This document shows positions 1-64,000 of a stretch of 64,000 nt of DNA, piece after piece (within the stretch, counting starts at the first letter, position 1; every line of letters starts with the position of its first letter). Both the position numbers and the translations under genes were made by a program. This DNA is from Actinoplanes sp. L3-i22 (GTDB lineage: Bacteria; Actinomycetota; Actinomycetes; Mycobacteriales; Micromonosporaceae), in contig NZ_AP024745.1 of the NCBI RefSeq assembly GCF_019704555.1, forward strand, positions 504,501 to 568,500, in the 5' to 3' direction. The notes under the pieces were generated by a model. That model was not told the DNA's origin. It worked only from the letters and a program-made list of their open reading frames with translations, and did not search any database.

Positions 1-54
1 GCGAGGCCCGGAAGGGTCCCCGCGGGAGCGACGATCAGTTATTGGCCGCAGCCG
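1..54. repeat. Left-edge copy of a 54-bp intergenic repeat
   Basis: These 54 bases are identical to 18868-18921. Identity breaks at base 55 (t here, a in the other copy), after which GGCAA matches again. Both copies lie just downstream of the stop codon of a minus-strand gene (79-861 here, 18944-19417 there). The window begins exactly where the right arm of the long stem-loop seen in the complete copy starts, so the rest of this copy is probably outside the window. It looks like a 3'-untranslated structured element; its function is unknown. Confidence 0.8.
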
Positions 55-78
55 TGGCAATGAATCTCTTGAAGTGCA

Positions 79-861
79 TCAGACCCGGCGGCGCCGCCGG
101 GTCAGGGAGAAGCCGAACAGGCCGGTCAGGGCGGCCAGGATGCCGCCGCCGGCGGTCCAGAACCAGCGGCCGGAGAAGTCCGGCAGCCAGTCCAGGCTGA
201 AGCCGCTCTTGTCGGTCTCGGCGCCCGCGGCGGCCGAGGCGGACGGCGCCGGGGTGGTCAGCACGGTGCCCGGCTGGTTGTTCGGCACCAGCGGCTTGGC
301 CAGTTCGCCCTGGTCGGCGTCGAGATCGCCCTTCGCCGTGGTGAGACTGAGGCTGATTTTGAGGGGCAGGCCCAGGTCGGTCTCCGGCACCTGGGTGCTG
401 GACAGCCGCACGTAGTACGTGCCCGGCAGCGGGTCGCCGTCCTGCGGCTCGGCCCACGAGCGCACCTGGCGGATCCGGCAGCCGAGGGTCACCTGGGCGG
501 CGTCCTTCGCGGCGATCGGGCTCTGCTCGCCGGCGACACAGGCCTGCCGGCGGCGCAGCCCGTCGAAGACCTCGACGATCCACGACTCGTCGCCGGTCCG
601 GCCCTTGGCGGGCAGGGTGACCGTGGCGGTGAGGTCCGGGCGCTGGCCGGCCTCCGCGGTGAACTGCCAGTACAGGTAGTCGCCGGTGACCCCGCCGACC
701 TGGACCGCCTGATTCGCGGTGATCGGCACCGCGGTCAGGAACGAGGTGCCGGCGGTGTTCACCGCGGGCGCCGGGGACGGGTCGTCCGCGAACGCGGGGG
801 CCGGGACGGCGGCGATGCCGAAGATCACGGCACCGGCGAGCGCGAGGTGCTTGATCCGCAT
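79..861 (-). CDS. Secreted, C-terminally membrane-anchored protein, partner of VWA protein
   Basis: This encodes 260 residues starting at MRIKHLAL. An N-terminal signal peptide ends near the AFA-D site at residues 22-25. An extracellular domain of about 200 residues follows. The tail has a hydrophobic segment (GGGILAALTGLFGF) and then RRRRR, so the body should face outward with the C-terminus anchored. The ATG overlaps the TGA of the upstream VWA gene by one base (TGATG), so the two are translationally coupled. I recognise no catalytic motif. The role is probably in a surface complex with the VWA protein; that is inference from the coupling and the shared topology. Confidence 0.8.
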   Translation of the reverse strand: MRIKHLALAGAVIFGIAAVPAPAFADDPSPAPAVNTAGTSFLTAVPITANQAVQVGGVTGDYLYWQFTAEAGQRPDLTATVTLPAKGRTGDESWIVEVFDGLRRRQACVAGEQSPIAAKDAAQVTLGCRIRQVRSWAEPQDGDPLPGTYYVRLSSTQVPETDLGLPLKISLSLTTAKGDLDADQGELAKPLVPNNQPGTVLTTPAPSASAAAGAETDKSGFSLDWLPDFSGRWFWTAGGGILAALTGLFGFSLTRRRRRV

Positions 862-2162
862 CAGTTCTCCCTCCAGGTGGCCACCCAGTAGCGGGTGATC
901 CAGCCGGCCAGCACGCCGGCGACCAGTCCGGCGATCGCCAGGACCAGCAGGAACAGGAAGCCGCGGCCCAGGCCGGGGGCGTCCGGGGTGTGCGAGGCGT
1001 CGACCAGGTCGATGCTCAGCTCGACCGGCATGCCGGTCGCGGTGTCCACCCGCGAGGAGAACGAGTTGCTGACCACCAGGCAGATCTCGGTGCTCCGGGT
1101 GTCGTCGCCGGCCTCGTCGGCGTTGTCCGCGTCCGCCGCCTCGGCCGAGGCCTTGGCGTCCGCCTTCTGCTCGTCGGCGGACCAGCGCAGGCCGGCCGAC
1201 ATCACGTCGGTCCGCCCGTCGCCGGCGTCCAGGCCGCGGACCAGCTCCCGGCCGTCCGCGGTGGCGGCCTTCAGCAGTACGCCGTAGTCCGGGTAGACCG
1301 CCCGGTCGATCGCGACGCTCACCGAGGCGCGCAGCTCCTGGTCCGGCGCCACGGCGACCCGGTAGAAGCGGTGCTCGCTGATCTTCTCCCGGTCGGTGTA
1401 GACGCCCGGGGCGAGCAGCGGCGCGTTCGCGCAGTCGGCGCTGCCGGTGACGGTGGCCGGCTGGACCGGCGGCGGCACCGCGGCCCGGTCGACGAGTTGC
1501 TGGACCCGCTCGGTCAGCTCGGCCTCGCTGTTCGCCGCGGCGTAGGTGCCGCCGGTCGCGGTCGAGATGCAGACCAGCTGCTTGCGGGTCTTCTCGTCGG
1601 GGGTCAGGCCGAGCGTGTCGATGACCAGGTGGGTGCCCTGGGCGGCGAGCTGCCGGGCGACCTGGCACGGGTCGGGCGGGGTGCAGGTGTCCTCGCCGTC
1701 GGTGATCAGCACGATCCGCCGGCTCGAACCGGTGTCGCCGAGGTCGGCGGCGGCCTCCTTGATCGCCAGGCCGATCGGCGTGTAGCCGGTCGGCTTGAGT
1801 GTGGCGATCGCGTTCTTGGCCTGGACCGCGTTGACCGGGCCGATCGGGACGATCTGCTGGGTGTCCTGGCAGGCGGTCTTCTTGTTCTTGCCGGAGTAGG
1901 TGGCGCCGAGGACGCGGATGCCGAGCTGGGTGGATGCCGGCAGCGCGTCGACGACCTTGCCGAAGGCGGTCTTGGCCACCGATATCCGGGTCGCGCCGTC
2001 GATGTCGGCGGCCGCCATCGAGCCGCTGACATCGAGGACCAGTTCAACCCGGGGTGGTTCGGCGGTCTCGGTTTCGTCGGCGTACGCCGGGGTGGCGCCG
2101 AGCAGGGCGGTGGCGCCGATCAATCCAGTCGCCACCACTATGGACAGACGTTTGTGGATCAC
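861..2162 (-). CDS. Secreted von Willebrand factor A domain protein, membrane-anchored
   Basis: This encodes 433 residues from a GTG start (MIHKRLSI). A signal peptide ends near residue 29 (AYA-D). A VWA domain spans about residues 38-215 with an intact MIDAS motif DVSGSM (D44, S46, S48) and the later acidic LITDGEDT segment. An extracellular second half of about 190 residues follows, then a C-terminal hydrophobic segment (FLFLLVLAIAGLVAGVLAG) and a short basic tail. VWA domains bind ligands or partners through a divalent metal. The gene is coupled to 79-861. No strong ribosome binding site precedes the GTG, so the start is the least certain part. Confidence 0.85.
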   Translation of the reverse strand: MIHKRLSIVVATGLIGATALLGATPAYADETETAEPPRVELVLDVSGSMAAADIDGATRISVAKTAFGKVVDALPASTQLGIRVLGATYSGKNKKTACQDTQQIVPIGPVNAVQAKNAIATLKPTGYTPIGLAIKEAAADLGDTGSSRRIVLITDGEDTCTPPDPCQVARQLAAQGTHLVIDTLGLTPDEKTRKQLVCISTATGGTYAAANSEAELTERVQQLVDRAAVPPPVQPATVTGSADCANAPLLAPGVYTDREKISEHRFYRVAVAPDQELRASVSVAIDRAVYPDYGVLLKAATADGRELVRGLDAGDGRTDVMSAGLRWSADEQKADAKASAEAADADNADEAGDDTRSTEICLVVSNSFSSRVDTATGMPVELSIDLVDASHTPDAPGLGRGFLFLLVLAIAGLVAGVLAGWITRYWVATWREN

Positions 2163-2406
2163 GCGCCAAGATCATAAACATAGGCGGGGCTCCCGGCTCG
2201 ATCGCCCCTTGTGGGGGCACATCGTGCCGGGTCGCTACGCGGCTCGGGCGGATTCGGCGCCCGGACCGCGTACCCCTTCCGGCCGCGGCGCTGGTAGCGC
2301 GTCCGTCAGCCGGCAGGCCCGGCGGTGGCGTCCTTCCCGCCACCGGGCCAGAGCCTTCTCGGCCTTGCGCCGCCTGTTCTGCGCGGCGTCGTGGGCCGGC
2401 GGTGAG

Positions 2407-3102
2407 TCAGGCGCGGCGGGCATAGGTCGTCACCTGGCGGCGGGCCAGATCCTCCAGGATCTCGGCGGTCGCCGAGGAGCCGAACCGGGTCACGCCGGCC
2501 GACGCCATCGCCAGCAGCGTGTCCAGACTGCGGATCCCGCCGGACGCCTTGACCTGCACCTTCGCCGACACGGCCGAGCGCATCAGGGCCAGGTCGTCGA
2601 GGGTCGCGCCGGTCGGGGCGAAGCCGGTCGACGTCTTCACGAAGGCCGCGCCGGCCCGCTCGGCGGCCCAGCAGGCCGCCAGCTTCTCCTCGTCGGTCAG
2701 GTACGCCGTCTCGAGGATCACCTTGACGTGCGCCTCGCCGGCCGCCCGGACGATCTCCTTGATCTCGGTCTCCACCGCGGCGATGTCACCCGACCGCAGC
2801 CAGCCGATATTGATCACCATGTCGATCTCGGCCGCGCCCCGGGCGACCGCCTGCTCGGTCTCGGCGACCTTGACCTCGGTGCTGGTGTCCCCGTGCGGGA
2901 AGCCGATCACGGTACCGACCTTGACGCCGGTGCCACGGAGCAGCTCGACGGCGAGGGGTACGTCGGACGGTCGCACGCAGACCGAGGCCACCTGGTACTT
3001 CGCGGCGACGGCACAACCCTGACGAACGTCCTCGATGGTGAACTGCGGCTGGAGGATGGAGTGGTCGATCATGCGGGCGATCTGCGGCACCGTGAAATCC
3101 AT
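2407..3102 (-). CDS. deoC: Deoxyribose-phosphate aldolase
   Basis: This encodes 231 residues. The enzyme cleaves 2-deoxyribose 5-phosphate into glyceraldehyde 3-phosphate and acetaldehyde in cytoplasmic deoxynucleoside catabolism. The Schiff-base lysine lies in FVKTSTGF (K156) and the supporting acidic region is EIDMVINIG (D94). Length is normal for the family. I chose the ATG at 3102 because it fits the family N-terminus and follows AGGTAG; an upstream in-frame extension would translate the operator. The gene is divergent from the GntR regulator at 3173 and shares its operator region, so repression by that protein is likely. Confidence 0.93.
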   Translation of the reverse strand: MDFTVPQIARMIDHSILQPQFTIEDVRQGCAVAAKYQVASVCVRPSDVPLAVELLRGTGVKVGTVIGFPHGDTSTEVKVAETEQAVARGAAEIDMVINIGWLRSGDIAAVETEIKEIVRAAGEAHVKVILETAYLTDEEKLAACWAAERAGAAFVKTSTGFAPTGATLDDLALMRSAVSAKVQVKASGGIRSLDTLLAMASAGVTRFGSSATAEILEDLARRQVTTYARRA

Positions 3103-3118
3103 GACTTCAAAAGCTACC

Positions 3119-3144
3119 TGTCTAGACAACCGCCTGTCTAGACA
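3119..3144. promoter_or_regulatory. Tandem GntR/HutC-type operators between deoC and gntR
   Basis: The palindrome TGTCTAGACA occurs twice, at 3119-3128 and 3135-3144, 16 bp centre to centre, and the second copy extends to CCTGTCTAGACAGG (3133-3146). The core GTCTAGAC fits the GT-N-TA-N-AC pattern known for HutC-subfamily GntR regulators. The boxes lie between the divergent deoC and gntR starts, so they probably bind the regulator encoded at 3173. Confidence 0.82.
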
Positions 3145-3159
3145 GGTTGTGCCGCTCGG

Positions 3160-3165
3160 TAGTGT
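3160..3165 (+). promoter_or_regulatory. -10 box of a likely leaderless gntR promoter
   Basis: TAGTGT fits TANNNT and ends 7 nt before the ATG at 3173, the spacing of actinobacterial leaderless transcripts. The second operator (3135-3144) overlaps the expected -35 region, which would allow autorepression. Confidence 0.55.
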
Positions 3166-3172
3166 GTGCCCC

Positions 3173-3892
3173 ATGTCCGCCGGACCAGACTTCGCGCCGC
3201 GCTACTTCCGTATCGAGCAGGAGCTCCGAACGCGGATCGCCAAGGCGCGGCCGCACGACCCGCTGCCTTCCGAGCCGGAGCTGGCCCGCGAGTTCGGGGT
3301 CAGCCGGATGACCGCCCGGGCCGCGGTCACCCAGTTGGTGAACGACGGGCTCGCCTACCGCGCGCCCGGCCGTGGCACGTTCGTCGCGGTGCCCACCGGC
3401 CCGCGCCGTGCCGACAACCTGATCCGGCTCAGCGAGGAGATCCGCAAGCAGGGCAAGGTGCCGTCGTCCCGGGTGGTCAGCGCCGAGCTGCGGCCGGCCA
3501 CCGTGATCGAGGCGACCCGGCTGCGGCAGCGGGCCGGCGACGTGGTCGCGATCTACCGGGTCCGGCAGGCCGACGGCGACCCGTTCGCCTTCGAGCACGC
3601 CTGCTACCCGGGGGTGCTGAACGCGCTGCTCGACTTCGACCTGTCCGGCTCGGTGCACGAGGCGCTGGTCGCGCTCGGCCGGGTCCCGACCCGCGGCACC
3701 TCGACGATCAGCGCCCAGCAGGCCAACGAGGAGGACGCCAAGGAGCTCGGCGTCCCGGTCGGGACCGCGCTGCTGGTCGAGGAACGGCTGATCCTGGACC
3801 AGGAGGGCCGGCCGCTGGAATTGAGCGAGTCGCGCTACACCGGTACGAAATACCGGCTGGATGTAGCCTTTGGGGTGGAGCCACACCAGTAG
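3173..3892 (+). CDS. GntR-family (HutC subfamily) transcriptional regulator, likely of deoC
   Basis: This encodes 239 residues. An N-terminal winged helix-turn-helix (about residues 8-75) includes LPSEPELAREFGVSRMTAR and ends with the RAPGRGTFV wing. A UTRA effector domain (about residues 90-235) follows. UTRA domains bind small ligands, often sugar phosphates, so deoxyribose 5-phosphate or a nucleoside is a reasonable guess for the inducer; this is inference from the divergent deoC. The ATG at 3173 was chosen because it starts the usual family N-terminus and sits 7 nt after a -10 box; longer in-frame starts would run through the operators. Confidence 0.88.
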   Translation: MSAGPDFAPRYFRIEQELRTRIAKARPHDPLPSEPELAREFGVSRMTARAAVTQLVNDGLAYRAPGRGTFVAVPTGPRRADNLIRLSEEIRKQGKVPSSRVVSAELRPATVIEATRLRQRAGDVVAIYRVRQADGDPFAFEHACYPGVLNALLDFDLSGSVHEALVALGRVPTRGTSTISAQQANEEDAKELGVPVGTALLVEERLILDQEGRPLELSESRYTGTKYRLDVAFGVEPHQ

Positions 3893-3913
3893 TTTTCGTG
3901 ACACCATTCCGGC

Positions 3914-5839
3914 GTGCGGATCGACCTTTTCGGCGGCTTCCGGGTCGTGCTCGGCAATACTCAGGTCCCTCCGGACTCCTGGTCCCGGCGGGCACCGGCG
4001 GTGCTGGTCAAGATGCTTGCGCTGGCCCCTGGCCACCGGCTCCGCCGCGAGCAGGTGATGGACGCGATCTGGCCGGATCTGGACCCGCCGGCCGCCGCCG
4101 CGAATCTGCGCAAGGCATTGCATTCCGCGCGCCGGATCCTCGGCGCCGAGACCATTGTTTCCGCGGGCGATCTGCTGTTCTTCCCGGCGGATGCGGTGGC
4201 GATCGACGTCCGTGACTACTGGTCGCTGGTGACCGCCGCGCGTCGTTCGCGGGACCTGGACCTCTACGCCGCGGCGATCGACACCTATCGCGGCGGGCTG
4301 CTCCCCGAGGATCTCTACGAGGACTGGGCAGCCGCGCCCCGCGACGAGCTGAAGGCCGATTGGCAGGTGCTGGTCGAGGAGTACGCCGGGCTGCTGGAGA
4401 CCGGCGGTGACCTGAACGGCGCGGCCCGGGCCGTGCAGCGGCTGGTGACCGCGGACCCGCTGAACGAGGACGCGCACGCCTGGCTGATGCGCCTCTACGC
4501 GCTGGCCGGCCGCCGGGACGAGGCCCAGCGGCAGTACACCCGGCTCCGTGACCTGCTCGCCGACGAGCTCGGGGCGGAGCCGTCGGCCGAGACCCAGCGG
4601 CTGTACGAGGAGATCCGCGCCGAGCGGACCGCGGATCCGGCCCTGACCACCGATCTCTGGGAGCGCGTCGGCGACCTGCGCGTGCAGTCCGGCGACCCGG
4701 CCGCCGCGGTGAAGGCGTTCGGCCAGGTCCCGGCCGGTGACGGACGGGTGCACCGGAAGCTGGCCGGCGCCTGGCTGATGCTGCACCAGCCGGCCGAGGC
4801 CGAGCCGCACCTGGACCGGGCCGACCGGCTCGCCCCGGACGACGCCGAGCGGGGCCGGCTGTGCCGCCTGCGGGCCGAGCTGGCCTGGGAACGCGGCGAC
4901 CTGCCGGCCGCCCGTCGGCTCGCCGAGCAGGCGCACGGGATCGCGCTCGCGCACGGCGACGCCGACGACGTGGCGGCGGCGCTGGAAGGGCTGGCGTTCG
5001 TCTCGCACATGCAGGGCGACTGGCGGCCCGGGCTGCAGCAGCAGATCGAGCGGCTGGCCGGCGCCGGGCTGGGCTCCCGGGTCGTCCGGTTCTGCGACTT
5101 CAACCACTGCCTGAGTCAGTACCAGTTGTACGGCGACGACTTCGCCGGCGACGTCGGCGACTACGCCCGGCAGACCCTCGCGGTCGCCGAGCGCGCCGAC
5201 GCGGTGCCGGCGCAGGCGTTCGCGTGGTGCCTGCTCGGCGAGTCGCTGCTGCTGGAGGGCCGGTTCGACGAGGCCGCCGCGTGCCTCGAGCGCAGCTGCG
5301 AGCTGTACGAGCCGCTCGGCAGCCGCACGGTCGCGCTGCCCTGGCTGCGCCGCGCCGAGCTGGCCGCCTGCGTGGGCGACCACGCCGAGGTCACCGTCTT
5401 CCTCAAGCGGGCCACCGCGATCGCGACGGTCACCCCGATGGCCCGGCACGCGTGGGCCCGGCTGCACGCCACCGCGGCGTTCGCGGCCCTCGAACGCGGC
5501 GAGCCGGAGCTGGTGATCCGTTCGGTCCGGGCGGCGCAGGGCACGGCCGCCCGGTACGGCGACTGCCCGACCTGCAGCGCGCTGCTGAATCCGGTCGGCG
5601 CGCAGGCGTACGCCCTGGTCGGTGACGTGGCCGGGGCCCGGCTCCGGGCCGAGGCGGCGGAGCGTTTCGTCGGCTCGTTCCCCAGCGCGGCCTGGCGCGC
5701 GATGGCCGACGCGGCGGCCGGTTACGCGGGCGGCTCCCGGGAGCTGCTCGCCGCCGCAGCCGACGGTTTCGACCGGGCCGGGCACACGTTCTGGGCCGCC
5801 CGCACGCGAGGGAACGCTCAGGGAACGCTCGCTCCGTAA
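3914..5839 (+). CDS. SARP/BTAD-type transcriptional regulator with TPR-like C-terminus
   Basis: This encodes 641 residues from a GTG start. An OmpR-like DNA-binding domain covers about residues 1-95 (MRIDLFGGFRV, then RREQVMDAIWPD). A bacterial transcriptional activation domain covers about 95-240 (DLYAAAIDTYRGGLL, NEDAHAWLMRLYALAGRRDEA). The remaining 400 residues are Ala/Leu-rich helical repeats of TPR type. No NB-ARC or AAA ATPase motif is visible, unlike full AfsR. Proteins of this design activate pathway genes, often in secondary metabolism, but no biosynthetic cluster adjoins it. The next gene begins 45 bp downstream and could be a target or co-transcribed. Confidence 0.87.
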   Translation: MRIDLFGGFRVVLGNTQVPPDSWSRRAPAVLVKMLALAPGHRLRREQVMDAIWPDLDPPAAAANLRKALHSARRILGAETIVSAGDLLFFPADAVAIDVRDYWSLVTAARRSRDLDLYAAAIDTYRGGLLPEDLYEDWAAAPRDELKADWQVLVEEYAGLLETGGDLNGAARAVQRLVTADPLNEDAHAWLMRLYALAGRRDEAQRQYTRLRDLLADELGAEPSAETQRLYEEIRAERTADPALTTDLWERVGDLRVQSGDPAAAVKAFGQVPAGDGRVHRKLAGAWLMLHQPAEAEPHLDRADRLAPDDAERGRLCRLRAELAWERGDLPAARRLAEQAHGIALAHGDADDVAAALEGLAFVSHMQGDWRPGLQQQIERLAGAGLGSRVVRFCDFNHCLSQYQLYGDDFAGDVGDYARQTLAVAERADAVPAQAFAWCLLGESLLLEGRFDEAAACLERSCELYEPLGSRTVALPWLRRAELAACVGDHAEVTVFLKRATAIATVTPMARHAWARLHATAAFAALERGEPELVIRSVRAAQGTAARYGDCPTCSALLNPVGAQAYALVGDVAGARLRAEAAERFVGSFPSAAWRAMADAAAGYAGGSRELLAAAADGFDRAGHTFWAARTRGNAQGTLAP

Positions 5840-5884
5840 CTTTCTCCCCAGCGGCCGGACCGGCCACGGAACAGGGAGAATGTT

Positions 5885-6541
5885 ATGAGTCTGACCATCG
5901 GTGACGTCGCTCCGAACTTCGTCGCGGCCACCACGGACGGCGCGATCGAGTTCCACGACTGGATCGGGGACTCCTGGGCGGTGCTCTTCTCGCACCCGAA
6001 GGACTTCACCCCGATCTGCACCACCGAGCTGGGCTTCCTGGCCGCGATCAAGCCGGAGTTCGACCGCCGCGGCGTCAAGGTCATGGCGCTGTCGGTGGAC
6101 CCGGTCGACCGGCACGCCCAGTGGGCCGCCGACATCGAGGAGACCCAGGGCACCGCGCCGAACTATCCGATGATCGGGGACGCCGACTTCGTGGTGTCCA
6201 AGGCCTACGGCATGCTCGGCGCCGATGTCAGCGGCGACGCCGCCGACCGCACGGCCGCCGACAACCAGACGGTACGCGGGGTGTTCGTGATCGGCCCGGA
6301 CAAGAAGATCAAGCTGATCATGCTCTACCCGATGACCACCGGCCGGAACTTCGACGAGATCCTGCGGGTGATCGACTCGCTGCAGCTGACCGCGAAGCAC
6401 AAGGTGGCGACCCCGGCCAACTGGCAGCTGGGCGGCGACGTCGTCATCGCCGGCTCGGTCGGCAACGACCAGGCCCGGGACATCTTCGGCAGCTGGAAAG
6501 AGCCCAAGCCGTACCTCCGCATCGTCGCGCAGCCGGCCTGA
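5885..6541 (+). CDS. 1-Cys peroxiredoxin (Prx6-type)
   Basis: This encodes 218 residues. It would reduce hydrogen peroxide or organic peroxides in the cytoplasm. The peroxidatic cysteine is C45 in FTPICTTE, and there is no second cysteine anywhere in the protein, which marks it as 1-Cys. The long C-terminal part (AKHKVATPANWQLGGDVVI) is typical of the Prx6 branch. A GGGAGA ribosome binding site precedes the ATG. The FAD oxidoreductase at 6548 starts 6 bp downstream, so the pair is one operon and that enzyme may supply reducing power. Confidence 0.92.
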   Translation: MSLTIGDVAPNFVAATTDGAIEFHDWIGDSWAVLFSHPKDFTPICTTELGFLAAIKPEFDRRGVKVMALSVDPVDRHAQWAADIEETQGTAPNYPMIGDADFVVSKAYGMLGADVSGDAADRTAADNQTVRGVFVIGPDKKIKLIMLYPMTTGRNFDEILRVIDSLQLTAKHKVATPANWQLGGDVVIAGSVGNDQARDIFGSWKEPKPYLRIVAQPA

Positions 6542-6547
6542 TCCGCG

Positions 6548-7675
6548 ATGCGCGTTCTGGTGCTGGGGGCCGGCTTCGGCGGCCTCGAACTGACCACCCG
6601 GCTCGCCGAGGAGCTGGGCGGCGAGGCCGAGATCACCCTGATCGACAAGGGCGACGGCTTCGTCTTCGGATTCTCCAAACTGGACGTCATGTTCGGCCGG
6701 GCGGTCGAGGGGGCGGTCCGGCACTCGTATGACGACCTGGTCAAACCCGGGGTGCGGTTCGTCCGGACGACGATCCGGGCGATCGACCCGGTGACCCGGT
6801 CGGTGACGACCGACGCGGGACGTTTCGAGGGTGACGTCCTGGTGGTCGCGCTCGGCGCCGACCTCGACCCGGCGGCGACCCCGGGCCTGGTCGAGGGCGG
6901 GCACGAGTTCTACACCGTGCCCGGCGCGTTCGCGCTCCGCGAGGTGCTGGACCGGTTCGAGGGCGGCCGGGTCGTGGTCGGGGTGACGTCGACCCCGTTC
7001 AAGTGCCCGCCCGCGCCGAGCGAGACCGCGCTGATGATGCACGACTTCCTGAGCGAGCGTGGGCTGCGGGACCGGTCGGAGATCGCGCTGGTCATGCCGC
7101 TGGGCACGCCGATCCCGCCGTCGCCGGCGGCCAGCCGGGCGCTGCTCGGGGCGTTCGCCGAGCGGGGCATCGACTGGCACCCGGAGCGATTGGTGACCCG
7201 GCTCGACCCGGAGCGGCGGGTCGCGGTCCTCGCCGACGGCGGCGAGTTGCCCTACGACCTGTTCCTCGGCGTGCCCGTGCACCGGGCGCCGGAGGTCGTG
7301 CGCGACTCCGGGATGTGCGAGGACGGCTGGATCCCGGTCGACTCGCTGACGCTCGAGACGAGGTTCCCGGACGTGTACGCGGTCGGCGACGTGACGAGCG
7401 TCGGCACCCCCAAGGCGGGGGTGTTCGCCGAGGGCCAGGCCGCGATCGTGGCGGAGCGCATCATCGCGCGATTCAAGAACAAGACCGGGATTGCGACGTA
7501 CGGCGGCCGCGGCATCTGTTTCGTCGAGTTCGGCGCCGACCGGATCGGCCGGGTCGAGGTCACGTTCCTGCGCGGTCAGGCGCCGGTCGGCCGGTTCGAC
7601 GAGGCCTCCACCGACTACCGGGCGGACAAGTCGGAGTTCGGCGCGAGCCGGGTGAAGCGCTGGTTCGGGCGATAA
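6548..7675 (+). CDS. FAD/NAD(P)-dependent oxidoreductase (NDH-2/SQR-like)
   Basis: This encodes 375 residues. The N-terminal dinucleotide-binding motif is GAGFGG (residues 7-12) and the second flavin-contacting segment DVYAVGDVTSVG is present near residue 275, as in pyridine nucleotide-disulfide oxidoreductases, NDH-2 and sulfide:quinone reductases. No redox-active CxxC pair is seen. It is in an operon with the 1-Cys peroxiredoxin 6 bp upstream. It may recycle that enzyme or act as an independent quinone or sulfide reductase; the substrate cannot be told from sequence. A strong inverted repeat (7682-7724) follows as terminator. Confidence 0.83.
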   Translation: MRVLVLGAGFGGLELTTRLAEELGGEAEITLIDKGDGFVFGFSKLDVMFGRAVEGAVRHSYDDLVKPGVRFVRTTIRAIDPVTRSVTTDAGRFEGDVLVVALGADLDPAATPGLVEGGHEFYTVPGAFALREVLDRFEGGRVVVGVTSTPFKCPPAPSETALMMHDFLSERGLRDRSEIALVMPLGTPIPPSPAASRALLGAFAERGIDWHPERLVTRLDPERRVAVLADGGELPYDLFLGVPVHRAPEVVRDSGMCEDGWIPVDSLTLETRFPDVYAVGDVTSVGTPKAGVFAEGQAAIVAERIIARFKNKTGIATYGGRGICFVEFGADRIGRVEVTFLRGQAPVGRFDEASTDYRADKSEFGASRVKRWFGR

Positions 7676-7681
7676 ACGAGT

Positions 7682-7724
7682 TACGGCACGACGACGGGGT
7701 GGGTAGCCTCGTCGTCGTGCCGTA
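7682..7724. terminator. 15-bp perfect inverted repeat after the oxidoreductase gene
   Basis: TACGGCACGACGACG (7682-7696) is the exact reverse complement of 7710-7724, with a 13-nt loop. It starts 6 bp after the stop of the upstream gene, so in read-through RNA it would form a strong hairpin. Its right arm overlaps the leader-peptide start at 7717, so transcripts starting there carry only one arm and cannot form it. Confidence 0.65.
7704..7709 (+). promoter_or_regulatory. -10 box of a leaderless promoter for the ABC-F leader
   Basis: TAGCCT ends 7 nt before the GTG at 7717, which places the likely transcription start on the G of that GTG. A weak -35 candidate TTACGG (7681-7686) lies 17 bp upstream. 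The box sits in the loop of the terminator hairpin of the preceding operon. Confidence 0.5.
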
Positions 7725-7740
7725 TCAGCTCTACCTCTGA
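7717..7740 (+). CDS. Seven-residue leader peptide upstream of the ABC-F gene
   Basis: GTG followed by six codons and TGA reads MPYQLYL. It lies 98 bp before the ABC-F start and is followed 8 nt later by a long GC-rich hairpin. Short leader ORFs with downstream hairpins control many antibiotic-responsive ribosome-protection genes by drug-induced ribosome stalling and attenuation. The promoter spacing suggests the mRNA begins on its start codon. The small size means the call rests on context rather than on coding statistics. Confidence 0.5.
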   Translation: MPYQLYL

Positions 7741-7748
7741 GCCCTCCC

Positions 7749-7792
7749 GAGCCCGCCCGCCGCGCGTGACCTGACCGCGCGACGGGTGGCTC
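7749..7792 (+). terminator. Putative attenuator hairpin before the ABC-F gene
   Basis: The left arm GAGCC..CCCG.CGCGCG (7749-7766) pairs with CGCGCG.CGGG.GGCTC (7776-7792) around a 9-nt loop, giving 15 base pairs with small internal mismatches. It begins 8 nt after the leader stop, close enough for a stalled ribosome to influence folding. No U-tract follows, as is common for high-GC actinobacterial terminators. Confidence 0.55.
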
Positions 7793-7838
7793 GCCGCTGT
7801 CCACCAGCAGCCCTCTCGCTCAGAGGAAGAAAATCGGC

Positions 7839-9308
7839 ATGCCTGCCACCGTTGTTCAGCTCGTCGCTGCCGGAATTCGCGCCGACCGGGCCCGTCTGTC
7901 CGGAATAGACCTCGCCGTCTCGCCCGGTTCCCGTTGGGGGATCGTCGGGGAGAACGGCCGCGGCAAGACCACCCTGTTGCGGATCCTGGCCGGGACGCTC
8001 GCCCCGGACGCCGGGACCGTGCGCCTCAACGGCACCCTCGGGGTCGCCGACCAGGAACTCTCCTTTGACCCCGGGGACACCGTGGGCACGCTCGTCGAGG
8101 CGGCGTTGTCCGAGTCCCGGGCCGCGCTGGCCGCCCTGGAGGCGGCCGCCCGGGACCTGCCCGGCGCGGCCGACGCCTACTCCCGGGCGCTGGACGCGGC
8201 CGAGCGGCTCGACGCCTGGGACGCCGACCGGCGCGTCGACCTCGCCCTGCAGCGGCTCGGCGCGGTCACCGACCGGGACCGGCCACTGGCCACGCTCTCG
8301 GTCGGGCAGCGCTACCGGATCCGGCTGGCCTGCCTGCTCGGCGGGGCGCACGACTTCCTGCTGATGGACGAGCCGACGAACCATCTCGACGCGGACGGCC
8401 TCGACTTCCTGACCGAGCAGTTGCGGTCACATCCCGGCGGCGTGGTGCTGGTCAGTCACGACCGGGCGCTGCTCGGCGACGTCGCCACCACGATTCTCGA
8501 CCTGGATCCCACCATGGACGGGGAAGCCGCGACATACGGTGGCGGGTTCGCCGGATATCAGGCCGGGCGAAGTGCCGCGCTGGCCCGCTGGGAACAGTGC
8601 TACGAGGAGCAGGTCGCCAACCGGCAGCGGCTTTCCGGCGCGCTCTCCGAGGCGCGGAACCGGCTCGTGACCGGCTGGCGGCCGGACAAGGGCGTCGGCC
8701 GGCACAAGCGGGCGACCCGGGCGCCGGGACTCGTCCGGTCGGTCCACCGCCGGCGGGACGAGCTGCACCGGAACGCGGTCACGGCGCCGGTGCCACCGGC
8801 CCGGCTCCGGATGCCGGAGCTGCCGGAACGGCCCGGGGTCACGCTGCTCACCGCGGACCGGATCACTGTGCGGGGGCGGTTGCGGGCGCCGATCTCGCTG
8901 GCGCTGGAGTCCGGGTCACGGCTGGTGGTCACCGGTGCGAACGGGGCCGGCAAGTCGACGCTGCTCGCCGCGCTGGCGGGGCGGATCGGGGTGGACTCCG
9001 GTGCGGTCGGGTGGGCTGACGGCGTACGCGCAGGATTTTTGGAGCAGGAGTTCGGCGCGGTTTTTGATGGTGATCGGCCGCGCCGCGACCTGTCCACCGG
9101 GCAGCGGCGGCGTCTGGACCTCGCCGCGGTGCTGGCGGCGGAGCCGCACGTGCTGCTGCTGGACGAGCCGACCAACCACCTGTCGATCGCGCTGGTCGAC
9201 GAGCTGACCGAGGCCTTGCTGCACACGCCGGCCGCGGTGGTCGTCGCGACCCACGACCGGCAGCTGCGTAAGGACCTCGGTGGCTGGCCCGAGCTGCATC
9301 TCGGCTAG
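7839..9308 (+). CDS. ABC-F family ATPase, probable antibiotic-resistance (ribosome protection) type
   Basis: This encodes 489 residues, soluble, with two ABC domains and no membrane segments. Domain 1 has Walker A GENGRGKT (37-44), signature LSVGQ and Walker B LLMDEPTNHLD. Domain 2 has GANGAGKS, LSTGQ and LLLDEPTNHLS. The charged linker between them (about 230-320) contains the GWRPDKGVGRHKRATRAPG-type basic stretch of ABC-F proteins that reach into the ribosome. The family displaces macrolides, lincosamides, streptogramins or pleuromutilins, or acts in translation generally. The leader peptide and hairpin upstream favour the resistance type. Confidence 0.88.
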   Translation: MPATVVQLVAAGIRADRARLSGIDLAVSPGSRWGIVGENGRGKTTLLRILAGTLAPDAGTVRLNGTLGVADQELSFDPGDTVGTLVEAALSESRAALAALEAAARDLPGAADAYSRALDAAERLDAWDADRRVDLALQRLGAVTDRDRPLATLSVGQRYRIRLACLLGGAHDFLLMDEPTNHLDADGLDFLTEQLRSHPGGVVLVSHDRALLGDVATTILDLDPTMDGEAATYGGGFAGYQAGRSAALARWEQCYEEQVANRQRLSGALSEARNRLVTGWRPDKGVGRHKRATRAPGLVRSVHRRRDELHRNAVTAPVPPARLRMPELPERPGVTLLTADRITVRGRLRAPISLALESGSRLVVTGANGAGKSTLLAALAGRIGVDSGAVGWADGVRAGFLEQEFGAVFDGDRPRRDLSTGQRRRLDLAAVLAAEPHVLLLDEPTNHLSIALVDELTEALLHTPAAVVVATHDRQLRKDLGGWPELHLG

Positions 9309-9670
9309 AGCCAGGTCGTCGCCGGCCAGGCGGTGACGGCGGCGGCGACCAGCAGGGCGAGGTTGAGGCCGATCACCTTGACCTCGCCCCGTCTCACGTG
9401 TGTGACGATGCCGCCGATCTGGACCAGGACCAGGCCGATCGCGGCGGCCAGGGCCAGCCCCGGCGCGATCCCGGTGAGCGGCGGCAGGATCAGGCCGACC
9501 GCGCCGAGCACCTCGAGCGCGCCGATCACCCGGACCAGCGGCATCGGGATCTGATCGACCCAGCCCATCATCGGCCGCAGCTGGTCCTGGCTCCGGATGA
9601 CCTTGATCCCGCCGCTGTAGAGGTAGAAGAGGGCGAGCAAACCGCCCAGGATCCAGTACGCGATCTCCAT
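9305..9670 (-). CDS. DoxX-like small membrane protein
   Basis: This encodes 121 residues with four hydrophobic segments (about 4-22, 44-62, 66-85, 98-116), the DoxX/SURF4-like layout. The N-terminal MEIAYWILGGLLALFYLYSG and the following PMPLVRVIGALEVLGAVGLI fit the family. The last 4 bp overlap the end of the ABC-F gene on the opposite strand. The gene is divergent from the HxlR regulator at 9771, a common pairing for redox- or electrophile-responsive DoxX genes, so that regulator probably controls it. Confidence 0.83.
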   Translation of the reverse strand: MEIAYWILGGLLALFYLYSGGIKVIRSQDQLRPMMGWVDQIPMPLVRVIGALEVLGAVGLILPPLTGIAPGLALAAAIGLVLVQIGGIVTHVRRGEVKVIGLNLALLVAAAVTAWPATTWL

Positions 9671-9735
9671 GCCGACCCCAATGGTTACCAGTAGTAAGTG
9701 ACCACATGATGCGTCAGTATTGGGAGGCTTACAAA

Positions 9736-9753
9736 AGGCACACGCGTGTGCCT
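9736..9753. promoter_or_regulatory. 18-bp perfect palindrome, likely HxlR operator
   Basis: AGGCACACGCGTGTGCCT is its own reverse complement and ends 17 bp before the GTG of the HxlR gene, inside the doxX-hxlR divergent region. It is the strongest operator candidate there. A wider GTAAG/CTTAC inverted pair lies just to its left (about 9693-9732). Confidence 0.6.
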
Positions 9754-9770
9754 GACGAACAGGGGTCAGC

Positions 9771-10142
9771 GTGTCGGAGTACGAGCACACCTGCATGATC
9801 CGGGGCGACGGCGGCAAGACCCTGCGGGCCATCCTCGATCACATCTGCAACAAGTGGACGCTGCTGATCGTGGCCACCCTCGACCAGGGCACGCTGCGGT
9901 TCAGCGACCTGGCCCAGCAGATCCCGGGCATCTCGCAGCGCATGCTGACCCTGACGTTGCGGAACCTGGAGCGCGACGGCCTGGTCGACCGCGCGGTGTT
10001 CGCCGAGGTCCCGCCGCGGGTGGAGTACACCCTGACCGCCGTCGGCAAGAGCCTGATCCCACCCGCGCTGGCGCTGGCCGGCTGGGCGATCGAGCACGTC
10101 CCGCACATCGAGGCGAGCCGCGAGGCCTATCAGTCGCGGTAG
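9771..10142 (+). CDS. HxlR-family transcriptional regulator
   Basis: This encodes 123 residues from a GTG start. It has the family pattern: an early cysteine (C8 in EYEHTCMI), CNKWTLLIVATL, then RFSDLAQQIPGISQRMLTLTLRNLERDGLV as winged helix, and the wing PPRVEYTLTAVGKSL. HxlR proteins are dimeric repressors or activators that often sense electrophiles through cysteine. It is divergent from doxX-like 9305-9670, its probable target. Its 3' end overlaps the convergent kinase gene by 13 bp. Confidence 0.9.
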   Translation: MSEYEHTCMIRGDGGKTLRAILDHICNKWTLLIVATLDQGTLRFSDLAQQIPGISQRMLTLTLRNLERDGLVDRAVFAEVPPRVEYTLTAVGKSLIPPALALAGWAIEHVPHIEASREAYQSR

Positions 10143-11950
10143 GGCAGCTCGACGGTGAACGTGGCGCCGTGCCCCGGCTCGCTGGTCACGGCGACCGTGC
10201 CGCCGTGCGCCTCGGCGAGTTTGCGGACGATCGAGAGGCCGAGGCCACTGCCACCGGTCTGCCGGCTGCGGGACTTGTCGGCGCGCCAGAACCGCTCGAA
10301 GATCAGCTCCTGCTGCTCGGGCGGGATGCCGGGGCCGGTGTCCCGCACGTCGATGCGGAGCCGGCCTGCCGCCGTACCGGAAATGATGGTGATCTTTCCC
10401 CCGGCCGGGGTGTGCCGGATCGCGTTGGTGATCAGATTGCCGACCGCCTGGCGCAGCCGGATCGGATCGACCGTGACCACCGCCGGCTCGATCCTGGTGT
10501 GCAGCCGGAGGCCGGCCCGGTCGGCGGACGCCGCGAAGGCGTCGACCACGGTCGGCAGCAGCTCGGCGATCTCCACCGCCTGCGGGTGCAGGCGCAGCTC
10601 GCCGGCGTCCGCCGCGGAGAGGTCCTGCAGGTCGTCGATCACGTGCTGGAGCAGCAGCGCCTCCTCCAGCAGGGACACCATCAGTTCGCGGTCGAGCGGG
10701 ACCACGCCGTCGGCGGCCGCCTCCAGCCAGCCGCGGATGTTGGTCACCGGCGTACGCATCTCGTGCGCGATGTCCCCGACCATCGCGTGCCGTAACTGCT
10801 CGACGTGCCGGCGGCGCTCGGCCATGTCGTTGAAGGCCGCCGCCAGCCGGCCGACCTCGTCGCGCCCGGTGACCCGGACCGAGGCGGTCGCGTCGCCGTC
10901 GCGCATCCGGCCGGCCGCCGCGGTCAGTGCCCGCAGCGGCCGGACCAGGCGCACCCCGACCAGCGCGGTCACGCCGATCGCGGCGAGCAGCACCAGCCCG
11001 GTGACCGCGCCGATCCGGATCTGGTTGGGCGTGGACAGGTCGAGCGCGGCCGGCGCCGACCGGCCCGGCGTGGTGACGAAGAGCAGCGCGGCCGGTGCGG
11101 TCCAGCTCGCGAGCTGCTCTCGCCGACCGGCGAACAGGCAGTCGGCGACCGGCTGGTTGCGGCGCTGCCCGTCGCGCGCCGACTCCGGATCGACCCAGGT
11201 CCACGTGTTGGCCAGGCCGACCTGGACGGCCGGGATCCGCTGCCGGGCCAGGCACGCGTTGACCAGCTTGTCGAGCTGCCCGAGGGCCTTCGTCTCGGTG
11301 GCCGTCGGCTCGGCCAGCTCGGTCCGCCCCTCCGCGCAGGTCCAGGTGTCGGCACTGAGGTCGGCGCCGGGCGTCTCGATCCGGGGCCGGCCGTTCGGCT
11401 CGTCGATGATCTCGGCGTTGCGGGGGATCGAGCGGCGCTGATCGTCGGCGGCCGGCGCCGGGGTGCTCTGCGGGTCACGTAGGCAGTTCCGCACGCGGGC
11501 GGCGACCGCGTGCAGCCGGGTGCGCTCGGCGGTGGTCAACCGGAACGGGCCGACCGCGCGCGGGTCGATCTGATTGTCGGTGTCGGTCGGATCGACCGTG
11601 GCGAGCGGCCGCTCGGGAAGCTCGCCGGAGCCCGAGTCGGTGATCGGCTCGCGGGCCTGGCCGGTCAGCGTCACCCGGTTGCCGGTGTCCCGCGCCAGCT
11701 TCGCGATCAGCGGGCCGACCTCGGACCAGTCCCGATGGGTCGCCGCGTAGCCGAGCAGCGTGTCGTAGACCTCGGCGTCGTCGGCGAGCGCCTGGCCCTG
11801 TTCCTGCTGGATGGCCCGGGTCGTGGTGCGGACCGCGAGCCAGGCGGTGGCCCCGATCGAGAGCAGGGAGACCACCGCGGACAGGACGAGCAGCCGGCGC
11901 AGCAGGCTGCCGCGCCTCCTGGTCTCAGGCATCGGCTTTGTCTCAGGCAT
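10130..11950 (-). CDS. Sensor histidine kinase with large extracytoplasmic domain
   Basis: This encodes 606 residues. TM1 is at about 20-40 and TM2 at about 312-335, bracketing a 270-residue extracytoplasmic sensor with four cysteines (C156, C205, C233, C271), probably disulfide-bonded. A HAMP domain (about 335-385), a HisKA domain with phosphoacceptor H396 in GDIAHEMRTP, and an HATPase domain with NLITNAIRHTP follow. Two in-frame ATGs, at 11950 and 11932, are part of a short duplicated sequence; either may be the start. It overlaps the response regulator gene by 8 bp and forms a two-component system with it. Confidence 0.9.
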   Translation of the reverse strand: MPETKPMPETRRRGSLLRRLLVLSAVVSLLSIGATAWLAVRTTTRAIQQEQGQALADDAEVYDTLLGYAATHRDWSEVGPLIAKLARDTGNRVTLTGQAREPITDSGSGELPERPLATVDPTDTDNQIDPRAVGPFRLTTAERTRLHAVAARVRNCLRDPQSTPAPAADDQRRSIPRNAEIIDEPNGRPRIETPGADLSADTWTCAEGRTELAEPTATETKALGQLDKLVNACLARQRIPAVQVGLANTWTWVDPESARDGQRRNQPVADCLFAGRREQLASWTAPAALLFVTTPGRSAPAALDLSTPNQIRIGAVTGLVLLAAIGVTALVGVRLVRPLRALTAAAGRMRDGDATASVRVTGRDEVGRLAAAFNDMAERRRHVEQLRHAMVGDIAHEMRTPVTNIRGWLEAAADGVVPLDRELMVSLLEEALLLQHVIDDLQDLSAADAGELRLHPQAVEIAELLPTVVDAFAASADRAGLRLHTRIEPAVVTVDPIRLRQAVGNLITNAIRHTPAGGKITIISGTAAGRLRIDVRDTGPGIPPEQQELIFERFWRADKSRSRQTGGSGLGLSIVRKLAEAHGGTVAVTSEPGHGATFTVELPYRD

Positions 11951-12629
11951 CGGCGAGCTTGTAGCCGATGCCGTAGACCGTCACCAGCCGGGCCGGGCGG
12001 CGCGGATCCGACTCGATCTTGCGGCGCAGGTTCATCACGTGCACGTCGACGGTCCGGGCCGTGACGTACGAGTCGAACCCGTGCAGATGCCGCAGCAGCA
12101 TCTCCCGGGTGAACACCCGCCCGGGCTCCGCCGCCATCGTCCGGAGCAGGTGGAACTCGCCCGGCGTGCAGGTCACCGGCCGGCCGTCGGCGCGGACCTC
12201 GTGGCGTACCGGGTCGACGTGCAGGTTGCCGACCCGCAGCACCGGATCCGGGGTCTTGGCCGACGGCCGGTTCCGGCGCAGCAGCGTGCGCACCCGGGCG
12301 GCCAGCTCCCGCGGGCTGTACGGCTTGGTCATGTAGTCGTCCGCGCCCAGGTCCAGCCCGAGCAGCAGATCGTCCTCGCCGGTCCGCGCGGTCAGCATCA
12401 GCACCGGCAGCTCCGAGTCGCGGCGCAGGATCCGGCACACGTCCAGGCCGTCGACCCGGGGCATCATCACGTCCAGCACCACCAGATCGGGCGGATTGTG
12501 GCGGATCTCCTCCAGCGCCGCCCGGCCGTCGCCGACCACGACCACGGCGTGCCCCTCGTGCTCGAGGTAGCGCCGCACGAGTTCGGCCTGCTTCGGGTCG
12601 TCCTCGGCGACCAGCACGTATGCGCACAC
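11943..12629 (-). CDS. OmpR-family response regulator
   Basis: This encodes 228 residues. The receiver domain has AEDD acidic residues, phosphoacceptor D53 in VVLDVMMP and the conserved lysine in MTKPYSP. The C-terminal winged helix ends in TVYGIGYKLADA. I chose the GTG at 12629 (VCAYVLVAEDD) because it gives the normal receiver N-terminus; longer in-frame forms add residues unlike the family. The kinase gene follows directly. Divergence from the lipoprotein-adaptor-ABC operon at 12731 suggests that operon is the target. Confidence 0.9.
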   Translation of the reverse strand: MCAYVLVAEDDPKQAELVRRYLEHEGHAVVVVGDGRAALEEIRHNPPDLVVLDVMMPRVDGLDVCRILRRDSELPVLMLTARTGEDDLLLGLDLGADDYMTKPYSPRELAARVRTLLRRNRPSAKTPDPVLRVGNLHVDPVRHEVRADGRPVTCTPGEFHLLRTMAAEPGRVFTREMLLRHLHGFDSYVTARTVDVHVMNLRRKIESDPRRPARLVTVYGIGYKLADA

Positions 12630-12730
12630 GGCGGCGAGTCTAGGGCTTTCGATCAGGCCCAACCGGCCGGGAACGGGACCACTACCGGACAACAACAGGT
12701 TTCTGACAAGTCCTGGCGAGAGTCCTGGGC

Positions 12731-13264
12731 ATGCCGAAGATCCTTTACCTGACCGCGGTCCTGTTGCTGGGCGCCTGCAGCTCCCCGGCGGCCTCCACCG
12801 GCGATGTCGCCACGCTCGCGAGCACCGCCCCGACCGTGGCCAAGTCCGAAAAATCGGACTCGCGGCCGCAGTTGCGGCTCGACACCAGCGACGCGGAGGC
12901 CGCGCAGTACTGGACCGCCTACGACGACTGCCTGGTCGCCAACGGGGTCAAGGCCAACCCGGTGGACCAGCCCGGGCCGGCCGGTCCCGGACGCCGGCTC
13001 GACCAGAGCGGCGAGCCCAAGTCCGCCTATGTCGCCTGCGCCGGCAAGCTCCCCAAGCAGCCGCCGGAGCTCGACGAGGACATCAACCCGAACTACGCCG
13101 CCCAGTGGAACGACAACGTCAAATGCCTGCGCGCGCACGGCCTGAAGGTGCACGTCACCGAGCCCGGCTCGTGGACCTACGACTCCTCGGACGTGGTCAT
13201 CCCGCCCAACGAGACCCAGCTCGAGCACGACTGCCTGCTCGAGGCGTTCGACCATGGCAATTAA
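12731..13264 (+). CDS. Cysteine-containing lipoprotein of an export operon
   Basis: This encodes 177 residues. A short signal peptide ends in a lipobox LLGAC (C16), so it should be a membrane-attached lipoprotein. Four further cysteines sit in DDCLVANG, YVACAGKL, VKCLRAHG and HDCLLEA, a recurring Cys-Leu pattern that also appears in the sensor domain of the kinase at 10130 (NCL, ACL, DCL). It overlaps the adaptor gene by 11 bp. It may be a substrate-binding or signalling partner of the exporter or the sensor; no enzymatic motif is seen. Confidence 0.82.
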   Translation: MPKILYLTAVLLLGACSSPAASTGDVATLASTAPTVAKSEKSDSRPQLRLDTSDAEAAQYWTAYDDCLVANGVKANPVDQPGPAGPGRRLDQSGEPKSAYVACAGKLPKQPPELDEDINPNYAAQWNDNVKCLRAHGLKVHVTEPGSWTYDSSDVVIPPNETQLEHDCLLEAFDHGN

Positions 13265-14270
13265 GGCGGCGCTCGCCATCGCCGCGGTCGCGCTGGTCGC
13301 GGCGGGCGCGACGTTCGCGGTGCGCGGTCGCCGTCCGGCGCCGCCGGCTCCGCTCGCCGATCCCACCACCAACACCATTGAGGTACGGAAAATGGACCTG
13401 ACCGACGAGCGGACCGTCGCCGGGACCCTCGGCTTCGGCCCGGCGCGCGTCGTCAAGGGCACCGGCGCCGGCGTGCTCACGAAACTGCCCGCGGTCGGCA
13501 CGAAGACCAGGCGCGGCAAGGAGCTGTACCGGGTCAACGACCAGCCGGTCGTCGTCCTCTACGGGGGCACGCCGCTCTTCCGCCCGATCGACAAAGCCGG
13601 CCTGACCGGCAGCGACGTCCTGGAAGTACGGCACAACCTGACCGCGCTCGGCTACCCGGCGCGGGCCACGCACCCCGAGGTCTCGGACGCCGGGCTGCTC
13701 GCCGCGCTCAAACGCTGGCGGAAAGAGCACGATCTTCCGGGGCCCACGCTCGGCCCCGGGCAGGCCGTGATCCTGTCCGGCCCGAGCCGGGTCAGCGAGC
13801 TGTCCGCGCAGGTCGGCGACCCGGTCGAGGGGCCGCTGCTGTCGACCACGGCGACCGAGGCGGCGGTGTCGGTGCCGATGAGCCCGGCCGACGCCGCCAC
13901 CGTCCACACCGGAGCCAAGGTGACCGTGGTCGCCCCGTCCGGCACCGAGTCCGCGGCCAGGATCACGGCGGTGGCGCGGGCGGTGACCGATGGCGACGCC
14001 GGTGCCAAGGTCACGGTCACCATCACTCCGGACAAACCGATTTCGGCGTACGACGCGGCCGCCGTTCAGGTGCGGATCACCACGCTCGCCCGTAAGGGCG
14101 TTCTGGCGGTTCCGGTGGGCGCGTTGGTCGCGCTGGCCGAGGGCGGATATGCGCTGCAGCGTCCGGACGGTTCCCTGGTGGCCGCCGAGACGGGCGTCTT
14201 CGCCGGCGGAATGGTCCAGGTCAGCGGCCCCGGAGTAACCGCAGGCCTCCCGGTGGTGACCACCCCATGA
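13254..14270 (+). CDS. HlyD/MacA-like adaptor with peptidoglycan-binding-like domain
   Basis: This encodes 338 residues. An N-terminal membrane anchor (residues 5-25) is followed by a lipoyl/barrel-sandwich segment ([19 protein letters not shown]...[22 protein letters not shown]). A peptidoglycan-binding-1-like insertion (about 115-160, [16 protein letters not shown]) replaces the coiled-coil hairpin of Gram-negative adaptors. Beta-barrel segments lead to the C-terminus. The design is common in Gram-positive MacAB-like systems, where it links an ABC exporter to the cell wall. It ends with a 4-bp overlap with the ATPase gene. Confidence 0.82.
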
Positions 14271-15070
14271 ACCCACTCCTGTGCGCCTCGCAGGACTCCG
14301 CGTCCACGCCTGTTTCGGCGGTCTTGTCGATTCGGGACGTCACGCGGGTCTATCCGGGTGGCGTCACGGCCCTGGACCGCGTCTCGCTGGAGCTGGCCCG
14401 GGGTGAGCTGGCGGCGATCGTGGGGCCGTCCGGGTCCGGGAAGTCGACCCTGCTGCACATCATGGGCACGCTCGACCTGCCGACCAGCGGTTACGTGGCG
14501 ATCGAAGGGCAGGACGTCACCGCGCTCTCCGACCGTCGGCTCGCCGAGCTGCGCGGGCGGCGGATCGGGTTCGTCTTCCAGCAGTTCCACCTGATCGACG
14601 GGATCAGCGCCGTGGAGAACGTGGCGACCGGCCTGCTGCACGCCGGGGTACCGGTCCGCCGGCGCCGGGCACTCGCCGAGGAGGCCCTCGACCGGGTCGG
14701 GCTGAGCCACCGCCGGGAGCACCGGCCGGACCAGCTCTCCGGCGGCGAGAAACAGCGGGTGGCGATCGCCCGGGCGGTGGTCAACGCACCCGCGCTGATC
14801 CTCGCCGACGAGCCGACCGGCGCCCTCGACTCGGTCAACGGCGAGGCCGTGCTGGACGTGCTGACCAGGCTCAATACGGAAGGGGCGACGATCGCGGTGA
14901 TCACCCACGATCGGGAGATCGCGGCGCGGCTGCCCCGGCGGATCACCATCCGGGACGGGCGGATCGACGCTGCCCAACCCGGGGATGCGCGGATCGACGC
15001 TGCCCAACCCGGGGATGCGCGGATCGGTGCGGCACAGCTCGGGGATGGGCGGATCGATGCTTCCCGGTGA
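14267..15070 (+). CDS. ABC transporter ATP-binding protein (MacB/LolD type)
   Basis: This encodes 267 residues. Walker A is GPSGSGKS (about 54-61), the Q-loop [16 protein letters not shown], the signature [14 protein letters not shown] and Walker [14 protein letters not shown] with the H-loop ITHD. The last 35 residues are an odd 10-residue repeat ([10 protein letters not shown]) encoded by a 30-bp tandem duplication, which has no counterpart in typical family members. It powers the permease at 15057, with which it overlaps by 14 bp. Confidence 0.92.
14959..15060 (+). repeat. 30-bp tandem repeats at the ATPase/permease gene junction
   Basis: Units at 14959-14988 and 14989-15018 are identical; 15019-15048 is a diverged third and 15049-15060 a partial fourth. 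They encode the extended tail of the ATPase. Each unit carries GGGGATG in the permease frame, so the expansion has multiplied in-frame ATG codons with nearby purine-rich sequence (14985, 15015, 15045) ahead of the start I prefer at 15057. Confidence 0.85.
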
Positions 15071-16232
15071 CGTGTTCCGGCTCGGGGTGGTAGGTCTGCG
15101 GACCCGGAAACTACGGGCCGCGCTCTCCGCTGTGGGCATCGCGATCGGCATCGCGACGATGCTCGTGGTGACCGGGATCCCGGCGTCCAGCCGGCAGGCG
15201 GTGGCGGACCGGCTCGCCGCGCTCGGCACGAACCTGCTGCGGGTCCAGCCGGAGAGCGCGGGCGACCAGCCGGCGCCGCTGCCGGCCGAGTCGGTGGCGA
15301 TGGCCGCGCGGATCGGCCCGGTCACCGGGGTCAGCGCGGTCGCCAACGTGCACGCCGTGGTCCGCCGGTCCGACCTGGTCGACCCGTTCGACGGATCCGG
15401 CCTGACCGTGCTGGCCAGCCGGACCGACCTGCTCGCCGCGGTGAACGGGCGGATGCGATCCGGCGGGTTCCTGACGACGGCGACATCGCGCTTCCCGGCC
15501 GTCGTACTGGGCGCCACCGCGGCGACCCGGCTCGGCCTGCTCGAGATCCGGCCGGACCGGCCCGCGCCGCAGGTCAGCATCGGCAACCGCTGGTTCACGG
15601 TGACCGGCATCCTGTCGCCGGTGCCGCTGGCGCCCGACCTCGACCAGTCGGTGCTGGTCGGCTGGGAGGTGGCCGCCCGGTTGCTCGGCTTCGACGGCCA
15701 TCCGACGGTCATCTACGTCCGCTGCCGGGAGTCGGCGATCGAGCAGGTCCGCGCGGTGCTGCCGACCACGGTCAGCCCACAGTTGCCCGGCCTGGTCCGG
15801 GTCTCCCGCCCGTCCGACGCCCTGGCCGCCAAACGAGCCGCCGACAGCGCCTTCGGCGCCCTGCTGCTCGGCCTGGCCGGCGTATCACTCCTGGTCGGCG
15901 GCGTAGGCGTCGCCAACACCATGGTCATCTCAGTCCTCGAACGCCGCCGCGAGATCGGCCTGCGCCGCGCCCTGGGCGCCCCCCGCTCCCACATCCGCCT
16001 CCAGTTCCTGGCCGAATCGGTGATCCTGTCCGCCCTGGGCGGCACCACAGGCACCACGATCGGCACAGCCAGCACCATCGCCTACGCGACTTGGCAGCGC
16101 TGGCCTCCGGTAATCCCACCCACCGCCATCGCCGCGGGCCTGTGCGGCTCCCTACTGGTCGGAGCAATAGCCGGCGTCTACCCAGCCATGCGAGCCGCCC
16201 GCCTAACCCCAACCTCAGCCCTCGCCGCCTAA
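15057..16232 (+). CDS. ABC transporter permease (MacB/FtsX type)
   Basis: This encodes 391 residues. It has one N-terminal TM (about 22-42), a large extracytoplasmic MacB_PCD-like domain and three C-terminal TM segments (about 275-300, 325-350, 360-380) containing the FtsX motif [20 protein letters not shown] and [13 protein letters not shown]. With the adaptor, ATPase and lipoprotein it forms an exporter of unknown substrate, perhaps a peptide or macrolide. I chose the ATG at 15057 ([10 protein letters not shown]), preceded by GGGGATGGGCGG; three in-frame upstream ATGs arise from tandem repeats. Confidence 0.9.
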
Positions 16233-16824
16233 CCCCAAGCAGCCACGCCGCCCACGCCACGCCGCCCACGCCACGCCGCCCACGCCACGCCGCCCACGCC
16301 CCGGCGGCTCCGCCCACGCCCGGCGGCCTGGCGCCCCCGGCCCAGCCGGCCCCAGCGGCCCGGTCTCGCCGCAGCAGCTCGGCGCCGGCCCAGCGGTCCG
16401 CCGGCGCCCCCAACGCCCATCAGCGGCAGCCGGTCCAGCCGGCCCGGCGGCCCAGCCGGGCCGCCGCGGACTCGGCGCGCCCAACGGCCCAGCTGCGCCC
16501 CAGCGAGTGGCCCGGCCGGGCCACCCAGCGCGTTGCGACCCGGCCGGGCCGCCCAAACGGGCAGCGGCTCAGCTGCGTCCCAGCGCGCATTGGCCCGGCC
16601 GCGCACCCCGGACTCTGGCCGCGCGTCCCGGTGGCTCTGGGGCGCTGTCGGGGCCGCTGCGGCGGGCTTGAAGGGCCGGTCCGGGCTTGTGCTGGGCCGG
16701 TCGGCGTTTCAGGCCGCGTGTTACTAGCCTTGCGCGACTGCTTGCCTTGCGACCGCTTGCCTTGCGACTGCTTGCCTTGCGCGGCTGCTTGCCTCGCCTC
16801 GCGCGGCTGCTTGCTTTGCGTGGG
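16233..16824. other. Low-complexity intergenic region
   Basis: About 590 bases without a convincing gene. Long open frames exist on both strands, but they reflect extreme GC content and short-period repeats (proline/arginine/glycine-rich nonsense). It contains a 14-bp tandem array at its left and a 15-bp array at its right, described separately, with CCGGCC-rich irregular repeats between them. Confidence 0.7.
16242..16300. repeat. 14-bp tandem repeat array
   Basis: The unit GCCACGCCGCCCAC occurs four times without change (16242-16297) plus a 3-base partial unit. It begins 10 bp after the permease stop codon. Confidence 0.9.
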
Positions 16825-16825
16825 T
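16727..16825. repeat. 15-17 bp degenerate tandem repeats (CTTGCCTTGCGACTG)
   Basis: Five to six units of CTTGCCTTGCG followed by ACTG, ACCG or CGGCTG run up to the stop codon of the minus-strand gene 16825-18036, so they form the start of its 3' untranslated region. No hairpin is obvious. Confidence 0.75.
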
Positions 16826-18036
16826 TACTTGCAGTGCCAGAGGACGGGCTGGATCGCTGTGCTGGCGTCGTTGGACTGGCCGCCGATGGTTTGGCCGTTG
16901 TCGCTGATGGTATTGGCGATGTCGGCCAAGCCGTCCTGCGGGTTCGGCGGGGCCAGGCCCGGGAGCGGGACCAGGGTGTTGCCGGCCAGGAGTGTGGCGC
17001 CGCCCTGCTTGCTGATGCCGGTCAGCCAGCCCTGGGCGTTCAGCGCGTCGGCGCTCTTGTCGAGCTGGTCGATGAGCTCGGACTTGCCGGTGCGCAGGTT
17101 CCACCGGACGGCGTGGACCTCGCCCTGCGCCCGCTTCAAACCGGCCGCCTTGCCGGAGCCGGCCTCGTTGACCACGCCGGTCACCCAGTCGCCGCGGATG
17201 TGGAACAGGCGGCCCTCGACCTGCTTGCCGCCGCCCAGGTCGGGCAGGTCCAGCGCGTGGTGGGAGCCGTCCGGCAGCCACACGTAGGGCACCTTGTTGT
17301 CGAGCGTGCCGATCACGGTGCCGTCCTCGGCGATGTCCACCGCTGTCCCGGTCTGGCTGCCCTCGGGCATCGGCAGGCGGCGCGGGGTCGCGGTCTTCGA
17401 CGTCCAGAGCAGCGGGTAGGCGCCGTCATCTCCGACGATCGCGCCCTTGTTGTTGATCGCGGCGGTCGCCGCGCTCCCGGTGCCGGGGAGCTTGGTGACC
17501 TTGCCGTCGCTGTACACATAGGGCATCGAGGTGCCTTCCCCGATGAGGCTCCAGCCGACCGCGGTGCCGGTCGAGTTGACGTCGGTCAGCGACTCCTCGA
17601 GATCTCCGGGGAGCGGCACCTCCACGCTGACCCCGTCGTGCCACATGATCGCCTGGTATCCGCCGGCTTTCGGGTAGGACCGGCCGACGAAATACTTCCC
17701 CGTGGGGTCGCCGCTGGCGACCAGCGCCTGCAGGGCGCCATGCGGCACCGGCAGGGCCTCGATCGTGCAGCTCGTCGGGGCCTTCACCGCCGGGGCCGCC
17801 TTGGTCGCCGCTGTTTTGGACGCGGCCGGCTGGGTCGGTGTCGTGGCGCGCGACGTGTCGAACAGCAGGCCGCCGGCGACGACGGCGGTGACGGTCAGGG
17901 TGGCGGCTCCGGCGTAACCGGCGGTGCGGATCGCCCGTTTGCGGCGCGCGGTGGCGATCGCCAGCTGGATGTCCACGGACGAGGGGGAGCGGGGCTCGGT
18001 GTCGAGCGGTCGCAGCAGATCGAAGTCGGATGGCAT
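16825..18036 (-). CDS. Membrane-anchored beta-propeller-like protein, partner of SigE-type sigma factor
   Basis: This encodes 403 residues. A cytoplasmic N-terminus of about 38 residues (MPSDFDLLRPLDTEPRSPS, then basic ARRKRA) precedes one TM segment (about 39-60). The extracytoplasmic body repeats a motif of the type DxNxxGxAVGW, INNKGAIVGD, IAEDGTVIGT and ISDNGQTIGGQ, like HAF-type propeller repeats. The gene starts 9 bp after the sigma factor gene on the same strand. The topology resembles that of anti-sigma factors, but I see no zinc-binding anti-sigma motif, so a regulatory role is only suggested by coupling. Confidence 0.78.
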   Translation of the reverse strand: MPSDFDLLRPLDTEPRSPSSVDIQLAIATARRKRAIRTAGYAGAATLTVTAVVAGGLLFDTSRATTPTQPAASKTAATKAAPAVKAPTSCTIEALPVPHGALQALVASGDPTGKYFVGRSYPKAGGYQAIMWHDGVSVEVPLPGDLEESLTDVNSTGTAVGWSLIGEGTSMPYVYSDGKVTKLPGTGSAATAAINNKGAIVGDDGAYPLLWTSKTATPRRLPMPEGSQTGTAVDIAEDGTVIGTLDNKVPYVWLPDGSHHALDLPDLGGGKQVEGRLFHIRGDWVTGVVNEAGSGKAAGLKRAQGEVHAVRWNLRTGKSELIDQLDKSADALNAQGWLTGISKQGGATLLAGNTLVPLPGLAPPNPQDGLADIANTISDNGQTIGGQSNDASTAIQPVLWHCK

Positions 18037-18045
18037 GTCGGCTCC

Positions 18046-18549
18046 TCAGATCGTGGTGGCGAGCTCGGGCTCACCGAGCAGGCGTCGGAGGGTGGCGAGG
18101 CCGCGGGAGGTCTGGCTCTTGACCGTGCCGGCGGAACAGCCGAGCGCCGTCGCGACCTCGTCGACCGGCAGGTCGTAGAAGAACCGGAGCACGAGCACGG
18201 CCTGCTGCCGGCGCGGCAGGCGGGCCAGGGCCGCCCGGACGACCTGGCGATCCTCGGCGCCGCCGGACTCGACCGGTGGTGGCTCGGGTGCCTGCCAGAA
18301 CAGCCGGACCCGCGCCCAGGCCAGGCGTTTCTCGTCGACGAACGTGCGGACCAGCATCGTGCGCACGTAGGCGTCCAGGTGCTGGGCGGCGCTTGCCCGC
18401 CGCCACTTCAGGAACAGCGTGGTGATCGTTTGCTGCACCAGGTCGTCGGCACGGTGCTCGTCACCGGCGAGGAGGAACGCCATCCGTCTCAGCGCGGGTA
18501 ATCGCGCTGAGACGTACTCCGTGTACTCCTTCTCCGAGCCATCCAGCAT
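18046..18549 (-). CDS. RNA polymerase sigma factor, SigE-like ECF subgroup
   Basis: This encodes 167 residues. Region 2 is EYVSARLPALRRMAFLLAGDEHRADDLVQQTITTLFLKW, and region 4 is ALARLPRRQQAVLVLRFFYDLPVDEVATALGCSAGTVKS. I prefer the ATG at 18549 because GGAAGGG lies 7 nt upstream; in-frame ATG 18573 and GTG 18576 are alternatives that would add 8-9 residues. The following gene encodes a membrane-anchored protein that could sense an extracellular signal. The target regulon is not visible here. Confidence 0.9.
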   Translation of the reverse strand: MLDGSEKEYTEYVSARLPALRRMAFLLAGDEHRADDLVQQTITTLFLKWRRASAAQHLDAYVRTMLVRTFVDEKRLAWARVRLFWQAPEPPPVESGGAEDRQVVRAALARLPRRQQAVLVLRFFYDLPVDEVATALGCSAGTVKSQTSRGLATLRRLLGEPELATTI

Positions 18550-18836
18550 CGCGCTGCCCTTCCGTTGATTCATCACCCCTCAGACGGGCCCGGCGAGGCG
18601 TCCGGTTGTCATGCCATCCCGAGCAGTTTCGCCGATTTCTCGACACAGAGGACGGTCGGTCGCGGTGCGCGGATCGCGACGGTCCTGAGTGGAGTGGCGT
18701 GTTGCCCGGGGGGCCGACCGGAGGGTCGACCGGGTGTGGCGGAAGGCGGAACAACCGGGTGTCGGGGCGGTGGGGCGCTTGTGCGCTGGTGGGGCGGGGT
18801 TTGGGCACCGCAACCACCCGCGGACGTCGCCCTGGA

Positions 18837-18921
18837 GGGCCTCGCGTTCTGGGCGCGCCAGCGCCCTGCGAGGCCCGGAAGGGTCCCCGCGGGAGCGACG
18901 ATCAGTTATTGGCCGCAGCCG
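18837..18921. repeat. Complete copy of structured intergenic repeat with nested hairpins
   Basis: GGGCCTCGC (18837-18845) pairs perfectly with GCGAGGCCC (18868-18876), and its loop carries a second perfect stem, GGGCGC with GCGCCC. The right arm and the next 45 bases (18868-18921) recur at 1-54. The element lies 23 bp downstream of the marR stop codon on the minus strand, so it may act as terminator or mRNA 3'-end structure. The rest of 18577-18943 shows no gene. Confidence 0.75.
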
Positions 18922-18943
18922 AGGCAATAAAGAATTTGATCTT

Positions 18944-19417
18944 TTAGGCGCTGACCGCGGGCAAGATCTTCGCGGTGATCTCGCGGAGCTGATCGATCTC
19001 GGTCGGTGACAGTTGGTCGAAGATCAGGCGGCGGACCTCGGCGACGTGTCCGGGCGCGGCCGACTCCAGGACCGAATGGCCGGTGTCGGTGAGGCTGGCG
19101 ATCTGGCCGCGTTTGTCGAAGGCACAGGCCTTCCGGCAGATCCAGCCGCGCTGTTCCAGGCTGGCGACGGCGTGCGACAGGCGGCTCGTGGTGGTGCCGA
19201 CGCGACGGGCAAGATCGGTCATGCGCATCGAGCGGCCCGGTTCGGAGCTGAGCGTCGCGAGGATCTGGTAGTAGGCGTGCGGGATGCCGGCGTCGTCGCG
19301 CAGCTGCCGGTCGAGCGCGCTGGGCACCAACATCAACAGCTGGGTGAGATTGAGCCAGGCGGCCATCTCCGGGCTGCTGAGCCAGCGGGTGTCGGTCACC
19401 ACGGCATCCTGGGTCAT
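18944..19417 (-). CDS. MarR-family transcriptional regulator
   Basis: This encodes 157 residues. The winged helix includes SMRMTDLARRVGTTTSRLSHAVASLEQRGWI and the wing CAFDKRGQIASLTDTG. The N-terminal LTQLLMLVPSALDRQLRDDAGIPHAYYQIL forms the dimer helix of the family. It is the last gene of a coupled operon (4-bp overlap with the deaminase gene), and MarR-like boxes flank the ribA promoter, so it probably autoregulates the operon in response to a small aromatic or pyrimidine ligand (inference). Confidence 0.9.
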   Translation of the reverse strand: MTQDAVVTDTRWLSSPEMAAWLNLTQLLMLVPSALDRQLRDDAGIPHAYYQILATLSSEPGRSMRMTDLARRVGTTTSRLSHAVASLEQRGWICRKACAFDKRGQIASLTDTGHSVLESAAPGHVAEVRRLIFDQLSPTEIDQLREITAKILPAVSA

Positions 19418-19881
19418 GTCGTTTGCATCCCCATGACGTGGGCGTTGATATCGCGCACCGTGTCACCGAGGTCGGCGACCTCGATCACCTCGACGCCGCG
19501 GCCGAGCAGCGTCTCGACGCCGGTGCAGTCGGCGAAGTGCAGCGGCTCGCGCAGCGCCAGCACCACCCGGCGGATGCCGGAGGCGAGGATCAGCTCGGTG
19601 CACGAAATCGGACGCGACTTGCGGGTCGTGCACGGCTCGAGCGACGTGTAGAGGGTCGCGCCGAGCAGGTCGAAGCCGCGCCCGGCGAGCTTGGCGAGCG
19701 CCTCCTCCTCGGCGTGGAAGTGCGGGTCGGTCTCGCCGGTGTAGCCGGTCGCCATCGGGTTGCCGGCCGGGCCGACGATCACCGCGCCGACCGCGTAGTG
19801 GGTCGGGGACGGCGGGGAGAGCCGGGAGAGGTCGATGGCGGACCGTGTCCAGAAGCGGTCAGCCTCGGTGATCATCGTCAT
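19414..19881 (-). CDS. RibD-like pyrimidine/nucleotide deaminase
   Basis: This encodes 155 residues. It is a zinc-dependent cytidine/deoxycytidylate deaminase-fold enzyme: HAEE gives zinc ligand H56 and proton shuttle E58, and PCTTRKSRPISC gives ligands C84 and C94. Length matches the stand-alone deaminase domain of RibD, which deaminates the 2,5-diaminopyrimidine produced by GTP cyclohydrolase II. The spacing loop TTRKSRPIS differs from the canonical HxGRTPP of RibD, so the substrate may be different. It overlaps ribA and marR by 4 bp on either side. Confidence 0.85.
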   Translation of the reverse strand: MTMITEADRFWTRSAIDLSRLSPPSPTHYAVGAVIVGPAGNPMATGYTGETDPHFHAEEEALAKLAGRGFDLLGATLYTSLEPCTTRKSRPISCTELILASGIRRVVLALREPLHFADCTGVETLLGRGVEVIEVADLGDTVRDINAHVMGMQTT

Positions 19882-20534
19882 GCGGCACCGGTCAGGTCGA
19901 GGGTGTGTGCGGTGTGATCGCGCTTGGCAGCAAGGTACCGGGCGTTTGCTGCGGACAGGTGCACGCCGGTCCGAATCTGTTCAGTCACCTCGACACCGAG
20001 GTCACCGAGTTGCCCGGCCTTGTCCGGGTTGTTGCTGAGCAGCCGGATCCGGTCGACGCCGAGCGCGTGCAGCATCTGGGCGGCAGGGGTGTAGTCCCGC
20101 TCGTCCTCGGCGTGGCCCAGGGCGAGGTTCGCCTCGTAGGTGTCCAGGCCGGTGTCCTGCAGCGCGTAGGCGTCCAGCTTCGCGTAGAGGCCGATGCCCC
20201 GGCCCTCCTGGCGCAGGTAGAGCAGCACGCCGCCGGTCTCGGTGATGCGCTCGGCGGCCTCGCGCAGCTGCGGGCCGCAGTCGCAGCGCTGGCTGCCGAA
20301 GACGTCGCCGGTGAGGCACTCGCTGTGTGGTCGGACCAGCGGGTTCGTCGCGTTCTGCCAATCACCCAGGCCGAGCGCCAGGTGCTCACGGCCGTCGGCG
20401 AGGCCGATGAAGGTGAACACCTCGGCGGTGGTGCGGTAGCCGTCCGGGAATTCCAGCGGGACCGTCACCCGGGTGCGGATCCGAGCCGCCGGAGGCCTCA
20501 CCTGTGCCGCTGCCTGTCCGATCGTCATCGTCAT
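19878..20534 (-). CDS. ribA: GTP cyclohydrolase II
   Basis: This encodes 218 residues, the normal length for stand-alone RibA. It opens the imidazole ring of GTP to give the 2,5-diamino-6-ribosylaminopyrimidinone 5'-phosphate. Zinc ligands C73, C84 and C86 lie in SECLTGDVFGSQRCDC; RQEGRGIGL (from R108) holds catalytic and GTP-binding residues. I chose the ATG at 20534 because GGGGG precedes it by 5 nt. It heads the ribA-deaminase-marR operon. No other riboflavin gene is present, so it may feed a specialised pyrimidine or deazaflavin-like product rather than housekeeping riboflavin. Confidence 0.92.
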   Translation of the reverse strand: MTMTIGQAAAQVRPPAARIRTRVTVPLEFPDGYRTTAEVFTFIGLADGREHLALGLGDWQNATNPLVRPHSECLTGDVFGSQRCDCGPQLREAAERITETGGVLLYLRQEGRGIGLYAKLDAYALQDTGLDTYEANLALGHAEDERDYTPAAQMLHALGVDRIRLLSNNPDKAGQLGDLGVEVTEQIRTGVHLSAANARYLAAKRDHTAHTLDLTGAA

Positions 20535-20548
20535 CGCAACCCCCATGG

Positions 20549-20600
20549 TTGTTGAAGTTTCACCAACACTATTCGCCGGTTGCTCTTGAAACTTCAACAA
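20549..20600. promoter_or_regulatory. Paired MarR-type operators upstream of ribA
   Basis: TTGTTGAAGTTTCA (20549-20562) is the exact reverse complement of TGAAACTTCAACAA (20587-20600). Each half also contains a near-perfect palindrome of the form TTGAA-NN-TTCAA, the shape of MarR operators. The 24-bp interval should hold the ribA promoter, so both sites could be bound by the MarR encoded at the operon end. Confidence 0.75.
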
Positions 20601-20799
20601 GCAGGGGAGTGGGTTACATCACGAGGGATTCTCTCAACTCGGATTACTCGGCCGATGGGTCGTTCGGGACCGGCTCCGCCGTACGGCGAAATGGGCCAAC
20701 CGTGCCGGGGGATTCCGCAAGCGAACTCTATCCCTGATGGTGGGGTTGTCACCGTAGGTGACCATCGGGTCGACACCGTGGAACCCGGAGAGGCACTTC

Positions 20800-21852
20800 A
20801 TGATCAACCGCTCGCTCTCCCGGGTCCTCGCGCTGGCCGCGCTCCTGATCGTCACGCTGGCCGCGGTCGTCGCCGCCGGGCCGCCGACCTCCGCCGCGAC
20901 CCGCCCGCCACGGGTCTTCCGCAATCTTGCGTACGGCCCCGAGCAGCCCGCCGGCACCCACGGTCACCTGATCGACCTCTACCTGCCCGCGCAGCCGGCC
21001 ACGACGGCGGCGTACCCGTTGCTGATCGTGATGGGCGGCAGCGGCTGGCTCGCCGACGACGGCAAGGGCTACGCACCGGCGCTCGTCCCCTATTTCACCG
21101 CGCACGGCTTCGTGGTGGCCGGCGTCTCCACCCGCTCCAGCCTTCAGGCGAAGTTCCCGGCCCAGATGCAGGACGTGCAGGCCGCGATCCGATGGCTGGG
21201 CGTCAACGCCGGCCGCTTCGAGTTCGACCCGCGGCGGATGGCCGTGCTCGGCGACTCGTCCGGCGGCTGGACCGCGCTGATGGCCGGCTTCACCGGGACC
21301 GGCGTGCGCGCGGTTGTCGACCTCTACGCCCCGATCGACTTCCTCCGGATGGACCCGGACATGCGGCCCGGCGCGTGCGCGTCGTTCAACCGCGCGTTCC
21401 ACCTCGCGGAGTGTCACGCGGACGTGGCCTCACCGGAGTCGTCGCTGCTCGGCTGTCCGATTCTGACCTGCCCGGATCGGGTCGCCGAGGCCAATCCGAT
21501 CTTTCGGATCACGCCGTACGCGCCGCCGGTGCTGATCATCCACGGCACCGAGGACGGGCTGGTGCCGCTGTCGCAGAGCACGCAGCTCTTCGACGCGCTG
21601 GCCGCGGCCTCGGTGCCGACCACGTTCTACACCGTTCCCGGCGTGGGCCACAGCCGGGACATCGTGTCACCGCGGAAAGACCGGGCGTCGGTCCGGCATG
21701 CGGGGACGCCGCTGATGCCGGACCAGACCCATCCGACGTACGGGATGATCGAGGCTTTTCTTCGTGCCGCTTTCGTCTCGTCTTCTGTGTCGTCTTTTGT
21801 GTCGCTCAGCGGAACGGGGCCGGACCCGATCCGGTCAGCACTTCCCCGTTGA
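20800..21852 (+). CDS. Secreted alpha/beta hydrolase (esterase/lipase-like)
   Basis: This encodes 350 residues. A signal peptide covers about 1-32 (LAAVVAAGPPTSAA). The nucleophile elbow is GDSSGG, the acid is probably D in IIHGTEDGLVP and the histidine is in GVGHSRD, the catalytic order of alpha/beta hydrolases. Two extra cysteine pairs (GACAS, AECHA, LLGCPILTCP) suggest disulfides outside the cell. GGAGAGG lies 6 nt before the ATG. The 3' end overlaps the convergent gene 21806-22039 by 47 bp. Confidence 0.87.
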   Translation: MINRSLSRVLALAALLIVTLAAVVAAGPPTSAATRPPRVFRNLAYGPEQPAGTHGHLIDLYLPAQPATTAAYPLLIVMGGSGWLADDGKGYAPALVPYFTAHGFVVAGVSTRSSLQAKFPAQMQDVQAAIRWLGVNAGRFEFDPRRMAVLGDSSGGWTALMAGFTGTGVRAVVDLYAPIDFLRMDPDMRPGACASFNRAFHLAECHADVASPESSLLGCPILTCPDRVAEANPIFRITPYAPPVLIIHGTEDGLVPLSQSTQLFDALAAASVPTTFYTVPGVGHSRDIVSPRKDRASVRHAGTPLMPDQTHPTYGMIEAFLRAAFVSSSVSSFVSLSGTGPDPIRSALPR

Positions 21853-22039
21853 CCCGGGCGGTGCCGGACTTCCCGTTGTCGATCCGGATCGTCACGGTCT
21901 TGTCCTCGAGCCGCTCGTCCTCGAGCAGGCAGGTGCCGACCCAGCCGCCGTCCTCGGTGGTCCAGAGTTCGACGGCGGCGCGGAAGCTGCCGAGCTCGTC
22001 ACTGCTGATCTCGGCGGGGCCGGTGTAGGAGTCACTCAT
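21806..22039 (-). CDS. Small DUF4873-like protein
   Basis: This encodes 77 residues (MSDSYTGPAEISSDE...). It is a compact beta-rich protein with ELWTTEDGGWVGTCLLEDER and TVTIRIDNGKSGTARVNG, like the DUF4873 fold found alone or at the end of flavin monooxygenases. Function is unknown. The ATG at 22039 was chosen as the first that gives the family N-terminus. It overlaps the hydrolase gene tail to tail. Confidence 0.72.
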   Translation of the reverse strand: MSDSYTGPAEISSDELGSFRAAVELWTTEDGGWVGTCLLEDERLEDKTVTIRIDNGKSGTARVNGEVLTGSGPAPFR

Positions 22040-22218
22040 GCCCGCCAACTTTAGGGGGCGGGCGGTGCGCTCGGGTACCGCCGTACAGCCGCGGGTTTGA
22101 CCTGCTGTTTTTCTCCGGCTGCCGTTGTCTGGAACTGTTTCGCGGCCTACGATCTGCCCCGATGATCTTGGGGTCGCTTGACCGGTCATCCCGTTTTCGG
22201 TGGCTGGGAGAGTGGACG

Positions 22219-22506
22219 ATGAACAACGCCTACGCGTGGGGCATGGCCCTGACGGTCGTCGCGCAATCACTGCTTTCCGACTACGGCTGGATTCCGTTTC
22301 TCGTTCTGGTCGCGGCGTATATCGGGTTCGCTGTTGCCGACACGCGGGCGGTTCGGGCCGCGGGCTACCGCGCGTCGTTGATGCTGGCGCTCATGCTGGG
22401 CATCGTCTACCTGTGGATGCGGCCGAAGAAGACCGGCCAGGGGTACGTCATTCCGATCGTGGCGACGGTTGGCAGTCTGGGTGCGATCGCTCTCAAGGCG
22501 TTGTGA
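22219..22506 (+). CDS. Small membrane protein of unknown function
   Basis: This encodes 95 residues with three hydrophobic segments (about 4-22, 26-44, 52-68) and a fourth weaker one at the C-terminus (IPIVATVGSLGAIALKAL). GGGAGAG precedes the ATG at 22219 by 6 nt; an in-frame ATG at 22162 is possible but lacks a site. The 3' end overlaps the convergent gene 22493-22867 by 14 bp. I do not recognise the family. Confidence 0.6.
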   Translation: MNNAYAWGMALTVVAQSLLSDYGWIPFLVLVAAYIGFAVADTRAVRAAGYRASLMLALMLGIVYLWMRPKKTGQGYVIPIVATVGSLGAIALKAL

Positions 22507-22867
22507 AGTTCGGCGATTCCGCGGTCGCCTCGCGCTCGGCCCGCTCGCTACGGCGGACCATCAGTGTCGTCTCCACCACGAAGGTGACGATCGTCAGCGC
22601 GCTCGCGACGATCAGGCTGAGCAGCCCGACCGCGATGATCGCCGTGCCCGGGTCCTCCGGGCAGGAACCATCGGAGCACGAGGGCTGCGGCGTCATCGTG
22701 AGCAGCTCGAACACTCCCAGCAGGAGCACGGCGAGGGCCGCGGGCGGGGTGAGCCCGGCAAACCACAGCCGGGCCCGGCGGCTTGCCCACCACAGGCCCG
22801 TCCAGGCCAGGACGAGCAGCGCCGGGAGCTCCCAGTACCGCCACGGCAGGTCGAAGAAGAACGTCAC
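22493..22867 (-). CDS. Hypothetical membrane protein
   Basis: This encodes 124 residues from a GTG start, preceded by GAGAGGTGG. Hydrophobic segments are at about 10-28, 38-56 and 74-100. Between the last two lies a short loop with two cysteines (PSCSDGSCPEDPG), probably extracytoplasmic and disulfide-bonded. The tail is charged (RRSERAEREATAE). No family recognised. Confidence 0.65.
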   Translation of the reverse strand: MTFFFDLPWRYWELPALLVLAWTGLWWASRRARLWFAGLTPPAALAVLLLGVFELLTMTPQPSCSDGSCPEDPGTAIIAVGLLSLIVASALTIVTFVVETTLMVRRSERAEREATAESPNFTTP

Positions 22868-22915
22868 GCCCGGCTACCACCTCTCGGTATGCGATGTTCG
22901 GCGGCAACGCGACAG

Positions 22916-23350
22916 CTAAGCGCGGAGGAGGTGGGTCAGATCGGCGGCGAGTCCGGTCATCTGCTCCCCGGCCTCCAGCACGAACACCGCCCTGGCCGAC
23001 CAGGCGGTGTCGTCCCAGTCAGGGCCGGGCGCCCGCAGCGTCACGCCGAGCGACACATGGCCACGCCCGTCGTGCCGTGCGTCGAGGGTCAGCTCGCGCT
23101 CCATCGACTCCCAGGTCCGGGTGCCATCCCAACCCTGCCAGGCAGCCGCAAGGCCTGCCACGAAGCCGGACAACGTCGTCGATATGCCGGCGTAGGCCCC
23201 ATCGATCTTGGCGATGGTCGTCGCCGTCAGGCCGGCTTCGTGCAGCTCCGTCTCGGCCGTGTAGACGTAGCCGTCCCCGTAGGGATCTTGCGGCGGGTGG
23301 ACGACCCAGCGGGCACCGTCGGCCGCGCCCAAGACGAAAGGTTCCCTCAT
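22916..23350 (-). CDS. DUF6228-family-like protein
   Basis: This encodes 144 residues, soluble. The pattern WESMERELTLDARHDGRGHVSLGVTLR followed by W...ARAVFVLEAGEQMTGLAADL matches my recollection of DUF6228, a small actinobacterial family of unknown function often near polymorphic toxin or immunity genes. No catalytic residues are evident. Confidence 0.65.
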   Translation of the reverse strand: MREPFVLGAADGARWVVHPPQDPYGDGYVYTAETELHEAGLTATTIAKIDGAYAGISTTLSGFVAGLAAAWQGWDGTRTWESMERELTLDARHDGRGHVSLGVTLRAPGPDWDDTAWSARAVFVLEAGEQMTGLAADLTHLLRA

Positions 23351-23376
23351 GGCGAGGGAGTATTGCCGATTGCTGC

Positions 23377-23976
23377 TCAGTGGCGCTTCCGGAGCTCCGC
23401 CGGCACGTCCCCGACCGGGACGACTCGTGCGTCGCTCTGGTGATCGGGTGTTGCCCGGCCGATCGTCGCCCGCCCTCCGTGCGGCAGGGCGACGATGTAC
23501 TCCCAGGAGCCGTACTGGACCCGCGCCAACCCGGCGATTCCGCCGGTGTCCAACGCGGCCGCCACTGCGGCGCGTCCATCAACGATCTGATCCAGCCGGG
23601 CGTAGAACTTGGCCATCTGGGCGGCCGGGCCGCTGATCCACAGCCGGACATCGGCGCCGACGAGGAGAGCTGCGAGCAGTTCCTCGTGGAGCGGGCCTTC
23701 CTCAGCCTCCAGGACCTGATCATGGAGACGCTCCTGAACAGAGGGCAGCGTCGGGGCCGCTTCGCACTGCTGCCGGCAGGCTGGGCAAGCTTTGGCGTTT
23801 TCCGGGTGGAAGAGGGTTCGGTAGGCCACGACGCGGTGGTCAGGGAGCCCGCACAGGGTTCCGTCTCCGCGGTATGCGTGCTGCTTTTCAGGGGTGGCCT
23901 CGTCGACCGCCAGGCCGAATAGGGCGGGTTCGCGGGCCGTGTCAAATGACCAGTCGCTGCCATCTGAGGAAGTCAC
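23377..23976 (-). CDS. Hypothetical protein with cysteine-rich putative zinc site
   Basis: This encodes 199 residues. LCGLPDHRVVAYRTLFHPENAKACPACRQQC groups four cysteines and two histidines in the first 72 residues and could bind zinc. The second half has an EEGPLHEELLAALLVGADVRLWISG segment. It is 26 bp upstream of the DUF6228-like gene on the same strand and starts just left of the integration scar at 24005. No family recognised. Confidence 0.65.
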   Translation of the reverse strand: MTSSDGSDWSFDTAREPALFGLAVDEATPEKQHAYRGDGTLCGLPDHRVVAYRTLFHPENAKACPACRQQCEAAPTLPSVQERLHDQVLEAEEGPLHEELLAALLVGADVRLWISGPAAQMAKFYARLDQIVDGRAAVAAALDTGGIAGLARVQYGSWEYIVALPHGGRATIGRATPDHQSDARVVPVGDVPAELRKRH

Positions 23977-24004
23977 CCCGAAAAGACTACGGAAACGCTG
24001 CCAG

Positions 24005-24063
24005 GATCCATTGCACGCATTTTGCGCGAGGCGGCTCTTGGAGGCTCGTGTCCGCGCAGGTCA
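24005..24063. repeat. Diverged copy of the element's right-end sequence outside attL
   Basis: GATCCATTGCACGCATTTTG (24006-24025) is also found at about 37854-37873, 34 bp after the integrase stop. The following GCGGCT..GGAGGC and GCAGGTCA also have counterparts before the right repeat (up to 37956). The left copy is shorter. It lies outside the 67-bp direct repeat, where original chromosomal sequence would be expected, so it may be the scar of an earlier related element. Confidence 0.6.
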
Positions 24064-24064
24064 A

Positions 24065-24131
24065 CGGACGTTTCTGGTGATCGATAGAGTGCCCCCGGCA
24101 GGAATCGAACCTGCGACCTGCGGTTTAGGAA
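24065..24131. other. Left attachment site with 3' tRNA-Arg fragment
   Basis: It is identical to 37957-38023. Bases 24090-24131 are the 3' part of tRNA-Arg (discriminator base through the anticodon loop, minus strand) without the 5' half, so no tRNA can be made here. This is the displaced original tRNA end created by integration. Confidence 0.92.
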
Positions 24132-24456
24132 TGAGTTAGTCCAGAGTGGGGCGTTAGACCCCTTACCTGCGACTACGCGGGTCCGACCCGCCAGCGGAAG
24201 CCGTTCCGTTGCATCTCCTCTGCACACGGTGGAGGTTAGCGACCCGGCACGCACCGACCCAGCACTGTTCCACGGAACCGAGGGATTATGAGATCGAAAA
24301 CCGCAGTCGATCTACTGGCATAAACGTCCACCAAGCTGCGAAAAAGCTTGTCATGATCTGACAGCGTTCCACTGCCTTTGCGGACCTCATGCGGACTGAT
24401 TGCGGATTCTTCGATCTTGGTTGCGCCCTGCTCGCGCACCGCCCGCCCCGCAGCCC

Positions 24457-24481
24457 GCCGGCACTGACCGCCAGTGCCGGC
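24457..24481. terminator. 10-bp perfect hairpin in the AICE left end
   Basis: GCCGGCACTG (24457-24466) pairs exactly with CAGTGCCGGC (24472-24481) around a 5-nt loop. It would insulate the cargo gene at 24606 from chromosomal read-through. Confidence 0.5.
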
Positions 24482-24592
24482 ATTCGGTAACCCGCGGCAC
24501 CACCGCGCCCACCCTATTCGGTGGCAAGCCGCGAAGCGGCGCGGCAGTGGTTTGCCCCCTATGCAACCAGCAAACCTGTCGCACGGCGCCGC

Positions 24593-24598
24593 TAAACT
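24593..24598 (+). promoter_or_regulatory. -10 box of leaderless promoter for the repeat protein gene
   Basis: TAAACT ends 7 nt before the GTG at 24606, the leaderless spacing also seen at 3173 and 7717. No clear -35 box is visible. Confidence 0.5.
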
Positions 24599-24605
24599 TG
24601 GGCGC

Positions 24606-25685
24606 GTGATCACTGAGGATGAAATCCTTTTAGATCGGTCCCGCCTCGGCACCGCTGACTTCGGCTTCACCAAGAGCCTGGAGTTCGGCCTCACGGAGAG
24701 CCTGAAGCTCGGCCTCGCCGGCACCCTTACCGCCGCTGACTTCGGCTTCACCAAGAGCCTGGAGTTCGGCCTCACGGAGAGCCTGAAGCTCGGCCTCGCC
24801 GGCACCCTTACCGCCGCTGACTTCGGCTTCACCAAGAGCCTGGAGTTCGGCCTCACGGAGAGCCTGAAGCTCGGCCTCGCCGGCACCCTTACCGCCGCTG
24901 ACTTCGGCTTCACCAAGAGCCTGGAGTTCGGCCTCACGGAGAGCCTGAAGCTCGGCCTCGCCGGCACCCTTACCGCCGCTGACTTCGGCTTCACCAAGAG
25001 CCTGGAGTTCGGCCTCACGGAGAGCCTGAAGCTCGGCCTCGCCGGCACCCTTACCGCCGCTGACTTCGGCTTCACCAAGAGCCTGGAGTTCGGCCTCACG
25101 GAGAGCCTGAAGCTCGGCCTCGCCGGCACCCTTACCGCCGCTGACTTCGGCTTCACCAAGAGCCTGGAGTTCGGCCTCACGGAGAGCCTGAAGCTCGGCC
25201 TCGCCGGCACCCTTACCGCCGCTGACTTCGGCTTCACCAAGAGCCTGGAGTTCGGCCTCACGGAGAGCCTGAAGCTCGGCCTCGCCGGCACCCTTACCGC
25301 CGCTGACTTCGGCTTCACCAAGGACCTGGAGTTCGGCCTCACCGACACCCTCATCGCCGGCGTTTTCCCAACCAGCATCGACCGACTCGTTGCTCAAGTC
25401 GACCTAGTCTTGAGCAACCCATTTGAGGGTGTCCCGCAACAGCTCCAAGATCCCGGCCTCCTCGCGATCTGGCGAGAGACTGCCTCCCAGATTCACGACT
25501 GGGCTGCTCAGCCGCGGGTGAAGGTTCTTGGATCTATAGGCATGTGGGTCGTGCTGTCCGTGTGGTGGATGAACTTAAAGGTCTACCGGCCCGACGTAGC
25601 CGACTTGCTAGAGATCCCATTCAGTTTCCTGGTTGCACTGGTCCAGGCGCTCATTTTTCTGGACGTAACCAGAAAGCGACGCTGA
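24606..25685 (+). CDS. Tandem-repeat protein with two C-terminal membrane segments, unknown family
   Basis: This encodes 359 residues from GTG (MITEDEILLDRS). From about residue 17 it has eight identical 27-residue repeats plus a diverged ninth. Each repeat is three octads of the form FGFTKSLE, FGLTESLK, LGLAGTLT plus three residues, giving an amphipathic pattern. A unique region (about 240-310, FPTSIDRLVAQVDLVLSNP) leads to two hydrophobic segments (VLGSIGMWVVLSVWWM and FLVALVQALIFLDV) and RKRR. The plus frame is real because nearly all third positions are G or C. I recognise no family. It lies tail to tail with the HEPN/DUF262 pair. Confidence 0.75.
   Translation: MITEDEILLDRSRLGTADFGFTKSLEFGLTESLKLGLAGTLTAADFGFTKSLEFGLTESLKLGLAGTLTAADFGFTKSLEFGLTESLKLGLAGTLTAADFGFTKSLEFGLTESLKLGLAGTLTAADFGFTKSLEFGLTESLKLGLAGTLTAADFGFTKSLEFGLTESLKLGLAGTLTAADFGFTKSLEFGLTESLKLGLAGTLTAADFGFTKSLEFGLTESLKLGLAGTLTAADFGFTKDLEFGLTDTLIAGVFPTSIDRLVAQVDLVLSNPFEGVPQQLQDPGLLAIWRETASQIHDWAAQPRVKVLGSIGMWVVLSVWWMNLKVYRPDVADLLEIPFSFLVALVQALIFLDVTRKRR
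24654..25301 (+). repeat. Eight perfect 81-bp tandem repeats (nested 24-bp sub-repeats)
   Basis: GCTGAC recurs every 81 bp from 24654 to 25302. The eight full units read as identical, and the ninth (25302 onward) diverges after its first 20 bases. Each unit contains three related 24-bp segments (starting TTCGGCTTCACC, TTCGGCCTCACG, CTCGGCCTCGCC) plus 9 bp, so the array probably grew in two steps. Lack of synonymous change implies recent expansion or homogenisation. Confidence 0.93.
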
Positions 25686-25781
25686 GACGTCGCCACCTAG
25701 GTCAGAGGACCTCGCCAAGCTCGCGTTGACCGGATGCGCCGGCCGATGCCGGCCGAAGGCCGCCAGCAGGCCGAGCGCAGC

Positions 25782-25801
25782 GCGCCGCGCTCGCGCGGCG
25801 C
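25782..25801. terminator. GC-rich hairpin between convergent cargo genes
   Basis: GCGCCGCG and CGCGGCGC form an 8-bp stem with a CTCG loop, 97 bp after the repeat-protein stop and before the convergent HEPN stop. It may terminate either transcript; the nearby A6 run does not follow the classic arrangement. Confidence 0.4.
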
Positions 25802-25870
25802 CTTGATCCAAAAAAGGCGAATTCGGCAATGACTTGCAAAACTCATGCCGCGAAAAAATCGGCCCATCAA

Positions 25871-26587
25871 TTAAGGTCCGGATGAGACTAAGTACATCTG
25901 CTGATCTAAATAACTTGTCCAGCAATCCACCAAGTGAAGTGCGAATTCCGTAACGTCGTCGACGTACCGCTCGACATCAGCGGAATTCATCCCGGCAGAC
26001 TGAAAAACTTGATGAAAGGGAATATTGCCATGCGCCAGATCGTTACGCACGCCACCCAGCTTTCGCATCGACGCGTCCCAGCGAGCGTAGGGGAAGGCGG
26101 TGCCCGGAAGGCCATACACATCCCAAATTCGCGCGTACAGCTGCGGGTTGGGCGTTTTTCCGTCCATTGGAGGTTGCGCCGACTTTGTGATAATCGGTAG
26201 CTTCAATGACAGGCCGCTAAGATCTAGAGTCGTTGCCTCAGCTCTTCGCGGCCATACTTTTGTGGCATCGCTCAAATCGCGTAGGCTTTCGAATGCCTCA
26301 TGTGCTGCGAGCTGTCGCAAGCACGGTATGAGATCCTTAATTTGATGGTTACCGTTTAGTTCTTTATGTGTTTCTCGAATCAAATATTTGGTAAGCGACT
26401 CCAATTCCGCCACCGTATAAATGACCGCACTGGCGCGGGCCTCCAAAGTCGCAAAATTCCACCGTCTTGGGTCTTGCCTACTCAAAGACAGGGCCGCCAG
26501 CAGATACGTCTTTAAAGAGTCAGTTCGCTTCAATAGACGGTCGGCTTCGCCGAGAATAGAGGAGACTAAGAAATCATGCGCGCCCAC
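25871..26587 (-). CDS. HEPN-domain protein (putative ribonuclease) paired with DUF262 protein
   Basis: This encodes 238 residues from GTG. The HEPN motif R-x4-H is R181-H186 in GVRNDLAHGNIPF, within a mostly helical protein (SAVIYTVAELESLTKYLIRETHKEL; YVDDVTEFALHLVDCW). The overall look is that of the MAE_28990-type HEPN family, whose members are known or predicted RNases in toxin or defence operons. The start lies inside the DUF262 gene (14-bp overlap), so it is made after and probably with it. Codon usage is clearly lower in GC than the backbone, a sign of recent transfer. Confidence 0.78.
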   Translation of the reverse strand: MGAHDFLVSSILGEADRLLKRTDSLKTYLLAALSLSRQDPRRWNFATLEARASAVIYTVAELESLTKYLIRETHKELNGNHQIKDLIPCLRQLAAHEAFESLRDLSDATKVWPRRAEATTLDLSGLSLKLPIITKSAQPPMDGKTPNPQLYARIWDVYGLPGTAFPYARWDASMRKLGGVRNDLAHGNIPFHQVFQSAGMNSADVERYVDDVTEFALHLVDCWTSYLDQQMYLVSSGP

Positions 26588-27632
26588 TGAAGAGCACCTT
26601 CGCTCGATTAATGCGCGCTTCCAGCTTTGTGCGGGTATTGCTACCGCCTGTGCTTGCCGTCACGAGCGCCGCATCGTCTTGCCAGCCCGATGGCGGGATG
26701 GTTACATCAACTCCGTCTGTGAGCAATTCAGCGATACCTACCAAGCATGCCTCTAGCTGAACAAGCGGAGTAACCGCCGTTGCTGTTCGCAGTAGCGGGC
26801 CGCCCCCTGTCGCCTCCAGAAGAGATGATACCGAGCGGCTGTATAGTTCTATGTCAACCTCGACACTTTCCGAACCCTGCACCGACTCCATGTAATCGTT
26901 AAGGAATTTCTTGACACGCCCATCAAATTTATCGCGGGCATTCTTGTAAGCGAAGAATTTGAGTACCTGCTCGGCAGCGGTTCCGTCATTCTGTCTGGCT
27001 TGCTGCAGCTTAAGCAGATCCTGCAGATCCCCACTTGCCAACTCTTCAAGGAGTCGGTTGAATTCTCCCCGATAGATGCAGGCGCGCACCTCTTGTGGTG
27101 AAAGTGCAATCGAGCCGGCATTCAGCCGCTCAAACAAATCGAAGCGAACTTCTTTACTGCTTTTATCCGTCAGGGATATTACCTGCAGTGGCTGTCGACC
27201 GAAGTATCTCTGTAGCGGCACCGGGAGGTCATCGTATCCGACCCCGTTAAGTTGGGTAAGTTTTTGCAGCCTCGTAAGCTTCAGCGCTTTGCTGCGATTT
27301 ACCGCCTTTAGGCCATCGGGACCTTCCGCAATAAAGTACAGAAGTGTTGAAAGTCGCTGAAGGCCATCAACAACCTCCCATTGAAAGCCGGCATTAGTAG
27401 CCACAAAGATAGGAGGGATCGGCAACCCTAGAAAAACGGATTCGATGAAAGTTGAGCTAACTTCATCGTCCCATCGGTACTTGCGTTGATACTCAGGCGT
27501 GATGCTGAGTTCGCCGTCGGCTAGCATTCGCACCAACTCACGGACCGAAAAGTCATGGCTCGCCACGTCAACTTTTTTGCGTTCTTCTCCTAGCTGATCT
27601 TCGAGCGAGCTGAGTTCTGAAGCAACTGTCAT
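26574..27632 (-). CDS. DUF262 (GmrSD N-terminal/ParB-like) domain protein
   Basis: This encodes 352 residues. The DUF262 signatures are YQRKYRW (48-54), FIESVFLGLPIPPIFV (62-77) and VVDGLQRLSTL (87-97, equivalent to DGQQR). The domain relates to ParB/Srx nucleotide-binding folds and forms the N-terminal half of GmrSD-type modification-dependent restriction enzymes. There is no C-terminal DUF1524 HNH (HxxP) motif, so nuclease activity may come from the partner HEPN protein. I chose the ATG at 27632; an upstream in-frame start would add 18 residues without a better site. Low-GC codons mark it as acquired. Confidence 0.82.
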   Translation of the reverse strand: MTVASELSSLEDQLGEERKKVDVASHDFSVRELVRMLADGELSITPEYQRKYRWDDEVSSTFIESVFLGLPIPPIFVATNAGFQWEVVDGLQRLSTLLYFIAEGPDGLKAVNRSKALKLTRLQKLTQLNGVGYDDLPVPLQRYFGRQPLQVISLTDKSSKEVRFDLFERLNAGSIALSPQEVRACIYRGEFNRLLEELASGDLQDLLKLQQARQNDGTAAEQVLKFFAYKNARDKFDGRVKKFLNDYMESVQGSESVEVDIELYSRSVSSLLEATGGGPLLRTATAVTPLVQLEACLVGIAELLTDGVDVTIPPSGWQDDAALVTASTGGSNTRTKLEARINRAKVLFSGRA

Positions 27633-27734
27633 ACTGGTCAGCCTACGCAATTCGCTAGCCCAAGCACAGTCACTCCGCCCTTTCACTTACGCGGCCAAGC
27701 TGGGCTGCAGCGGGTACTGAAGCTTTGCTTGACC

Positions 27735-28559
27735 CTAGACGCGTGCGACCTGCGCAACTACCGTCCAAGCGTGGAGTCGGTCGATTTCGACCTGCGCAAG
27801 GCCCGCGATTTGGTTGATGAGATTTGGTGACCTTTGGACGGTGCTGATCCTGAGAGCAAGGACGGCTACGTCGTAGGCATGTTCTCCGCTCATGCCGCGA
27901 GGATCGATGTACAGCCAATGCTGTGGGCCGTTGGCGATGATGTTGCCACTGGATGCGTCTCCGTGACAGAGGGCGGGAACGTGATCACGAGTTAGGTCGG
28001 TCAGGAGGCCGAGTGCGGCCTTGCGTTCGCTGGCCGGCGCGACGGTCGTGCCGGGACGCAGATCGCCGAGGTTGTCGTCTTTGAGGCGGTCGCGGAGCCA
28101 ATCCAGCACTGAGGGCATTCCATGTCGTGGGGCCGGCCGGTTTCGCATCTTTGCCAGTGGTGCGAAGAGTGCCTGCGGGTTGACGGTTGCCGGGTCGGTT
28201 CGGCTGAGCGGGGTGCCTGGTAGCACGCGGTCGGCGACGGTCCAGGTTCCGTGGCTGGTGGTGACGGCCTCGTGGATCTGTGGGGCGGCGCCCAGGTCAG
28301 CGAGCGCGGTGGCTACGGCTGCCTGGTCGTGGCCGCGGGGGTCTGGGCTGCTGCGGAGTACGAGTGGGCCGTCTGGGGTGTCGACGGCGACGACGAAGCC
28401 GTAGCGGGCTGGCAGGATGCTGCGTGGTGTGGCCTGGTAGCGCTCGCAGAGGGTTTGGAACTCTTCGTGGACCTTGGCTGCCCACACGTCCGCGAGGTCT
28501 GGCCAACGGCGTTGGACGTTCGCCAGCACGTCGGCCGGCAAAGTGAGTTGGTCGGTCAT
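27735..28559 (-). CDS. APH-like phosphotransferase
   Basis: This encodes 274 residues. The kinase core has CHGDASSGNII (H199, D201, N206) as catalytic loop and YIDPRGMSGEHAYDVAVL (D219) as metal-binding segment, the pattern of aminoglycoside/streptomycin-type phosphotransferases. The N-terminal half contains the nucleotide-binding sheet (FVVAVDTPDGPLVLRSS). The gene overlaps the HAD gene by 4 bp and is third in the GntR-HAD-kinase operon, so it more likely phosphorylates a metabolite than confers drug resistance; the substrate is unknown. Confidence 0.85.
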   Translation of the reverse strand: MTDQLTLPADVLANVQRRWPDLADVWAAKVHEEFQTLCERYQATPRSILPARYGFVVAVDTPDGPLVLRSSPDPRGHDQAAVATALADLGAAPQIHEAVTTSHGTWTVADRVLPGTPLSRTDPATVNPQALFAPLAKMRNRPAPRHGMPSVLDWLRDRLKDDNLGDLRPGTTVAPASERKAALGLLTDLTRDHVPALCHGDASSGNIIANGPQHWLYIDPRGMSGEHAYDVAVLALRISTVQRSPNLINQIAGLAQVEIDRLHAWTVVAQVARV

Positions 28560-29263
28560 CGGCTCGGCTTTGCGGGGATGCTGGACAGCACATCAGCAAT
28601 GGCCTGCATGGAGCCGATCACCACGTCTGCTCCCGCGTCGGTGAGTCGCTGGTCCTTGCCGGGCTTGTTGGCGTAGCCGACCGTGGGGATACAGGCGGCT
28701 TGGCCTGCCTCGATGTCGGTGACTGAGTCGCCGATGAAGATGGCGGCGTCGCGGCTTGCCCGTGCAGCGGCGGGGCCTTGCTCCACGAGAAACGGGTCCG
28801 GCTTGAGCAGGCGTGGATCCATGCCGTCGAAGCGGGCGGCGATGCCGGCCACGTAGCGGAGTAGGTCGTGCTGGTGGAGGTAGGCCTCGATCGCGGCGCT
28901 GCTGTTGTTGCTGACGATGGCGACTGAGCGGCCGGCGGCGTGAGCTGCGCGGAGCACATCGGCGGCTCCGGGTGTCGGGGTGGCTGAGGCGATAGCCTTT
29001 ACCTCGGCGTCGCGGCAGGCGTCGGATACCTCGCGGATCAGGCTGTCCTCGGCGACCGCGGCGACCGCTACCAGGATGTCCAGTGGGTCGAACGGCAGGT
29101 CCGCGAACACCGGCGCCAGTTCGGCGCCGCCGCGTTCTTGGGCGAGGATGCGCATCTCCTCGGCGATCGTGCGGGCCGGATAGCCGGCGAAGACGGAGCA
29201 GATCGGCCCGTCGAAGTCGATCAGGAGACAGCCGGCGTTGGCGACCAGGTCGGTGAGGGTCAC
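28556..29263 (-). CDS. HAD-family hydrolase (phosphatase-like)
   Basis: This encodes 235 residues. HAD motif I is LIDFDGPICSVF (the DxD nucleophile), motif II VAIVSNNSS, motif III LKPDPFL with the lysine, and motif IV FIGDSVTDIEAG. A cap domain of about 70 residues lies between motifs I and II, as in phosphoglycolate-phosphatase-like members. It is coupled by 4-bp overlaps to both the GntR regulator upstream and the kinase downstream, so kinase and phosphatase probably act on the same small-molecule pathway. Confidence 0.87.
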   Translation of the reverse strand: MTLTDLVANAGCLLIDFDGPICSVFAGYPARTIAEEMRILAQERGGAELAPVFADLPFDPLDILVAVAAVAEDSLIREVSDACRDAEVKAIASATPTPGAADVLRAAHAAGRSVAIVSNNSSAAIEAYLHQHDLLRYVAGIAARFDGMDPRLLKPDPFLVEQGPAAARASRDAAIFIGDSVTDIEAGQAACIPTVGYANKPGKDQRLTDAGADVVIGSMQAIADVLSSIPAKPSR

Positions 29264-30126
29264 GGCGTGTACTCGTGGGCGATCGTGGTCCAGATGCTGT
29301 CGAACCAGGCCTGTGACTGCTGGACGAACTGATCGCTCGCGTCGCCCTCGTCACCGGTGATCACGTAGTGGAACAGCGGCACGTCTTTGCCCAGCACGTC
29401 GAAGATCGGAACCGGCTGCTTGTCCACGGACACCGTGTTGCGGACGACTGGATAGAACCCGAAAAAGACCTCGTCGCGGTTGAGGATGTAGAGCTTTGAC
29501 AGAACCGTGGTGCCGTAGGCGCGAACCTCGGTCGTGGCGTGGCGAACCAGGCCGAGCGTGGCCAACTCGCTGACGGACTCCTCGATCGCCTCGGTGTGCC
29601 GGCGGGCGATGCGGGCAGCGCGCTCGCGGACCGCGGGGTCGTCGCCGGCTGGTTCGGCGCGGGATGGGACTACTGCTGGTAGACCCAGGTCTGGCAGCAG
29701 GATGCGGATCGCGATTGACTCCGGCGTCAGGCGGCCGGCGCGGATCTTGTCCAGCGGCTCTTGAATGGCGCCGTGCAGCGTCTCGCTGGAGAAGCCGGCG
29801 AAGTCGAGCGTGATGTGTGATTGCTCAAACGCGGCCTCGATGTGCGGCCGCAACCCGACCGGGCGATCGGTCTGCGCGCGTACAAACGCGCCGCTGCCCT
29901 GACGGCTCACGATCAGGCGATCGTCGCGCAGGATGCGGAGCGCGGACTTGACCGTCTCGCGGGCCACGCCGTACCGCTCGGCCAACTCGTTCTGCGACGG
30001 CAGGCGCTCACCTGGGGCAAAGCGACGCGTCAGGATCGCCGCGCGCAGCACGTTAGCGATCTGCTGCGAAGCCGGCCGAGCGTCGTCCGGCTCCAGGTCG
30101 TCGAGGTCGCGAGCTTCCACGTTCAC
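29260..30126 (-). CDS. GntR-family regulator of the HAD-kinase cargo operon
   Basis: This encodes 288 residues. The winged helix is at about 20-90 (FAPGERLPSQNELAERYGVARETVKSALRIL, QGSGAFVRA). The C-terminal domain of about 180 residues (LHGAIQEPLDKIRAGRLTPESIAIRILLPDLGLP, then EVFFGFYPVVRNTVSV) is not UTRA or FCD as I know them and may sense a ligand. The palindrome at 30142-30157 sits 15 bp upstream of the start and is the likely autoregulatory site. It is the first gene of the GntR-HAD-kinase operon. Confidence 0.85.
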   Translation of the reverse strand: MNVEARDLDDLEPDDARPASQQIANVLRAAILTRRFAPGERLPSQNELAERYGVARETVKSALRILRDDRLIVSRQGSGAFVRAQTDRPVGLRPHIEAAFEQSHITLDFAGFSSETLHGAIQEPLDKIRAGRLTPESIAIRILLPDLGLPAVVPSRAEPAGDDPAVRERAARIARRHTEAIEESVSELATLGLVRHATTEVRAYGTTVLSKLYILNRDEVFFGFYPVVRNTVSVDKQPVPIFDVLGKDVPLFHYVITGDEGDASDQFVQQSQAWFDSIWTTIAHEYTP

Positions 30127-30141
30127 ATCGGACAGCTTAAG

Positions 30142-30235
30142 GCCTGGCTAGCCAGGCTAGGGATTTCAGGTCGCCAGGGGTTGCGTACATCTGGCGACAC
30201 CCTTACGTTCAATGTGGCTAGCCAAGCTAGCCAAA
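30142..30235. promoter_or_regulatory. GntR operators (GGCTAGCC) in the AICE central divergent region
   Basis: GCCTGGCTAGCCAGGC (30142-30157) is a 16-bp perfect palindrome. TGGCTAGCCA (30215-30224) is another, followed at once by a half-related AAGCTAGCCAAA. The same core occurs at 31670. The sites lie between the divergent cargo operon and the plus-strand backbone genes. Confidence 0.72.
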
Positions 30236-30299
30236 TTGAGTCCTCATTCGACTTGATCGCCGAGCGTTACCCGGCTGACCTTGTTCTGGCGAGGGCGGT

Positions 30300-30355
30300 C
30301 GGCACCGAGGCGGGCGCGTTTTCATATCCCAACAGGGATGCCCGCCTCGGTGCCG
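30300..30355 (+). promoter_or_regulatory. 16-bp perfect stem with inner hairpin upstream of the AICE backbone genes
   Basis: CGGCACCGAGGCGGGC (30300-30315) pairs exactly with GCCCGCCTCGGTGCCG (30340-30355). Inside the 24-nt loop ATCCC and GGGAT form a second stem next to the right arm. The structure ends 26 bp before the ATG at 30382. It may be an attenuator, or a DNA structure for replication or transfer. Confidence 0.6.
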
Positions 30356-30381
30356 CTCCACGCTGCTGCGGAGGTCCGGTC

Positions 30382-30639
30382 ATGCCCGAACCGCTCAACG
30401 CCGGCGGGCAGACACCGCCGATCAACCCGCCTACCGGTTGCACCAACCCGCTCATCTGGCGGCTGGCCCGGCGCCTCTACGCCGATCATCAGCCCGGCCC
30501 GGACGGCTGGTGCCTCAACTGCCGGCCCGCCATCCTCTACCCCTGCGTCGCTCGCCAGCTCGCTGACCTCGGTCTTGCGACCGCGATGGGACGTACGGCC
30601 GCCGGCCCGCACGTCGCCAACAAAGGTCACCACTGGTGA
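30382..30639 (+). CDS. Small AICE protein with four cysteines
   Basis: This encodes 85 residues. GGAGGTCC precedes the ATG by 6 nt. The sequence has TGCTNPLIWRLARRLYADHQ, then CLNCRPAILYPCVARQLADLG, an arrangement of cysteines that could bind a metal. Such short genes are common next to the GntR regulator in actinomycete integrative elements. The function is unknown. It overlaps the next gene by 4 bp. Confidence 0.72.
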   Translation: MPEPLNAGGQTPPINPPTGCTNPLIWRLARRLYADHQPGPDGWCLNCRPAILYPCVARQLADLGLATAMGRTAAGPHVANKGHHW

Positions 30640-30923
30640 CCGGCGTTCTGTCGATCTCCACCCCGCCGCACCTGCCGGTCCCGGCCGATCAGCTCGTCGG
30701 CCGCGTCCTGGAGATCCCGGACGGTAAATGCCGGTACCGCGATGGCGTCCTGGTCCTGCGCGTGCAACGGGTTCGGCTCGACATCTCCCAGTGGTACGGC
30801 GGCCTGTGGATCTGGGTGGAAGGCGACGAACTCATCGGCGGCTACCGGCTGCGATGGACGCAAGCCCTGGTTCACGTCGCCGTGTGCCACCAGGTCACCC
30901 ATGCCGAAAGCCGCGGGGCGTGA
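30636..30923 (+). CDS. Small conserved AICE protein
   Basis: This encodes 95 residues from a GTG (GTGA overlap with the previous stop). It is predicted to be a small beta-rich domain (GKCRYRDGVLVLRVQRVRLDISQWYGGLWIWVEGDEL). The ending overlaps the following GntR gene. No family recognised; the conserved place in the operon suggests a role in element maintenance. Confidence 0.7.
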   Translation: MTGVLSISTPPHLPVPADQLVGRVLEIPDGKCRYRDGVLVLRVQRVRLDISQWYGGLWIWVEGDELIGGYRLRWTQALVHVAVCHQVTHAESRGA

Positions 30924-31660
30924 CCGGAATGCCGATCGAACCCGTCCCGGCGAAGTACGCGAACATCGCCGACGCGGTACAACAACGGATCGAGCGCGGC
31001 ACCTACCCGCCCGGGTCGATGCTGCCCAGCGAATCCCAGCTCGTCCGAGAATTCGACGCGTCCCGCTCGACGGTCGTCCGGGCACTGGAGTACCTACGCC
31101 AGCTCGGCTACCTGGAAGGCGTGCAGGGCAAGGGCCGGCTCGTCCTCGGCACGCGACCGCGCCGGCGCCCGTCACTGCCCCGCCGGCTATTCGACGCGCT
31201 GCACGCCGCGGAGCTCACGCACGGCACGGTCATCGGGGCAGGTGGCGCACCCGCCTCGTCCCGGATCGCGACGATGCTCGCCATCCCCGTTGGTGAGTCG
31301 GTGGTTGCCCGCCAGCGGGTCATGCAGGGCGACGGGACGGACTGCTCGACGCTCTCCACGGTCTACCTGCCCGCGGTCGCGGCGATCGGCACCGGATTCG
31401 CCGATGCCGGGCCGTTGCGCGAAGGTGCACTAGATCATCTTGAGCGCTGTCGGCGACTCGCGGCGGCTGACGTGATCGAGCGACTTTCTGCCCGGCCGGC
31501 GACCGCCCGGGAATCGACGTTGCTCACCGTCGATCCAGGCGCGGTCGTTCTGACGAACCTGCTGGTAGTTCGCAGTGCGGAGGCGAACCCGCTGCTCATC
31601 GTTGATCTTGCCCGTCCGCTGCCATCTCAAGGCATCGAAGAAATCTTCTCTTTCCACTAA
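30920..31660 (+). CDS. GntR/UTRA regulator of AICE functions (KorSA-like)
   Basis: This encodes 246 residues from GTG at 30920; ATG at 30929 is an alternative. The winged helix (about 14-75: YANIADAVQQRIERGTYPPG, LPSESQLVREFDASRSTVVRALEYL) is followed by a UTRA-like domain. In pSAM2-type elements a GntR protein (KorSA) keeps replication and transfer genes silent. Its likely sites are GGCTAGCC palindromes at 30215 and at 31670, the latter 10 bp after its own stop and upstream of the next operon. Confidence 0.85.
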   Translation: MTGMPIEPVPAKYANIADAVQQRIERGTYPPGSMLPSESQLVREFDASRSTVVRALEYLRQLGYLEGVQGKGRLVLGTRPRRRPSLPRRLFDALHAAELTHGTVIGAGGAPASSRIATMLAIPVGESVVARQRVMQGDGTDCSTLSTVYLPAVAAIGTGFADAGPLREGALDHLERCRRLAAADVIERLSARPATARESTLLTVDPGAVVLTNLLVVRSAEANPLLIVDLARPLPSQGIEEIFSFH

Positions 31661-31669
31661 GGATTTACT

Positions 31670-31722
31670 TGGCTAGCCATGCCGTCCATGTGCTAACTTC
31701 GGTCCAACTTGGTTAGTCAAGT
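31670..31722. promoter_or_regulatory. GntR operators upstream of the AICE replication/transfer operon
   Basis: TGGCTAGCCA (31670-31679) repeats the core seen at 30142 and 30215. ACTTGGTTAGTCAAGT (31707-31722) is a related imperfect palindrome closer to the start at 31751. A possible -10 (TAACTA, about 31722-31727) follows it, so binding would block transcription of 31751-37819. Confidence 0.68.
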
Positions 31723-31750
31723 AACTAGGTTCGACGGAGGGAGTCGTTCG

Positions 31751-32179
31751 GTGATTCCGAACTCGATCAAGGTGCCGGTGCCGTGGGACTACGTCGCTCC
31801 GCACGGCGCGCTCTGCCTCGGCGTGGAGCCGGCCACCGACTTCGACAAGCGCGGCCAAGGCGACGACCAGCTGCGCGACAAGGAGACGGGGGAGCGGATC
31901 TGGCTGGTCCGCCTGCTCGACCTGGACCCCGAGGCCGGAAAGTTCGGCGGGTCCAAGGAGTTCAAGGTCAAGGTCGTCGCGCCGCACCAGCCGGTCCCGC
32001 CCACGTCCGCGGTGCCGGGCTACCCGCCCATCGTGCAGTTCGACGACGTGATGCTCACGCCGTACGTCGACTCGCAGAAGTGCAAGGGCGTCGGAGCCAA
32101 GTGCCGCGCCCGGCTCGGCTGGTCGATCCGCGCCAGCGCGATGAGCGCCCCGCAGACGAGTCGCGCGCAGGCTGCCTGA
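31751..32179 (+). CDS. Conserved AICE protein of unknown function
   Basis: This encodes 142 residues from GTG, preceded by GGAGG 8 nt upstream. It looks like a single beta-rich domain (SIKVPVPWDYVAPHGALCLGVEPATDFDKRGQGDDQ; ERIWLVRLLDLDPEAG; KEFKVKVVAP). Genes of this kind begin the replication/transfer operon of many actinomycete elements. I cannot assign a function. Confidence 0.72.
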   Translation: MIPNSIKVPVPWDYVAPHGALCLGVEPATDFDKRGQGDDQLRDKETGERIWLVRLLDLDPEAGKFGGSKEFKVKVVAPHQPVPPTSAVPGYPPIVQFDDVMLTPYVDSQKCKGVGAKCRARLGWSIRASAMSAPQTSRAQAA

Positions 32180-32280
32180 CCTGCAAGTAGCCGCGTCCGG
32201 GAGCGGGGTCAACAACCGCCAAGAAGTCACCCCCGCCCCGGGCGCTCAACCACTCCACCCACAAAGAGGAGAGGGCTGCG

Positions 32281-32592
32281 ATGCCCAAGCTATCCGACGC
32301 TGCCCGCATCACCACCAAAGACAACACCATTTGGCGTACGTGCACCGGCTGCGACCTGCTCAAATCTCTCCCGCTCGACGTCGACCGGTGCGCCGCCTGC
32401 GCCGACCCGGACGCCCGCCTCGCACTCAACCGCTACGCGCTGGACGCCTGGGACAAGCTGTACCGCTACGCCTCGCTCGTCGGCCGCATCGAGGCATGGG
32501 CGCTGCTCATCCCCGACGTCAGCGACGCCGAACGCCTCGACCACATCCGCCAGGCACTGACCGCCGACGCCCCGGGCAAGGCGGCGGACTGA
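32281..32592 (+). CDS. Small zinc-finger-like AICE protein
   Basis: This encodes 103 residues, with a strong AAAGAGGAGAGGG ribosome binding site. The N-terminal half holds two CxxC pairs (CTGC at about 21-24 and CAAC at about 38-41), a probable zinc ribbon. The C-terminal half is helical. Its stop overlaps the translocase start (TGATG), so it is co-translated with the transfer gene. Confidence 0.72.
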   Translation: MPKLSDAARITTKDNTIWRTCTGCDLLKSLPLDVDRCAACADPDARLALNRYALDAWDKLYRYASLVGRIEAWALLIPDVSDAERLDHIRQALTADAPGKAAD

Positions 32593-33992
32593 TGCCACTA
32601 ATCAACGTCATCAAGGGCGACCCGATCCCCGTCGCACCGCTCAACGTCCGCACCCCGTTCGTCAAGATCCCGCTCTGGGCAGCGATCCTCTGGCAGACCC
32701 TCAAGACTGTCGCTTGGCTGGTCAAGGCCTACGTCCAGCACTGGTACGCCACCCTCCCGGTCACCGGCTTGGTCTGGCTTTACCTCGCCTACGGTTGGCA
32801 GGCCCTCGCCTTGCTACTCGGCGGTATCACGACCGCCGTGACCTGCTGGTTTCACGTGAATCGGGCGTCATGGCTGCGGTTCGGCTGGTGGCCGGCACTG
32901 GCCCGGTTCCGCAGGCTGGTCTACCGGCGGCGGTGGATGGCCGCGATGGTCACCGCGAACCTGTCGATCTCCTACGACAAACGCACGATCATCCCCCAGA
33001 TCCGCCGCGTCCGGTGCAAGGCCGGCGGCTGCGACGAGGTGCTGGTCCGGATGGTGACCGGGCAGATCCCTGACGACTTCGCCAAAGCGTCCGAGCGGCT
33101 GGCGCAGACCTTCGGGGTCCGGCAGGTCAAGGCCATCCCCGGCCCGACCTACGGCGCCGTGGTCCTGGTCCTCATGCGCGGCGACACCCTGCAAGAAACA
33201 GTGGAGCCGTTCCCGATCCCGTTCGCGCCGGACTTCACGGCCCTGCCGATCGGTGTCCAGGAAGACGGCGGCCTCTACCGGCTGCGGTTGTTCGGCACCC
33301 AGGTCCTGATCGTCGGCGCTACTGGCTCGGGCAAAGGCTCGGCCATCTGGTCGATCGTCCGGTCTCTGGCCGGCGGGGTCGCCTCGGGGCTGGTCGAGCT
33401 GTGGGGCCTGGATCCCAAGGGCGGCATGGAGCTAGGGATCGGCAGGGCGCTGTTCGCGAAGTTCGCCTCCCGGGACTTCGCCGAGATGGCCGCCATGCTC
33501 GAACACGCGGCGGCCACCGCCCAGGGACGGGCCGCCCGGCTCGCCGGCAAGACGCGCCAGCACACACCGACCGAAGATGAGCCGCTGATCGTCCTCGTCA
33601 TCGACGAACTGGCAAACCTGACCGCCTACCTGACCGAACGCCAGCTCAAGGACCGGATCAAGGCCGCGCTCGGCATCGTCCTCACGCAAGGTCGAGCCGT
33701 CGGCGTCCACGTCGTCGCCGCGATCCAGGACCCCCGCAAAGAGGTCCTTCCGGCCCGCGGGCTGTTCCCGACCCGGATCGGGCTGCGGCTGTCCGAGCCG
33801 TCAGAGGTCGACCTGGTGCTCGGCGACAACATGCGCGACCGCGGAGCCCTGTGCGACCGGATCCCGCAGACCCAGCCCGGCATCGGCTTCGTCGTCCTGG
33901 AGGGCGACCCGACCCCGATGCGGGTCCGGCTGACCTATTGCGACGACACCACCGTCCGCGACATGGCCGACGACTACGGGGTTGCCGCGTGA
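32592..33992 (+). CDS. FtsK/SpoIIIE-type conjugal DNA translocase (TraB/TraSA-like)
   Basis: This encodes 466 residues. Two N-terminal TM segments (about 45-65, 68-90) anchor it in the membrane. The ATPase has Walker A GATGSGKGS (about 242-250) and Walker B LIVLVIDELANL (about 334-345). In actinomycete elements this single protein moves double-stranded DNA between mycelial cells. It is in a tightly coupled run with the DUF2637 and Rep genes (4-bp overlaps). Confidence 0.9.
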   Translation: MPLINVIKGDPIPVAPLNVRTPFVKIPLWAAILWQTLKTVAWLVKAYVQHWYATLPVTGLVWLYLAYGWQALALLLGGITTAVTCWFHVNRASWLRFGWWPALARFRRLVYRRRWMAAMVTANLSISYDKRTIIPQIRRVRCKAGGCDEVLVRMVTGQIPDDFAKASERLAQTFGVRQVKAIPGPTYGAVVLVLMRGDTLQETVEPFPIPFAPDFTALPIGVQEDGGLYRLRLFGTQVLIVGATGSGKGSAIWSIVRSLAGGVASGLVELWGLDPKGGMELGIGRALFAKFASRDFAEMAAMLEHAAATAQGRAARLAGKTRQHTPTEDEPLIVLVIDELANLTAYLTERQLKDRIKAALGIVLTQGRAVGVHVVAAIQDPRKEVLPARGLFPTRIGLRLSEPSEVDLVLGDNMRDRGALCDRIPQTQPGIGFVVLEGDPTPMRVRLTYCDDTTVRDMADDYGVAA

Positions 33993-34489
33993 AAGACCGG
34001 ATCGAATCTCTCGCCCTGGCTGTCATCCTCACCGTGGTAGCGGTGGCGGCCGGGTGGGCCTCCTTCACCCACGTCCACGACTGGACCATGCGCCACGCCC
34101 CGGCCGGAACCCCGGACGCCTTCGGCTGGGTCAACGCCGTCATCTCCGAACTCGTCCCGGTCGCCGCGCTGCTGACCATCAAACGGCGCCGCACAGCAGG
34201 CGCGTCGATCGGCTACCCACTGTTCCTGCTCATCGCCGCCGGCACCCTGTCCCTCTCGGCCCAACTCGCCGTCGCCCAACCCAGCCCTTCCGGCTGGCTC
34301 CTGTCCGCGGTCCCCGCCCTCGCCTTCATGGCCCTGGTCAAGCTCGTCTTCGCCGGCACGCCGACGGCAGCCTCGACGCCCGTGGTGCCGGAAGCGATGC
34401 CGGAACCGGCTCCGATCATCGAGCCGATCCCGGTCCGGCCGACCACCCGAACCAACGGGGTGCCGATCATCGGGCAGGTGACCCGATGA
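33989..34489 (+). CDS. DUF2637-type membrane protein (Spd-like)
   Basis: This encodes 166 residues from GTG (GTGA overlap). It has four hydrophobic segments (about 8-24, 45-61, 72-93, 97-115) and a Pro/Glu-rich cytoplasmic tail. The first part (LAVILTVVAVAAGWASFTHVHDWTM) matches the DUF2637 pattern found between the translocase and Rep genes of actinomycete elements, where such proteins help plasmid spread. That role is from family context. Confidence 0.82.
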   Translation: MKDRIESLALAVILTVVAVAAGWASFTHVHDWTMRHAPAGTPDAFGWVNAVISELVPVAALLTIKRRRTAGASIGYPLFLLIAAGTLSLSAQLAVAQPSPSGWLLSAVPALAFMALVKLVFAGTPTAASTPVVPEAMPEPAPIIEPIPVRPTTRTNGVPIIGQVTR

Positions 34490-36249
34490 CCACCCCCACC
34501 CTGCCCGCCCCGGCAGAGACAACGACCCCTCGGCCGGGCTCCAGGGCCGCCCGACTTGCGCTGCCGCGGGCCGTCGACGCACTCAAAGACCTGGCCATCG
34601 ACCACGGCGTCTGCATCCACCCCATCGCGCTCCGGCGGACCGACCTGGCCACCGGCAAAACCGAACTCGTCGACCTGCCCTGCGGCGCAACCCTCGAAGC
34701 CAAATGCCCGCCCTGCGCCAAGAAGGCCCGGCGCCTGCGGCAGATCCAGATCCGCGAGGGCTGGCACCGGGCCGACGAACCCCAGCCCGGCCCCGCGCCA
34801 GCGACCGCTCGGCAACGGGACCTGATCACCGCCCGGGCGCACCTCGAATTCGACCGCGCCGCCCTCGAACTGACCCCGATGGACCCGGCCGGCCGCGTGG
34901 CCGAACTCGAACGGATCGCCATCGCGATCGAAGCAGTCGAGCAGGAGATCACCGCGGAAGGACTGCGCGGCAGCATCACGCCGGGCCGCGGACTCGATCA
35001 GGACGAGGACGACGACCAGCCCCGCCGGGTCCGGTCCACCAAACGGCGCCAGGACGTCCCTGACCTGCCCCGGCAGAAGGTCGACGCCCGCACGGTCGGC
35101 CGGACCTACGTCGGACCAGACGGGGTCGAGCACCGCCCCTCGATGTGGCTCACCCTGACCTTGGACAGCTACGGCCCGGTCCACTCGATCCACCAGGGCC
35201 GGCCGTGCTCCTGTCGCCGCCATCACACCGCCGACGACCCGCAGCTCGGCACGCCGGTCGACCCGTCCCGGTACAACTACCGGCGGGCGGCCTGGGACGC
35301 CGTGCACTTCCCCCGGCTGCTCGACCGGTACTGGCAGAACCTGCGCCGGGCCGTCGGCTGGAACGTGCAGTACGCGGGCTGTGTCGAGCCGCAACGCCGG
35401 TTGGCGCCGCACGCGCACTTCGCCATCCGCGGCACCATCCCGCGCGCGATGTTGGAGCTGGTCGCCAAGGCCACCTACCACCAGGTCTGGTGGCCACCCG
35501 CCGACCAACTCCGCTATCCGATCAACCGGCCACCGGTCTGGGACGCCAAGGCGGAAGCATGGGCGGACCCGGACACCGGCCGCCTGCTGGCGACCTGGGG
35601 CGAAGCCCTGGACGCCGTCGACGACGACCCGGACGCCGAGCCGGCGCACCTCGTTCGCTTCGGCGCCCAGGTCAAGGCCAAGGGCGTCGACACCGGCTCC
35701 GGCGACGTAGAACGCACGATCGGCTACATCACCAAGTACGTGACCAAATCCGCCGCCGACTGCCACCAGACCACCAGCGACCCGCAACGCGCCCACCTCG
35801 ACCGCCTCTGGCACGAACTCCGCGTCACACCGTGCTCGGAACGCTGCTCGAACTGGCTGCTCTACGGCGTCCAACCCAAGAAAGCCCACGGCCGCCTCCG
35901 GCCCGGCCACTGCAAGGGCCGGGTCCACCAGAAGACCACCCTCGGCATCGGCGGCCGGCGCGTCCTGGTCTCCCGCGACTGGTCCGGCAAAACCCTCGCC
36001 GACCACCGCGCCGACGCCCACGCCTGGGTCAAAGCAGTCCTCGGCGTCACCGACGACCCAGAGGCAAACGAAAAGCCGGCGGTCGCCTGGGAGATGGCCA
36101 GACACGACGACCCGGACCTTCCCCCACTCGAACACCGCCTCCTGCGAGCCATCTCCCAACGCATCCAGCGGCGCGCCGAACTCGCCGCCGCACGAAGACC
36201 CGCAGATGTTTCGGCAACTCAGGACGCGCAGGCAGGAGGGGGACTTTGA
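34486..36249 (+). CDS. RepSA-like rolling-circle replication initiator
   Basis: This encodes 587 residues. The HUH metal motif is PHAHFA (H309, H311) and the catalytic tyrosine candidates are Y414 and Y418 in TIGYITKYVTK, the motif order of rolling-circle initiators. An N-terminal cysteine cluster (CPPCAKKARR) and SCRRHH may bind zinc. The ATG overlaps the previous stop (ATGA). In AICEs this protein makes the circular element replicate before transfer. Confidence 0.88.
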   Translation: MTTPTLPAPAETTTPRPGSRAARLALPRAVDALKDLAIDHGVCIHPIALRRTDLATGKTELVDLPCGATLEAKCPPCAKKARRLRQIQIREGWHRADEPQPGPAPATARQRDLITARAHLEFDRAALELTPMDPAGRVAELERIAIAIEAVEQEITAEGLRGSITPGRGLDQDEDDDQPRRVRSTKRRQDVPDLPRQKVDARTVGRTYVGPDGVEHRPSMWLTLTLDSYGPVHSIHQGRPCSCRRHHTADDPQLGTPVDPSRYNYRRAAWDAVHFPRLLDRYWQNLRRAVGWNVQYAGCVEPQRRLAPHAHFAIRGTIPRAMLELVAKATYHQVWWPPADQLRYPINRPPVWDAKAEAWADPDTGRLLATWGEALDAVDDDPDAEPAHLVRFGAQVKAKGVDTGSGDVERTIGYITKYVTKSAADCHQTTSDPQRAHLDRLWHELRVTPCSERCSNWLLYGVQPKKAHGRLRPGHCKGRVHQKTTLGIGGRRVLVSRDWSGKTLADHRADAHAWVKAVLGVTDDPEANEKPAVAWEMARHDDPDLPPLEHRLLRAISQRIQRRAELAAARRPADVSATQDAQAGGGL

Positions 36250-36251
36250 CC

Positions 36252-36440
36252 GTGGCGGACGACGACCTGATGACGGTTCTTGAGGTGCTCGACGTCTTGA
36301 AGGGAGTGTCGCGGCGGACCTTCTACCGCTGGCGCGAGCTCGGCAACGCCCCAACCTGCATCCGCCTGCCCAACGGTGAACTTCGGATCGTTCGCAGCGA
36401 TCTCCGCGAATGGCTCAACCGGCACCGGGAGGCGGCGTGA
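36252..36440 (+). CDS. xis: Excisionase (MerR-like helix-turn-helix)
   Basis: This encodes 62 residues from GTG; a TTG two codons upstream is an alternative. The sequence LMTVLEVLDVLKGVSRRTFYRWRELGNAPTCIRL...RSDLREWL is the classic excisionase/helix-turn-helix 17 pattern. AGGAGGGGG lies upstream. It overlaps the integrase start by 3 bp, so the two are coupled, as in pSAM2. Confidence 0.88.
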   Translation: MADDDLMTVLEVLDVLKGVSRRTFYRWRELGNAPTCIRLPNGELRIVRSDLREWLNRHREAA

Positions 36441-37819
36441 AGTCCCAGGAAGTCCGCATCCGGTCCATCCAAATCAACAAGCTTGCCAACCGCCGGAAGT
36501 CGTACACGGTGCGGTGGTTGCTGGCCGGCAAGCCGGAGTCGAAGACGTTCACAACCCGGGCGCTGGCCGATAGCTACCGGTCCGACCTGATGCAGGCCAT
36601 CAACCGCGGCGAGGCGTTCGACACCGACTCCGGTCTTCCCGAGTCGATGATGCCGACTCCAGTGGGCGTCAGTTGGCTGGCTTTCGTCCGGCGTTACCTC
36701 GACATGAAGTGGCCGGATGCCGCCGCGAAATCACGGGAGAGCCTGACCGACGCACTGGCCACGGTCACGCCCGCGCTCGTTGCGGACGTTCCCGGCCGGC
36801 CGGACGCCGAGCTGCTGCGGCGGGCTCTCCGCGGTTTTGAACTTGTTCCGGCAACTCGTGAGGCGCCGCGACCTGCTGATGTCGCTAAGGCTCTGCAGTG
36901 GCTGGAGCGGGCGTCGCTTCCTCTGGCTGACCTGGCTCAAGCGTCGGTCATCCGCCCGGCGCTCAACGCGCTGACTGTGCGGCTCGATGGCCGAAGCGCT
37001 GCGGCCACCACGAGCCGGCGCAAGCGCGCGGTCTTCTACAACGTTCTTCAGTACGCGGTCGAGCTGGAACTCCTCGCGTTCAATCCGGTAGACCAACTGC
37101 GGGTGCGCTCTAACCGAAGCAAGGTCTCCGTCCAGGTCGACCGGCGCGTGGTCGTCAACCCCGCGCAGGCACGTGAGCTGCTGACCGCCGTGACCTACGT
37201 CGGCACGCGTGGCAAGGACGGCTGGCGTGGGGAGCGGCTTCGGGCGTTCTTCGCCTGCATGTACTTCGCGGGGCTCCGGCCGGGTGAGGCCACCGACCTG
37301 CGCCGAAGCAACTGCAAGCTTCCGGCAACCGGCTGGGGGACTCTGACCGTAGAGCGCTCGCGGCCGGCGGTGGGCAAGCGCTACACCGATAGCGGCGAGG
37401 TCCACGACGACCGCGGGCTCAAGCATCGAGGTCAGGCAGAGGCGCGGGAGGTGCCCATTCCGCCCGAGTTGGTCACGATGCTGCGCGAGCACCTGGAGCG
37501 CTTCGGCTCCGACGAAACGGGTCGGCTGTTCCGGAGCACGCGTGGGGGAGTGGTCTCGTCCTCGTCGTACGCCCGCGTCTGGGAGCTTGCCCGCGCGGTT
37601 GCGCTCCCGCCGGACCGGGTCGGCACGCCGCTGGCCGGCCGCCCTTACGATCTGCGGCACGCCGGGGTTTCGCTGTGGCTCAACGCGGGGGTACCCGCCA
37701 CCGACGTGGCCGACCGCGCCGGCCACTCCGTGGACGTCTTGCTCAAGGTCTACGCCAAGTGTCTCGACGGTGATCGGGAGCGATTCAACTCCCGGATCGA
37801 GGCTGCACTCAGTGACTGA
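36437..37819 (+). CDS. int: Tyrosine site-specific integrase
   Basis: This encodes 460 residues from GTG. The catalytic domain shows the first arginine in YFAGLRPGEATDL (about 280), the LRHAGVSLWL box (about 405-415), GHSVDVLLKVYAK with the nucleophile tyrosine (about 438). The N-terminal arm-binding and core-binding domains precede it. It is the last gene before the att site and tRNA-Arg and therefore acts on that site. Confidence 0.93.
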   Translation: MKSQEVRIRSIQINKLANRRKSYTVRWLLAGKPESKTFTTRALADSYRSDLMQAINRGEAFDTDSGLPESMMPTPVGVSWLAFVRRYLDMKWPDAAAKSRESLTDALATVTPALVADVPGRPDAELLRRALRGFELVPATREAPRPADVAKALQWLERASLPLADLAQASVIRPALNALTVRLDGRSAAATTSRRKRAVFYNVLQYAVELELLAFNPVDQLRVRSNRSKVSVQVDRRVVVNPAQARELLTAVTYVGTRGKDGWRGERLRAFFACMYFAGLRPGEATDLRRSNCKLPATGWGTLTVERSRPAVGKRYTDSGEVHDDRGLKHRGQAEAREVPIPPELVTMLREHLERFGSDETGRLFRSTRGGVVSSSSYARVWELARAVALPPDRVGTPLAGRPYDLRHAGVSLWLNAGVPATDVADRAGHSVDVLLKVYAKCLDGDRERFNSRIEAALSD

Positions 37820-37956
37820 AATCGGGGGATTGACCTGCGGAAACAACCCCAAGATCCATTGCACGCATTTTGCACGACTGGCGACAAACGGCGGCTTCCG
37901 GAGGCCTACGGCTGCACACGGTGACACATCGGCGATCTTGAGTCCGTGCAGGTCAG

Positions 37957-38023
37957 CGGACGTTTCTGGTGATCGATAGAGTGCCCCCGGCAGGAATCGA
38001 ACCTGCGACCTGCGGTTTAGGAA
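37957..38023. other. Right attachment site in tRNA-Arg
   Basis: It is identical to 24065-24131. The repeat covers the 3' half of the intact tRNA and about 25 bp downstream. One mismatch farther out (37956 g against 24064 a), GCAGGTCA matches again. The tRNA remains whole because the element re-creates its 3' half. Confidence 0.92.
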
Positions 38024-38054
38024 ACCGTCGCTCTATCCCCTGAGCTACGAGGGC
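37982..38054 (-). tRNA. tRNA-Arg (anticodon CCU)
   Basis: A 73-nt cloverleaf reads on the minus strand: acceptor GCCCTCG with CGGGGGC, D-arm GCTC/GAGC, anticodon loop TTCCTAA (anticodon CCT in DNA), T-arm GCAGG-TTCGAAT-CCTGC, discriminator A and no encoded CCA. One mismatch (A-C) closes the top of the anticodon stem. The 3' half is the attachment site of the AICE. Confidence 0.93.
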
Positions 38055-38334
38055 GCAAGTGGTGATCCTACCTGACCAGCGGTGACCTCCAGCACCCGAT
38101 AACGCCCACCGCTGACCAGCGGCATCGTGGCCGGGGCGATCCGGCCGCCGGATCGCAGACGGAGCATGGGGATCGCGCGGTGGCCGGCCTCATGCCCGTT
38201 CGTGCCCAGCAGATGCCGGCGGCGAGCCGATCGGCGATCTTCTGTTCGACCCCGCCGAAAGTGAGCCGTCCGGCATCGCGGCTGGAGTAAACCGACGACT
38301 GTTCAATCAGGTGGTCGTCGCCATCATAGTAAGC
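38055..38334. other. Noncoding region right of the tRNA
   Basis: No gene is convincing. CTGACCAGCGG occurs twice. On the minus strand two stretches look like decayed coding sequence (for example LRLRSGGRIAPATMPLV leading to a stop inside the tRNA), but they are in different frames and too short to assign. Confidence 0.5.
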
Positions 38335-38373
38335 GCTCTACCGGTACGGACGGATCGTCCGTACCGGTCGAGC
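38335..38373. terminator. Strong inverted repeat downstream of the secreted protein gene
   Basis: CCGGTACGGACG (38341-38352) pairs exactly with CGTCCGTACCGG (38356-38367) around a 3-nt loop. The stem extends outward through GCTC/GAGC with one mismatch. It lies just after the stop of the minus-strand gene 38380-39645. Confidence 0.8.
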
Positions 38374-38379
38374 GGCCGG

Positions 38380-39645
38380 TCAGGCCACGTTGATCGCGTA
38401 CTGGCGCGGCTCCGAACGGTTCCCCGCCGCGTCCAGGCCCCACACGGTCAGGGTGTGCTTGCCGGAGGCCGTCGGATACCAGGTGACCACGGCCGCGCCG
38501 CCGGCCTGATCGGCGGCGACGGTGTTCTGGATGTAACCGTCCTGGCCGTAGGCGAACCGGACCACTGTCGGGTCGCCGTTGGCGGTGAACAGGAAGGTGC
38601 CGGAGCGGTAAGCCCCGCCGACCGGGGCCGCCGAGTTCTCCGGGTACTCCGGCGAGCCGACGGTCGGGACCGTGGCGGGCGGCGTGCGGTCGATGGTGAA
38701 CGAGCAGACGTCACTCCACGCCGAGTACTCGCGCGTGTCGAAGGTCCGTGCGCGCCACGCGTACCCGCCGTCGGCCAGCGTGCGTCCCGGGATCGAGCCG
38801 ATGCCGAACTGGCCGTCCCAGCCGGACGACGTGCCGCCGGCCGGCATCGAGTGCACGTCCGAAGGGTCGGCGGCCGGCCACCACTGGAACTCCGAGCTCA
38901 GCGAGTCCCACGGGCTGGTGTCCGGGTCCGACATCCGGGCGTACGCCGACAGGTCGGTGTTGGTGACGAAATCGCCGGTGCAGGTGTTGTCCTGGTCGTT
39001 GATCTTCAGGTCGACCGGCTTGTCCGGGGCCCGGTTGACCAGGTTGACCTCGAGGCGCGTGTCGTTGAAGCGGAGCCAGCGGGCGAACTTCGCCTTGGCC
39101 TCGCGGGCGCCGCGCACCCGGATCTCGACGAAGATGCTGCTCTCGCCGCGCTTGAGGGCACGGGAGACCATCGTGGTCAGATCGGCCGTCGCGGTCTGGC
39201 AGGCATCGGCGGTGGCCCGGACCGCGGCGCCGGTCAGCGCCGGCGGGTTGGCCCAGGTGTTGTCGGCGAACGGCTGCGTCTGGCGCACGGTAACGTCCCG
39301 CTCGCCCGGTGTGCTGCCGTCCTCACAGGACTTCCCGTAGTCGGGGAGCACCACGATTGCCTGCTGAAAGCGGGACTTGTTGATGCTGCCGAGGTCGAAC
39401 GAGACATACGCACGCGTCGTGTGCGTCACGCCGTCCTGGTCCACCCGGGTGCCGATCGGCGTCTCGCCGCCGCTCGGGTAGTACTCCGTGACGTCGGGAA
39501 CGGCCGAATCTGTGTACGCCTCGAGGGACGGGCTGATGCGGTAGTGCGGCTCGGTGGTCGCGGCGAACGCAGGCGCCGCCACCCCGAGCGCCACTGTGGC
39601 GATCAGCGTGGTGGCCCCGATCCACCTGAGGGAAGCGACTCTCAC
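38380..39645 (-). CDS. Secreted surface protein with DNRLRE-like and Ig-like domains
   Basis: This encodes 421 residues from GTG with AGGAAGGAAAG upstream. A signal peptide ends at AFAA (about 28). The first 180 residues (AYVSFDLGSINKSRFQQAIVVLP; FADNTWANPPAL) look like a DNRLRE-type beta-sandwich found in wall proteins. The second half resembles fibronectin/Ig-like modules (WWPAADPSDVHSMPAGG; YAWRARTFDTREYSAWSDVCSF; LDAAGNRSEP). No catalytic motif or sorting signal is seen. It is divergent from 39802. Confidence 0.75.
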   Translation of the reverse strand: MRVASLRWIGATTLIATVALGVAAPAFAATTEPHYRISPSLEAYTDSAVPDVTEYYPSGGETPIGTRVDQDGVTHTTRAYVSFDLGSINKSRFQQAIVVLPDYGKSCEDGSTPGERDVTVRQTQPFADNTWANPPALTGAAVRATADACQTATADLTTMVSRALKRGESSIFVEIRVRGAREAKAKFARWLRFNDTRLEVNLVNRAPDKPVDLKINDQDNTCTGDFVTNTDLSAYARMSDPDTSPWDSLSSEFQWWPAADPSDVHSMPAGGTSSGWDGQFGIGSIPGRTLADGGYAWRARTFDTREYSAWSDVCSFTIDRTPPATVPTVGSPEYPENSAAPVGGAYRSGTFLFTANGDPTVVRFAYGQDGYIQNTVAADQAGGAAVVTWYPTASGKHTLTVWGLDAAGNRSEPRQYAINVA

Positions 39646-39801
39646 AACTTTCCTTCCTGTTGGATGCGCAGGGATCGTAGCGATCGATCGACGGCGCTGC
39701 GAGGCCGAGTTGATCAAGCGATCCGGCGAGGCTACGAAACCGTACCGTCGTGTGCCAGAATCCCGGTCACAAAGATCGATGATTCGGGGGCAGAACACCA
39801 T

Positions 39802-41346
39802 ATGAAAAGCAGGCTCAGCGGAGCAGTCGCGACCGCTGTACTGGTCGCGGGCGTAGTGCTGCCGGCCGGGGCGGCGCACGCCGACGACGCCGGCTCGATC
39901 ACCGGCCGCTTCACCCAGCCGTCCGGCGGGGCGACCACGGTCAATCTGTGGACGACCGCCGGTGCCAGCGCAGGCCAGGTGAAGACCGACGCCGACGGCG
40001 ACTACACCTTCACCGGGGTCGCGCCGGGGCAGTACAAGGTGCAGTTCGGGGTGCGGTCCGGACCCGACACACGCTGGCAGTGGGCGTACCACCAGATGGG
40101 TTTCTCCGCGGCGACAGTGGTTGATGTGACATCAGGTGCCGTCACCCAGGTCGACGACAGCGCGGTGGATCCGGGCGGCGTGCAGGTGACGGTCACCGAC
40201 GCGGTGTCCGGCGCCCCGGTCGAGCACGTCTGCGTCAGCGACATCGAGGCGTTCCCGATGAACTGCGACGGCGACGGCGGCATCCGGATGCTGACCGGCC
40301 TCTCCGACGGATCGCACACGCTCTACGTGCAGTCCCCGGACGGGCTGCACGCGCGCACCTCGGTAGCGAACGTCAAGGTCGTCTACGGCACGGTGGCCAA
40401 GGTCGCGGTGTCGATGACCCCGACCGGCGCTGTCACCACGAAGGTCGTCGACCGGGCCACCGGCGAGCCGGTGGCCGGCGTCTGCGTCGCGGCGCTGCCG
40501 GTGGTCTTCGGCAACCTCGACTCCAACACCTGCCGTTTCGGCGAGAACTACTCCGCCGACGACGGCACGATCACCCTCGGCGAGTTGACCACCGGGCAGT
40601 ACAACCTGCTGGCCAACCCGGAGTGGACCTCGTACGGCATCCAGTGGGTCGGCGCCAAGGGCGGCACCGGCAGCCAGTACAAGGCGAAGCTGCTCGACGT
40701 GACCCCCGGCTCCTCGGTCGCCGCGCCGGTTATCCAGCTCGACCAGGCCGCCGCGATCACCGGCACGGTCCGCGACGCCGACACCGGCGAGGGCCTGGTC
40801 AACGGCTGCGCCTCGGTGCTGCCTTGGAAGGGCGGATCGGACAGCAGCGCGAGTGGCCCGTTCTGCTCGTCCTGGGGTGAGGACGGCAAGTACACGATCG
40901 CCAACCTCGGGCCGTACCCGTGGCCGGTCCAGTTCTCCTACTACTACGACTCGACCTACGCGTCCTACTGGTCGGGTGGCGCCACCGACCGCAAGGCGGC
41001 CCAGCTCGTGATGGCCGGTAGCCTCGACCAGCCCGGGGTCCTGGACGCCGAGCTGCACAACGTCGGCACCGGCCTGACCGTGGCCCCGCGCACCGCGGAC
41101 GGTCAGCCGTACATCGGCTACCTGCTCGTCGACGCCTACAACGCCAAGACCGGCGACTTCGTCAAGGAGCTGAACTCGCAGCAGATCCTGGCCGGCGTCA
41201 CCGACCAGGCCGTCCGCCTGCGTTATGTGGTCGGCGGCGTTTACGGCACCGGGTGGTACGGCGGCAACAGCTTCGCCACCGCCACCAACGTCCGGGTCCA
41301 GCCCAGCGCCCCGAAGATCGTGAAGCTCACCCTGCTCGTCCAGTGA
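39802..41346 (+). CDS. Secreted protein with repeated carboxypeptidase-regulatory-like (CnaB) domains
   Basis: This encodes 514 residues. A signal peptide covers 1-27 (AGAAHADD). At least four beta-sandwich repeats follow, with the typical ITGRFTQPSGG...DADGDYTFTGVAPGQYKVQF and VTTKVVDRATGEPVAGVCVAAL...LGELTTGQYNL patterns. Two cysteines per repeat (VCVS, MNCD; VCVA, NTCRF; GCAS, PFCSS) probably form disulfides. Such proteins are wall-associated or shed. A strong terminator follows at 41354. Confidence 0.82.
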   Translation: MKSRLSGAVATAVLVAGVVLPAGAAHADDAGSITGRFTQPSGGATTVNLWTTAGASAGQVKTDADGDYTFTGVAPGQYKVQFGVRSGPDTRWQWAYHQMGFSAATVVDVTSGAVTQVDDSAVDPGGVQVTVTDAVSGAPVEHVCVSDIEAFPMNCDGDGGIRMLTGLSDGSHTLYVQSPDGLHARTSVANVKVVYGTVAKVAVSMTPTGAVTTKVVDRATGEPVAGVCVAALPVVFGNLDSNTCRFGENYSADDGTITLGELTTGQYNLLANPEWTSYGIQWVGAKGGTGSQYKAKLLDVTPGSSVAAPVIQLDQAAAITGTVRDADTGEGLVNGCASVLPWKGGSDSSASGPFCSSWGEDGKYTIANLGPYPWPVQFSYYYDSTYASYWSGGATDRKAAQLVMAGSLDQPGVLDAELHNVGTGLTVAPRTADGQPYIGYLLVDAYNAKTGDFVKELNSQQILAGVTDQAVRLRYVVGGVYGTGWYGGNSFATATNVRVQPSAPKIVKLTLLVQ

Positions 41347-41353
41347 TGCCCGC

Positions 41354-41391
41354 GCCGTCCCTGGTCCACGGCAGCGTGGGCCAGGGACGGC
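41354..41391 (+). terminator. 16-bp stem terminator
   Basis: GCCGTCCCTGGTCCAC (41354-41369) pairs with GTGGGCCAGGGACGGC (41376-41391) with one G-T wobble and a 6-nt loop, 8 bp after the stop of the gene 39802-41346. Confidence 0.85.
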
Positions 41392-41452
41392 GTCATAACG
41401 TACGCCGATCAGCCCGTCGGTGTAGAGCACCGGCGTGCCGCCGGGGACGCGA

Positions 41453-42229
41453 TCAGGCCAGCCGATATCCCCAGGTCAGGCGCAGCGCTGGGAGGCTCCA
41501 GTGCTCGATGGCCGGGCGCAGTTGGTGCCTGGCGGCGTGTTGTGCAGCCGTGCGGGCTTCGTCGCGGAGCCGGTCACGGACCGCGGCGGCGTGGTGGATG
41601 TCGTGCCGGGCCGCTCGTTCCGCGACCGTGGCCAGTTGGTGACGCTGCTGCTGATGCGCGGCGATCGCCTGGAGGATGACCAGTTCCTGTTCCACGGGAT
41701 GCCGCCACGGGTCCCAGCCGTCACGGCCGGACAACGCGGCTGCCAACGCGGTGGCGGGCAGGTCGCCGCGTTCGACGGCGGCGCGGACGGTGCGGTGCAG
41801 GAACCGGGCCCGGTCGGTGACTTCGGTCGAGGTCCGCGCGGCCCACGGGGCGGTGAACACGGTCGTGGCCCGGCCCCGGGTCACCTGCTTCTCGGTCGCC
41901 TGCCAGGTCAGCCACAGGTCGTCGGCGCGCTGCCCGGCTTCACGCCACAGCTCCTGCCGATAACGGACCGCCTCGTCGGCGTGGGCCGCGGCGACCCGCG
42001 CCTGCGCGGCGTACCGGATCGCGGCGGCGGCGTCACGCCGGGCTTGTTCCCGGGCCTCGAGATGGCAGCGCAGCACGTTCACGATCGTCATCACCAGCCG
42101 GCCGGGACGGTGCACCGCCTGGGGGCTGGCCAGCAACATGACTGCGGGAACCGCGGCCACCATCAACATCATCCAGATGGCCACCGGGACCATCGGGTCG
42201 GTCAGCACCGTCTGCGGCACAGGGTTCAC
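41453..42229 (-). CDS. Membrane-anchored alanine/arginine-rich coiled-coil protein
   Basis: This encodes 258 residues from GTG. An N-terminal TM segment (about 16-34, AIWMMLMVAAVPAVMLLAS) is followed by a long helical region (REQARRDAAAAIRYAAQARVAAAHADEAVRYRQELWREAGQRADDLW) with coiled-coil character and abundant histidine, arginine and glutamine. No known domain. It lies in a stretch of uncharacterised genes left of the IS element. Confidence 0.65.
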   Translation of the reverse strand: MNPVPQTVLTDPMVPVAIWMMLMVAAVPAVMLLASPQAVHRPGRLVMTIVNVLRCHLEAREQARRDAAAAIRYAAQARVAAAHADEAVRYRQELWREAGQRADDLWLTWQATEKQVTRGRATTVFTAPWAARTSTEVTDRARFLHRTVRAAVERGDLPATALAAALSGRDGWDPWRHPVEQELVILQAIAAHQQQRHQLATVAERAARHDIHHAAAVRDRLRDEARTAAQHAARHQLRPAIEHWSLPALRLTWGYRLA

Positions 42230-42326
42230 CGTCGAAATCCTTACTGGAACGAGAAACGGGGCGGCGGACAGCCTTCGGCCATCGACGCGCTGGTGACATG
42301 CGGCGGGCGACCGCCTTCAACGCCTG

Positions 42327-42623
42327 CTAGATGGCAGCGGTGGGCGGCGCGCGGGAGACACCGATCGACACGGTGTTCTGCTGCGTCAGGACCTGCTCGC
42401 GATCGGCGACCACGACAGCGGCCGTCGTATTGTCCTCGGCCGTGGAATCACTCGGCCGGTCAGCTGAGCCGCCGTGTTGGTGCCCGCTGACCGCGGCGGG
42501 TCGGCCGGCCGCTGAACGCCGGACACCGGCCGAGCCGTGCGCGGCGGTCAGCGCCAGGGCCAGAAGGACGGGCAGACAGCGGCGGAACACACCGCGCGCC
42601 ACGTCCTTGATCACGTCAACCAC
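42327..42623 (-). CDS. Short secreted hypothetical protein
   Basis: This encodes about 98 residues if it starts at the GTG at 42623; GTG 42614 is also possible. A basic N-terminus and hydrophobic core (CLPVLLALALTAAHG) look like a signal peptide, followed by a polar low-complexity domain. Third positions are mostly G or C, which supports coding. No ribosome binding site is clear, so this is tentative. It precedes the 41453-42229 gene on the same strand. Confidence 0.42.
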   Translation of the reverse strand: MVDVIKDVARGVFRRCLPVLLALALTAAHGSAGVRRSAAGRPAAVSGHQHGGSADRPSDSTAEDNTTAAVVVADREQVLTQQNTVSIGVSRAPPTAAI

Positions 42624-42771
42624 GGTACGCACCGACCGTCCCCACACCGGGCTGGCACGCGCAGCACCACGGAGTGACGTCACGCGAATTTCACTGCCGC
42701 AGGCTAGGGCGTGTTTTAGAAGTTGGGTTTTGCCGGTGAGGGTCACGGCGTGGCGGTCATCGATAACTGAA

Positions 42772-42826
42772 GAGGTCTCCGGTAAGTGGTTCAGCGACCA
42801 AGCTAGAACTTCATACCGGAGACCTC
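42772..42826 (+). promoter_or_regulatory. Inverted repeat sequestering the transposase ribosome binding site
   Basis: GAGGTCTCCGGT (42772-42783) is the exact complement of ACCGGAGACCTC (42815-42826), which holds GGAG and abuts the GTG start at 42827. RNA entering from outside would fold and hide the start, a known way for IS elements to avoid activation by read-through. Confidence 0.7.
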
Positions 42827-43720
42827 GTGGCCACCTTAGCGGTGACGACGCGGCATGACCTCACCGACGCTCAGTGGCAGCGGCTTGCTCCGTTGCTGCC
42901 GGCTGTGTCGGGGAACGGGCGGCCGCCGAAGTGGACGAAACGGCAGCTCATCAACGGGATCCGCTGGCGGATCCGGAACGGGGTTCCGTGGCGGGACGTC
43001 GCCGCCGTCTATCCGCCCTGGCCTACCGTCTATGGACTGTTTCGCCGCTGGCAACGCGACGGCACCTGGGACAGCATCCTGGCCGCTCTGCAGGCCCATG
43101 CCGATGCGGCCGGCCGGATCCGCTGGGACATCAGCCTCGACTCGATGACCAGCCGCGCCCATCAGCACGCGGCCGGTGCTCGCCGCGACGGGCAGTTGCA
43201 GAAGGAGCCGCCCGGCGGCGTGCACACCGAACCTGATGATCACGGCCTGGGGCGGTCGCGGGGCGGGTTGACCACCAAGACGCATCTGGCCTGTGAGCAG
43301 GGGCAGAAGGTCATGGCGTTCATCGTGACCGCCGGGCAGTGCGGGGACAGTCCGCAGTTCATCCCGGTCCTGTCCAGGATCCGGGTCGGCCGGCCCGGCG
43401 GTGGCCGGCCCCGGACCCGCCCCGACACGGTCCTCGCCGACAAGGCCTACACCTCGAAAGAAAACCGTTCCTACCTGCGTAAACGCGGAATCCGGGCGTG
43501 CATTCCCAGCAAGAGTGACCAGGACGCCCACCGCAAAGCCAAAGGCCGCAAAGGCGGCCGGCCACCCGCTTTCGACCGGCTCGTCTACCGGCAACGCCAC
43601 GCCGTCGAATGCGGCATCAACCGCCTCAAACGCCACCGCGGCGTCGCGACCCGCTACGACAAACTTGCCGTCCGCTACCAGGCAGTTCTGACCATCACCA
43701 TCATCTGCGAGTGGCTCTGA
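42827..43720 (+). CDS. IS5-family transposase
   Basis: This encodes 297 residues in one frame, from GTG. An N-terminal DUF4096-like domain ([29 protein letters not shown]) is followed by a DDE domain: first D in [12 protein letters not shown], second in [14 protein letters not shown], and E in [23 protein letters not shown]. Many relatives need a frameshift between two ORFs; this copy does not. It appears intact and the element may be active. Confidence 0.93.
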
Positions 43721-43739
43721 CCTGCTTATGAAACACGCC

Positions 43740-44177
43740 CTAGGTCCAGGTTGCGCCCGAGACTGCGCCGTGCCCGCCTGCCGAGCGGAATGTGGTGAGG
43801 TCGGCCGCGAGCTTGTCGTCATCGAGCTCATCCAGATCGATCCCGGCCACCACGACGTCCAGTCGGGTCAACTCTTCCGGATGGGCGGCCCAATATTCCG
43901 CAGGGACCCGGCGGACGACGGCCGACAGCAGGTCTCCCGGGTAGCAATCCCCCTCCGCGAGCGGGTCATGCTCAAGCACGGCCAGTGCCTCGGGCACTAA
44001 CACCGGCACGCCCACCTGCTGGCCGAGCATGATTCTCAGATCCTCGACCGCCAACTCGCCGATCGGTTTGCGCCGCAGCCGGTGAACCGTGGCAATGAGC
44101 CCGGTCGCATCAGCCGCCGCGTCGCCCCAAGCGTCGCCCTCAAGCTCTTCGAGCGATTGCTCCCGTGCGCCGGTCAT
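43740..44177 (-). CDS. CdiI-family contact-dependent inhibition immunity protein
   Basis: This encodes 145 residues. SLEELEGDAWGD, LIATVHRLRRKPIGELAVEDLRIMLGQQVGVPVLVPEALAVLEHDPLAEGDCYPGDLL matches the CdiI immunity family (Pfam CdiI_2 as I recall it). Such proteins neutralise a matching toxin in the cytoplasm. No toxin gene adjoins it, so it is an orphan immunity gene. Its TAG stop lies at the IS target site (43740-43742): the insertion kept the stop codon and left the protein unchanged. Confidence 0.83.
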   Translation of the reverse strand: MTGAREQSLEELEGDAWGDAAADATGLIATVHRLRRKPIGELAVEDLRIMLGQQVGVPVLVPEALAVLEHDPLAEGDCYPGDLLSAVVRRVPAEYWAAHPEELTRLDVVVAGIDLDELDDDKLAADLTTFRSAGGHGAVSGATWT

Positions 44178-44310
44178 GGCACCTCCCTTCCTCCGGAGAC
44201 ACCGTCCCTCGTGGTGAGTACACAGCGTGTGGTGTCTGTCGTCGCCCGCTTAAAGTAGGCCGCTGACCCGGGCGGAAGGCAACGATGGCGAAGCTGGTCA
44301 GGAGGACGGG

Positions 44311-45095
44311 ATGAAGAAATCCACCGCACCGGCGCAGCGGCGGCCGCGAGCCGGTCGATGGGAGTCCCAGCTGTCCGCCTGGATGCGGGACGTGGCCGAC
44401 CCGCCGGAGCTTCCCCAGCCCGCGGCTCCCGGGCTCGGCCTGCAGTTCGAGCTGGTGAACGGATACCTGCCGCGAACCCGCAGAACCGGCCGGCGGATCT
44501 CGATGCGCCCGGTCCTGCCCGCTCGCTGACGCTGCTGCGCCAGGCCAGCCTGGACGTGGCACTGGTCGACGAGCAACACCGGGCAGTTTCGTCGACGAAA
44601 CTCGACCTGCTCGTGGAGCAGCTCACCGACATCGCCGCGGAGGGTCACCGCACCCTGGTCTTCAGCCAGTTCACCCGGTTCCTCGGCGCCGCTCGCGAGC
44701 GGCTGGCGCAGGCCGGCATCGCGTGCGTGTACCTGGACGGCGCCACCCGCAATCGCAAGCGGGTCATCGAGGAGTTCAAGGCCGGTGCCGCACCGGTCTT
44801 CCTGATCAGCCTGAAGGCCGGCGGATTCGGCCTGAACCTGACCGAGGCGGACTACTGCATCCTGCTCGACCCGTGGTGGAACCCGGCGACGGAGGCGCAG
44901 GCGGTGGACCGGACGCACCGCATCGGGCAGACCCGGAGCGTGATGGTCTATCGCCTGGTGGCGCGCAACACCATCGAGGAGAAGGTGATGGCCTTGCAGG
45001 CGCGCAAGGCCGAACTGTTCGCCGGGGTGATGGACGGCGGAGAGTTCGCGTCGGCCGCGATCACCGCCGCCGACATCCGCGAACTCCTCGCCTAG
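44311..45095 (+). pseudogene. SNF2-type helicase remnant with a large internal deletion
   Basis: The start (ATG 44311) encodes an SNF2-helicase N-terminal piece (WESQLSAWMRDVADPP, LGLQFELVNGY, RISMRPVLPAR) that stops at 44529. From about 44527 another frame continues with the C-terminal helicase half: KLDLLVEQLTDIAAEGHRTLVFSQFTRFL, YLDGATRNR, LISLKAGGFGLNLTEADYCILLDPWWNPATEAQAVDRTHRIGQTR. The Walker A/DExH lobe, several hundred residues, is missing and the join is out of frame. A full-length relative would be about 900-1100 residues. The protein cannot be functional. Confidence 0.85.
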
Positions 45096-45129
45096 CCGGC
45101 CGTTCGACTCGGCCTTTTCGGTGCTGCGG

Positions 45130-48100
45130 TCAGCGGCCGGCGGCGTCGGCCAGGGCGCGCTCGACCGGGACCGGGCGGCCCAGGTAGAAGCCCTGGCCGA
45201 GGCGGACGCCGCAGGCCATCAGGGCGTCCCGCTGGGGGGCGGACTCGATGCCCTCGGCGATCACCGTGCAGTTGTTCATCTCGGCGAACTCCACCACGGT
45301 GCGGATCGCGACCTGGCGGGCGCTCTCCGTCTCGACGCCGGCGAGGGAGGCCGGGCCGAGTTTCAGGATGGCCGGCTTCAACGCCTCCATCTTGGACAGC
45401 GTGTCGTATCCGGCGCCGGCGTCGTCGATGGCGAAGCGGAAGCCGGTGGGGAACCGTTCCAGGTCGGCGAGCTCCGGGCTCGGGACCTCCAGGACGATCG
45501 GGCGGTCGGCCTCGTCGAGCAGCGGCGCCAGCTCCTCCGGACGGCGCAGCAGCTCCGGGGAGACGTTGATGCCCAGCCAGGTGCCGGCCGGGAGGGAGCC
45601 GGCCGACGCCAGCGCGGCCCGGATCAGCGCCGCGTCCAGGTCGATGTGCAGGCCCTGGTCCTGTGCAGTGGCCAGGCCGCGCTGCGGGGAGGTGCCGTCG
45701 GCGAACCGGGTGAGCGCCTCGTACCCGACGACCGTGCCGGACTCCAGCTCGAAGATCGGCTGGAAGACGGTGAAGAAGCTGAACTCCTCGAACGAGTGCG
45801 ACGAGTCCGGCGACTTGCCGGTGGCGGTCGGCCGGCGGCCGGGCTCCGCGTGGCCGGCGCGGACCGCGACCAGGCCGGTCCCGCCCCGCTCGTTGCCGTA
45901 GTGCAGCACCGACGCCCAGTCGCCGATCGCGCCGTTGCCGGTGGTCGCGGGAGCCGGGGCCGACGTGACGGCCTTGGTGCTCCGGGACCGTTTACGGGGC
46001 GCGACCGGGCGGTACAGCCAGGCACGCAGGTGGGCGAAGAGGTCGGCGATCGTGTTGCCGACACCGACGAAGGCGATCATCGCGTACAGGGAAAGCACTA
46101 GGTTGAATCCGGCGAATGCCAGGTTGTTCCAGAAACGGAACTCGACGTCGCGGACGACGGTGTATGCCGAGAACGCGATCAGGCTGAGCGGCGCGAGCAG
46201 GTAGAAGGCCGCCGCCGTGGTCCGGTCGCGGACCTTCGGCGTACGTTTGAATTGGCTTTTCTCGCCGGTGAGAAGTTGCAACAGCGACGCGAAGCTGCCG
46301 GAAAGATTGACCGGCAGCAGGATCAGGTTGAAACCGTAGATCCGGAGCACGTCCAGGCGTTTGTAGCCGTTCGCCTTCAAATCGGCGGACATCATCATGA
46401 AGTACGGCACCGACACCAGCAGCAGCACCGGGTTGAGCAGATCGCTGTTGAACGGGTAGAGCAGCATGACCACCAGGCAGATGGAGCTCCAGAAGATCGA
46501 GGCCATGTAGTTCACCCGCAGGAACAGCTCACCGAAACGGTTCTTCTGGCCGCGCCCGCGCCGCGCCCGGAACTGGTCCTTGAGCCGGGAGAGAATCAGC
46601 AGGCCGCCGTTCGCCCAGCGCTGACGCTGAATGGCGAGCGAGCCGAAATCCGGTGGTGTCGCGCTGTATGCGAGCCGTTCGGGATAGTTGTACAGCGTCC
46701 AGCCGTGCACCCCGAGATCGATTGTCGACTCGGTGTCCTCGATGACCGTCCGGTCCTGGATGTAGCGCTTGATCTCCCAGTCACCCTCGTAAGCCACCAC
46801 ACAGATGTCATCCAAAGCCTTTTTTCGCAGTACGGCGTTGGCCCCGACCCAGAACGTCGCGTCATATTGCGTCATGCCCTGGTGCACGATGTGCTGGATG
46901 TCGGTGGTCGCGCCGGAAATGCGCTCGACGCGGGTGGCCGCGCCCGGGAATGCGCTGTACGGCGTCTGGGTCACCGCGACCCCGGAATACGCGCCCTGTT
47001 CCATCATGTGCACGAGCCGCAGGCAGTAATCCGGCATCAGCACGCTGTCGGCGTCCAGGGTCAGCACGTAATCCGGGCTCGGCACGTTCAGCTCGCCCCG
47101 GCCCGCGCCGGCGTTCACCAGCGCCACCCCGAGCGGGGTGTGCACCTGCTGAAAGCTGCCGCCCATCAGCCCGATGTAGCTGTTCAGGTTCATCGCCTTG
47201 TTGGGCTCGTGCGACAGCGACACGTACCGTTTGCGCTCGAAACCGGTCACCTGCGCGTCGAAGATCGCGAGCAGCCGGCGGTAGAGCTGGACGAGCCGGG
47301 CCACCGGCAGGGTGGCGTTCTCCTCGGCGCCCCGCTCCAGCGCCCCGCCGATCGTGGCCAGTTCGGCGCCGAGCTGGCCGACGATGTGGTCGACGAAGAA
47401 CACGTCGGTGTGGTCGATCATCTCCTGGCGCCGGCCGAGGTCGTCGAGCCAGTCACTCGCGGCCCGGTACTCGACGGCCAGCTCACGCATGTCGGCGGTG
47501 GTGCCGGTCCGCTGCTCGCGCTCGTCAAGGGCGCGCTCGAACCGTTCGTACGCGTCCTGCGCCCGCCCGAACGGCACCGCCATCTCGCCCTCGATCGTGC
47601 CCGGCAGCCGGCGCGCGGCCAGCAGCAGATCACGCGCGGCCCGGGTCCGCGGCTGCTGCGGGTCGTCGATCAGCAGCACCACCCGGAGGCCGGGGTACTC
47701 CTGCAGCGCGGCGGAGAGCAGCGTGGTCCGGATGACCCGCTCGTCCTCCTGGTACGACGGGACCAGCACGGTCACCGTCGGCGTCCGGGGCTTGGCCAGG
47801 AACGCGTCCAGCACGATCCGCGGCGCGCGCTGGTGCGCCCGGCTCCGGTAGAAGTAGCCGATCCGGGTGATCAGGTAGGCCGTGGCCGACGCCATCAGAC
47901 CGGTGATGACCAGCAGGTAGACGATCGCCTCGACGGCCAGCCGCGCGGAATGCGCCTTGCCGACGACGAACTGCTCGAAGATCGTGTACGCGACGTACCC
48001 GGTCCAGACCGCGATGGTGAGCACCACCGCCAGTCGGCCGCGGGCGATCCGCCCCTCCGAGATGGGCGGCGGGATCACCGGATGCGGAGCCGACCGGCGA

Positions 48101-48159
48101 TCCGCCCCCCACTGGCGCCGGTTGTCCGGCCGTAGCCGGGGCACCGCGTTGCGCTCCAT
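45130..48159 (-). CDS. Family 2 glycosyltransferase fused to an EAL (c-di-GMP phosphodiesterase) domain
   Basis: This encodes 1009 residues. Two TM segments (44-66, 77-99), a GT2 catalytic domain (about 125-520) with TVTVLVPSYQEDE, DAD (369-371), EDTES (474-478) and QRQRW (511-515), then more TM segments (about 553-590, 605-632, 650-670, 680-705). A Pro/Ala linker leads to an EAL domain (about 792-1005): VFQPIF, E814, N865, E891, D912-D913, K933, E969 and Q989, so the usual metal and catalytic residues are present although DDFGTG reads DDAGAG. The design suggests a membrane polysaccharide synthase regulated by, or hydrolysing, c-di-GMP. It is divergent from the GH18 gene. Confidence 0.88.
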   Translation of the reverse strand: MERNAVPRLRPDNRRQWGADRRSAPHPVIPPPISEGRIARGRLAVVLTIAVWTGYVAYTIFEQFVVGKAHSARLAVEAIVYLLVITGLMASATAYLITRIGYFYRSRAHQRAPRIVLDAFLAKPRTPTVTVLVPSYQEDERVIRTTLLSAALQEYPGLRVVLLIDDPQQPRTRAARDLLLAARRLPGTIEGEMAVPFGRAQDAYERFERALDEREQRTGTTADMRELAVEYRAASDWLDDLGRRQEMIDHTDVFFVDHIVGQLGAELATIGGALERGAEENATLPVARLVQLYRRLLAIFDAQVTGFERKRYVSLSHEPNKAMNLNSYIGLMGGSFQQVHTPLGVALVNAGAGRGELNVPSPDYVLTLDADSVLMPDYCLRLVHMMEQGAYSGVAVTQTPYSAFPGAATRVERISGATTDIQHIVHQGMTQYDATFWVGANAVLRKKALDDICVVAYEGDWEIKRYIQDRTVIEDTESTIDLGVHGWTLYNYPERLAYSATPPDFGSLAIQRQRWANGGLLILSRLKDQFRARRGRGQKNRFGELFLRVNYMASIFWSSICLVVMLLYPFNSDLLNPVLLLVSVPYFMMMSADLKANGYKRLDVLRIYGFNLILLPVNLSGSFASLLQLLTGEKSQFKRTPKVRDRTTAAAFYLLAPLSLIAFSAYTVVRDVEFRFWNNLAFAGFNLVLSLYAMIAFVGVGNTIADLFAHLRAWLYRPVAPRKRSRSTKAVTSAPAPATTGNGAIGDWASVLHYGNERGGTGLVAVRAGHAEPGRRPTATGKSPDSSHSFEEFSFFTVFQPIFELESGTVVGYEALTRFADGTSPQRGLATAQDQGLHIDLDAALIRAALASAGSLPAGTWLGINVSPELLRRPEELAPLLDEADRPIVLEVPSPELADLERFPTGFRFAIDDAGAGYDTLSKMEALKPAILKLGPASLAGVETESARQVAIRTVVEFAEMNNCTVIAEGIESAPQRDALMACGVRLGQGFYLGRPVPVERALADAAGR

Positions 48160-48325
48160 AGGTCGTCCTCCACCCGAATCGTCGAACGGATCGGACCGCT
48201 CACCTGTCCATCGGAGGAGAACGGCGGTTGCATGAAGGGTTTTCGCAGGTTAAACCTCGGTTCCTTGATTCGGGGCCGGTGCTGCCGATTCGGAAGGGGA
48301 AGACTCCGATGAAGGTGAGCACCCC

Positions 48326-49897
48326 ATGCCGGACGACGACCCGCTGGCCGACCCGAACTGGCAGGAACCGGACCAACCGGCCGAGAAGCTGTCCTGGCTG
48401 CGCATGTTGTTCCTGGTCCTGGTGGTGGGCGCGGTCGGGGCCGGCAGCACGGCCGCCGTCATGCGCTATCGGGACGCCGGGACCCGGGTGAAGTCGTGGG
48501 CGGTGCCGTACGTCGACGTCACGCTCACGCCGACGTTCGAGTTCCAGGACCCGGACGCCAACCCGGCGAACGACGTGGCGCTGGCCTTCGTGGTCGCCGA
48601 CCCGACCGACGGCTGCGCGCCGAGCTGGGGTGGCGCGTACACGCTCGACGAGGCGGCCGCCTCCCTGGAACTGGACCGCCGGATCAGCCAGCTGCGCGCG
48701 GCCGGCGGCGACATCATGCTCAGCGTCGGCGGGCTGACGAACAAGGAACTCGCGGTGGCCTGCGCGGACCAGGCCCGGCTGACCGACGCGTACCGTCAGC
48801 TGGTCAAACGATATGACCTGGCCACGCTCGACCTGGACGTGGAGGGCACGGCACTGGCCGACCAGGCGTCGCTGCGACGGCGGGCGACCGCGCTGAAGGT
48901 GATCCAGACGGAACGGGCGGCGGCCGGGCACCCGCTGGCGATCTGGCTGACCGTGCCGGTCACGCCGCAGGGACTGACCGCCGACGGCGTCGCCGCGGTG
49001 CGCACGACGCTGGAGGGCGGCGTGACACTGCGCGGCGTCAACGTGATGACCATGGACTACGGATCGGCCGGCTCCGGCCCGGACATGCTCGACCTGGCCA
49101 CCAGCGCCCTGACCGGCACCCACAAGCAGCTCACCGACCTCTACCTGCGGCTCGGCGTGCAGCTCAACGCGGCGCAGGTGTGGTCGCGGATCGGCGCGAC
49201 CCCGATGATCGGCCAGAACGACGTCGACGCCGAGCGCTTCACCGTCACGGACGCGGCGGGCCTGGCCGGCTTCGCCGTGGACAAGGGCCTCGGGCGGGTC
49301 TCGATGTGGTCGCTGAACCGGGACTCGCGCTGCAAGGGGACGTTCACCAACGTCGTCGTGCACTCCAACACCTGCAGCGGTGTGGACCAGGCCGCGCTGG
49401 CGTTCTCCAAGGTCTTCGCCGGCCTGCCCGGCACCGCGATCGGCAGCACCAGCCGGGACGCGGTGCAGATCCCGGACCGGCAGGCGACCGTCGACGATCC
49501 GGCCACCAGCCCGTACCCGGTGTGGCGGCTCACCGCGCAGTACGTCGGTGGCTACAAGGTGGTCTGGCACAGCGTCGTCTACCAGGCGAAATGGGCCAAC
49601 ACCGGGGCTGACCCGTCGGCTGACGACAGCGGCGGCACCCCGAACCCGTGGTCGGTGATCGGGCCGGTCACCCCGGGCGACACCAAGCCGACGCCGACGC
49701 CGCAGGTCACCGGCGTGACCGCGGTCTGGAACCCGGCGGGCGACTATCGCCGGGGCGATCGGGTGACATTCGGGGGGCTTCCGTACGAGGCTCGCTGGAC
49801 GACCAAGGGTGATGCGCCGTCGACCGAGTATCCCGTCGATCCGTCCGAGCCGTGGGCGCCGCTGTTCACGGTGCCGGGGGAGCCGGTGGTCAACTGA
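48326..49897 (+). CDS. Membrane-anchored GH18 chitinase-like protein with two chitin-binding modules
   Basis: This encodes 523 residues. A cytoplasmic N-terminus and TM (about 24-46) are followed by a GH18-like barrel with DLDVE (169-173) as the catalytic DxDxE; the first aspartate of the longer DxxDxDxE motif is alanine. WLTVPVTPQGLTADG and the late VSMWSLNRD fit the fold. Two C-terminal CBM5/12-like modules (about 395-440: YPVWRLTAQYVGGYKVVW; about 470-515: VWNPAGDYRRGDRVTF) bind chitin-like glycans. It is divergent from the GT-EAL gene, so it may trim or anchor that polymer. Confidence 0.83.
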   Translation: MPDDDPLADPNWQEPDQPAEKLSWLRMLFLVLVVGAVGAGSTAAVMRYRDAGTRVKSWAVPYVDVTLTPTFEFQDPDANPANDVALAFVVADPTDGCAPSWGGAYTLDEAAASLELDRRISQLRAAGGDIMLSVGGLTNKELAVACADQARLTDAYRQLVKRYDLATLDLDVEGTALADQASLRRRATALKVIQTERAAAGHPLAIWLTVPVTPQGLTADGVAAVRTTLEGGVTLRGVNVMTMDYGSAGSGPDMLDLATSALTGTHKQLTDLYLRLGVQLNAAQVWSRIGATPMIGQNDVDAERFTVTDAAGLAGFAVDKGLGRVSMWSLNRDSRCKGTFTNVVVHSNTCSGVDQAALAFSKVFAGLPGTAIGSTSRDAVQIPDRQATVDDPATSPYPVWRLTAQYVGGYKVVWHSVVYQAKWANTGADPSADDSGGTPNPWSVIGPVTPGDTKPTPTPQVTGVTAVWNPAGDYRRGDRVTFGGLPYEARWTTKGDAPSTEYPVDPSEPWAPLFTVPGEPVVN

Positions 49898-50115
49898 TGG
49901 GTGGGCGGGCCGAGGTCGGCCCGCCCACGCTTGCTGTTCCGTATCACATCGGGTCGGTCGGTGGGCGTTGTCCACAGTGGTGGTCTGTCCACAGGGTGCC
50001 CACGTGATCTTCGGCTTTCCCGCGATAATTACCGGTGTGGAGGTGGCCCCCCTCAGGGAGGGCGGGTCCTGCTCAGTTACCGCCGGTCATGATCGACAGG
50101 GGGTGCCGTAGCCGG

Positions 50116-51192
50116 TCAGTGGTTGGGGCGAGGCCCGCCACCGCCGGGGCCACCGTTGCTCGGGCCGCCACCGCCGGGGCCGCCACCGCTCGGGCCGCCA
50201 CCGCCGGGGCCGCCACCGCTCGGGCCGCCACCGCCGGGGCCGCCACCGCTCGGGCCGCCGCCGCTGGGGCCGCCGCCGCTGGGGCCGCCGCCGCTGGGGC
50301 CGCCGCCGCTGGGGCCGCCGCCGCTGGGGCCGCCGCCGCTGGGGCCGCCGCCGCTGGGGCCGCCGCCGCTGGGGCCGCCGCCGCTGGGCCCGCCACCGCT
50401 GGGGCCGCCGTTGCTCGGCCCGCCACCGCTCGGTCCGCCGCTGCTCGGTCCGCCGTGTCCGCCCGGCCCGCCGTTGCTCGGGCCGCCGCCACTGGGCCCG
50501 CCGTTGCTCGGGCCGCCACCGCTAGGGCCGCCGTTGCTGGGGCCTCCACCGCTGGGCCCGCCGTTGCTGGGCCCGCCGCCGCTGGGCCCACCGTTGCTCG
50601 GCCCGCCGCCGCTAGGCCCGCCGTGGCTCGGTCCGCCGCCACTGGGTCCGCCGTTGCTCGGCCCGCCACCGCTAGGTCCGCCGTGGCTCGGTCCACCGCC
50701 ACCGGGCCCACCATTGCTCGGCCCGCCATGCCCACCCGGCCCACCGTTGCTGGGCCGGCCCGGCCCGTCGGACCCCGGGTGATCCGGCCGCCCCGGCCCA
50801 GGCCGTCCCGCGCCGGGCCACTGCGGCCGGTTCGGCCACCCAGCCGGCCACTGCCCCGGCCGCCACCGGTTGTCCCACCGGTTGTTCCAGTCGTTCTGGT
50901 CGACGATCAGCGCCCACGCCCCGCGCCGGAACCCCCAGCGAACCTTCTCGCAGTCGTGGTCGTCCCAGGCCCGAAATCGCTCCCCGACCAGTCCGGCCCG
51001 CTGGCAGGACCAGAAGTCGCGGTAATAGCCGACGACCTCGTCGTCGTCCCACGGGTTCCGCTGCTGCTGGGCGGCGGTGCCGCTGCCGGAGTGGCCACCG
51101 GCCGGTGCCGCTTGGGCGGGTGCGGCGGCAGCCGTCATCCCGGCCAGCACGCCGAAGCCGGCCAGCGCCATCAGGCGCATGGTCCTTTGCAT
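50116..51192 (-). CDS. Secreted protein with long Gly-Pro-Ser repeat tail
   Basis: This encodes 358 residues from ATG 51192 (AAGGGA 7 nt upstream; ATG 51198 is an alternative). A signal peptide ends near residue 28. A folded region (about 45-110, NPWDDDEVVGYYRDFWSCQRAGLVGERF; DDHDCEKVRWGFRRGAW) has two cysteines. The rest is proline/tryptophan-rich and then a repeat of GGPSGGGPSNGG type to the C-terminus. No sorting signal is visible. It may be a wall or extracellular matrix protein. Confidence 0.75.
   Translation of the reverse strand: MQRTMRLMALAGFGVLAGMTAAAAPAQAAPAGGHSGSGTAAQQQRNPWDDDEVVGYYRDFWSCQRAGLVGERFRAWDDHDCEKVRWGFRRGAWALIVDQNDWNNRWDNRWRPGQWPAGWPNRPQWPGAGRPGPGRPDHPGSDGPGRPSNGGPGGHGGPSNGGPGGGGPSHGGPSGGGPSNGGPSGGGPSHGGPSGGGPSNGGPSGGGPSNGGPSGGGPSNGGPSGGGPSNGGPSGGGPSNGGPGGHGGPSSGGPSGGGPSNGGPSGGGPSGGGPSGGGPSGGGPSGGGPSGGGPSGGGPSGGGPSGGGPSGGGPSGGGPGGGGPSGGGPGGGGPSGGGPGGGGPSNGGPGGGGPRPNH
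50123..50745. repeat. 15/30-bp degenerate tandem repeat encoding Gly-Gly-Pro-Ser
   Basis: A 15-bp unit of type GCCGCCGCTGGGGCC repeats about 40 times. Nine or so central units (50260-50390) are identical, while outer units vary (CCGTTGCTCGG, CCACCGCTAGG). Open frames in several other phases here are artefacts of this periodicity. Confidence 0.9.
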
Positions 51193-51420
51193 GGTCATTC
51201 CCTTCGTTTTCCCCCGAATACCAAATGCCTCCTTACCGTGACAGAACGGACCTAACCTACCTAACACCTGATCTCATACTTTTAGGTTCACCTACGGATC
51301 CGAACCGACGAGGGCGGGTTTCCGCAGGTGACGGCCGAGGGGACGGCGCGCGGCGCGCCGAAGATCGACCCGTATGTTGTGTCGCGTCCCAATGCAGCAG
51401 GACGTGAACGGGGTGTTCAG

Positions 51421-51885
51421 ATGGGCTATTCGGGGGAGCTCCTGGTCGCGCGCAGCGCGCAGCCGCTGGCCGGGTCACCGGCGATCGGGGAGACGGCGGT
51501 GCTGTTCGAGAAGGAGCTCGGCGGCGGCTGGCGGTACGCGCAGCTGGACGGCGGCGCGAGCGACGCGCTGGCCGAGTTGGTCCGGCTGACCGGCGCGCCC
51601 GCGCTGTCGGCCTTCGTGATCGACAGCGACGCGGCGCTGGTCGAGGCGGCCAGTCCGGCGGGGGTGAGCTGGGCGGCTCACGTGCACCCGGAGCGCGCGG
51701 CCGAGATGGGCGCGCCGGCGCTGGGGCTCGGCCCGGCGGAGATCGTCGAGCGGGCGGTGGCCTGGGCGGCGGAGGCCGGGCTGACCGCGGACGCCGGTGC
51801 GGTGGCGGCGGTGCTCGCCTCGGCCAACACGTTCGCCGAGGAGACGTTCGAGGAGCTGCTCGACGCGCTCGGCATAACGGCGTAG
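51421..51885 (+). CDS. Conserved hypothetical actinobacterial protein
   Basis: This encodes 154 residues (MGYSGELLVARS...). It is soluble, acidic and alpha/beta in character, with FEKELGGGWRYAQLDGG and a helical end (AVLASANTFAEETFEELLDALGI). I recall similar small proteins in actinomycetes but know no function. A bidirectional terminator separates it from the MMPL gene. Confidence 0.7.
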   Translation: MGYSGELLVARSAQPLAGSPAIGETAVLFEKELGGGWRYAQLDGGASDALAELVRLTGAPALSAFVIDSDAALVEAASPAGVSWAAHVHPERAAEMGAPALGLGPAEIVERAVAWAAEAGLTADAGAVAAVLASANTFAEETFEELLDALGITA

Positions 51886-51915
51886 CCGGGCTGAACGACG
51901 TACCGAAAAAGAATT

Positions 51916-51950
51916 GAGCGGTGGCAGGCCGGAGAGGCCTGCCACCGCTC
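51916..51950. terminator. Bidirectional Rho-independent terminator
   Basis: GAGCGGTGGCAGGCC (51916-51930) pairs perfectly with GGCCTGCCACCGCTC (51936-51950). On the minus strand it is followed by AATTCTTTTT, a proper U-tract for the MMPL gene; on the plus strand it follows the 51421-51885 gene. Confidence 0.92.
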
Positions 51951-51967
51951 GGTTAAAAAGAAGAGGA

Positions 51968-54109
51968 TCAGGCGGCCGGCAGCAGCTCCCGGTCCTCCTC
52001 GCGCGGGGCGGCGGCGAGGTGCCGGGCGAGCCCCTCGCCCTCCACGTCGACGTTCGGCAGCAGCCGGTCCAGCCAGGCCGGCAGCCACCACGCCGAGCGT
52101 CCCATCAGCGACAACACCGCCGGCACGATGGTCATCCGGACCAGGAAGGCGTCGACCGCGACGCCGAACGCGAGGGCGAAGCCGAGCGATTTGATGATCG
52201 TGTCGTCGGCCAGGATGAAGCCGGCGAAGACGCTCATCATGATCAGCGCGGCGGCGGTGACGACCCGCGCGCCGTGCCGCATGCCGGAGATGATCGCGTC
52301 GTTCGGGGCGGCGCCGTGCACGAACTCCTCCCGGGTGCGGGTGACGAGGAAGACCTCGTAGTCCATCGCGAGTCCGAAAAGGATCCCGATCAGGAAGATC
52401 GGCATGATGCTGACCAGTGGCCCGGTGGACTCGACGCCGAACAGGCCGGCCAGGTGACCTTCCTGGAACACCCAGGTCAGCGCGCCGAACGCGGCGACGA
52501 CGCTGAGCAGGAAGCCGATCGTCGCCTTCAGCGGCACCAACAGGCTCCGGAAGACCAGGGTCAAAAGCACAAAGGCAAGACCGACAACGATTGCGAGGTA
52601 CGGAATCAGCGCCGCGGTCAGCTTGTCGGAGACGTCGATGTTGACGGCCGTCGTGCCGGTCACCGCCACCGGCAGCGGCAGTGCCCGGATCGCCTTGACC
52701 AGGTCCTTGGTCGCCTCGCTGGTCGGCGCGCTCTTCGGGATGACGGTCAGCATCGCGGTGTCGCCGGCCTGGTCCACGACCGGCTCGGTGACCAGCACGA
52801 CGTCGGTCAGCTTGGCGATCGCCTGCTTGGCCGCACCGAAGGAATCGGACGAGCCGGTCGCGACCACGATCAGCGGCCCGTTGAAGCCCGCGCCGAAGCC
52901 GGCGGCGAGCTGGTCGTACGCCTTGCGCTGGGTGGACGTGACCGACGCGGTGCTGTCGTCGGGCAGGGCGAGCTTCAGGTGGAAGACCGGGACGGCGGCG
53001 GTGACGATCAGGCCGAGCGCGACGACCAGCGCGACCCAGCGGTAGCGCAGCACGTTGCGGGCCCAGCGCTCGCCGAACGGGACGGCGCTGCTCGGCTTGA
53101 CCTTCTTCGGCATGACCCGGCGGCCGGCGAAGCCGAGGACGGCCGGGACGAAGGTCAGCGTGATCACCACGGCGCCGGTGACCGTGCCGGCGGCGGCCAG
53201 GCCCATCGCGGTCAGGAACGGGATGCCGGTGACGCTCAGCGCGGCGAGGGCGATCACCACGGTCAGGCCGGCGAAGACGACGGCCGAGCCGGCGGTCCCG
53301 GCGGCGCGGCCGGCCGCCTCCTCGCCGTCGTGGCCGAGGGCCAGCTCGTGCCGGAACCGGGAGACCAGGAAGAGCGCGTAGTCGATGCCGACGGCCAGGC
53401 CGAGCATGGTGGCCAGCGCGGAGGTGGACGAGGACAGGTCGAAGAACCCGGTGGCGATCTGGATGCCGCCCATCCCGAGGCCGACCCCGATCATGGCGGT
53501 GAGCAGCGGCAGGCCGGCCGCGATCAGCGAGCCGAACGTGATCACCAGGACCAGCGCGGCGATCACGATGCCGATCGCCTCGCTGGAGTGGCCGCCGTCG
53601 GCGGCCTGGGTGGACTCGCCGGAGTACTCGACGCCGAGGCCGGCCGACTCCGCGGTGTCCCCGGCGGCGAAGAGCGCGGCCCGTCCCGCGTCGGTGACCT
53701 CGGTGACGCCGACCGAGTAGGTGACCGTGGCGTACGCGGTCCGCGCGTCCGACGAGATCGTCTTGGCGGTGAACGGGTCGGCGACCGCGGCGACCTGTGG
53801 CACCTTGGCGAGCGCGGCGACGGCGGCCTCGACCGCGGACTTCTCGGTAGCGCCGGTGAGCGTGCCGCCGCCCGGCGCGGTGAAGACGACCTTGGCGGTG
53901 GCGTTCTCCGAGCCGTCGCCGAACTTCGCCGCGAGCACCTCCATGGCCCGCTGCGACTCGGTCCCCGGGATCGAGAACGCGCCGGTGGTCGGCCCGGAGA
54001 GGGTGGCGGCGCCGACGCCGATGAGGGCCAGGGCCACCAACCAGACGGCCAGCGTCAGGCGTCGTCGTCGGTAGGAGAGCCGGCCGAGCCGGTACAGCAG
54101 GGTCGCCAC
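51968..54109 (-). CDS. MMPL-family RND transporter
   Basis: This encodes 713 residues from GTG with AAGGAG 8 nt upstream. It has the two-fold RND layout: TM1 (about 18-36), an extracytoplasmic domain, TM2-6 (about 170-330), TM7 (about 360-380), second extracytoplasmic domain, TM8-12 (about 500-680). The MMPL-type motif GIDYALFLVSRFRHEL and its second-half equivalent GLAMDYEVFLVTRTREEF hold the proton-relay region. Substrates are usually lipids or siderophores; the neighbours give no clue. No TetR-type regulator adjoins it. Confidence 0.9.
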   Translation of the reverse strand: MATLLYRLGRLSYRRRRLTLAVWLVALALIGVGAATLSGPTTGAFSIPGTESQRAMEVLAAKFGDGSENATAKVVFTAPGGGTLTGATEKSAVEAAVAALAKVPQVAAVADPFTAKTISSDARTAYATVTYSVGVTEVTDAGRAALFAAGDTAESAGLGVEYSGESTQAADGGHSSEAIGIVIAALVLVITFGSLIAAGLPLLTAMIGVGLGMGGIQIATGFFDLSSSTSALATMLGLAVGIDYALFLVSRFRHELALGHDGEEAAGRAAGTAGSAVVFAGLTVVIALAALSVTGIPFLTAMGLAAAGTVTGAVVITLTFVPAVLGFAGRRVMPKKVKPSSAVPFGERWARNVLRYRWVALVVALGLIVTAAVPVFHLKLALPDDSTASVTSTQRKAYDQLAAGFGAGFNGPLIVVATGSSDSFGAAKQAIAKLTDVVLVTEPVVDQAGDTAMLTVIPKSAPTSEATKDLVKAIRALPLPVAVTGTTAVNIDVSDKLTAALIPYLAIVVGLAFVLLTLVFRSLLVPLKATIGFLLSVVAAFGALTWVFQEGHLAGLFGVESTGPLVSIMPIFLIGILFGLAMDYEVFLVTRTREEFVHGAAPNDAIISGMRHGARVVTAAALIMMSVFAGFILADDTIIKSLGFALAFGVAVDAFLVRMTIVPAVLSLMGRSAWWLPAWLDRLLPNVDVEGEGLARHLAAAPREEDRELLPAA

Positions 54110-54436
54110 GAATGCTCCTTGTGCGGTGAGACGGTCGAATCACGTGATCGGCCGTCTTTGCCCGGTCCTGAGAACCGGGATAAATCACCCACGTTGTGTC
54201 GTGTGCGTTCCGTCGCGACGCAGACGTTTCGTTACGCGTTGTATAGACAGCCAACAGGTAACAATCCGTAGTGGACGGACCGATGCTCAACCGTGACCAC
54301 GGTGGTCGGTCGTTAAGGACTGATTCGACCATGTCCTTTGTGGGTCCAACCCCTTTCTGTTACCTGGAAGAGAAGAGATCGTCACCGAACCTACCTACGC
54401 TCCGGCGCACTCACTTCCATAAGGGGACCTGTTTCA
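54110..54436. promoter_or_regulatory. Divergent promoter region between the MMPL and nuclease genes
   Basis: About 330 bases with lower GC than the genes and no ORF of note. GACCACGGTGGTC (54295-54307) is a 13-bp palindrome within a wider CCGTGACC repeat. It probably holds both promoters; I could not fix a -10/-35 pair. Confidence 0.45.
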
Positions 54437-57400
54437 ATGCGTCCATATCTACGCAGCGTGAGTGCCGCTGCGAGCCCGCAGGCTCTTCGGGCCCTCGGTG
54501 CCGCGGCTCTCGCGACCGCGCTGGGACTGGGCTTCTCCGTGCCGGCGTTCGCGGCCGAGGCCCAGATCCCGTTCATCAGCGAGATCCACTACGACAACGC
54601 CGGCACCGACAGCGGTGAGGCGATCGAGGTTCAGGCTCCGGTCGACTTCGATCTGACCGGCTGGCAGATCGTCCTGTACAACGGCAACGGCAACGCGGCG
54701 TACGACACCAAGACGCTCACCGGCGTGGTGCCGGCGGCCGGTGTGGTCGTCCAGACGTACCCGGCCAACGGCATCCAGAACGGCAACCCGGACGGCGTCG
54801 CCCTGGTCAAGCCGGACGGCACGGTTTCCGAGTTCCTCAGCTACGGCGGCGTGATGACCGGGGCCAGTGGCCCGGCCGCCGGTCAGACCAGCACCGACAT
54901 CGGCGTGACCGAGGTCGCCGTGCCGGTCGGCCAGTCGCTGCAGAAGATCGACGGCACCTGGCAGGCCGCGGCCGCGAACTCGTTCGGCGCGGTCAACAAG
55001 GCCGCCGGCGGTGGCACCGACCCGGAGGAGCCGAGCACCGGCTGCACCACCGCGGTCACCAACACCATCGCCGAGGTGCAGGGCACCGGCGCGGCGTCCC
55101 CGCTGGCCGGCCAGCAGGTCACCGTCGAGGGCGTCGTCACCGCGGACCACCGCACCGGCGGCTTCAACGGCTTCTACATCCAGACCGCGGGCGCGAGCCA
55201 CACCGCCGCCGAGGGGGTCGCGTCCGACGCGATCTTCGTCTACGGCACCGCGGCCACCCTGCCGGACGTCAAGATCGGCGACCAGGTCCGGGTGACCGGC
55301 ACGATCACCGAGTTCAACACGTTCACCGAGCTCACCCTCGCGGCCAAGACCGACACCCAGGTCTGCGCGCACGACGTGACGGTCCCGACCGCCTCCCCGC
55401 TGACCCTGCCGGGCAGCGACGCGGTCCGCGAGTCCGTCGAGGGCATGCTGGTCTCCCCGACCGGCGCCTACACCGTGTCCGACCCGTACTACCTGACCAC
55501 CTACGGCGAGGCCGTCCTCACCGCCGGGGACAAGGTCGCCAAGGTTCCGACCGACGTGGCGAAGGCCGGCAGCGACGAGGCGGTGGCGCTCAAGGCCGCC
55601 AACCGCGCGAGCCGCATCCTGCTCGACGACGGCCGGACCACCACGCTGTCCTCGGCCGGCATCGCGCCGCCGTACATCAGCAAGGACCAGCCGATCCGGG
55701 CCGGCGACAAGATCGCCTCCTTCGGCCCGGTGGTGCTCGACTACTCCTACGGCGACTGGCTGCTCGAGCCGACCACCGTGGTGACCGCCGAGACCCCGGC
55801 CGCGAACCGGACCACCTTCAGCGCGGCCAACCCGCGGACCACGGCTCCCGTGGCCGTCGGCGGCGACCTCAAGGTGGCCAGCTTCAACGTCCTGAACTAC
55901 TTCGTCCACTTCGGTGGCGACGCCCGCGGTGCCGCCGACGCGGCCGCGCTGGCCAAGCAGCAGGCGAAGATCGTCTCGGCGATCACCTCGCTGGACGCCG
56001 ACGTCGTCGCGCTGATGGAGATCGAGAACTCGGTCAAGTTCGACGCGAACGACCCGCAGCTGGCGCTGAAGACCCTGGTCGGCGCGCTGAACGAGCACGA
56101 CGGCGCGGGCACCTGGGACTACGTCCGCTCGCCCGCCGAGCTGCCGGCCGCGTCCGCGCAGGACGTCATCACCACCGCGATCATCTACAAGCCGGCCAAG
56201 GCGACGCCGAAGGGCGCCTCCCGGTCGATCAACGACGAGACCGTCTGGTCGAACGCGCGGGAGCCGATCGCGCAGACGTTCACCAGCGGCAGCATCGACT
56301 TCACCGTGGTGGCCAACCACCTGAAGTCGAAGAGCGCCTCGGTCGCGCCGAGCGGTGACAACGTGGACGCCGGGGACGGGCAGGGCCCGTACAACGGTGA
56401 CCGCAAGCGTCAGGCCGCCTCGGTCGTCGACTTCGTCAAGGGTGTGGAGAAGGACAGCGGCACCGACAAGGTGATCCTGCTGGGTGACTTCAACTCCTAC
56501 ACCCAGGAGGACCCGATGCAGGTCCTCTACAACGCCGGCTACACCGACGTGCACAGCACCAAGGCGCCCGGCAAGAACTCGTACGTCTTCGGCGGCGAGT
56601 CCGGTTCGCTGGACCACGCGCTGACCACGCCGACGCTGACCGACCGGGTCACCGGCGTCGACATCTGGAACATCAACTCGGTCGAGTCGTACGCGTTCCA
56701 GTACGACGGCTACGCGCCGTTCTTCAACGCCGACCCGTACCGGGCCAGCGACCACGACCCGGTCGTGATCGGCCTGGACACCAGCGCGCCGAAGCCGGTC
56801 GACCTGCAGCTGCTGAGCATCAACGACTTCCACGGCCGGCTCGAGGCCCCGTCCGCCGGTGTCGGCGGCGCGGCCCAGCTCGTCGGGCTGGTCAACAAGC
56901 TGCGCGCGGAGAACCCGAACACGCTGTGGAGCTCGGCCGGTGACAACGTCGGCGCGTCGACCTTCATCTCGTCGATCGCCAACGACGACCCGACCCTGGA
57001 CGCCCTGAACGCGGGCGGCCTGAACGTCTCCTCGGTGGGTAACCACGAGTTCGACAAGGGCGTCAACGACCTGCTGACCCACCTGGACACCAAGGCCAAC
57101 TTCCCGTACCTGGCCGCGAACGTCTACCAGGACGGCAAGCGGATCCTGCCCGGCTACTCGGTGCAGACCGTGGGCGGCGTGCGGGTCGGCTACATCGGTG
57201 TGGTCACGCTGCAGACCCCGGCGATGGTCAGCCCGGACGGCGTCAAGGGCATCGAGTTCCACGACCCGGTGGCCGAGGCGAACACCCTGGCCGCCGAGCT
57301 CTCCGACGGCGACGAGTCGAACGGCGAGGCCGACGTGGTGGTCGTGCTGGCCCACGAGGGCGCCGCGACCGAGAACATCACCTCGGCCGAGGCGCTGCAG

Positions 57401-59248
57401 AACGACCCGGTCTTCGGGGCGTTCACCAAGCTCAGCCCGAACGTCGACGCGATCCTGAGTGGACACACCCACCAGCCGTACGCGTTCGAGATCCCGATCC
57501 CCGGCACCGACAAGACCCGTCCGGTGATCCAGGCCGAGGACTACGGCGTCAAGCTGGGCCGAGCCACCCTCAAGTACGACCCGGTCACCAAGTCCGTGAT
57601 CAGCTCGACCGCGGAACTGATCCCGGTCACCGGCTACACCCCGGACCCGGCCGTCGCCGACATCGTGACCGCCGCCAAGACCAACTCGGCCGAGCTCGGC
57701 AAGAAGGTCCTGGGCAGCATCACGACCGACATCAAGCGGGCGTACTCGGCGACCGGTGCCGAGGACCGCGGCTCCGAGTCGGTGATGGGCAACTTCATCG
57801 CCGACGTGCAGCTCGACCAGACCAGCGACGCCGGTCGGGGCGGGGCGCAGATCGCCTTCATGAACCCGGGTGGCCTGCGTACCGACCTGCTGGTCGGCGA
57901 CGACGGGGTGATCACCTACTCGGAGGCGTACTCGGTTCAGCCGTTCGCCAACGACATGGTCACCCAGACCCTCACCGGTGCGCAGATCAAGCAGGTCCTC
58001 GAGGAGCAGTGGCAGCCGGCCGGCGCGTCCCGCCCGATCCTGCACCTGGGCGTGTCGAAGGGCCTGACCTACGAGTACGACCCGGCCGCCGCGACCGGTT
58101 CGCACATCGTCGCGTCGACGCTGAAGTTGAACGGGACGGTCATCGACCCGGCCACTTCGTACCGCGTCTCGTCGAACTCGTTCCTCGCCGCGGGTGGCGA
58201 CAACTTCCTCACCCTGGGCAAGGGCACGAACAAGATCACCACCGGTGACAACGACCTGACCATGCTGGTCAACTTCTTCGCCAAGTACACGCCGATCACC
58301 GCGGACACCACGTTCCGCAGCAAGGTGTACGTGCCGGCCCCGTCCGACACCACCGCGCCGACCGGCACCTACTCGGTGGACGCGACAAGCATCTGGACCG
58401 GTCAGTCGGTCACGCTGACCCAGAAGGCGCTCGCCGACGACGTCAGCCCGGCCACCGAGATCACCCAGGTGGTCAACTGGGGCGACGGCAGCGCGCCGGA
58501 GACCCTGGCCGCCGGCGCCACGACGGCGACCCACAAGTACGCCACGGCCGGCACGTTCGCGGTCACCGTGACGATCACCGACAAGGCCGGCAACGCGGCC
58601 GCGGCGATCACCGCCGGCAGCGTGACGGCGGCCGCGCAGACCGGCAAGTACAGCCTGGACCGCGTCTCGATCTACGCCACCCAGGCCGTCACCCTCAAGG
58701 TGAGCGGCGTGAACGGCACCTCGGTCAAGGTCGCCTGGGGTGACGGTTACACCACCACGGCGTCGGTGAACATGCCGGTGTCGCACACGTACAAGAAGAC
58801 CGGCACGTTCTCGGTCAAGGTCACCCCGGTGAACGGCGTCGGCGCCGGCACCACCGTGACCGTCGGCTCGGTCAAGGTCAGCAAGGACGCCTGGGCGCCC
58901 AAGGTGACCCTGAAGGTGCCGAGCGGCGCGAACCGGGCGTCGTCCTGGTCGAAGGTGACCGGTAAGGCCACCGACGTCGGCACCGGCGTCCGCACGGTTC
59001 GGGTCAAGCTGACCGAGCAGCGCGGCAAGTCCTGGTACTACTACAGCCACGGCAAGTGGACCAAGGCGTCCTCGCGGACGTCCGCCCTGGCCAAGGCCGA
59101 GGTGTTGAACGCGTCGCTGAGCGGGAGCACCTGGAGCGTCCGGATCTCCGGCGTGAAGAAGGGCAGCCTGCGGATCAGCTACTGGGGAGTGGACAAGGCC
59201 GGCAACACGTCGGCCGCCAAGGTCTACTTCCGGACGATCACGCGGTAA
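54437..59248 (+). CDS. Giant secreted ExeM/NucH-like nuclease fused to 5'-nucleotidase
   Basis: This encodes 1603 residues. After a signal peptide (about 1-40) come a lamin-tail domain (about 42-200, PFISEIHYDN), an OB-like segment (about 225-330), and an endonuclease/exonuclease/phosphatase domain (about 475-775: VASFNVLNYF, ALMEIEN, LLGDFNSYT, ASDHDPV). A calcineurin-like 5'-nucleotidase follows (about 785-1300: SINDFHGRLE, GDNVGAS, GNHEFD, GHTH, then the C-terminal domain with FMNPGGLRTDL). Two PKD-like modules and a C-terminal Ig-like domain complete it. It should degrade extracellular DNA to nucleosides and phosphate. A stem-loop follows. Confidence 0.92.
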   Translation: MRPYLRSVSAAASPQALRALGAAALATALGLGFSVPAFAAEAQIPFISEIHYDNAGTDSGEAIEVQAPVDFDLTGWQIVLYNGNGNAAYDTKTLTGVVPAAGVVVQTYPANGIQNGNPDGVALVKPDGTVSEFLSYGGVMTGASGPAAGQTSTDIGVTEVAVPVGQSLQKIDGTWQAAAANSFGAVNKAAGGGTDPEEPSTGCTTAVTNTIAEVQGTGAASPLAGQQVTVEGVVTADHRTGGFNGFYIQTAGASHTAAEGVASDAIFVYGTAATLPDVKIGDQVRVTGTITEFNTFTELTLAAKTDTQVCAHDVTVPTASPLTLPGSDAVRESVEGMLVSPTGAYTVSDPYYLTTYGEAVLTAGDKVAKVPTDVAKAGSDEAVALKAANRASRILLDDGRTTTLSSAGIAPPYISKDQPIRAGDKIASFGPVVLDYSYGDWLLEPTTVVTAETPAANRTTFSAANPRTTAPVAVGGDLKVASFNVLNYFVHFGGDARGAADAAALAKQQAKIVSAITSLDADVVALMEIENSVKFDANDPQLALKTLVGALNEHDGAGTWDYVRSPAELPAASAQDVITTAIIYKPAKATPKGASRSINDETVWSNAREPIAQTFTSGSIDFTVVANHLKSKSASVAPSGDNVDAGDGQGPYNGDRKRQAASVVDFVKGVEKDSGTDKVILLGDFNSYTQEDPMQVLYNAGYTDVHSTKAPGKNSYVFGGESGSLDHALTTPTLTDRVTGVDIWNINSVESYAFQYDGYAPFFNADPYRASDHDPVVIGLDTSAPKPVDLQLLSINDFHGRLEAPSAGVGGAAQLVGLVNKLRAENPNTLWSSAGDNVGASTFISSIANDDPTLDALNAGGLNVSSVGNHEFDKGVNDLLTHLDTKANFPYLAANVYQDGKRILPGYSVQTVGGVRVGYIGVVTLQTPAMVSPDGVKGIEFHDPVAEANTLAAELSDGDESNGEADVVVVLAHEGAATENITSAEALQNDPVFGAFTKLSPNVDAILSGHTHQPYAFEIPIPGTDKTRPVIQAEDYGVKLGRATLKYDPVTKSVISSTAELIPVTGYTPDPAVADIVTAAKTNSAELGKKVLGSITTDIKRAYSATGAEDRGSESVMGNFIADVQLDQTSDAGRGGAQIAFMNPGGLRTDLLVGDDGVITYSEAYSVQPFANDMVTQTLTGAQIKQVLEEQWQPAGASRPILHLGVSKGLTYEYDPAAATGSHIVASTLKLNGTVIDPATSYRVSSNSFLAAGGDNFLTLGKGTNKITTGDNDLTMLVNFFAKYTPITADTTFRSKVYVPAPSDTTAPTGTYSVDATSIWTGQSVTLTQKALADDVSPATEITQVVNWGDGSAPETLAAGATTATHKYATAGTFAVTVTITDKAGNAAAAITAGSVTAAAQTGKYSLDRVSIYATQAVTLKVSGVNGTSVKVAWGDGYTTTASVNMPVSHTYKKTGTFSVKVTPVNGVGAGTTVTVGSVKVSKDAWAPKVTLKVPSGANRASSWSKVTGKATDVGTGVRTVRVKLTEQRGKSWYYYSHGKWTKASSRTSALAKAEVLNASLSGSTWSVRISGVKKGSLRISYWGVDKAGNTSAAKVYFRTITR

Positions 59249-59264
59249 CACCTGATGGACCGGG

Positions 59265-59300
59265 AGGCCCTCGTCGCGATCTGCGCGGCGGGGGCCTTTC
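59265..59300 (+). terminator. Stem-loop terminator of the nuclease gene
   Basis: AGGCCCTCGTCGC pairs with GCGGCGGGGGCCT (one G-U pair and a small bulge) and is followed by TTTCC, 16 bp after the stop. Confidence 0.75.
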
Positions 59301-59353
59301 CGCTGTTCCGGGCGGGCTGCGGGCGTACCGTAAGCGGATTTTGATCTTGATTT

Positions 59354-60229
59354 TCAGGCGAACGCGGCCAGGCACCGCTTGAGGAACGCGGCCAGTGCCG
59401 GACTTGTCCGCTCCGGCCAGACCAGGGCGAGCAGCGCCGGGATCCCGATGCCGTCGATCGGCACGGCGACCAGGTCGGGATGCGCGGCCGCCATCGACTC
59501 GCTGAGGACCGCGACCCCGAGGCCGCGGCGGGCCAGGCCGGCGACGGTGTCCGGCGAGGTGGCGACGAGCGCGACCTCCGGTCGCAAGCCGGAATCCGCC
59601 ACCCCGGCCTGGTCGAGCACGTCCCGGATGCCGGTCCCTTGCGGCAGACAGACGATTTGGTACGACCGGAGCCCCGCGACCGTGACCCGGCCGCGCCCCG
59701 CGAGCTCGCTGCCGGGAGCGGTCAGCGCCACCAGCCGCTCGCTCACGATCACCTGCGACGCGAGGTGTTCCGGCGGCGCCCCGGCCAGCCCCGCCAGCGC
59801 CACGTCGAACGCGCCGGCGCGCACGCCCGCGACCAGGTGGTCCGAGTTCGCCTCGGCCAGCTCCAGCTCGATGCCGGGATGGTCGCGGTGGAAGGCGGCG
59901 AGCGCGTCGAAGAGTGGCGCGACCTCGCAGCCGATCACCATGCCGATCGTCAGCCGGCCCCGGATCAGCCCCTTGACGTCGTCGATCGCGTCCCGCAGGT
60001 CGAGCGTCGAGTCGAGGGCGGCCCGGGCGTGGCGCAGCGCGACCGCACCGGCGTCGGTGAGCCGCGCGGTCCGGCCGCTGCGGTCGAAAAGCTCCGCGCC
60101 GAGCTCGTGCTCCAGCGCCTTGACCTGCGCACTCACCCCGGACTGGGTGATGTGCACCCGCTCCGCGGCGCGGGTGAAGCTGCCGGTCTCGGCGACCGCG
60201 ACGAAGTACTCCAGCTGCCGCAGATCCAT
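59354..60229 (-). CDS. LysR-family transcriptional regulator
   Basis: This encodes 291 residues. MDLRQLEYFVAVAETGSFTRAAERVHITQSGVSAQVKALEHELGAELFDR is the standard LysR helix-turn-helix. The effector-binding domain (about 90-290) follows. The ATG at 60229 gives the canonical start. It is divergent, 70 bp apart, from the NTF2-like gene at 60300, the likely target. Confidence 0.92.
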   Translation of the reverse strand: MDLRQLEYFVAVAETGSFTRAAERVHITQSGVSAQVKALEHELGAELFDRSGRTARLTDAGAVALRHARAALDSTLDLRDAIDDVKGLIRGRLTIGMVIGCEVAPLFDALAAFHRDHPGIELELAEANSDHLVAGVRAGAFDVALAGLAGAPPEHLASQVIVSERLVALTAPGSELAGRGRVTVAGLRSYQIVCLPQGTGIRDVLDQAGVADSGLRPEVALVATSPDTVAGLARRGLGVAVLSESMAAAHPDLVAVPIDGIGIPALLALVWPERTSPALAAFLKRCLAAFA

Positions 60230-60299
60230 GAGTAGAAATTGTAGTAGCCAGAAGAACCATCTGTTGGACTTGTGGATCGGGTAGGGGCAGGGTGAAGTC

Positions 60300-60659
60300 A
60301 TGAGCGAACGCGAGAAGGCACAGCAGCCCGAAGACCTGACCCGCCTCTTCGTCGAGCGCGCCAACGCGAAGGATGCCGAGGGCCTCGCCCTGCTGTACGA
60401 GGAGGACGCCGTGATGGCCTACCCGCCCGGCAGCCAGACCGTCGGGCGCGCGGCGATCCAGCAGCTCTGGGCCGAGCTGCTGCCGAGGATGCCCCGCTTC
60501 GAGCCCGAGCCGCCGCTGCCCACGCTGATCAGCGGCGACCTGGCCCTCACCGCGACGCCGCCGAGAGACGGGGCCGGGGCGAGGGCGCAGGTGGTCCGCC
60601 GGCAGCCGGACGGAACCTGGCTGCGGGTGCTCGATCAGCCGGAGTTCGCCCGGCCCTGA
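60300..60659 (+). CDS. SnoaL/NTF2-like (DUF4440-type) protein
   Basis: This encodes 119 residues. LTRLFVERANAKDAEGLALLYEEDAVMAYPPG and VGRAAIQQLWAELL are typical of the small NTF2-like fold, whose members bind or isomerise small organic ligands. Function here is unknown. It is divergent from the LysR regulator and probably controlled by it. Confidence 0.85.
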   Translation: MSEREKAQQPEDLTRLFVERANAKDAEGLALLYEEDAVMAYPPGSQTVGRAAIQQLWAELLPRMPRFEPEPPLPTLISGDLALTATPPRDGAGARAQVVRRQPDGTWLRVLDQPEFARP

Positions 60660-60666
60660 GCTGCTC

Positions 60667-61278
60667 CTACAAGGCCAGGCGCTGGCCGACCGTCAGCCGG
60701 TTCGGGCTGCCCAGGCGGCTCGCGTTGGCGCGGTAAAGGGCCTTCCAGCCGCCCTTGACGCGGTAGCGCGTGGCGATGGCGGAAAGGGTGTCGCCGCGCT
60801 TCACGACGTAGGTGCCGGTCGTCCTCAGCGGCGAGTCGTAGGAGGCCAGGCGGTAGGGGTTCACCGCGGCGGTGGTCCGCGCCTTGGTGAGCCCGCGACG
60901 CCCGCAGGTGGGCCAGGCACCGATGCCCTGGTTCCGCAGGACCCGTTCGGCGACCGTGATCTGCTCGCTCTTGGAGGCCACGTTGGCGGTCGAGCCGTAC
61001 TTCCCGCCCCCGTGCGCACGCCACGTGGACCGGCTGAACTGCAACCCGCCGTAATAGCCGTTGCCGGTGTTGATCCGCCAGTTGCCGCCGGACTCGCACC
61101 GGGCCACGGCGTCCCAGTTCACGTCCGGGGCGGCGCTGGCGGGTGTGGCTTCGACCGCCAGCATGCCGACCGCACCGGCGAGACCGGCGACCATGATGCC
61201 GAGCGCGCGTTTCAGGGCGCGCGGAGACTGGGCTCGCCGGGAGACCGCACGACGAACCCGCTTGTTCAGGTGAAGCAT
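60667..61278 (-). CDS. Rpf-like transglycosylase with LysM domain
   Basis: This encodes 203 residues. A long basic signal peptide (about 1-48) leads to the Rpf-type transglycosylase domain ([38 protein letters not shown], with the catalytic glutamate in CESGG), then a LysM module ([18 protein letters not shown]...LTVGQRLAL) for wall binding. It cleaves peptidoglycan and promotes growth or spore germination in actinomycetes. GAGGGA lies before the ATG at 61278. A c-di-AMP riboswitch in the 5' leader should control it. Confidence 0.92.
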
Positions 61279-61287
61279 GAAGTTTTT

Positions 61288-61430
61288 CCCTCCACGCCTG
61301 CGAGGTGAGCTGTCGGGTTCGGGCCGAGGAGCCCGGCCGCCGTCAGGCGGCTTCACCCCGAGGCGCGCTCAACGTGAGCGCGCCGGAGAACTTGTGGGTC
61401 CCCCGCTCCATGCCTGTGTGTTGTTGACCG
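61288..61430 (-). ncRNA. c-di-AMP riboswitch (ydaO/yuaA motif)
   Basis: On the minus strand the leader contains GGAGCGGGGGACCCA, then CGGGGTGAAGCCGCC, then CCCGAACCCGACAGCTCAC and CTCGCAGGCGTGGAGGG close to the start codon. These are the conserved blocks of the ydaO motif, known to bind c-di-AMP and to sit upstream of rpf genes in actinomycetes. Between the blocks GAGCGCGCC/GGCGCGCTC-type stems form the variable helices. Exact ends are estimated. Confidence 0.88.
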
Positions 61431-61466
61431 TGACCAGCAGGCAGGACTCGGCGTTCCGGCCACGGT

Positions 61467-61482
61467 GTCCGCAATTGCGGAC
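61467..61482. promoter_or_regulatory. 16-bp perfect palindrome upstream of the riboswitch
   Basis: GTCCGCAATTGCGGAC is its own reverse complement. It lies about 40 bp upstream of the riboswitch on the minus strand, where the promoter is expected, so it may be an operator. Confidence 0.5.
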
Positions 61483-61935
61483 TGCCGACGGTAGCCACCA
61501 CCTCTCCGGACTGACCACGCCCGGAAGCGGGGCTGGTGACTTTGTTCTCACAAATTAGCCGCTTTGATCTTCCTTTGTGTGAATAACAACCCGAGTTCTT
61601 CAGTGGCGGCGCCGGTTGCCACCTACGTGGTCAACCGTGCGGGGGAACGCCGTTTGTGACCGGACACGCAAGAGTGGGTGCGCGGTTCGGCGTGCCTGGG
61701 CCCCGTCTCGCCGAACCGGTCATCCTCCGCATGACGGCTCATCACCGCTTTGTTGTCTGATGTGGGCGCGACCCGGGTGCGCGGGCCACGAGGACGCGCA
61801 GTTCGCGCGGATTGTGCATGAATTGGGCTCTGATGGGTGTCGTCCCTTGTCGGCTGCCGCGTCCCGGAGAACGATGGGCGGCATCCAGCCGACCTGAGCC
61901 GACGAGCCAGAGACCGACCAACCAAAGGTCGTCAC
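61483..61935. other. Intergenic region between rpf-like and STAS genes
   Basis: About 450 bases with several short open frames but none with a plausible start, ribosome site and codon pattern. It should hold the promoters for the two divergent genes. The AT-richer stretch around 61545-61605 (TTTGTTCTCACAAATTAG; GTGTGAATAACAAC) is the best promoter candidate. Confidence 0.5.
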
Positions 61936-62721
61936 ATGGAGCATCCCGCGTACGTCGTAGTCACCGCGGAGGGCACGGTTCGTCTGGTACTCGCAGGATC
62001 ACTGGTCCTGGTGCGCCACGCCGACGTGCTGACGCATCTGGAACAGGCGTTGAAGGCCGAGCCGAGCACGCACGTGGCCGTCGACCTGACCGAAGTCACC
62101 TCAATGGACTCCTCCGGAGTCGCTCTGCTGCTGCTCGTGCGCCGGTGCGCGCGGCGCGCGGCCAAGACGTTCCACGTGGCCGGCACTCCCCCCGAGGTGC
62201 TGAGACACCTCCATCTGGCCGGCCTGACCGTGTTCCTCGGCCTGCGCCCGCCGGACGACGCCCGCCTTTCACGCACCGGCGGCCCGGCCCCGCCGGAGTT
62301 CGCCACCTCGGGCGGGCGCGCCGCGCCGCTCGCCGAGGTCCTCGACGAGGCGTTCGGCGGCGACAACATGGGACACATCCGGCGGCAGCTGTCCGGCTAC
62401 GCCGACGGCCTGGCGATGTCCGGGCAGGAGCGCTACAACCTGCTGCTCGCGGCAACCGAGATCATGACCAACGCGGTACGTTACGGCGGCGGCTCGGGCC
62501 ACATCACCGCTGCCGGACGCGGCAACCTGCTGTTCCTCAGCATCAGCGACAGCGGCCGCGGCATTCCCCGCCGCTACCGCGGCGAACGCCCCCGCCCGCG
62601 CCCCGGCCACATCGGCCTCTACGGCCTGTGGCTGGTGGGCCAGATCTGCCAGCGGGTCGACATCGACACCGGCCCCGGCGGCACCAGGGTTCAGCTGACC
62701 TTCGCGGTCGCGACCGGGTGA
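61936..62721 (+). CDS. STAS domain fused to HATPase: anti-sigma antagonist/kinase fusion
   Basis: This encodes 261 residues. The STAS domain (about 5-105) has VDLTEVTSMDSSGVALLLLVRR, with serines at the phosphorylation position of anti-sigma factor antagonists. The HATPase domain (about 140-260) has LLLAATEIMTNAVRYGGG (N-box), ISDSGRGIP and GLYGLWLVGQICQRVDI, like RsbW-type kinases. The two halves are usually separate partners. It overlaps the PP2C gene by 4 bp (GTGA), so kinase, antagonist and phosphatase are made together. Confidence 0.88.
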   Translation: MEHPAYVVVTAEGTVRLVLAGSLVLVRHADVLTHLEQALKAEPSTHVAVDLTEVTSMDSSGVALLLLVRRCARRAAKTFHVAGTPPEVLRHLHLAGLTVFLGLRPPDDARLSRTGGPAPPEFATSGGRAAPLAEVLDEAFGGDNMGHIRRQLSGYADGLAMSGQERYNLLLAATEIMTNAVRYGGGSGHITAAGRGNLLFLSISDSGRGIPRRYRGERPRPRPGHIGLYGLWLVGQICQRVDIDTGPGGTRVQLTFAVATG

Positions 62722-64000
62722 CCGTCCGGCACACCGCCATGAACGGCAACCAGCACGACGACGACGCGCCCGTCGAGGCCGGCGGTGCGGCCTGCCCCGA
62801 CCGGGGACGGGATCTGCTCATCGCGGCGTACCGGACGCTGGGCCGGTCACTGAACCTCGACCGCACCGCCGCTGCCGCCGTCCGCCTCGCCCTCCCCGAG
62901 CTGGCCCGGGTGGCGGTGCTCGTCCTCGCCGTCGACCGGCAGGAGGCGCGGTGGTGGGCGGCAGGTCAGGAGAGCGCGCCGGCCCCGAAACCGGATCAGG
63001 ACAACACGGTCGCTCAGGCCGACCTGCCCGGCTGGATCCAGGCAACCCTCACCGACTCCGGCGGCGCCCGGGTCCGGCCCATCCCGCCCGGCCGATGGGC
63101 CCTGCCCGACGGCGCCGAGCACCAGGGTCACGGCGTGATCGTCCGGGTGACGTACTCCTACCAGGGCCGGGGCGCGCTGCTGCTGTTGCGCGACCCCGAT
63201 CAGGCGACCTTCACCGAGGCCGGCCGATCGGTCGCGGCCGAGTTCGGGACCGCGGTCAATCGCGCGGTGACGGCGGCCGTGCTCTACCGCGAGCAGGCCG
63301 AGGTCGCCGAGACTCTGCGCACGGCGCTGCTGCCCGCGCCGATACCCGACGTCGCCGGTCTCGAGCTGGCGTCCGTGTACCGGCCGGCCCGCGAGGCGCT
63401 GCGCATCGGTGGCGACATCGTGCACGCCGAGCCGCGCACCGAGGGCGGCGTGTTCTGCGTCCTGGGCGACGTCTGCGGCAAGGGCGTCGAGGCGGCGGTG
63501 GCCGGCAACCGGCTACGACAGTCGCTCCAGGTGCTGCGCCGGATCAACGGACAACCCCTGGACATGCTGAACCTGCTGAACGCGGCGACCTTCGACCCGC
63601 ACTCCACCGAGGCGACGCAGTTCGCCACCCTGATCGTCGGCGTCGTCGAGGCGCTGCCGCACGGGGGTGCCCGGCTGCGACTGGCCGCCGGCGGCCACCC
63701 GCCACCACTGGTCGTGCGGCAGACCGGAACCGTGGACCCGGTACCCATCGGCGGCATGATGCTCGGCGTCGAACACCCGGCGACGTTCGCCGAGGCGACG
63801 ATCCAGCTCGCCCCGGAAGAGGCCTGCGTGCTCTACACCGACGGGGTCGTCGACGCCGAGGGCGGCCCGTACGGCGAGCCGTTCGGCCTGCGCCGTCTCG
63901 TCACCCTGCTGGGCGAGTACACCGGCATGCCGGCCGCCCTGGTGACCGAGCGGATCGGGCAGCGGACCGGCGACTGGCTGGGCCGAAGCGATCACGACGA
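62718..64000 (+). CDS. PP2C (SpoIIE-type) serine phosphatase with GAF-like domain, partial
   Basis: The gene runs off the window; 427 codons are visible. It starts with GTG at 62718 (overlapping the previous stop); ATG 62742 is an alternative. A GAF-like domain (about 25-195) precedes the PP2C/SpoIIE domain (about 215 onward) with LPAPIPDVAGLELASVYRPAREALRIGGDIVHA, GDVCGKGVEAA, ATLIVGVVEA and VLYTDGVVDAEGG, which include metal-binding aspartates. It probably dephosphorylates an anti-sigma antagonist such as the upstream STAS domain. Confidence 0.9.
   Translation, partial: MTVRHTAMNGNQHDDDAPVEAGGAACPDRGRDLLIAAYRTLGRSLNLDRTAAAAVRLALPELARVAVLVLAVDRQEARWWAAGQESAPAPKPDQDNTVAQADLPGWIQATLTDSGGARVRPIPPGRWALPDGAEHQGHGVIVRVTYSYQGRGALLLLRDPDQATFTEAGRSVAAEFGTAVNRAVTAAVLYREQAEVAETLRTALLPAPIPDVAGLELASVYRPAREALRIGGDIVHAEPRTEGGVFCVLGDVCGKGVEAAVAGNRLRQSLQVLRRINGQPLDMLNLLNAATFDPHSTEATQFATLIVGVVEALPHGGARLRLAAGGHPPPLVVRQTGTVDPVPIGGMMLGVEHPATFAEATIQLAPEEACVLYTDGVVDAEGGPYGEPFGLRRLVTLLGEYTGMPAALVTERIGQRTGDWLGRSDHD

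Follow-up and report, generated by a model that had tools for sequence, protein, structure and literature searches.

A gene of Actinoplanes sp. L3-i22 belongs to a protein family that is real, rare and apparently undescribed. The C-terminal domain of these proteins is conserved, whereas the tandem-repeat array preceding it is homogenised within each gene and differs rapidly between genes. The family is found mostly with integrative elements of Micromonosporaceae. The window, i.e. the whole analysed stretch of DNA, comprises 64,000 bp (positions 504,501 to 568,500 of contig NZ_AP024745.1, assembly GCF_019704555.1), and coordinates given without a contig or locus name refer to it. The gene and its parts are as follows.

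24593..24598, + strand: TAAACT, a possible −10 element for a leaderless start at 24606 (sequence reading)
24606..25685, + strand: gene of the new family, GTG to TGA, 359 codons, start codon unproven
24657..25304, + strand: eight identical 81-bp (27-codon) repeats (TRF and base comparison)
25305..25358, + strand: ninth repeat, partial and diverging, at the junction to the C-terminal domain (base comparison)
25359..25682, + strand: conserved C-terminal domain (homologue and profile searches)
25524..25577, + strand: membrane segment 1 (hydropathy and alignment)
25578..25613, + strand: short conserved loop (KVYRPDVADLLE), predicted to lie outside, the side being inferred from charges
25614..25661, + strand: membrane segment 2 (hydropathy and alignment)

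The initial annotation had described eight identical 81-bp repeats composed of 24-bp units, followed by two membrane segments, and all of these were recovered. Copies 1–8 differ at 0 of 648 bases and are in frame within the 359-codon gene; TRF reports a single 81-bp array at 24652–25342 (8.5 copies, 99% match, score 1368) with a 24-bp sub-period, and hydropathy analysis finds two hydrophobic stretches at the C-terminus. The GC content of the gene by codon position, 0.61/0.44/0.84, is a coding pattern. TAAACT, located 7 nt upstream of the GTG codon, would fit a leaderless start; a search for a sigma-70-type site gave no match, and alternative in-frame starts are present upstream of the GTG at 24474, 24552 and 24561. 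The source assembly is one 12.0-Mb contig, and the genome contains one copy of the family gene. Elsewhere in the window, TRF reports a 36-copy array of a 15-bp unit with 80% match (50135–50683) and a cluster of short tandem repeats with several periods of 14–28 bp (16194–16924).

The full-length window protein retrieved no relatives from the protein database, the genomes, or the plasmid and phage records. The domain is hidden from such full-length searches because it is masked by the repeats; the C-terminal region of the window protein also had no match in the protein database. With the last 114 residues as a query, 233 of 354 genomes of the same family (Micromonosporaceae) matched at E≤1, and eight loci in 7 of the 354 genomes were retained: the window, two copies in Micromonospora zingiberis (G318, contigs C29 and C39), and one each in G252, M. 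endophytica (G194), G179, G094 and G101. Outside the window, single-sequence matches with this query reached 2e-12. Profile searches A1 and A3 were built with member sequences, and hence their E-values are not independent. An independent test is provided by leave-one-out profiles, which found all eight members again, each as the sole match among 2256 background frames, with E-values from 1.7e-14 (G101) to 6.6e-46 (G252) and 2.1e-17 for the window sequence. In the single-sequence search G101 (0.0045) ranks below the discarded G056 (0.0040); it was kept for its repeat array and its leave-one-out value of 1.7e-14. Loci L008, L010, L011, L012, L014, L016 and L019 were rejected given that their translations are unrelated or unrelated-looking, and the remaining weak matches were dropped on score.

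No further members emerged when profiles were run against 397 genomes sampled across the order and 394 sampled across the class. The profile searches scored approximately 11–12 first-look candidates per genome, and therefore distant members may have been missed. Several matches were rejected: the transporter-like proteins of G379, G396 and G557 among six matching genomes in the order-level search; four among the eleven in the family-level search, namely G173, G335 and G364 as unrelated proteins and G059 on its score of 22 bits; and G379, G949, G967 and G1003 among the five matching genomes in a later search. Three scans of viral contigs were negative for the family, and two queries yielded no match in plasmid and phage records. 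When a Micromonospora member was used as the query, the protein database gave two matches, both labelled partial, one being a G318 copy and the other from M. chersina. Contigs end within the arrays or at the gene itself (L022:1, L023:1, L027:18950), truncating the gene in G094 and in both of its G318 occurrences; short-read assemblies will therefore undercount the family.

In 27 of 28 pairwise comparisons of the domain, the third codon position carries the most differences (the exception is G252–G101), and L, P, P and A at positions 55, 73, 99 and 102 of G252 are invariant in A3. These data bear on the possibility of a chance reading frame or an assembly artefact. High-GC DNA does leave long frames open on the opposite strand here too (380 and 255 aa), but the third-position excess in the domain, the leave-one-out profiles and the recurrence of the same architecture in independent assemblies make this explanation extremely improbable, even if the array may not have precisely the assembled number of copies. 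A lack of homologues with a conserved C-terminal region, which the initial annotation had named as the sign of a chance ORF, does not apply, because such homologues exist.

A tandem array precedes the domain in seven of the eight loci, always in frame; the eighth, G094, is cut at the contig end. Across the seven loci the units are 81, 99, 87, 99, 90 (2 × 45), 75 and 87 bp long, with 99–100% match and 1.8 to 8.5 copies, so that both the copy number and the unit itself vary between homologues. All unit lengths are multiples of three (25–33 residues). Full copies within one array differ by 0–3 bases, and copies at the domain edge diverge. A homogenised interior with divergent edge copies is what slippage or unequal crossing-over typically leaves behind, and such events may well have shaped these arrays. 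Between members, the units differ far more than the domain does. The G252 unit aligns with the units of G318:C29, G194 and M. chersina (none of 300 shuffles aligned as well), and this kinship was detected only within one genus, Micromonospora. For the window, G101 and G179 (which belongs to the same genus as G252), no unit with kinship to theirs was found. The octads of the FGLTESLK type noted earlier are present in the window copy, but other members have different units of 25–33 residues; a repeat motif common to all members was looked for and not found. It is therefore the C-terminal domain, and not the octads, that defines the family.

The unit and the domain were compared by codon position in one pair, G252 and G318:C29. 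Over the 33 codons of the unit the differences are distributed 11/11/11 (dN 0.42, dS 0.51), and over 130 codons of the domain, 29/26/65 (dN 0.24, dS 1.33). For this one pair, with its 33-codon unit, the data fit relaxed or diversifying selection on the unit and constraint on the domain. They would also fit passive repeats, in which a selfish or neutral array has expanded ahead of a small membrane protein able to work by itself; the units vary from member to member, and in this pair no constraint by codon position is seen in them. We consider such passive expansion quite unlikely, as arrays recur in seven of the eight loci, always in frame, and some kinship of units is retained within Micromonospora. 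Two other readings of the units were rejected. The sequence GACCCGGA, the TraB recognition repeat, does not occur in the array, which removes a DNA role of this kind; five such repeats lie elsewhere in the element on one strand. An amphipathic arrangement of the units was mostly no better than in shuffled sequences.

The charge pattern around the membrane segments is shared by all members. At all eight loci 2–3 basic residues are found in the 15 positions before segment 1 and 2–4 in the tail after segment 2, and the 12-residue loop between the segments is neutral to acidic. According to the positive-inside rule, basic flanks mark the cytosolic side. Both ends of the protein, and hence the repeat arm, are therefore predicted to be cytosolic, with a hairpin in the membrane and the short loop outside. 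The window protein has the three traits of the family: a conserved C-terminal domain, an in-frame array, and two membrane segments with basic ends and a neutral to acidic loop.

Periscope proteins carry surface-exposed repeats, a secretion signal and a cell-wall anchor. As described in the available parts of PMC8201768 and PMC9704523, they resemble the family in having near-identical tandem repeats of variable number on an anchored protein, and their length can vary by recombination. They differ in being cell-surface proteins, whereas the arm of the family is internal as judged by its charges, a hairpin of two segments serves as anchor, and elements carry the gene among their cargo. The likeness could point to a role in cell structure or host physiology and not in conflict, with repeat number setting how far a membrane-tethered arm extends; perfect in-frame repeats, variable copy number and a conserved anchor are all as in the periscope proteins. 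The rarity and patchiness of the family (7 of 354 genomes), an arm predicted to lie inside and not on the surface, and known settings in mobile-element cargo speak against such a role, and we regard it as unlikely.

The statement of the initial annotation that no such family is known holds for the databases searched. The C-terminal domain gave no convincing match in Pfam, NCBIfam, PHROGs or the PDB sequences, and neither did the full proteins in PADLOC, where the best match of the window protein was Cas7_IIId at 0.0074, with no stretch passing on its own. Matches of the full protein to Pfam Colipase_C (7e-9), NCBIfam PRK11027 (1e-5) and a PDB chalcone reductase (0.0016) are located in the repeat region and were taken as chance: no stretch passes on its own for Colipase_C or PRK11027, and the domain alone has none of the three matches. 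AlphaFold models of the window protein and a Micromonospora member are poor (mean pLDDT 54.7 and 55.7) and were given no weight; they disagree on the repeats, with strands in the former and helices in the latter, and agree on a helical C-terminal part. The structure-based search suggested earlier, with these two models against the PDB and one of them against viral models, returned no fold match at E≤1e-3. Among titles and beginnings of abstracts in the literature, no description of such a family was found.

The gene was said to lie between attL and a DUF262–HEPN pair in the cargo zone of an AICE, and this placement is borne out by the att repeats, the integrase, the transfer gene and both Pfam matches. 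The relevant features are as follows.

24045..24131, strand not assigned: left att copy, 3' part of tRNA-Arg (direct repeat)
25871..26587, − strand: HEPN_RiboL-PSP neighbour gene (PF18735, 5e-8)
26574..27686, − strand: GmrSD_N/DUF262 neighbour gene (PF03235, 8.9e-27; PADLOC NsnA, 2.9e-56, and PD-T4-2_A, 2e-43)
32592..33992, + strand: FtsK-like transfer gene of the element (PF01580, 6.2e-6, at 33195–33437)
36437..37819, + strand: integrase of the element (PF00589, 5.5e-6, 28.8 bits against a cut-off of 27.1, at 37166–37759)
37937..38023, strand not assigned: right att copy (direct repeat), overlapping the complete tRNA-Arg(CCT) gene (37981–38054, − strand)

The element is 13.9 kb long and bounded by an 87-bp direct repeat, 95% identical. 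The family gene begins 475 bp inside the left att copy and adjoins the end of the element opposite the integrase. The HEPN_RiboL-PSP and GmrSD_N genes (25871–27686) overlap by 14 bp. This pair lies beside the window gene and was not seen at the other family loci; hence a functional pairing, for which a co-occurrence check had been proposed, was dropped. The same genome shows signs of a second AICE outside the window (G000:C1:1345299–1350201), namely another transfer gene, 52% identical, and an integrase located 3 kb downstream of it.

Six of the eight loci lie in or beside genes or remnants of integrative elements. In G252 the element is located at tRNA-Phe and has a second att copy (L054:17784–17848), an integrase (4.6e-24) and FtsK. 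Its cargo (L024:7138–11714) is ordered as PycC (2.9e-83), PycTM (2.4e-32), the family gene, RmrT (1.8e-47) and RmrA (1.7e-139), so that the family gene is flanked by Pycsar and RmrAT in one AICE cargo zone. G179 has the same tRNA-Phe site, where 64-bp repeats enclose the family gene, an integrase reduced to its C-terminal half (1.2e-13) and some small ORFs. At G101 (L028:6700–9938), close to tRNA-Ser, the family gene is accompanied by part of an integrase (PF00589, 2.4e-14), by a CyanoTRADDas_TM protein and by a DUF6414 gene; no second att copy was found there, and its neighbourhood is a candidate conflict-gene neighbourhood only. The G094 contig carries an integrase and FtsK, and the G318:C29 contig, GntR and FtsK. 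In the window, G252, G179 and G101, the family gene occupies the cargo zone, with the integrase at the other end.

The available text of PMC9513070 reports that AICE cargo decays often, leaving partial integrases and cargo between repeats. The setting of the family is the same and G179 shows the same decay, with a partial integrase and cargo between direct repeats, whereas the account of AICE cargo in that text describes no tandem-repeat membrane protein. Such carriage might point to an element-service protein, Spd-like and membrane-bound, that would assist intramycelial spread, mating or establishment and use its repeats as a spacer or scaffold; weak conservation of spread proteins is reported in the available part of PMC3364876. 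We think it improbable, because the gene lies in the cargo zone opposite the integrase, away from the transfer genes (the same four loci), and most AICE-bearing genomes lack it: a transfer gene was found at E≤1e-40 in 55 of 111 genomes, and the family gene in 7 of 354.

Neighbours were scanned with PADLOC at five of the eight loci. A recognised system adjoins the family gene at two loci of the eight (the window and G252), and no match was obtained for the neighbours scanned in G101 (two proteins), G094 (two) and G194 (one). As a control, eight sibling elements were taken via the transfer gene, and att sites could be defined for four. These four lack the family gene; 26 cargo ORFs were listed in them, and two overlapping subsets of 10 ORFs each were searched, one with PADLOC and the other with Pfam. 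Conflict-type genes were found in three (Mrr_cat with YaaC; GmrSD_N; a methyltransferase together with a PD-T4-6-like kinase), while the ORFs scanned in the fourth yielded none. Sibling AICEs (L088, L091, L092, L093) exchange differing conflict genes between att and the GntR/HAD genes. The cargo zone as a whole is defence-rich, and the neighbourhood does not single out the family gene, because siblings without it carry conflict genes in three of four cases.

PycTM, the Pycsar effector (PF18967), is like the family in having a small two-segment membrane domain, and the two genes are adjacent in G252. To our knowledge, PycTM has no repeat array. No profile similarity connects them, and G252 has its own PycTM beside PycC; a PycC cyclase next to the family gene was found only there, with none at the window or among the other neighbours inspected. 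The CyanoTRADDas_TM and DUF6082 proteins are likewise membrane proteins of the same or sibling elements, with a conflict role proposed or none assigned, and have no profile similarity to the family either.

The most plausible explanation, which we hold tentatively and at somewhat less than an even chance, is that tRNA-integrated conjugative elements (AICEs) of Micromonosporaceae carry this undescribed family in their cargo and that it acts as a single-gene conflict protein in phage defence or exclusion of rival elements. It is supported by the conflict genes in the same cargo zone at the window and in G252 (Pycsar, RmrAT), with G101 as a candidate only. In G179 the gene is accompanied between the att repeats only by small ORFs and an integrase fragment, and therefore no partner gene seems to be needed. 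Against it we count the conflict genes in three of four siblings without the gene, PADLOC neighbours in two of eight loci, the lack of profile likeness to known membrane effectors, a selection contrast from one pair and 33 codons, the absence of a significant amphipathic pattern, and the disagreement of the two structure models.

In such a conflict protein the repeat arm would be the fast-changing module, which multimerises or binds a component of the intruder, and the membrane hairpin would be the effector, altering the membrane upon engagement or clustering of the arm. Slippage or unequal crossing-over would alter the length of the arm and leave the frame intact. A more specific version, possible but doubtful, is a new kind of element-borne conflict protein: a hairpin effector with a self-homogenising, rapidly rewritten cytosolic arm. 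Copy number would determine the length of this arm, and recognition or threshold would be tuned by recombination instead of point mutation.

The family is readily missed by annotation and assembly, with genes cut at contig ends and database proteins labelled partial. What makes it interesting is its architecture and the ease with which it escapes notice, the mechanism being only proposed. If the conflict reading is true, these elements would carry a gene for defence or exclusion in which repeat turnover drives the evolution of the variable part.
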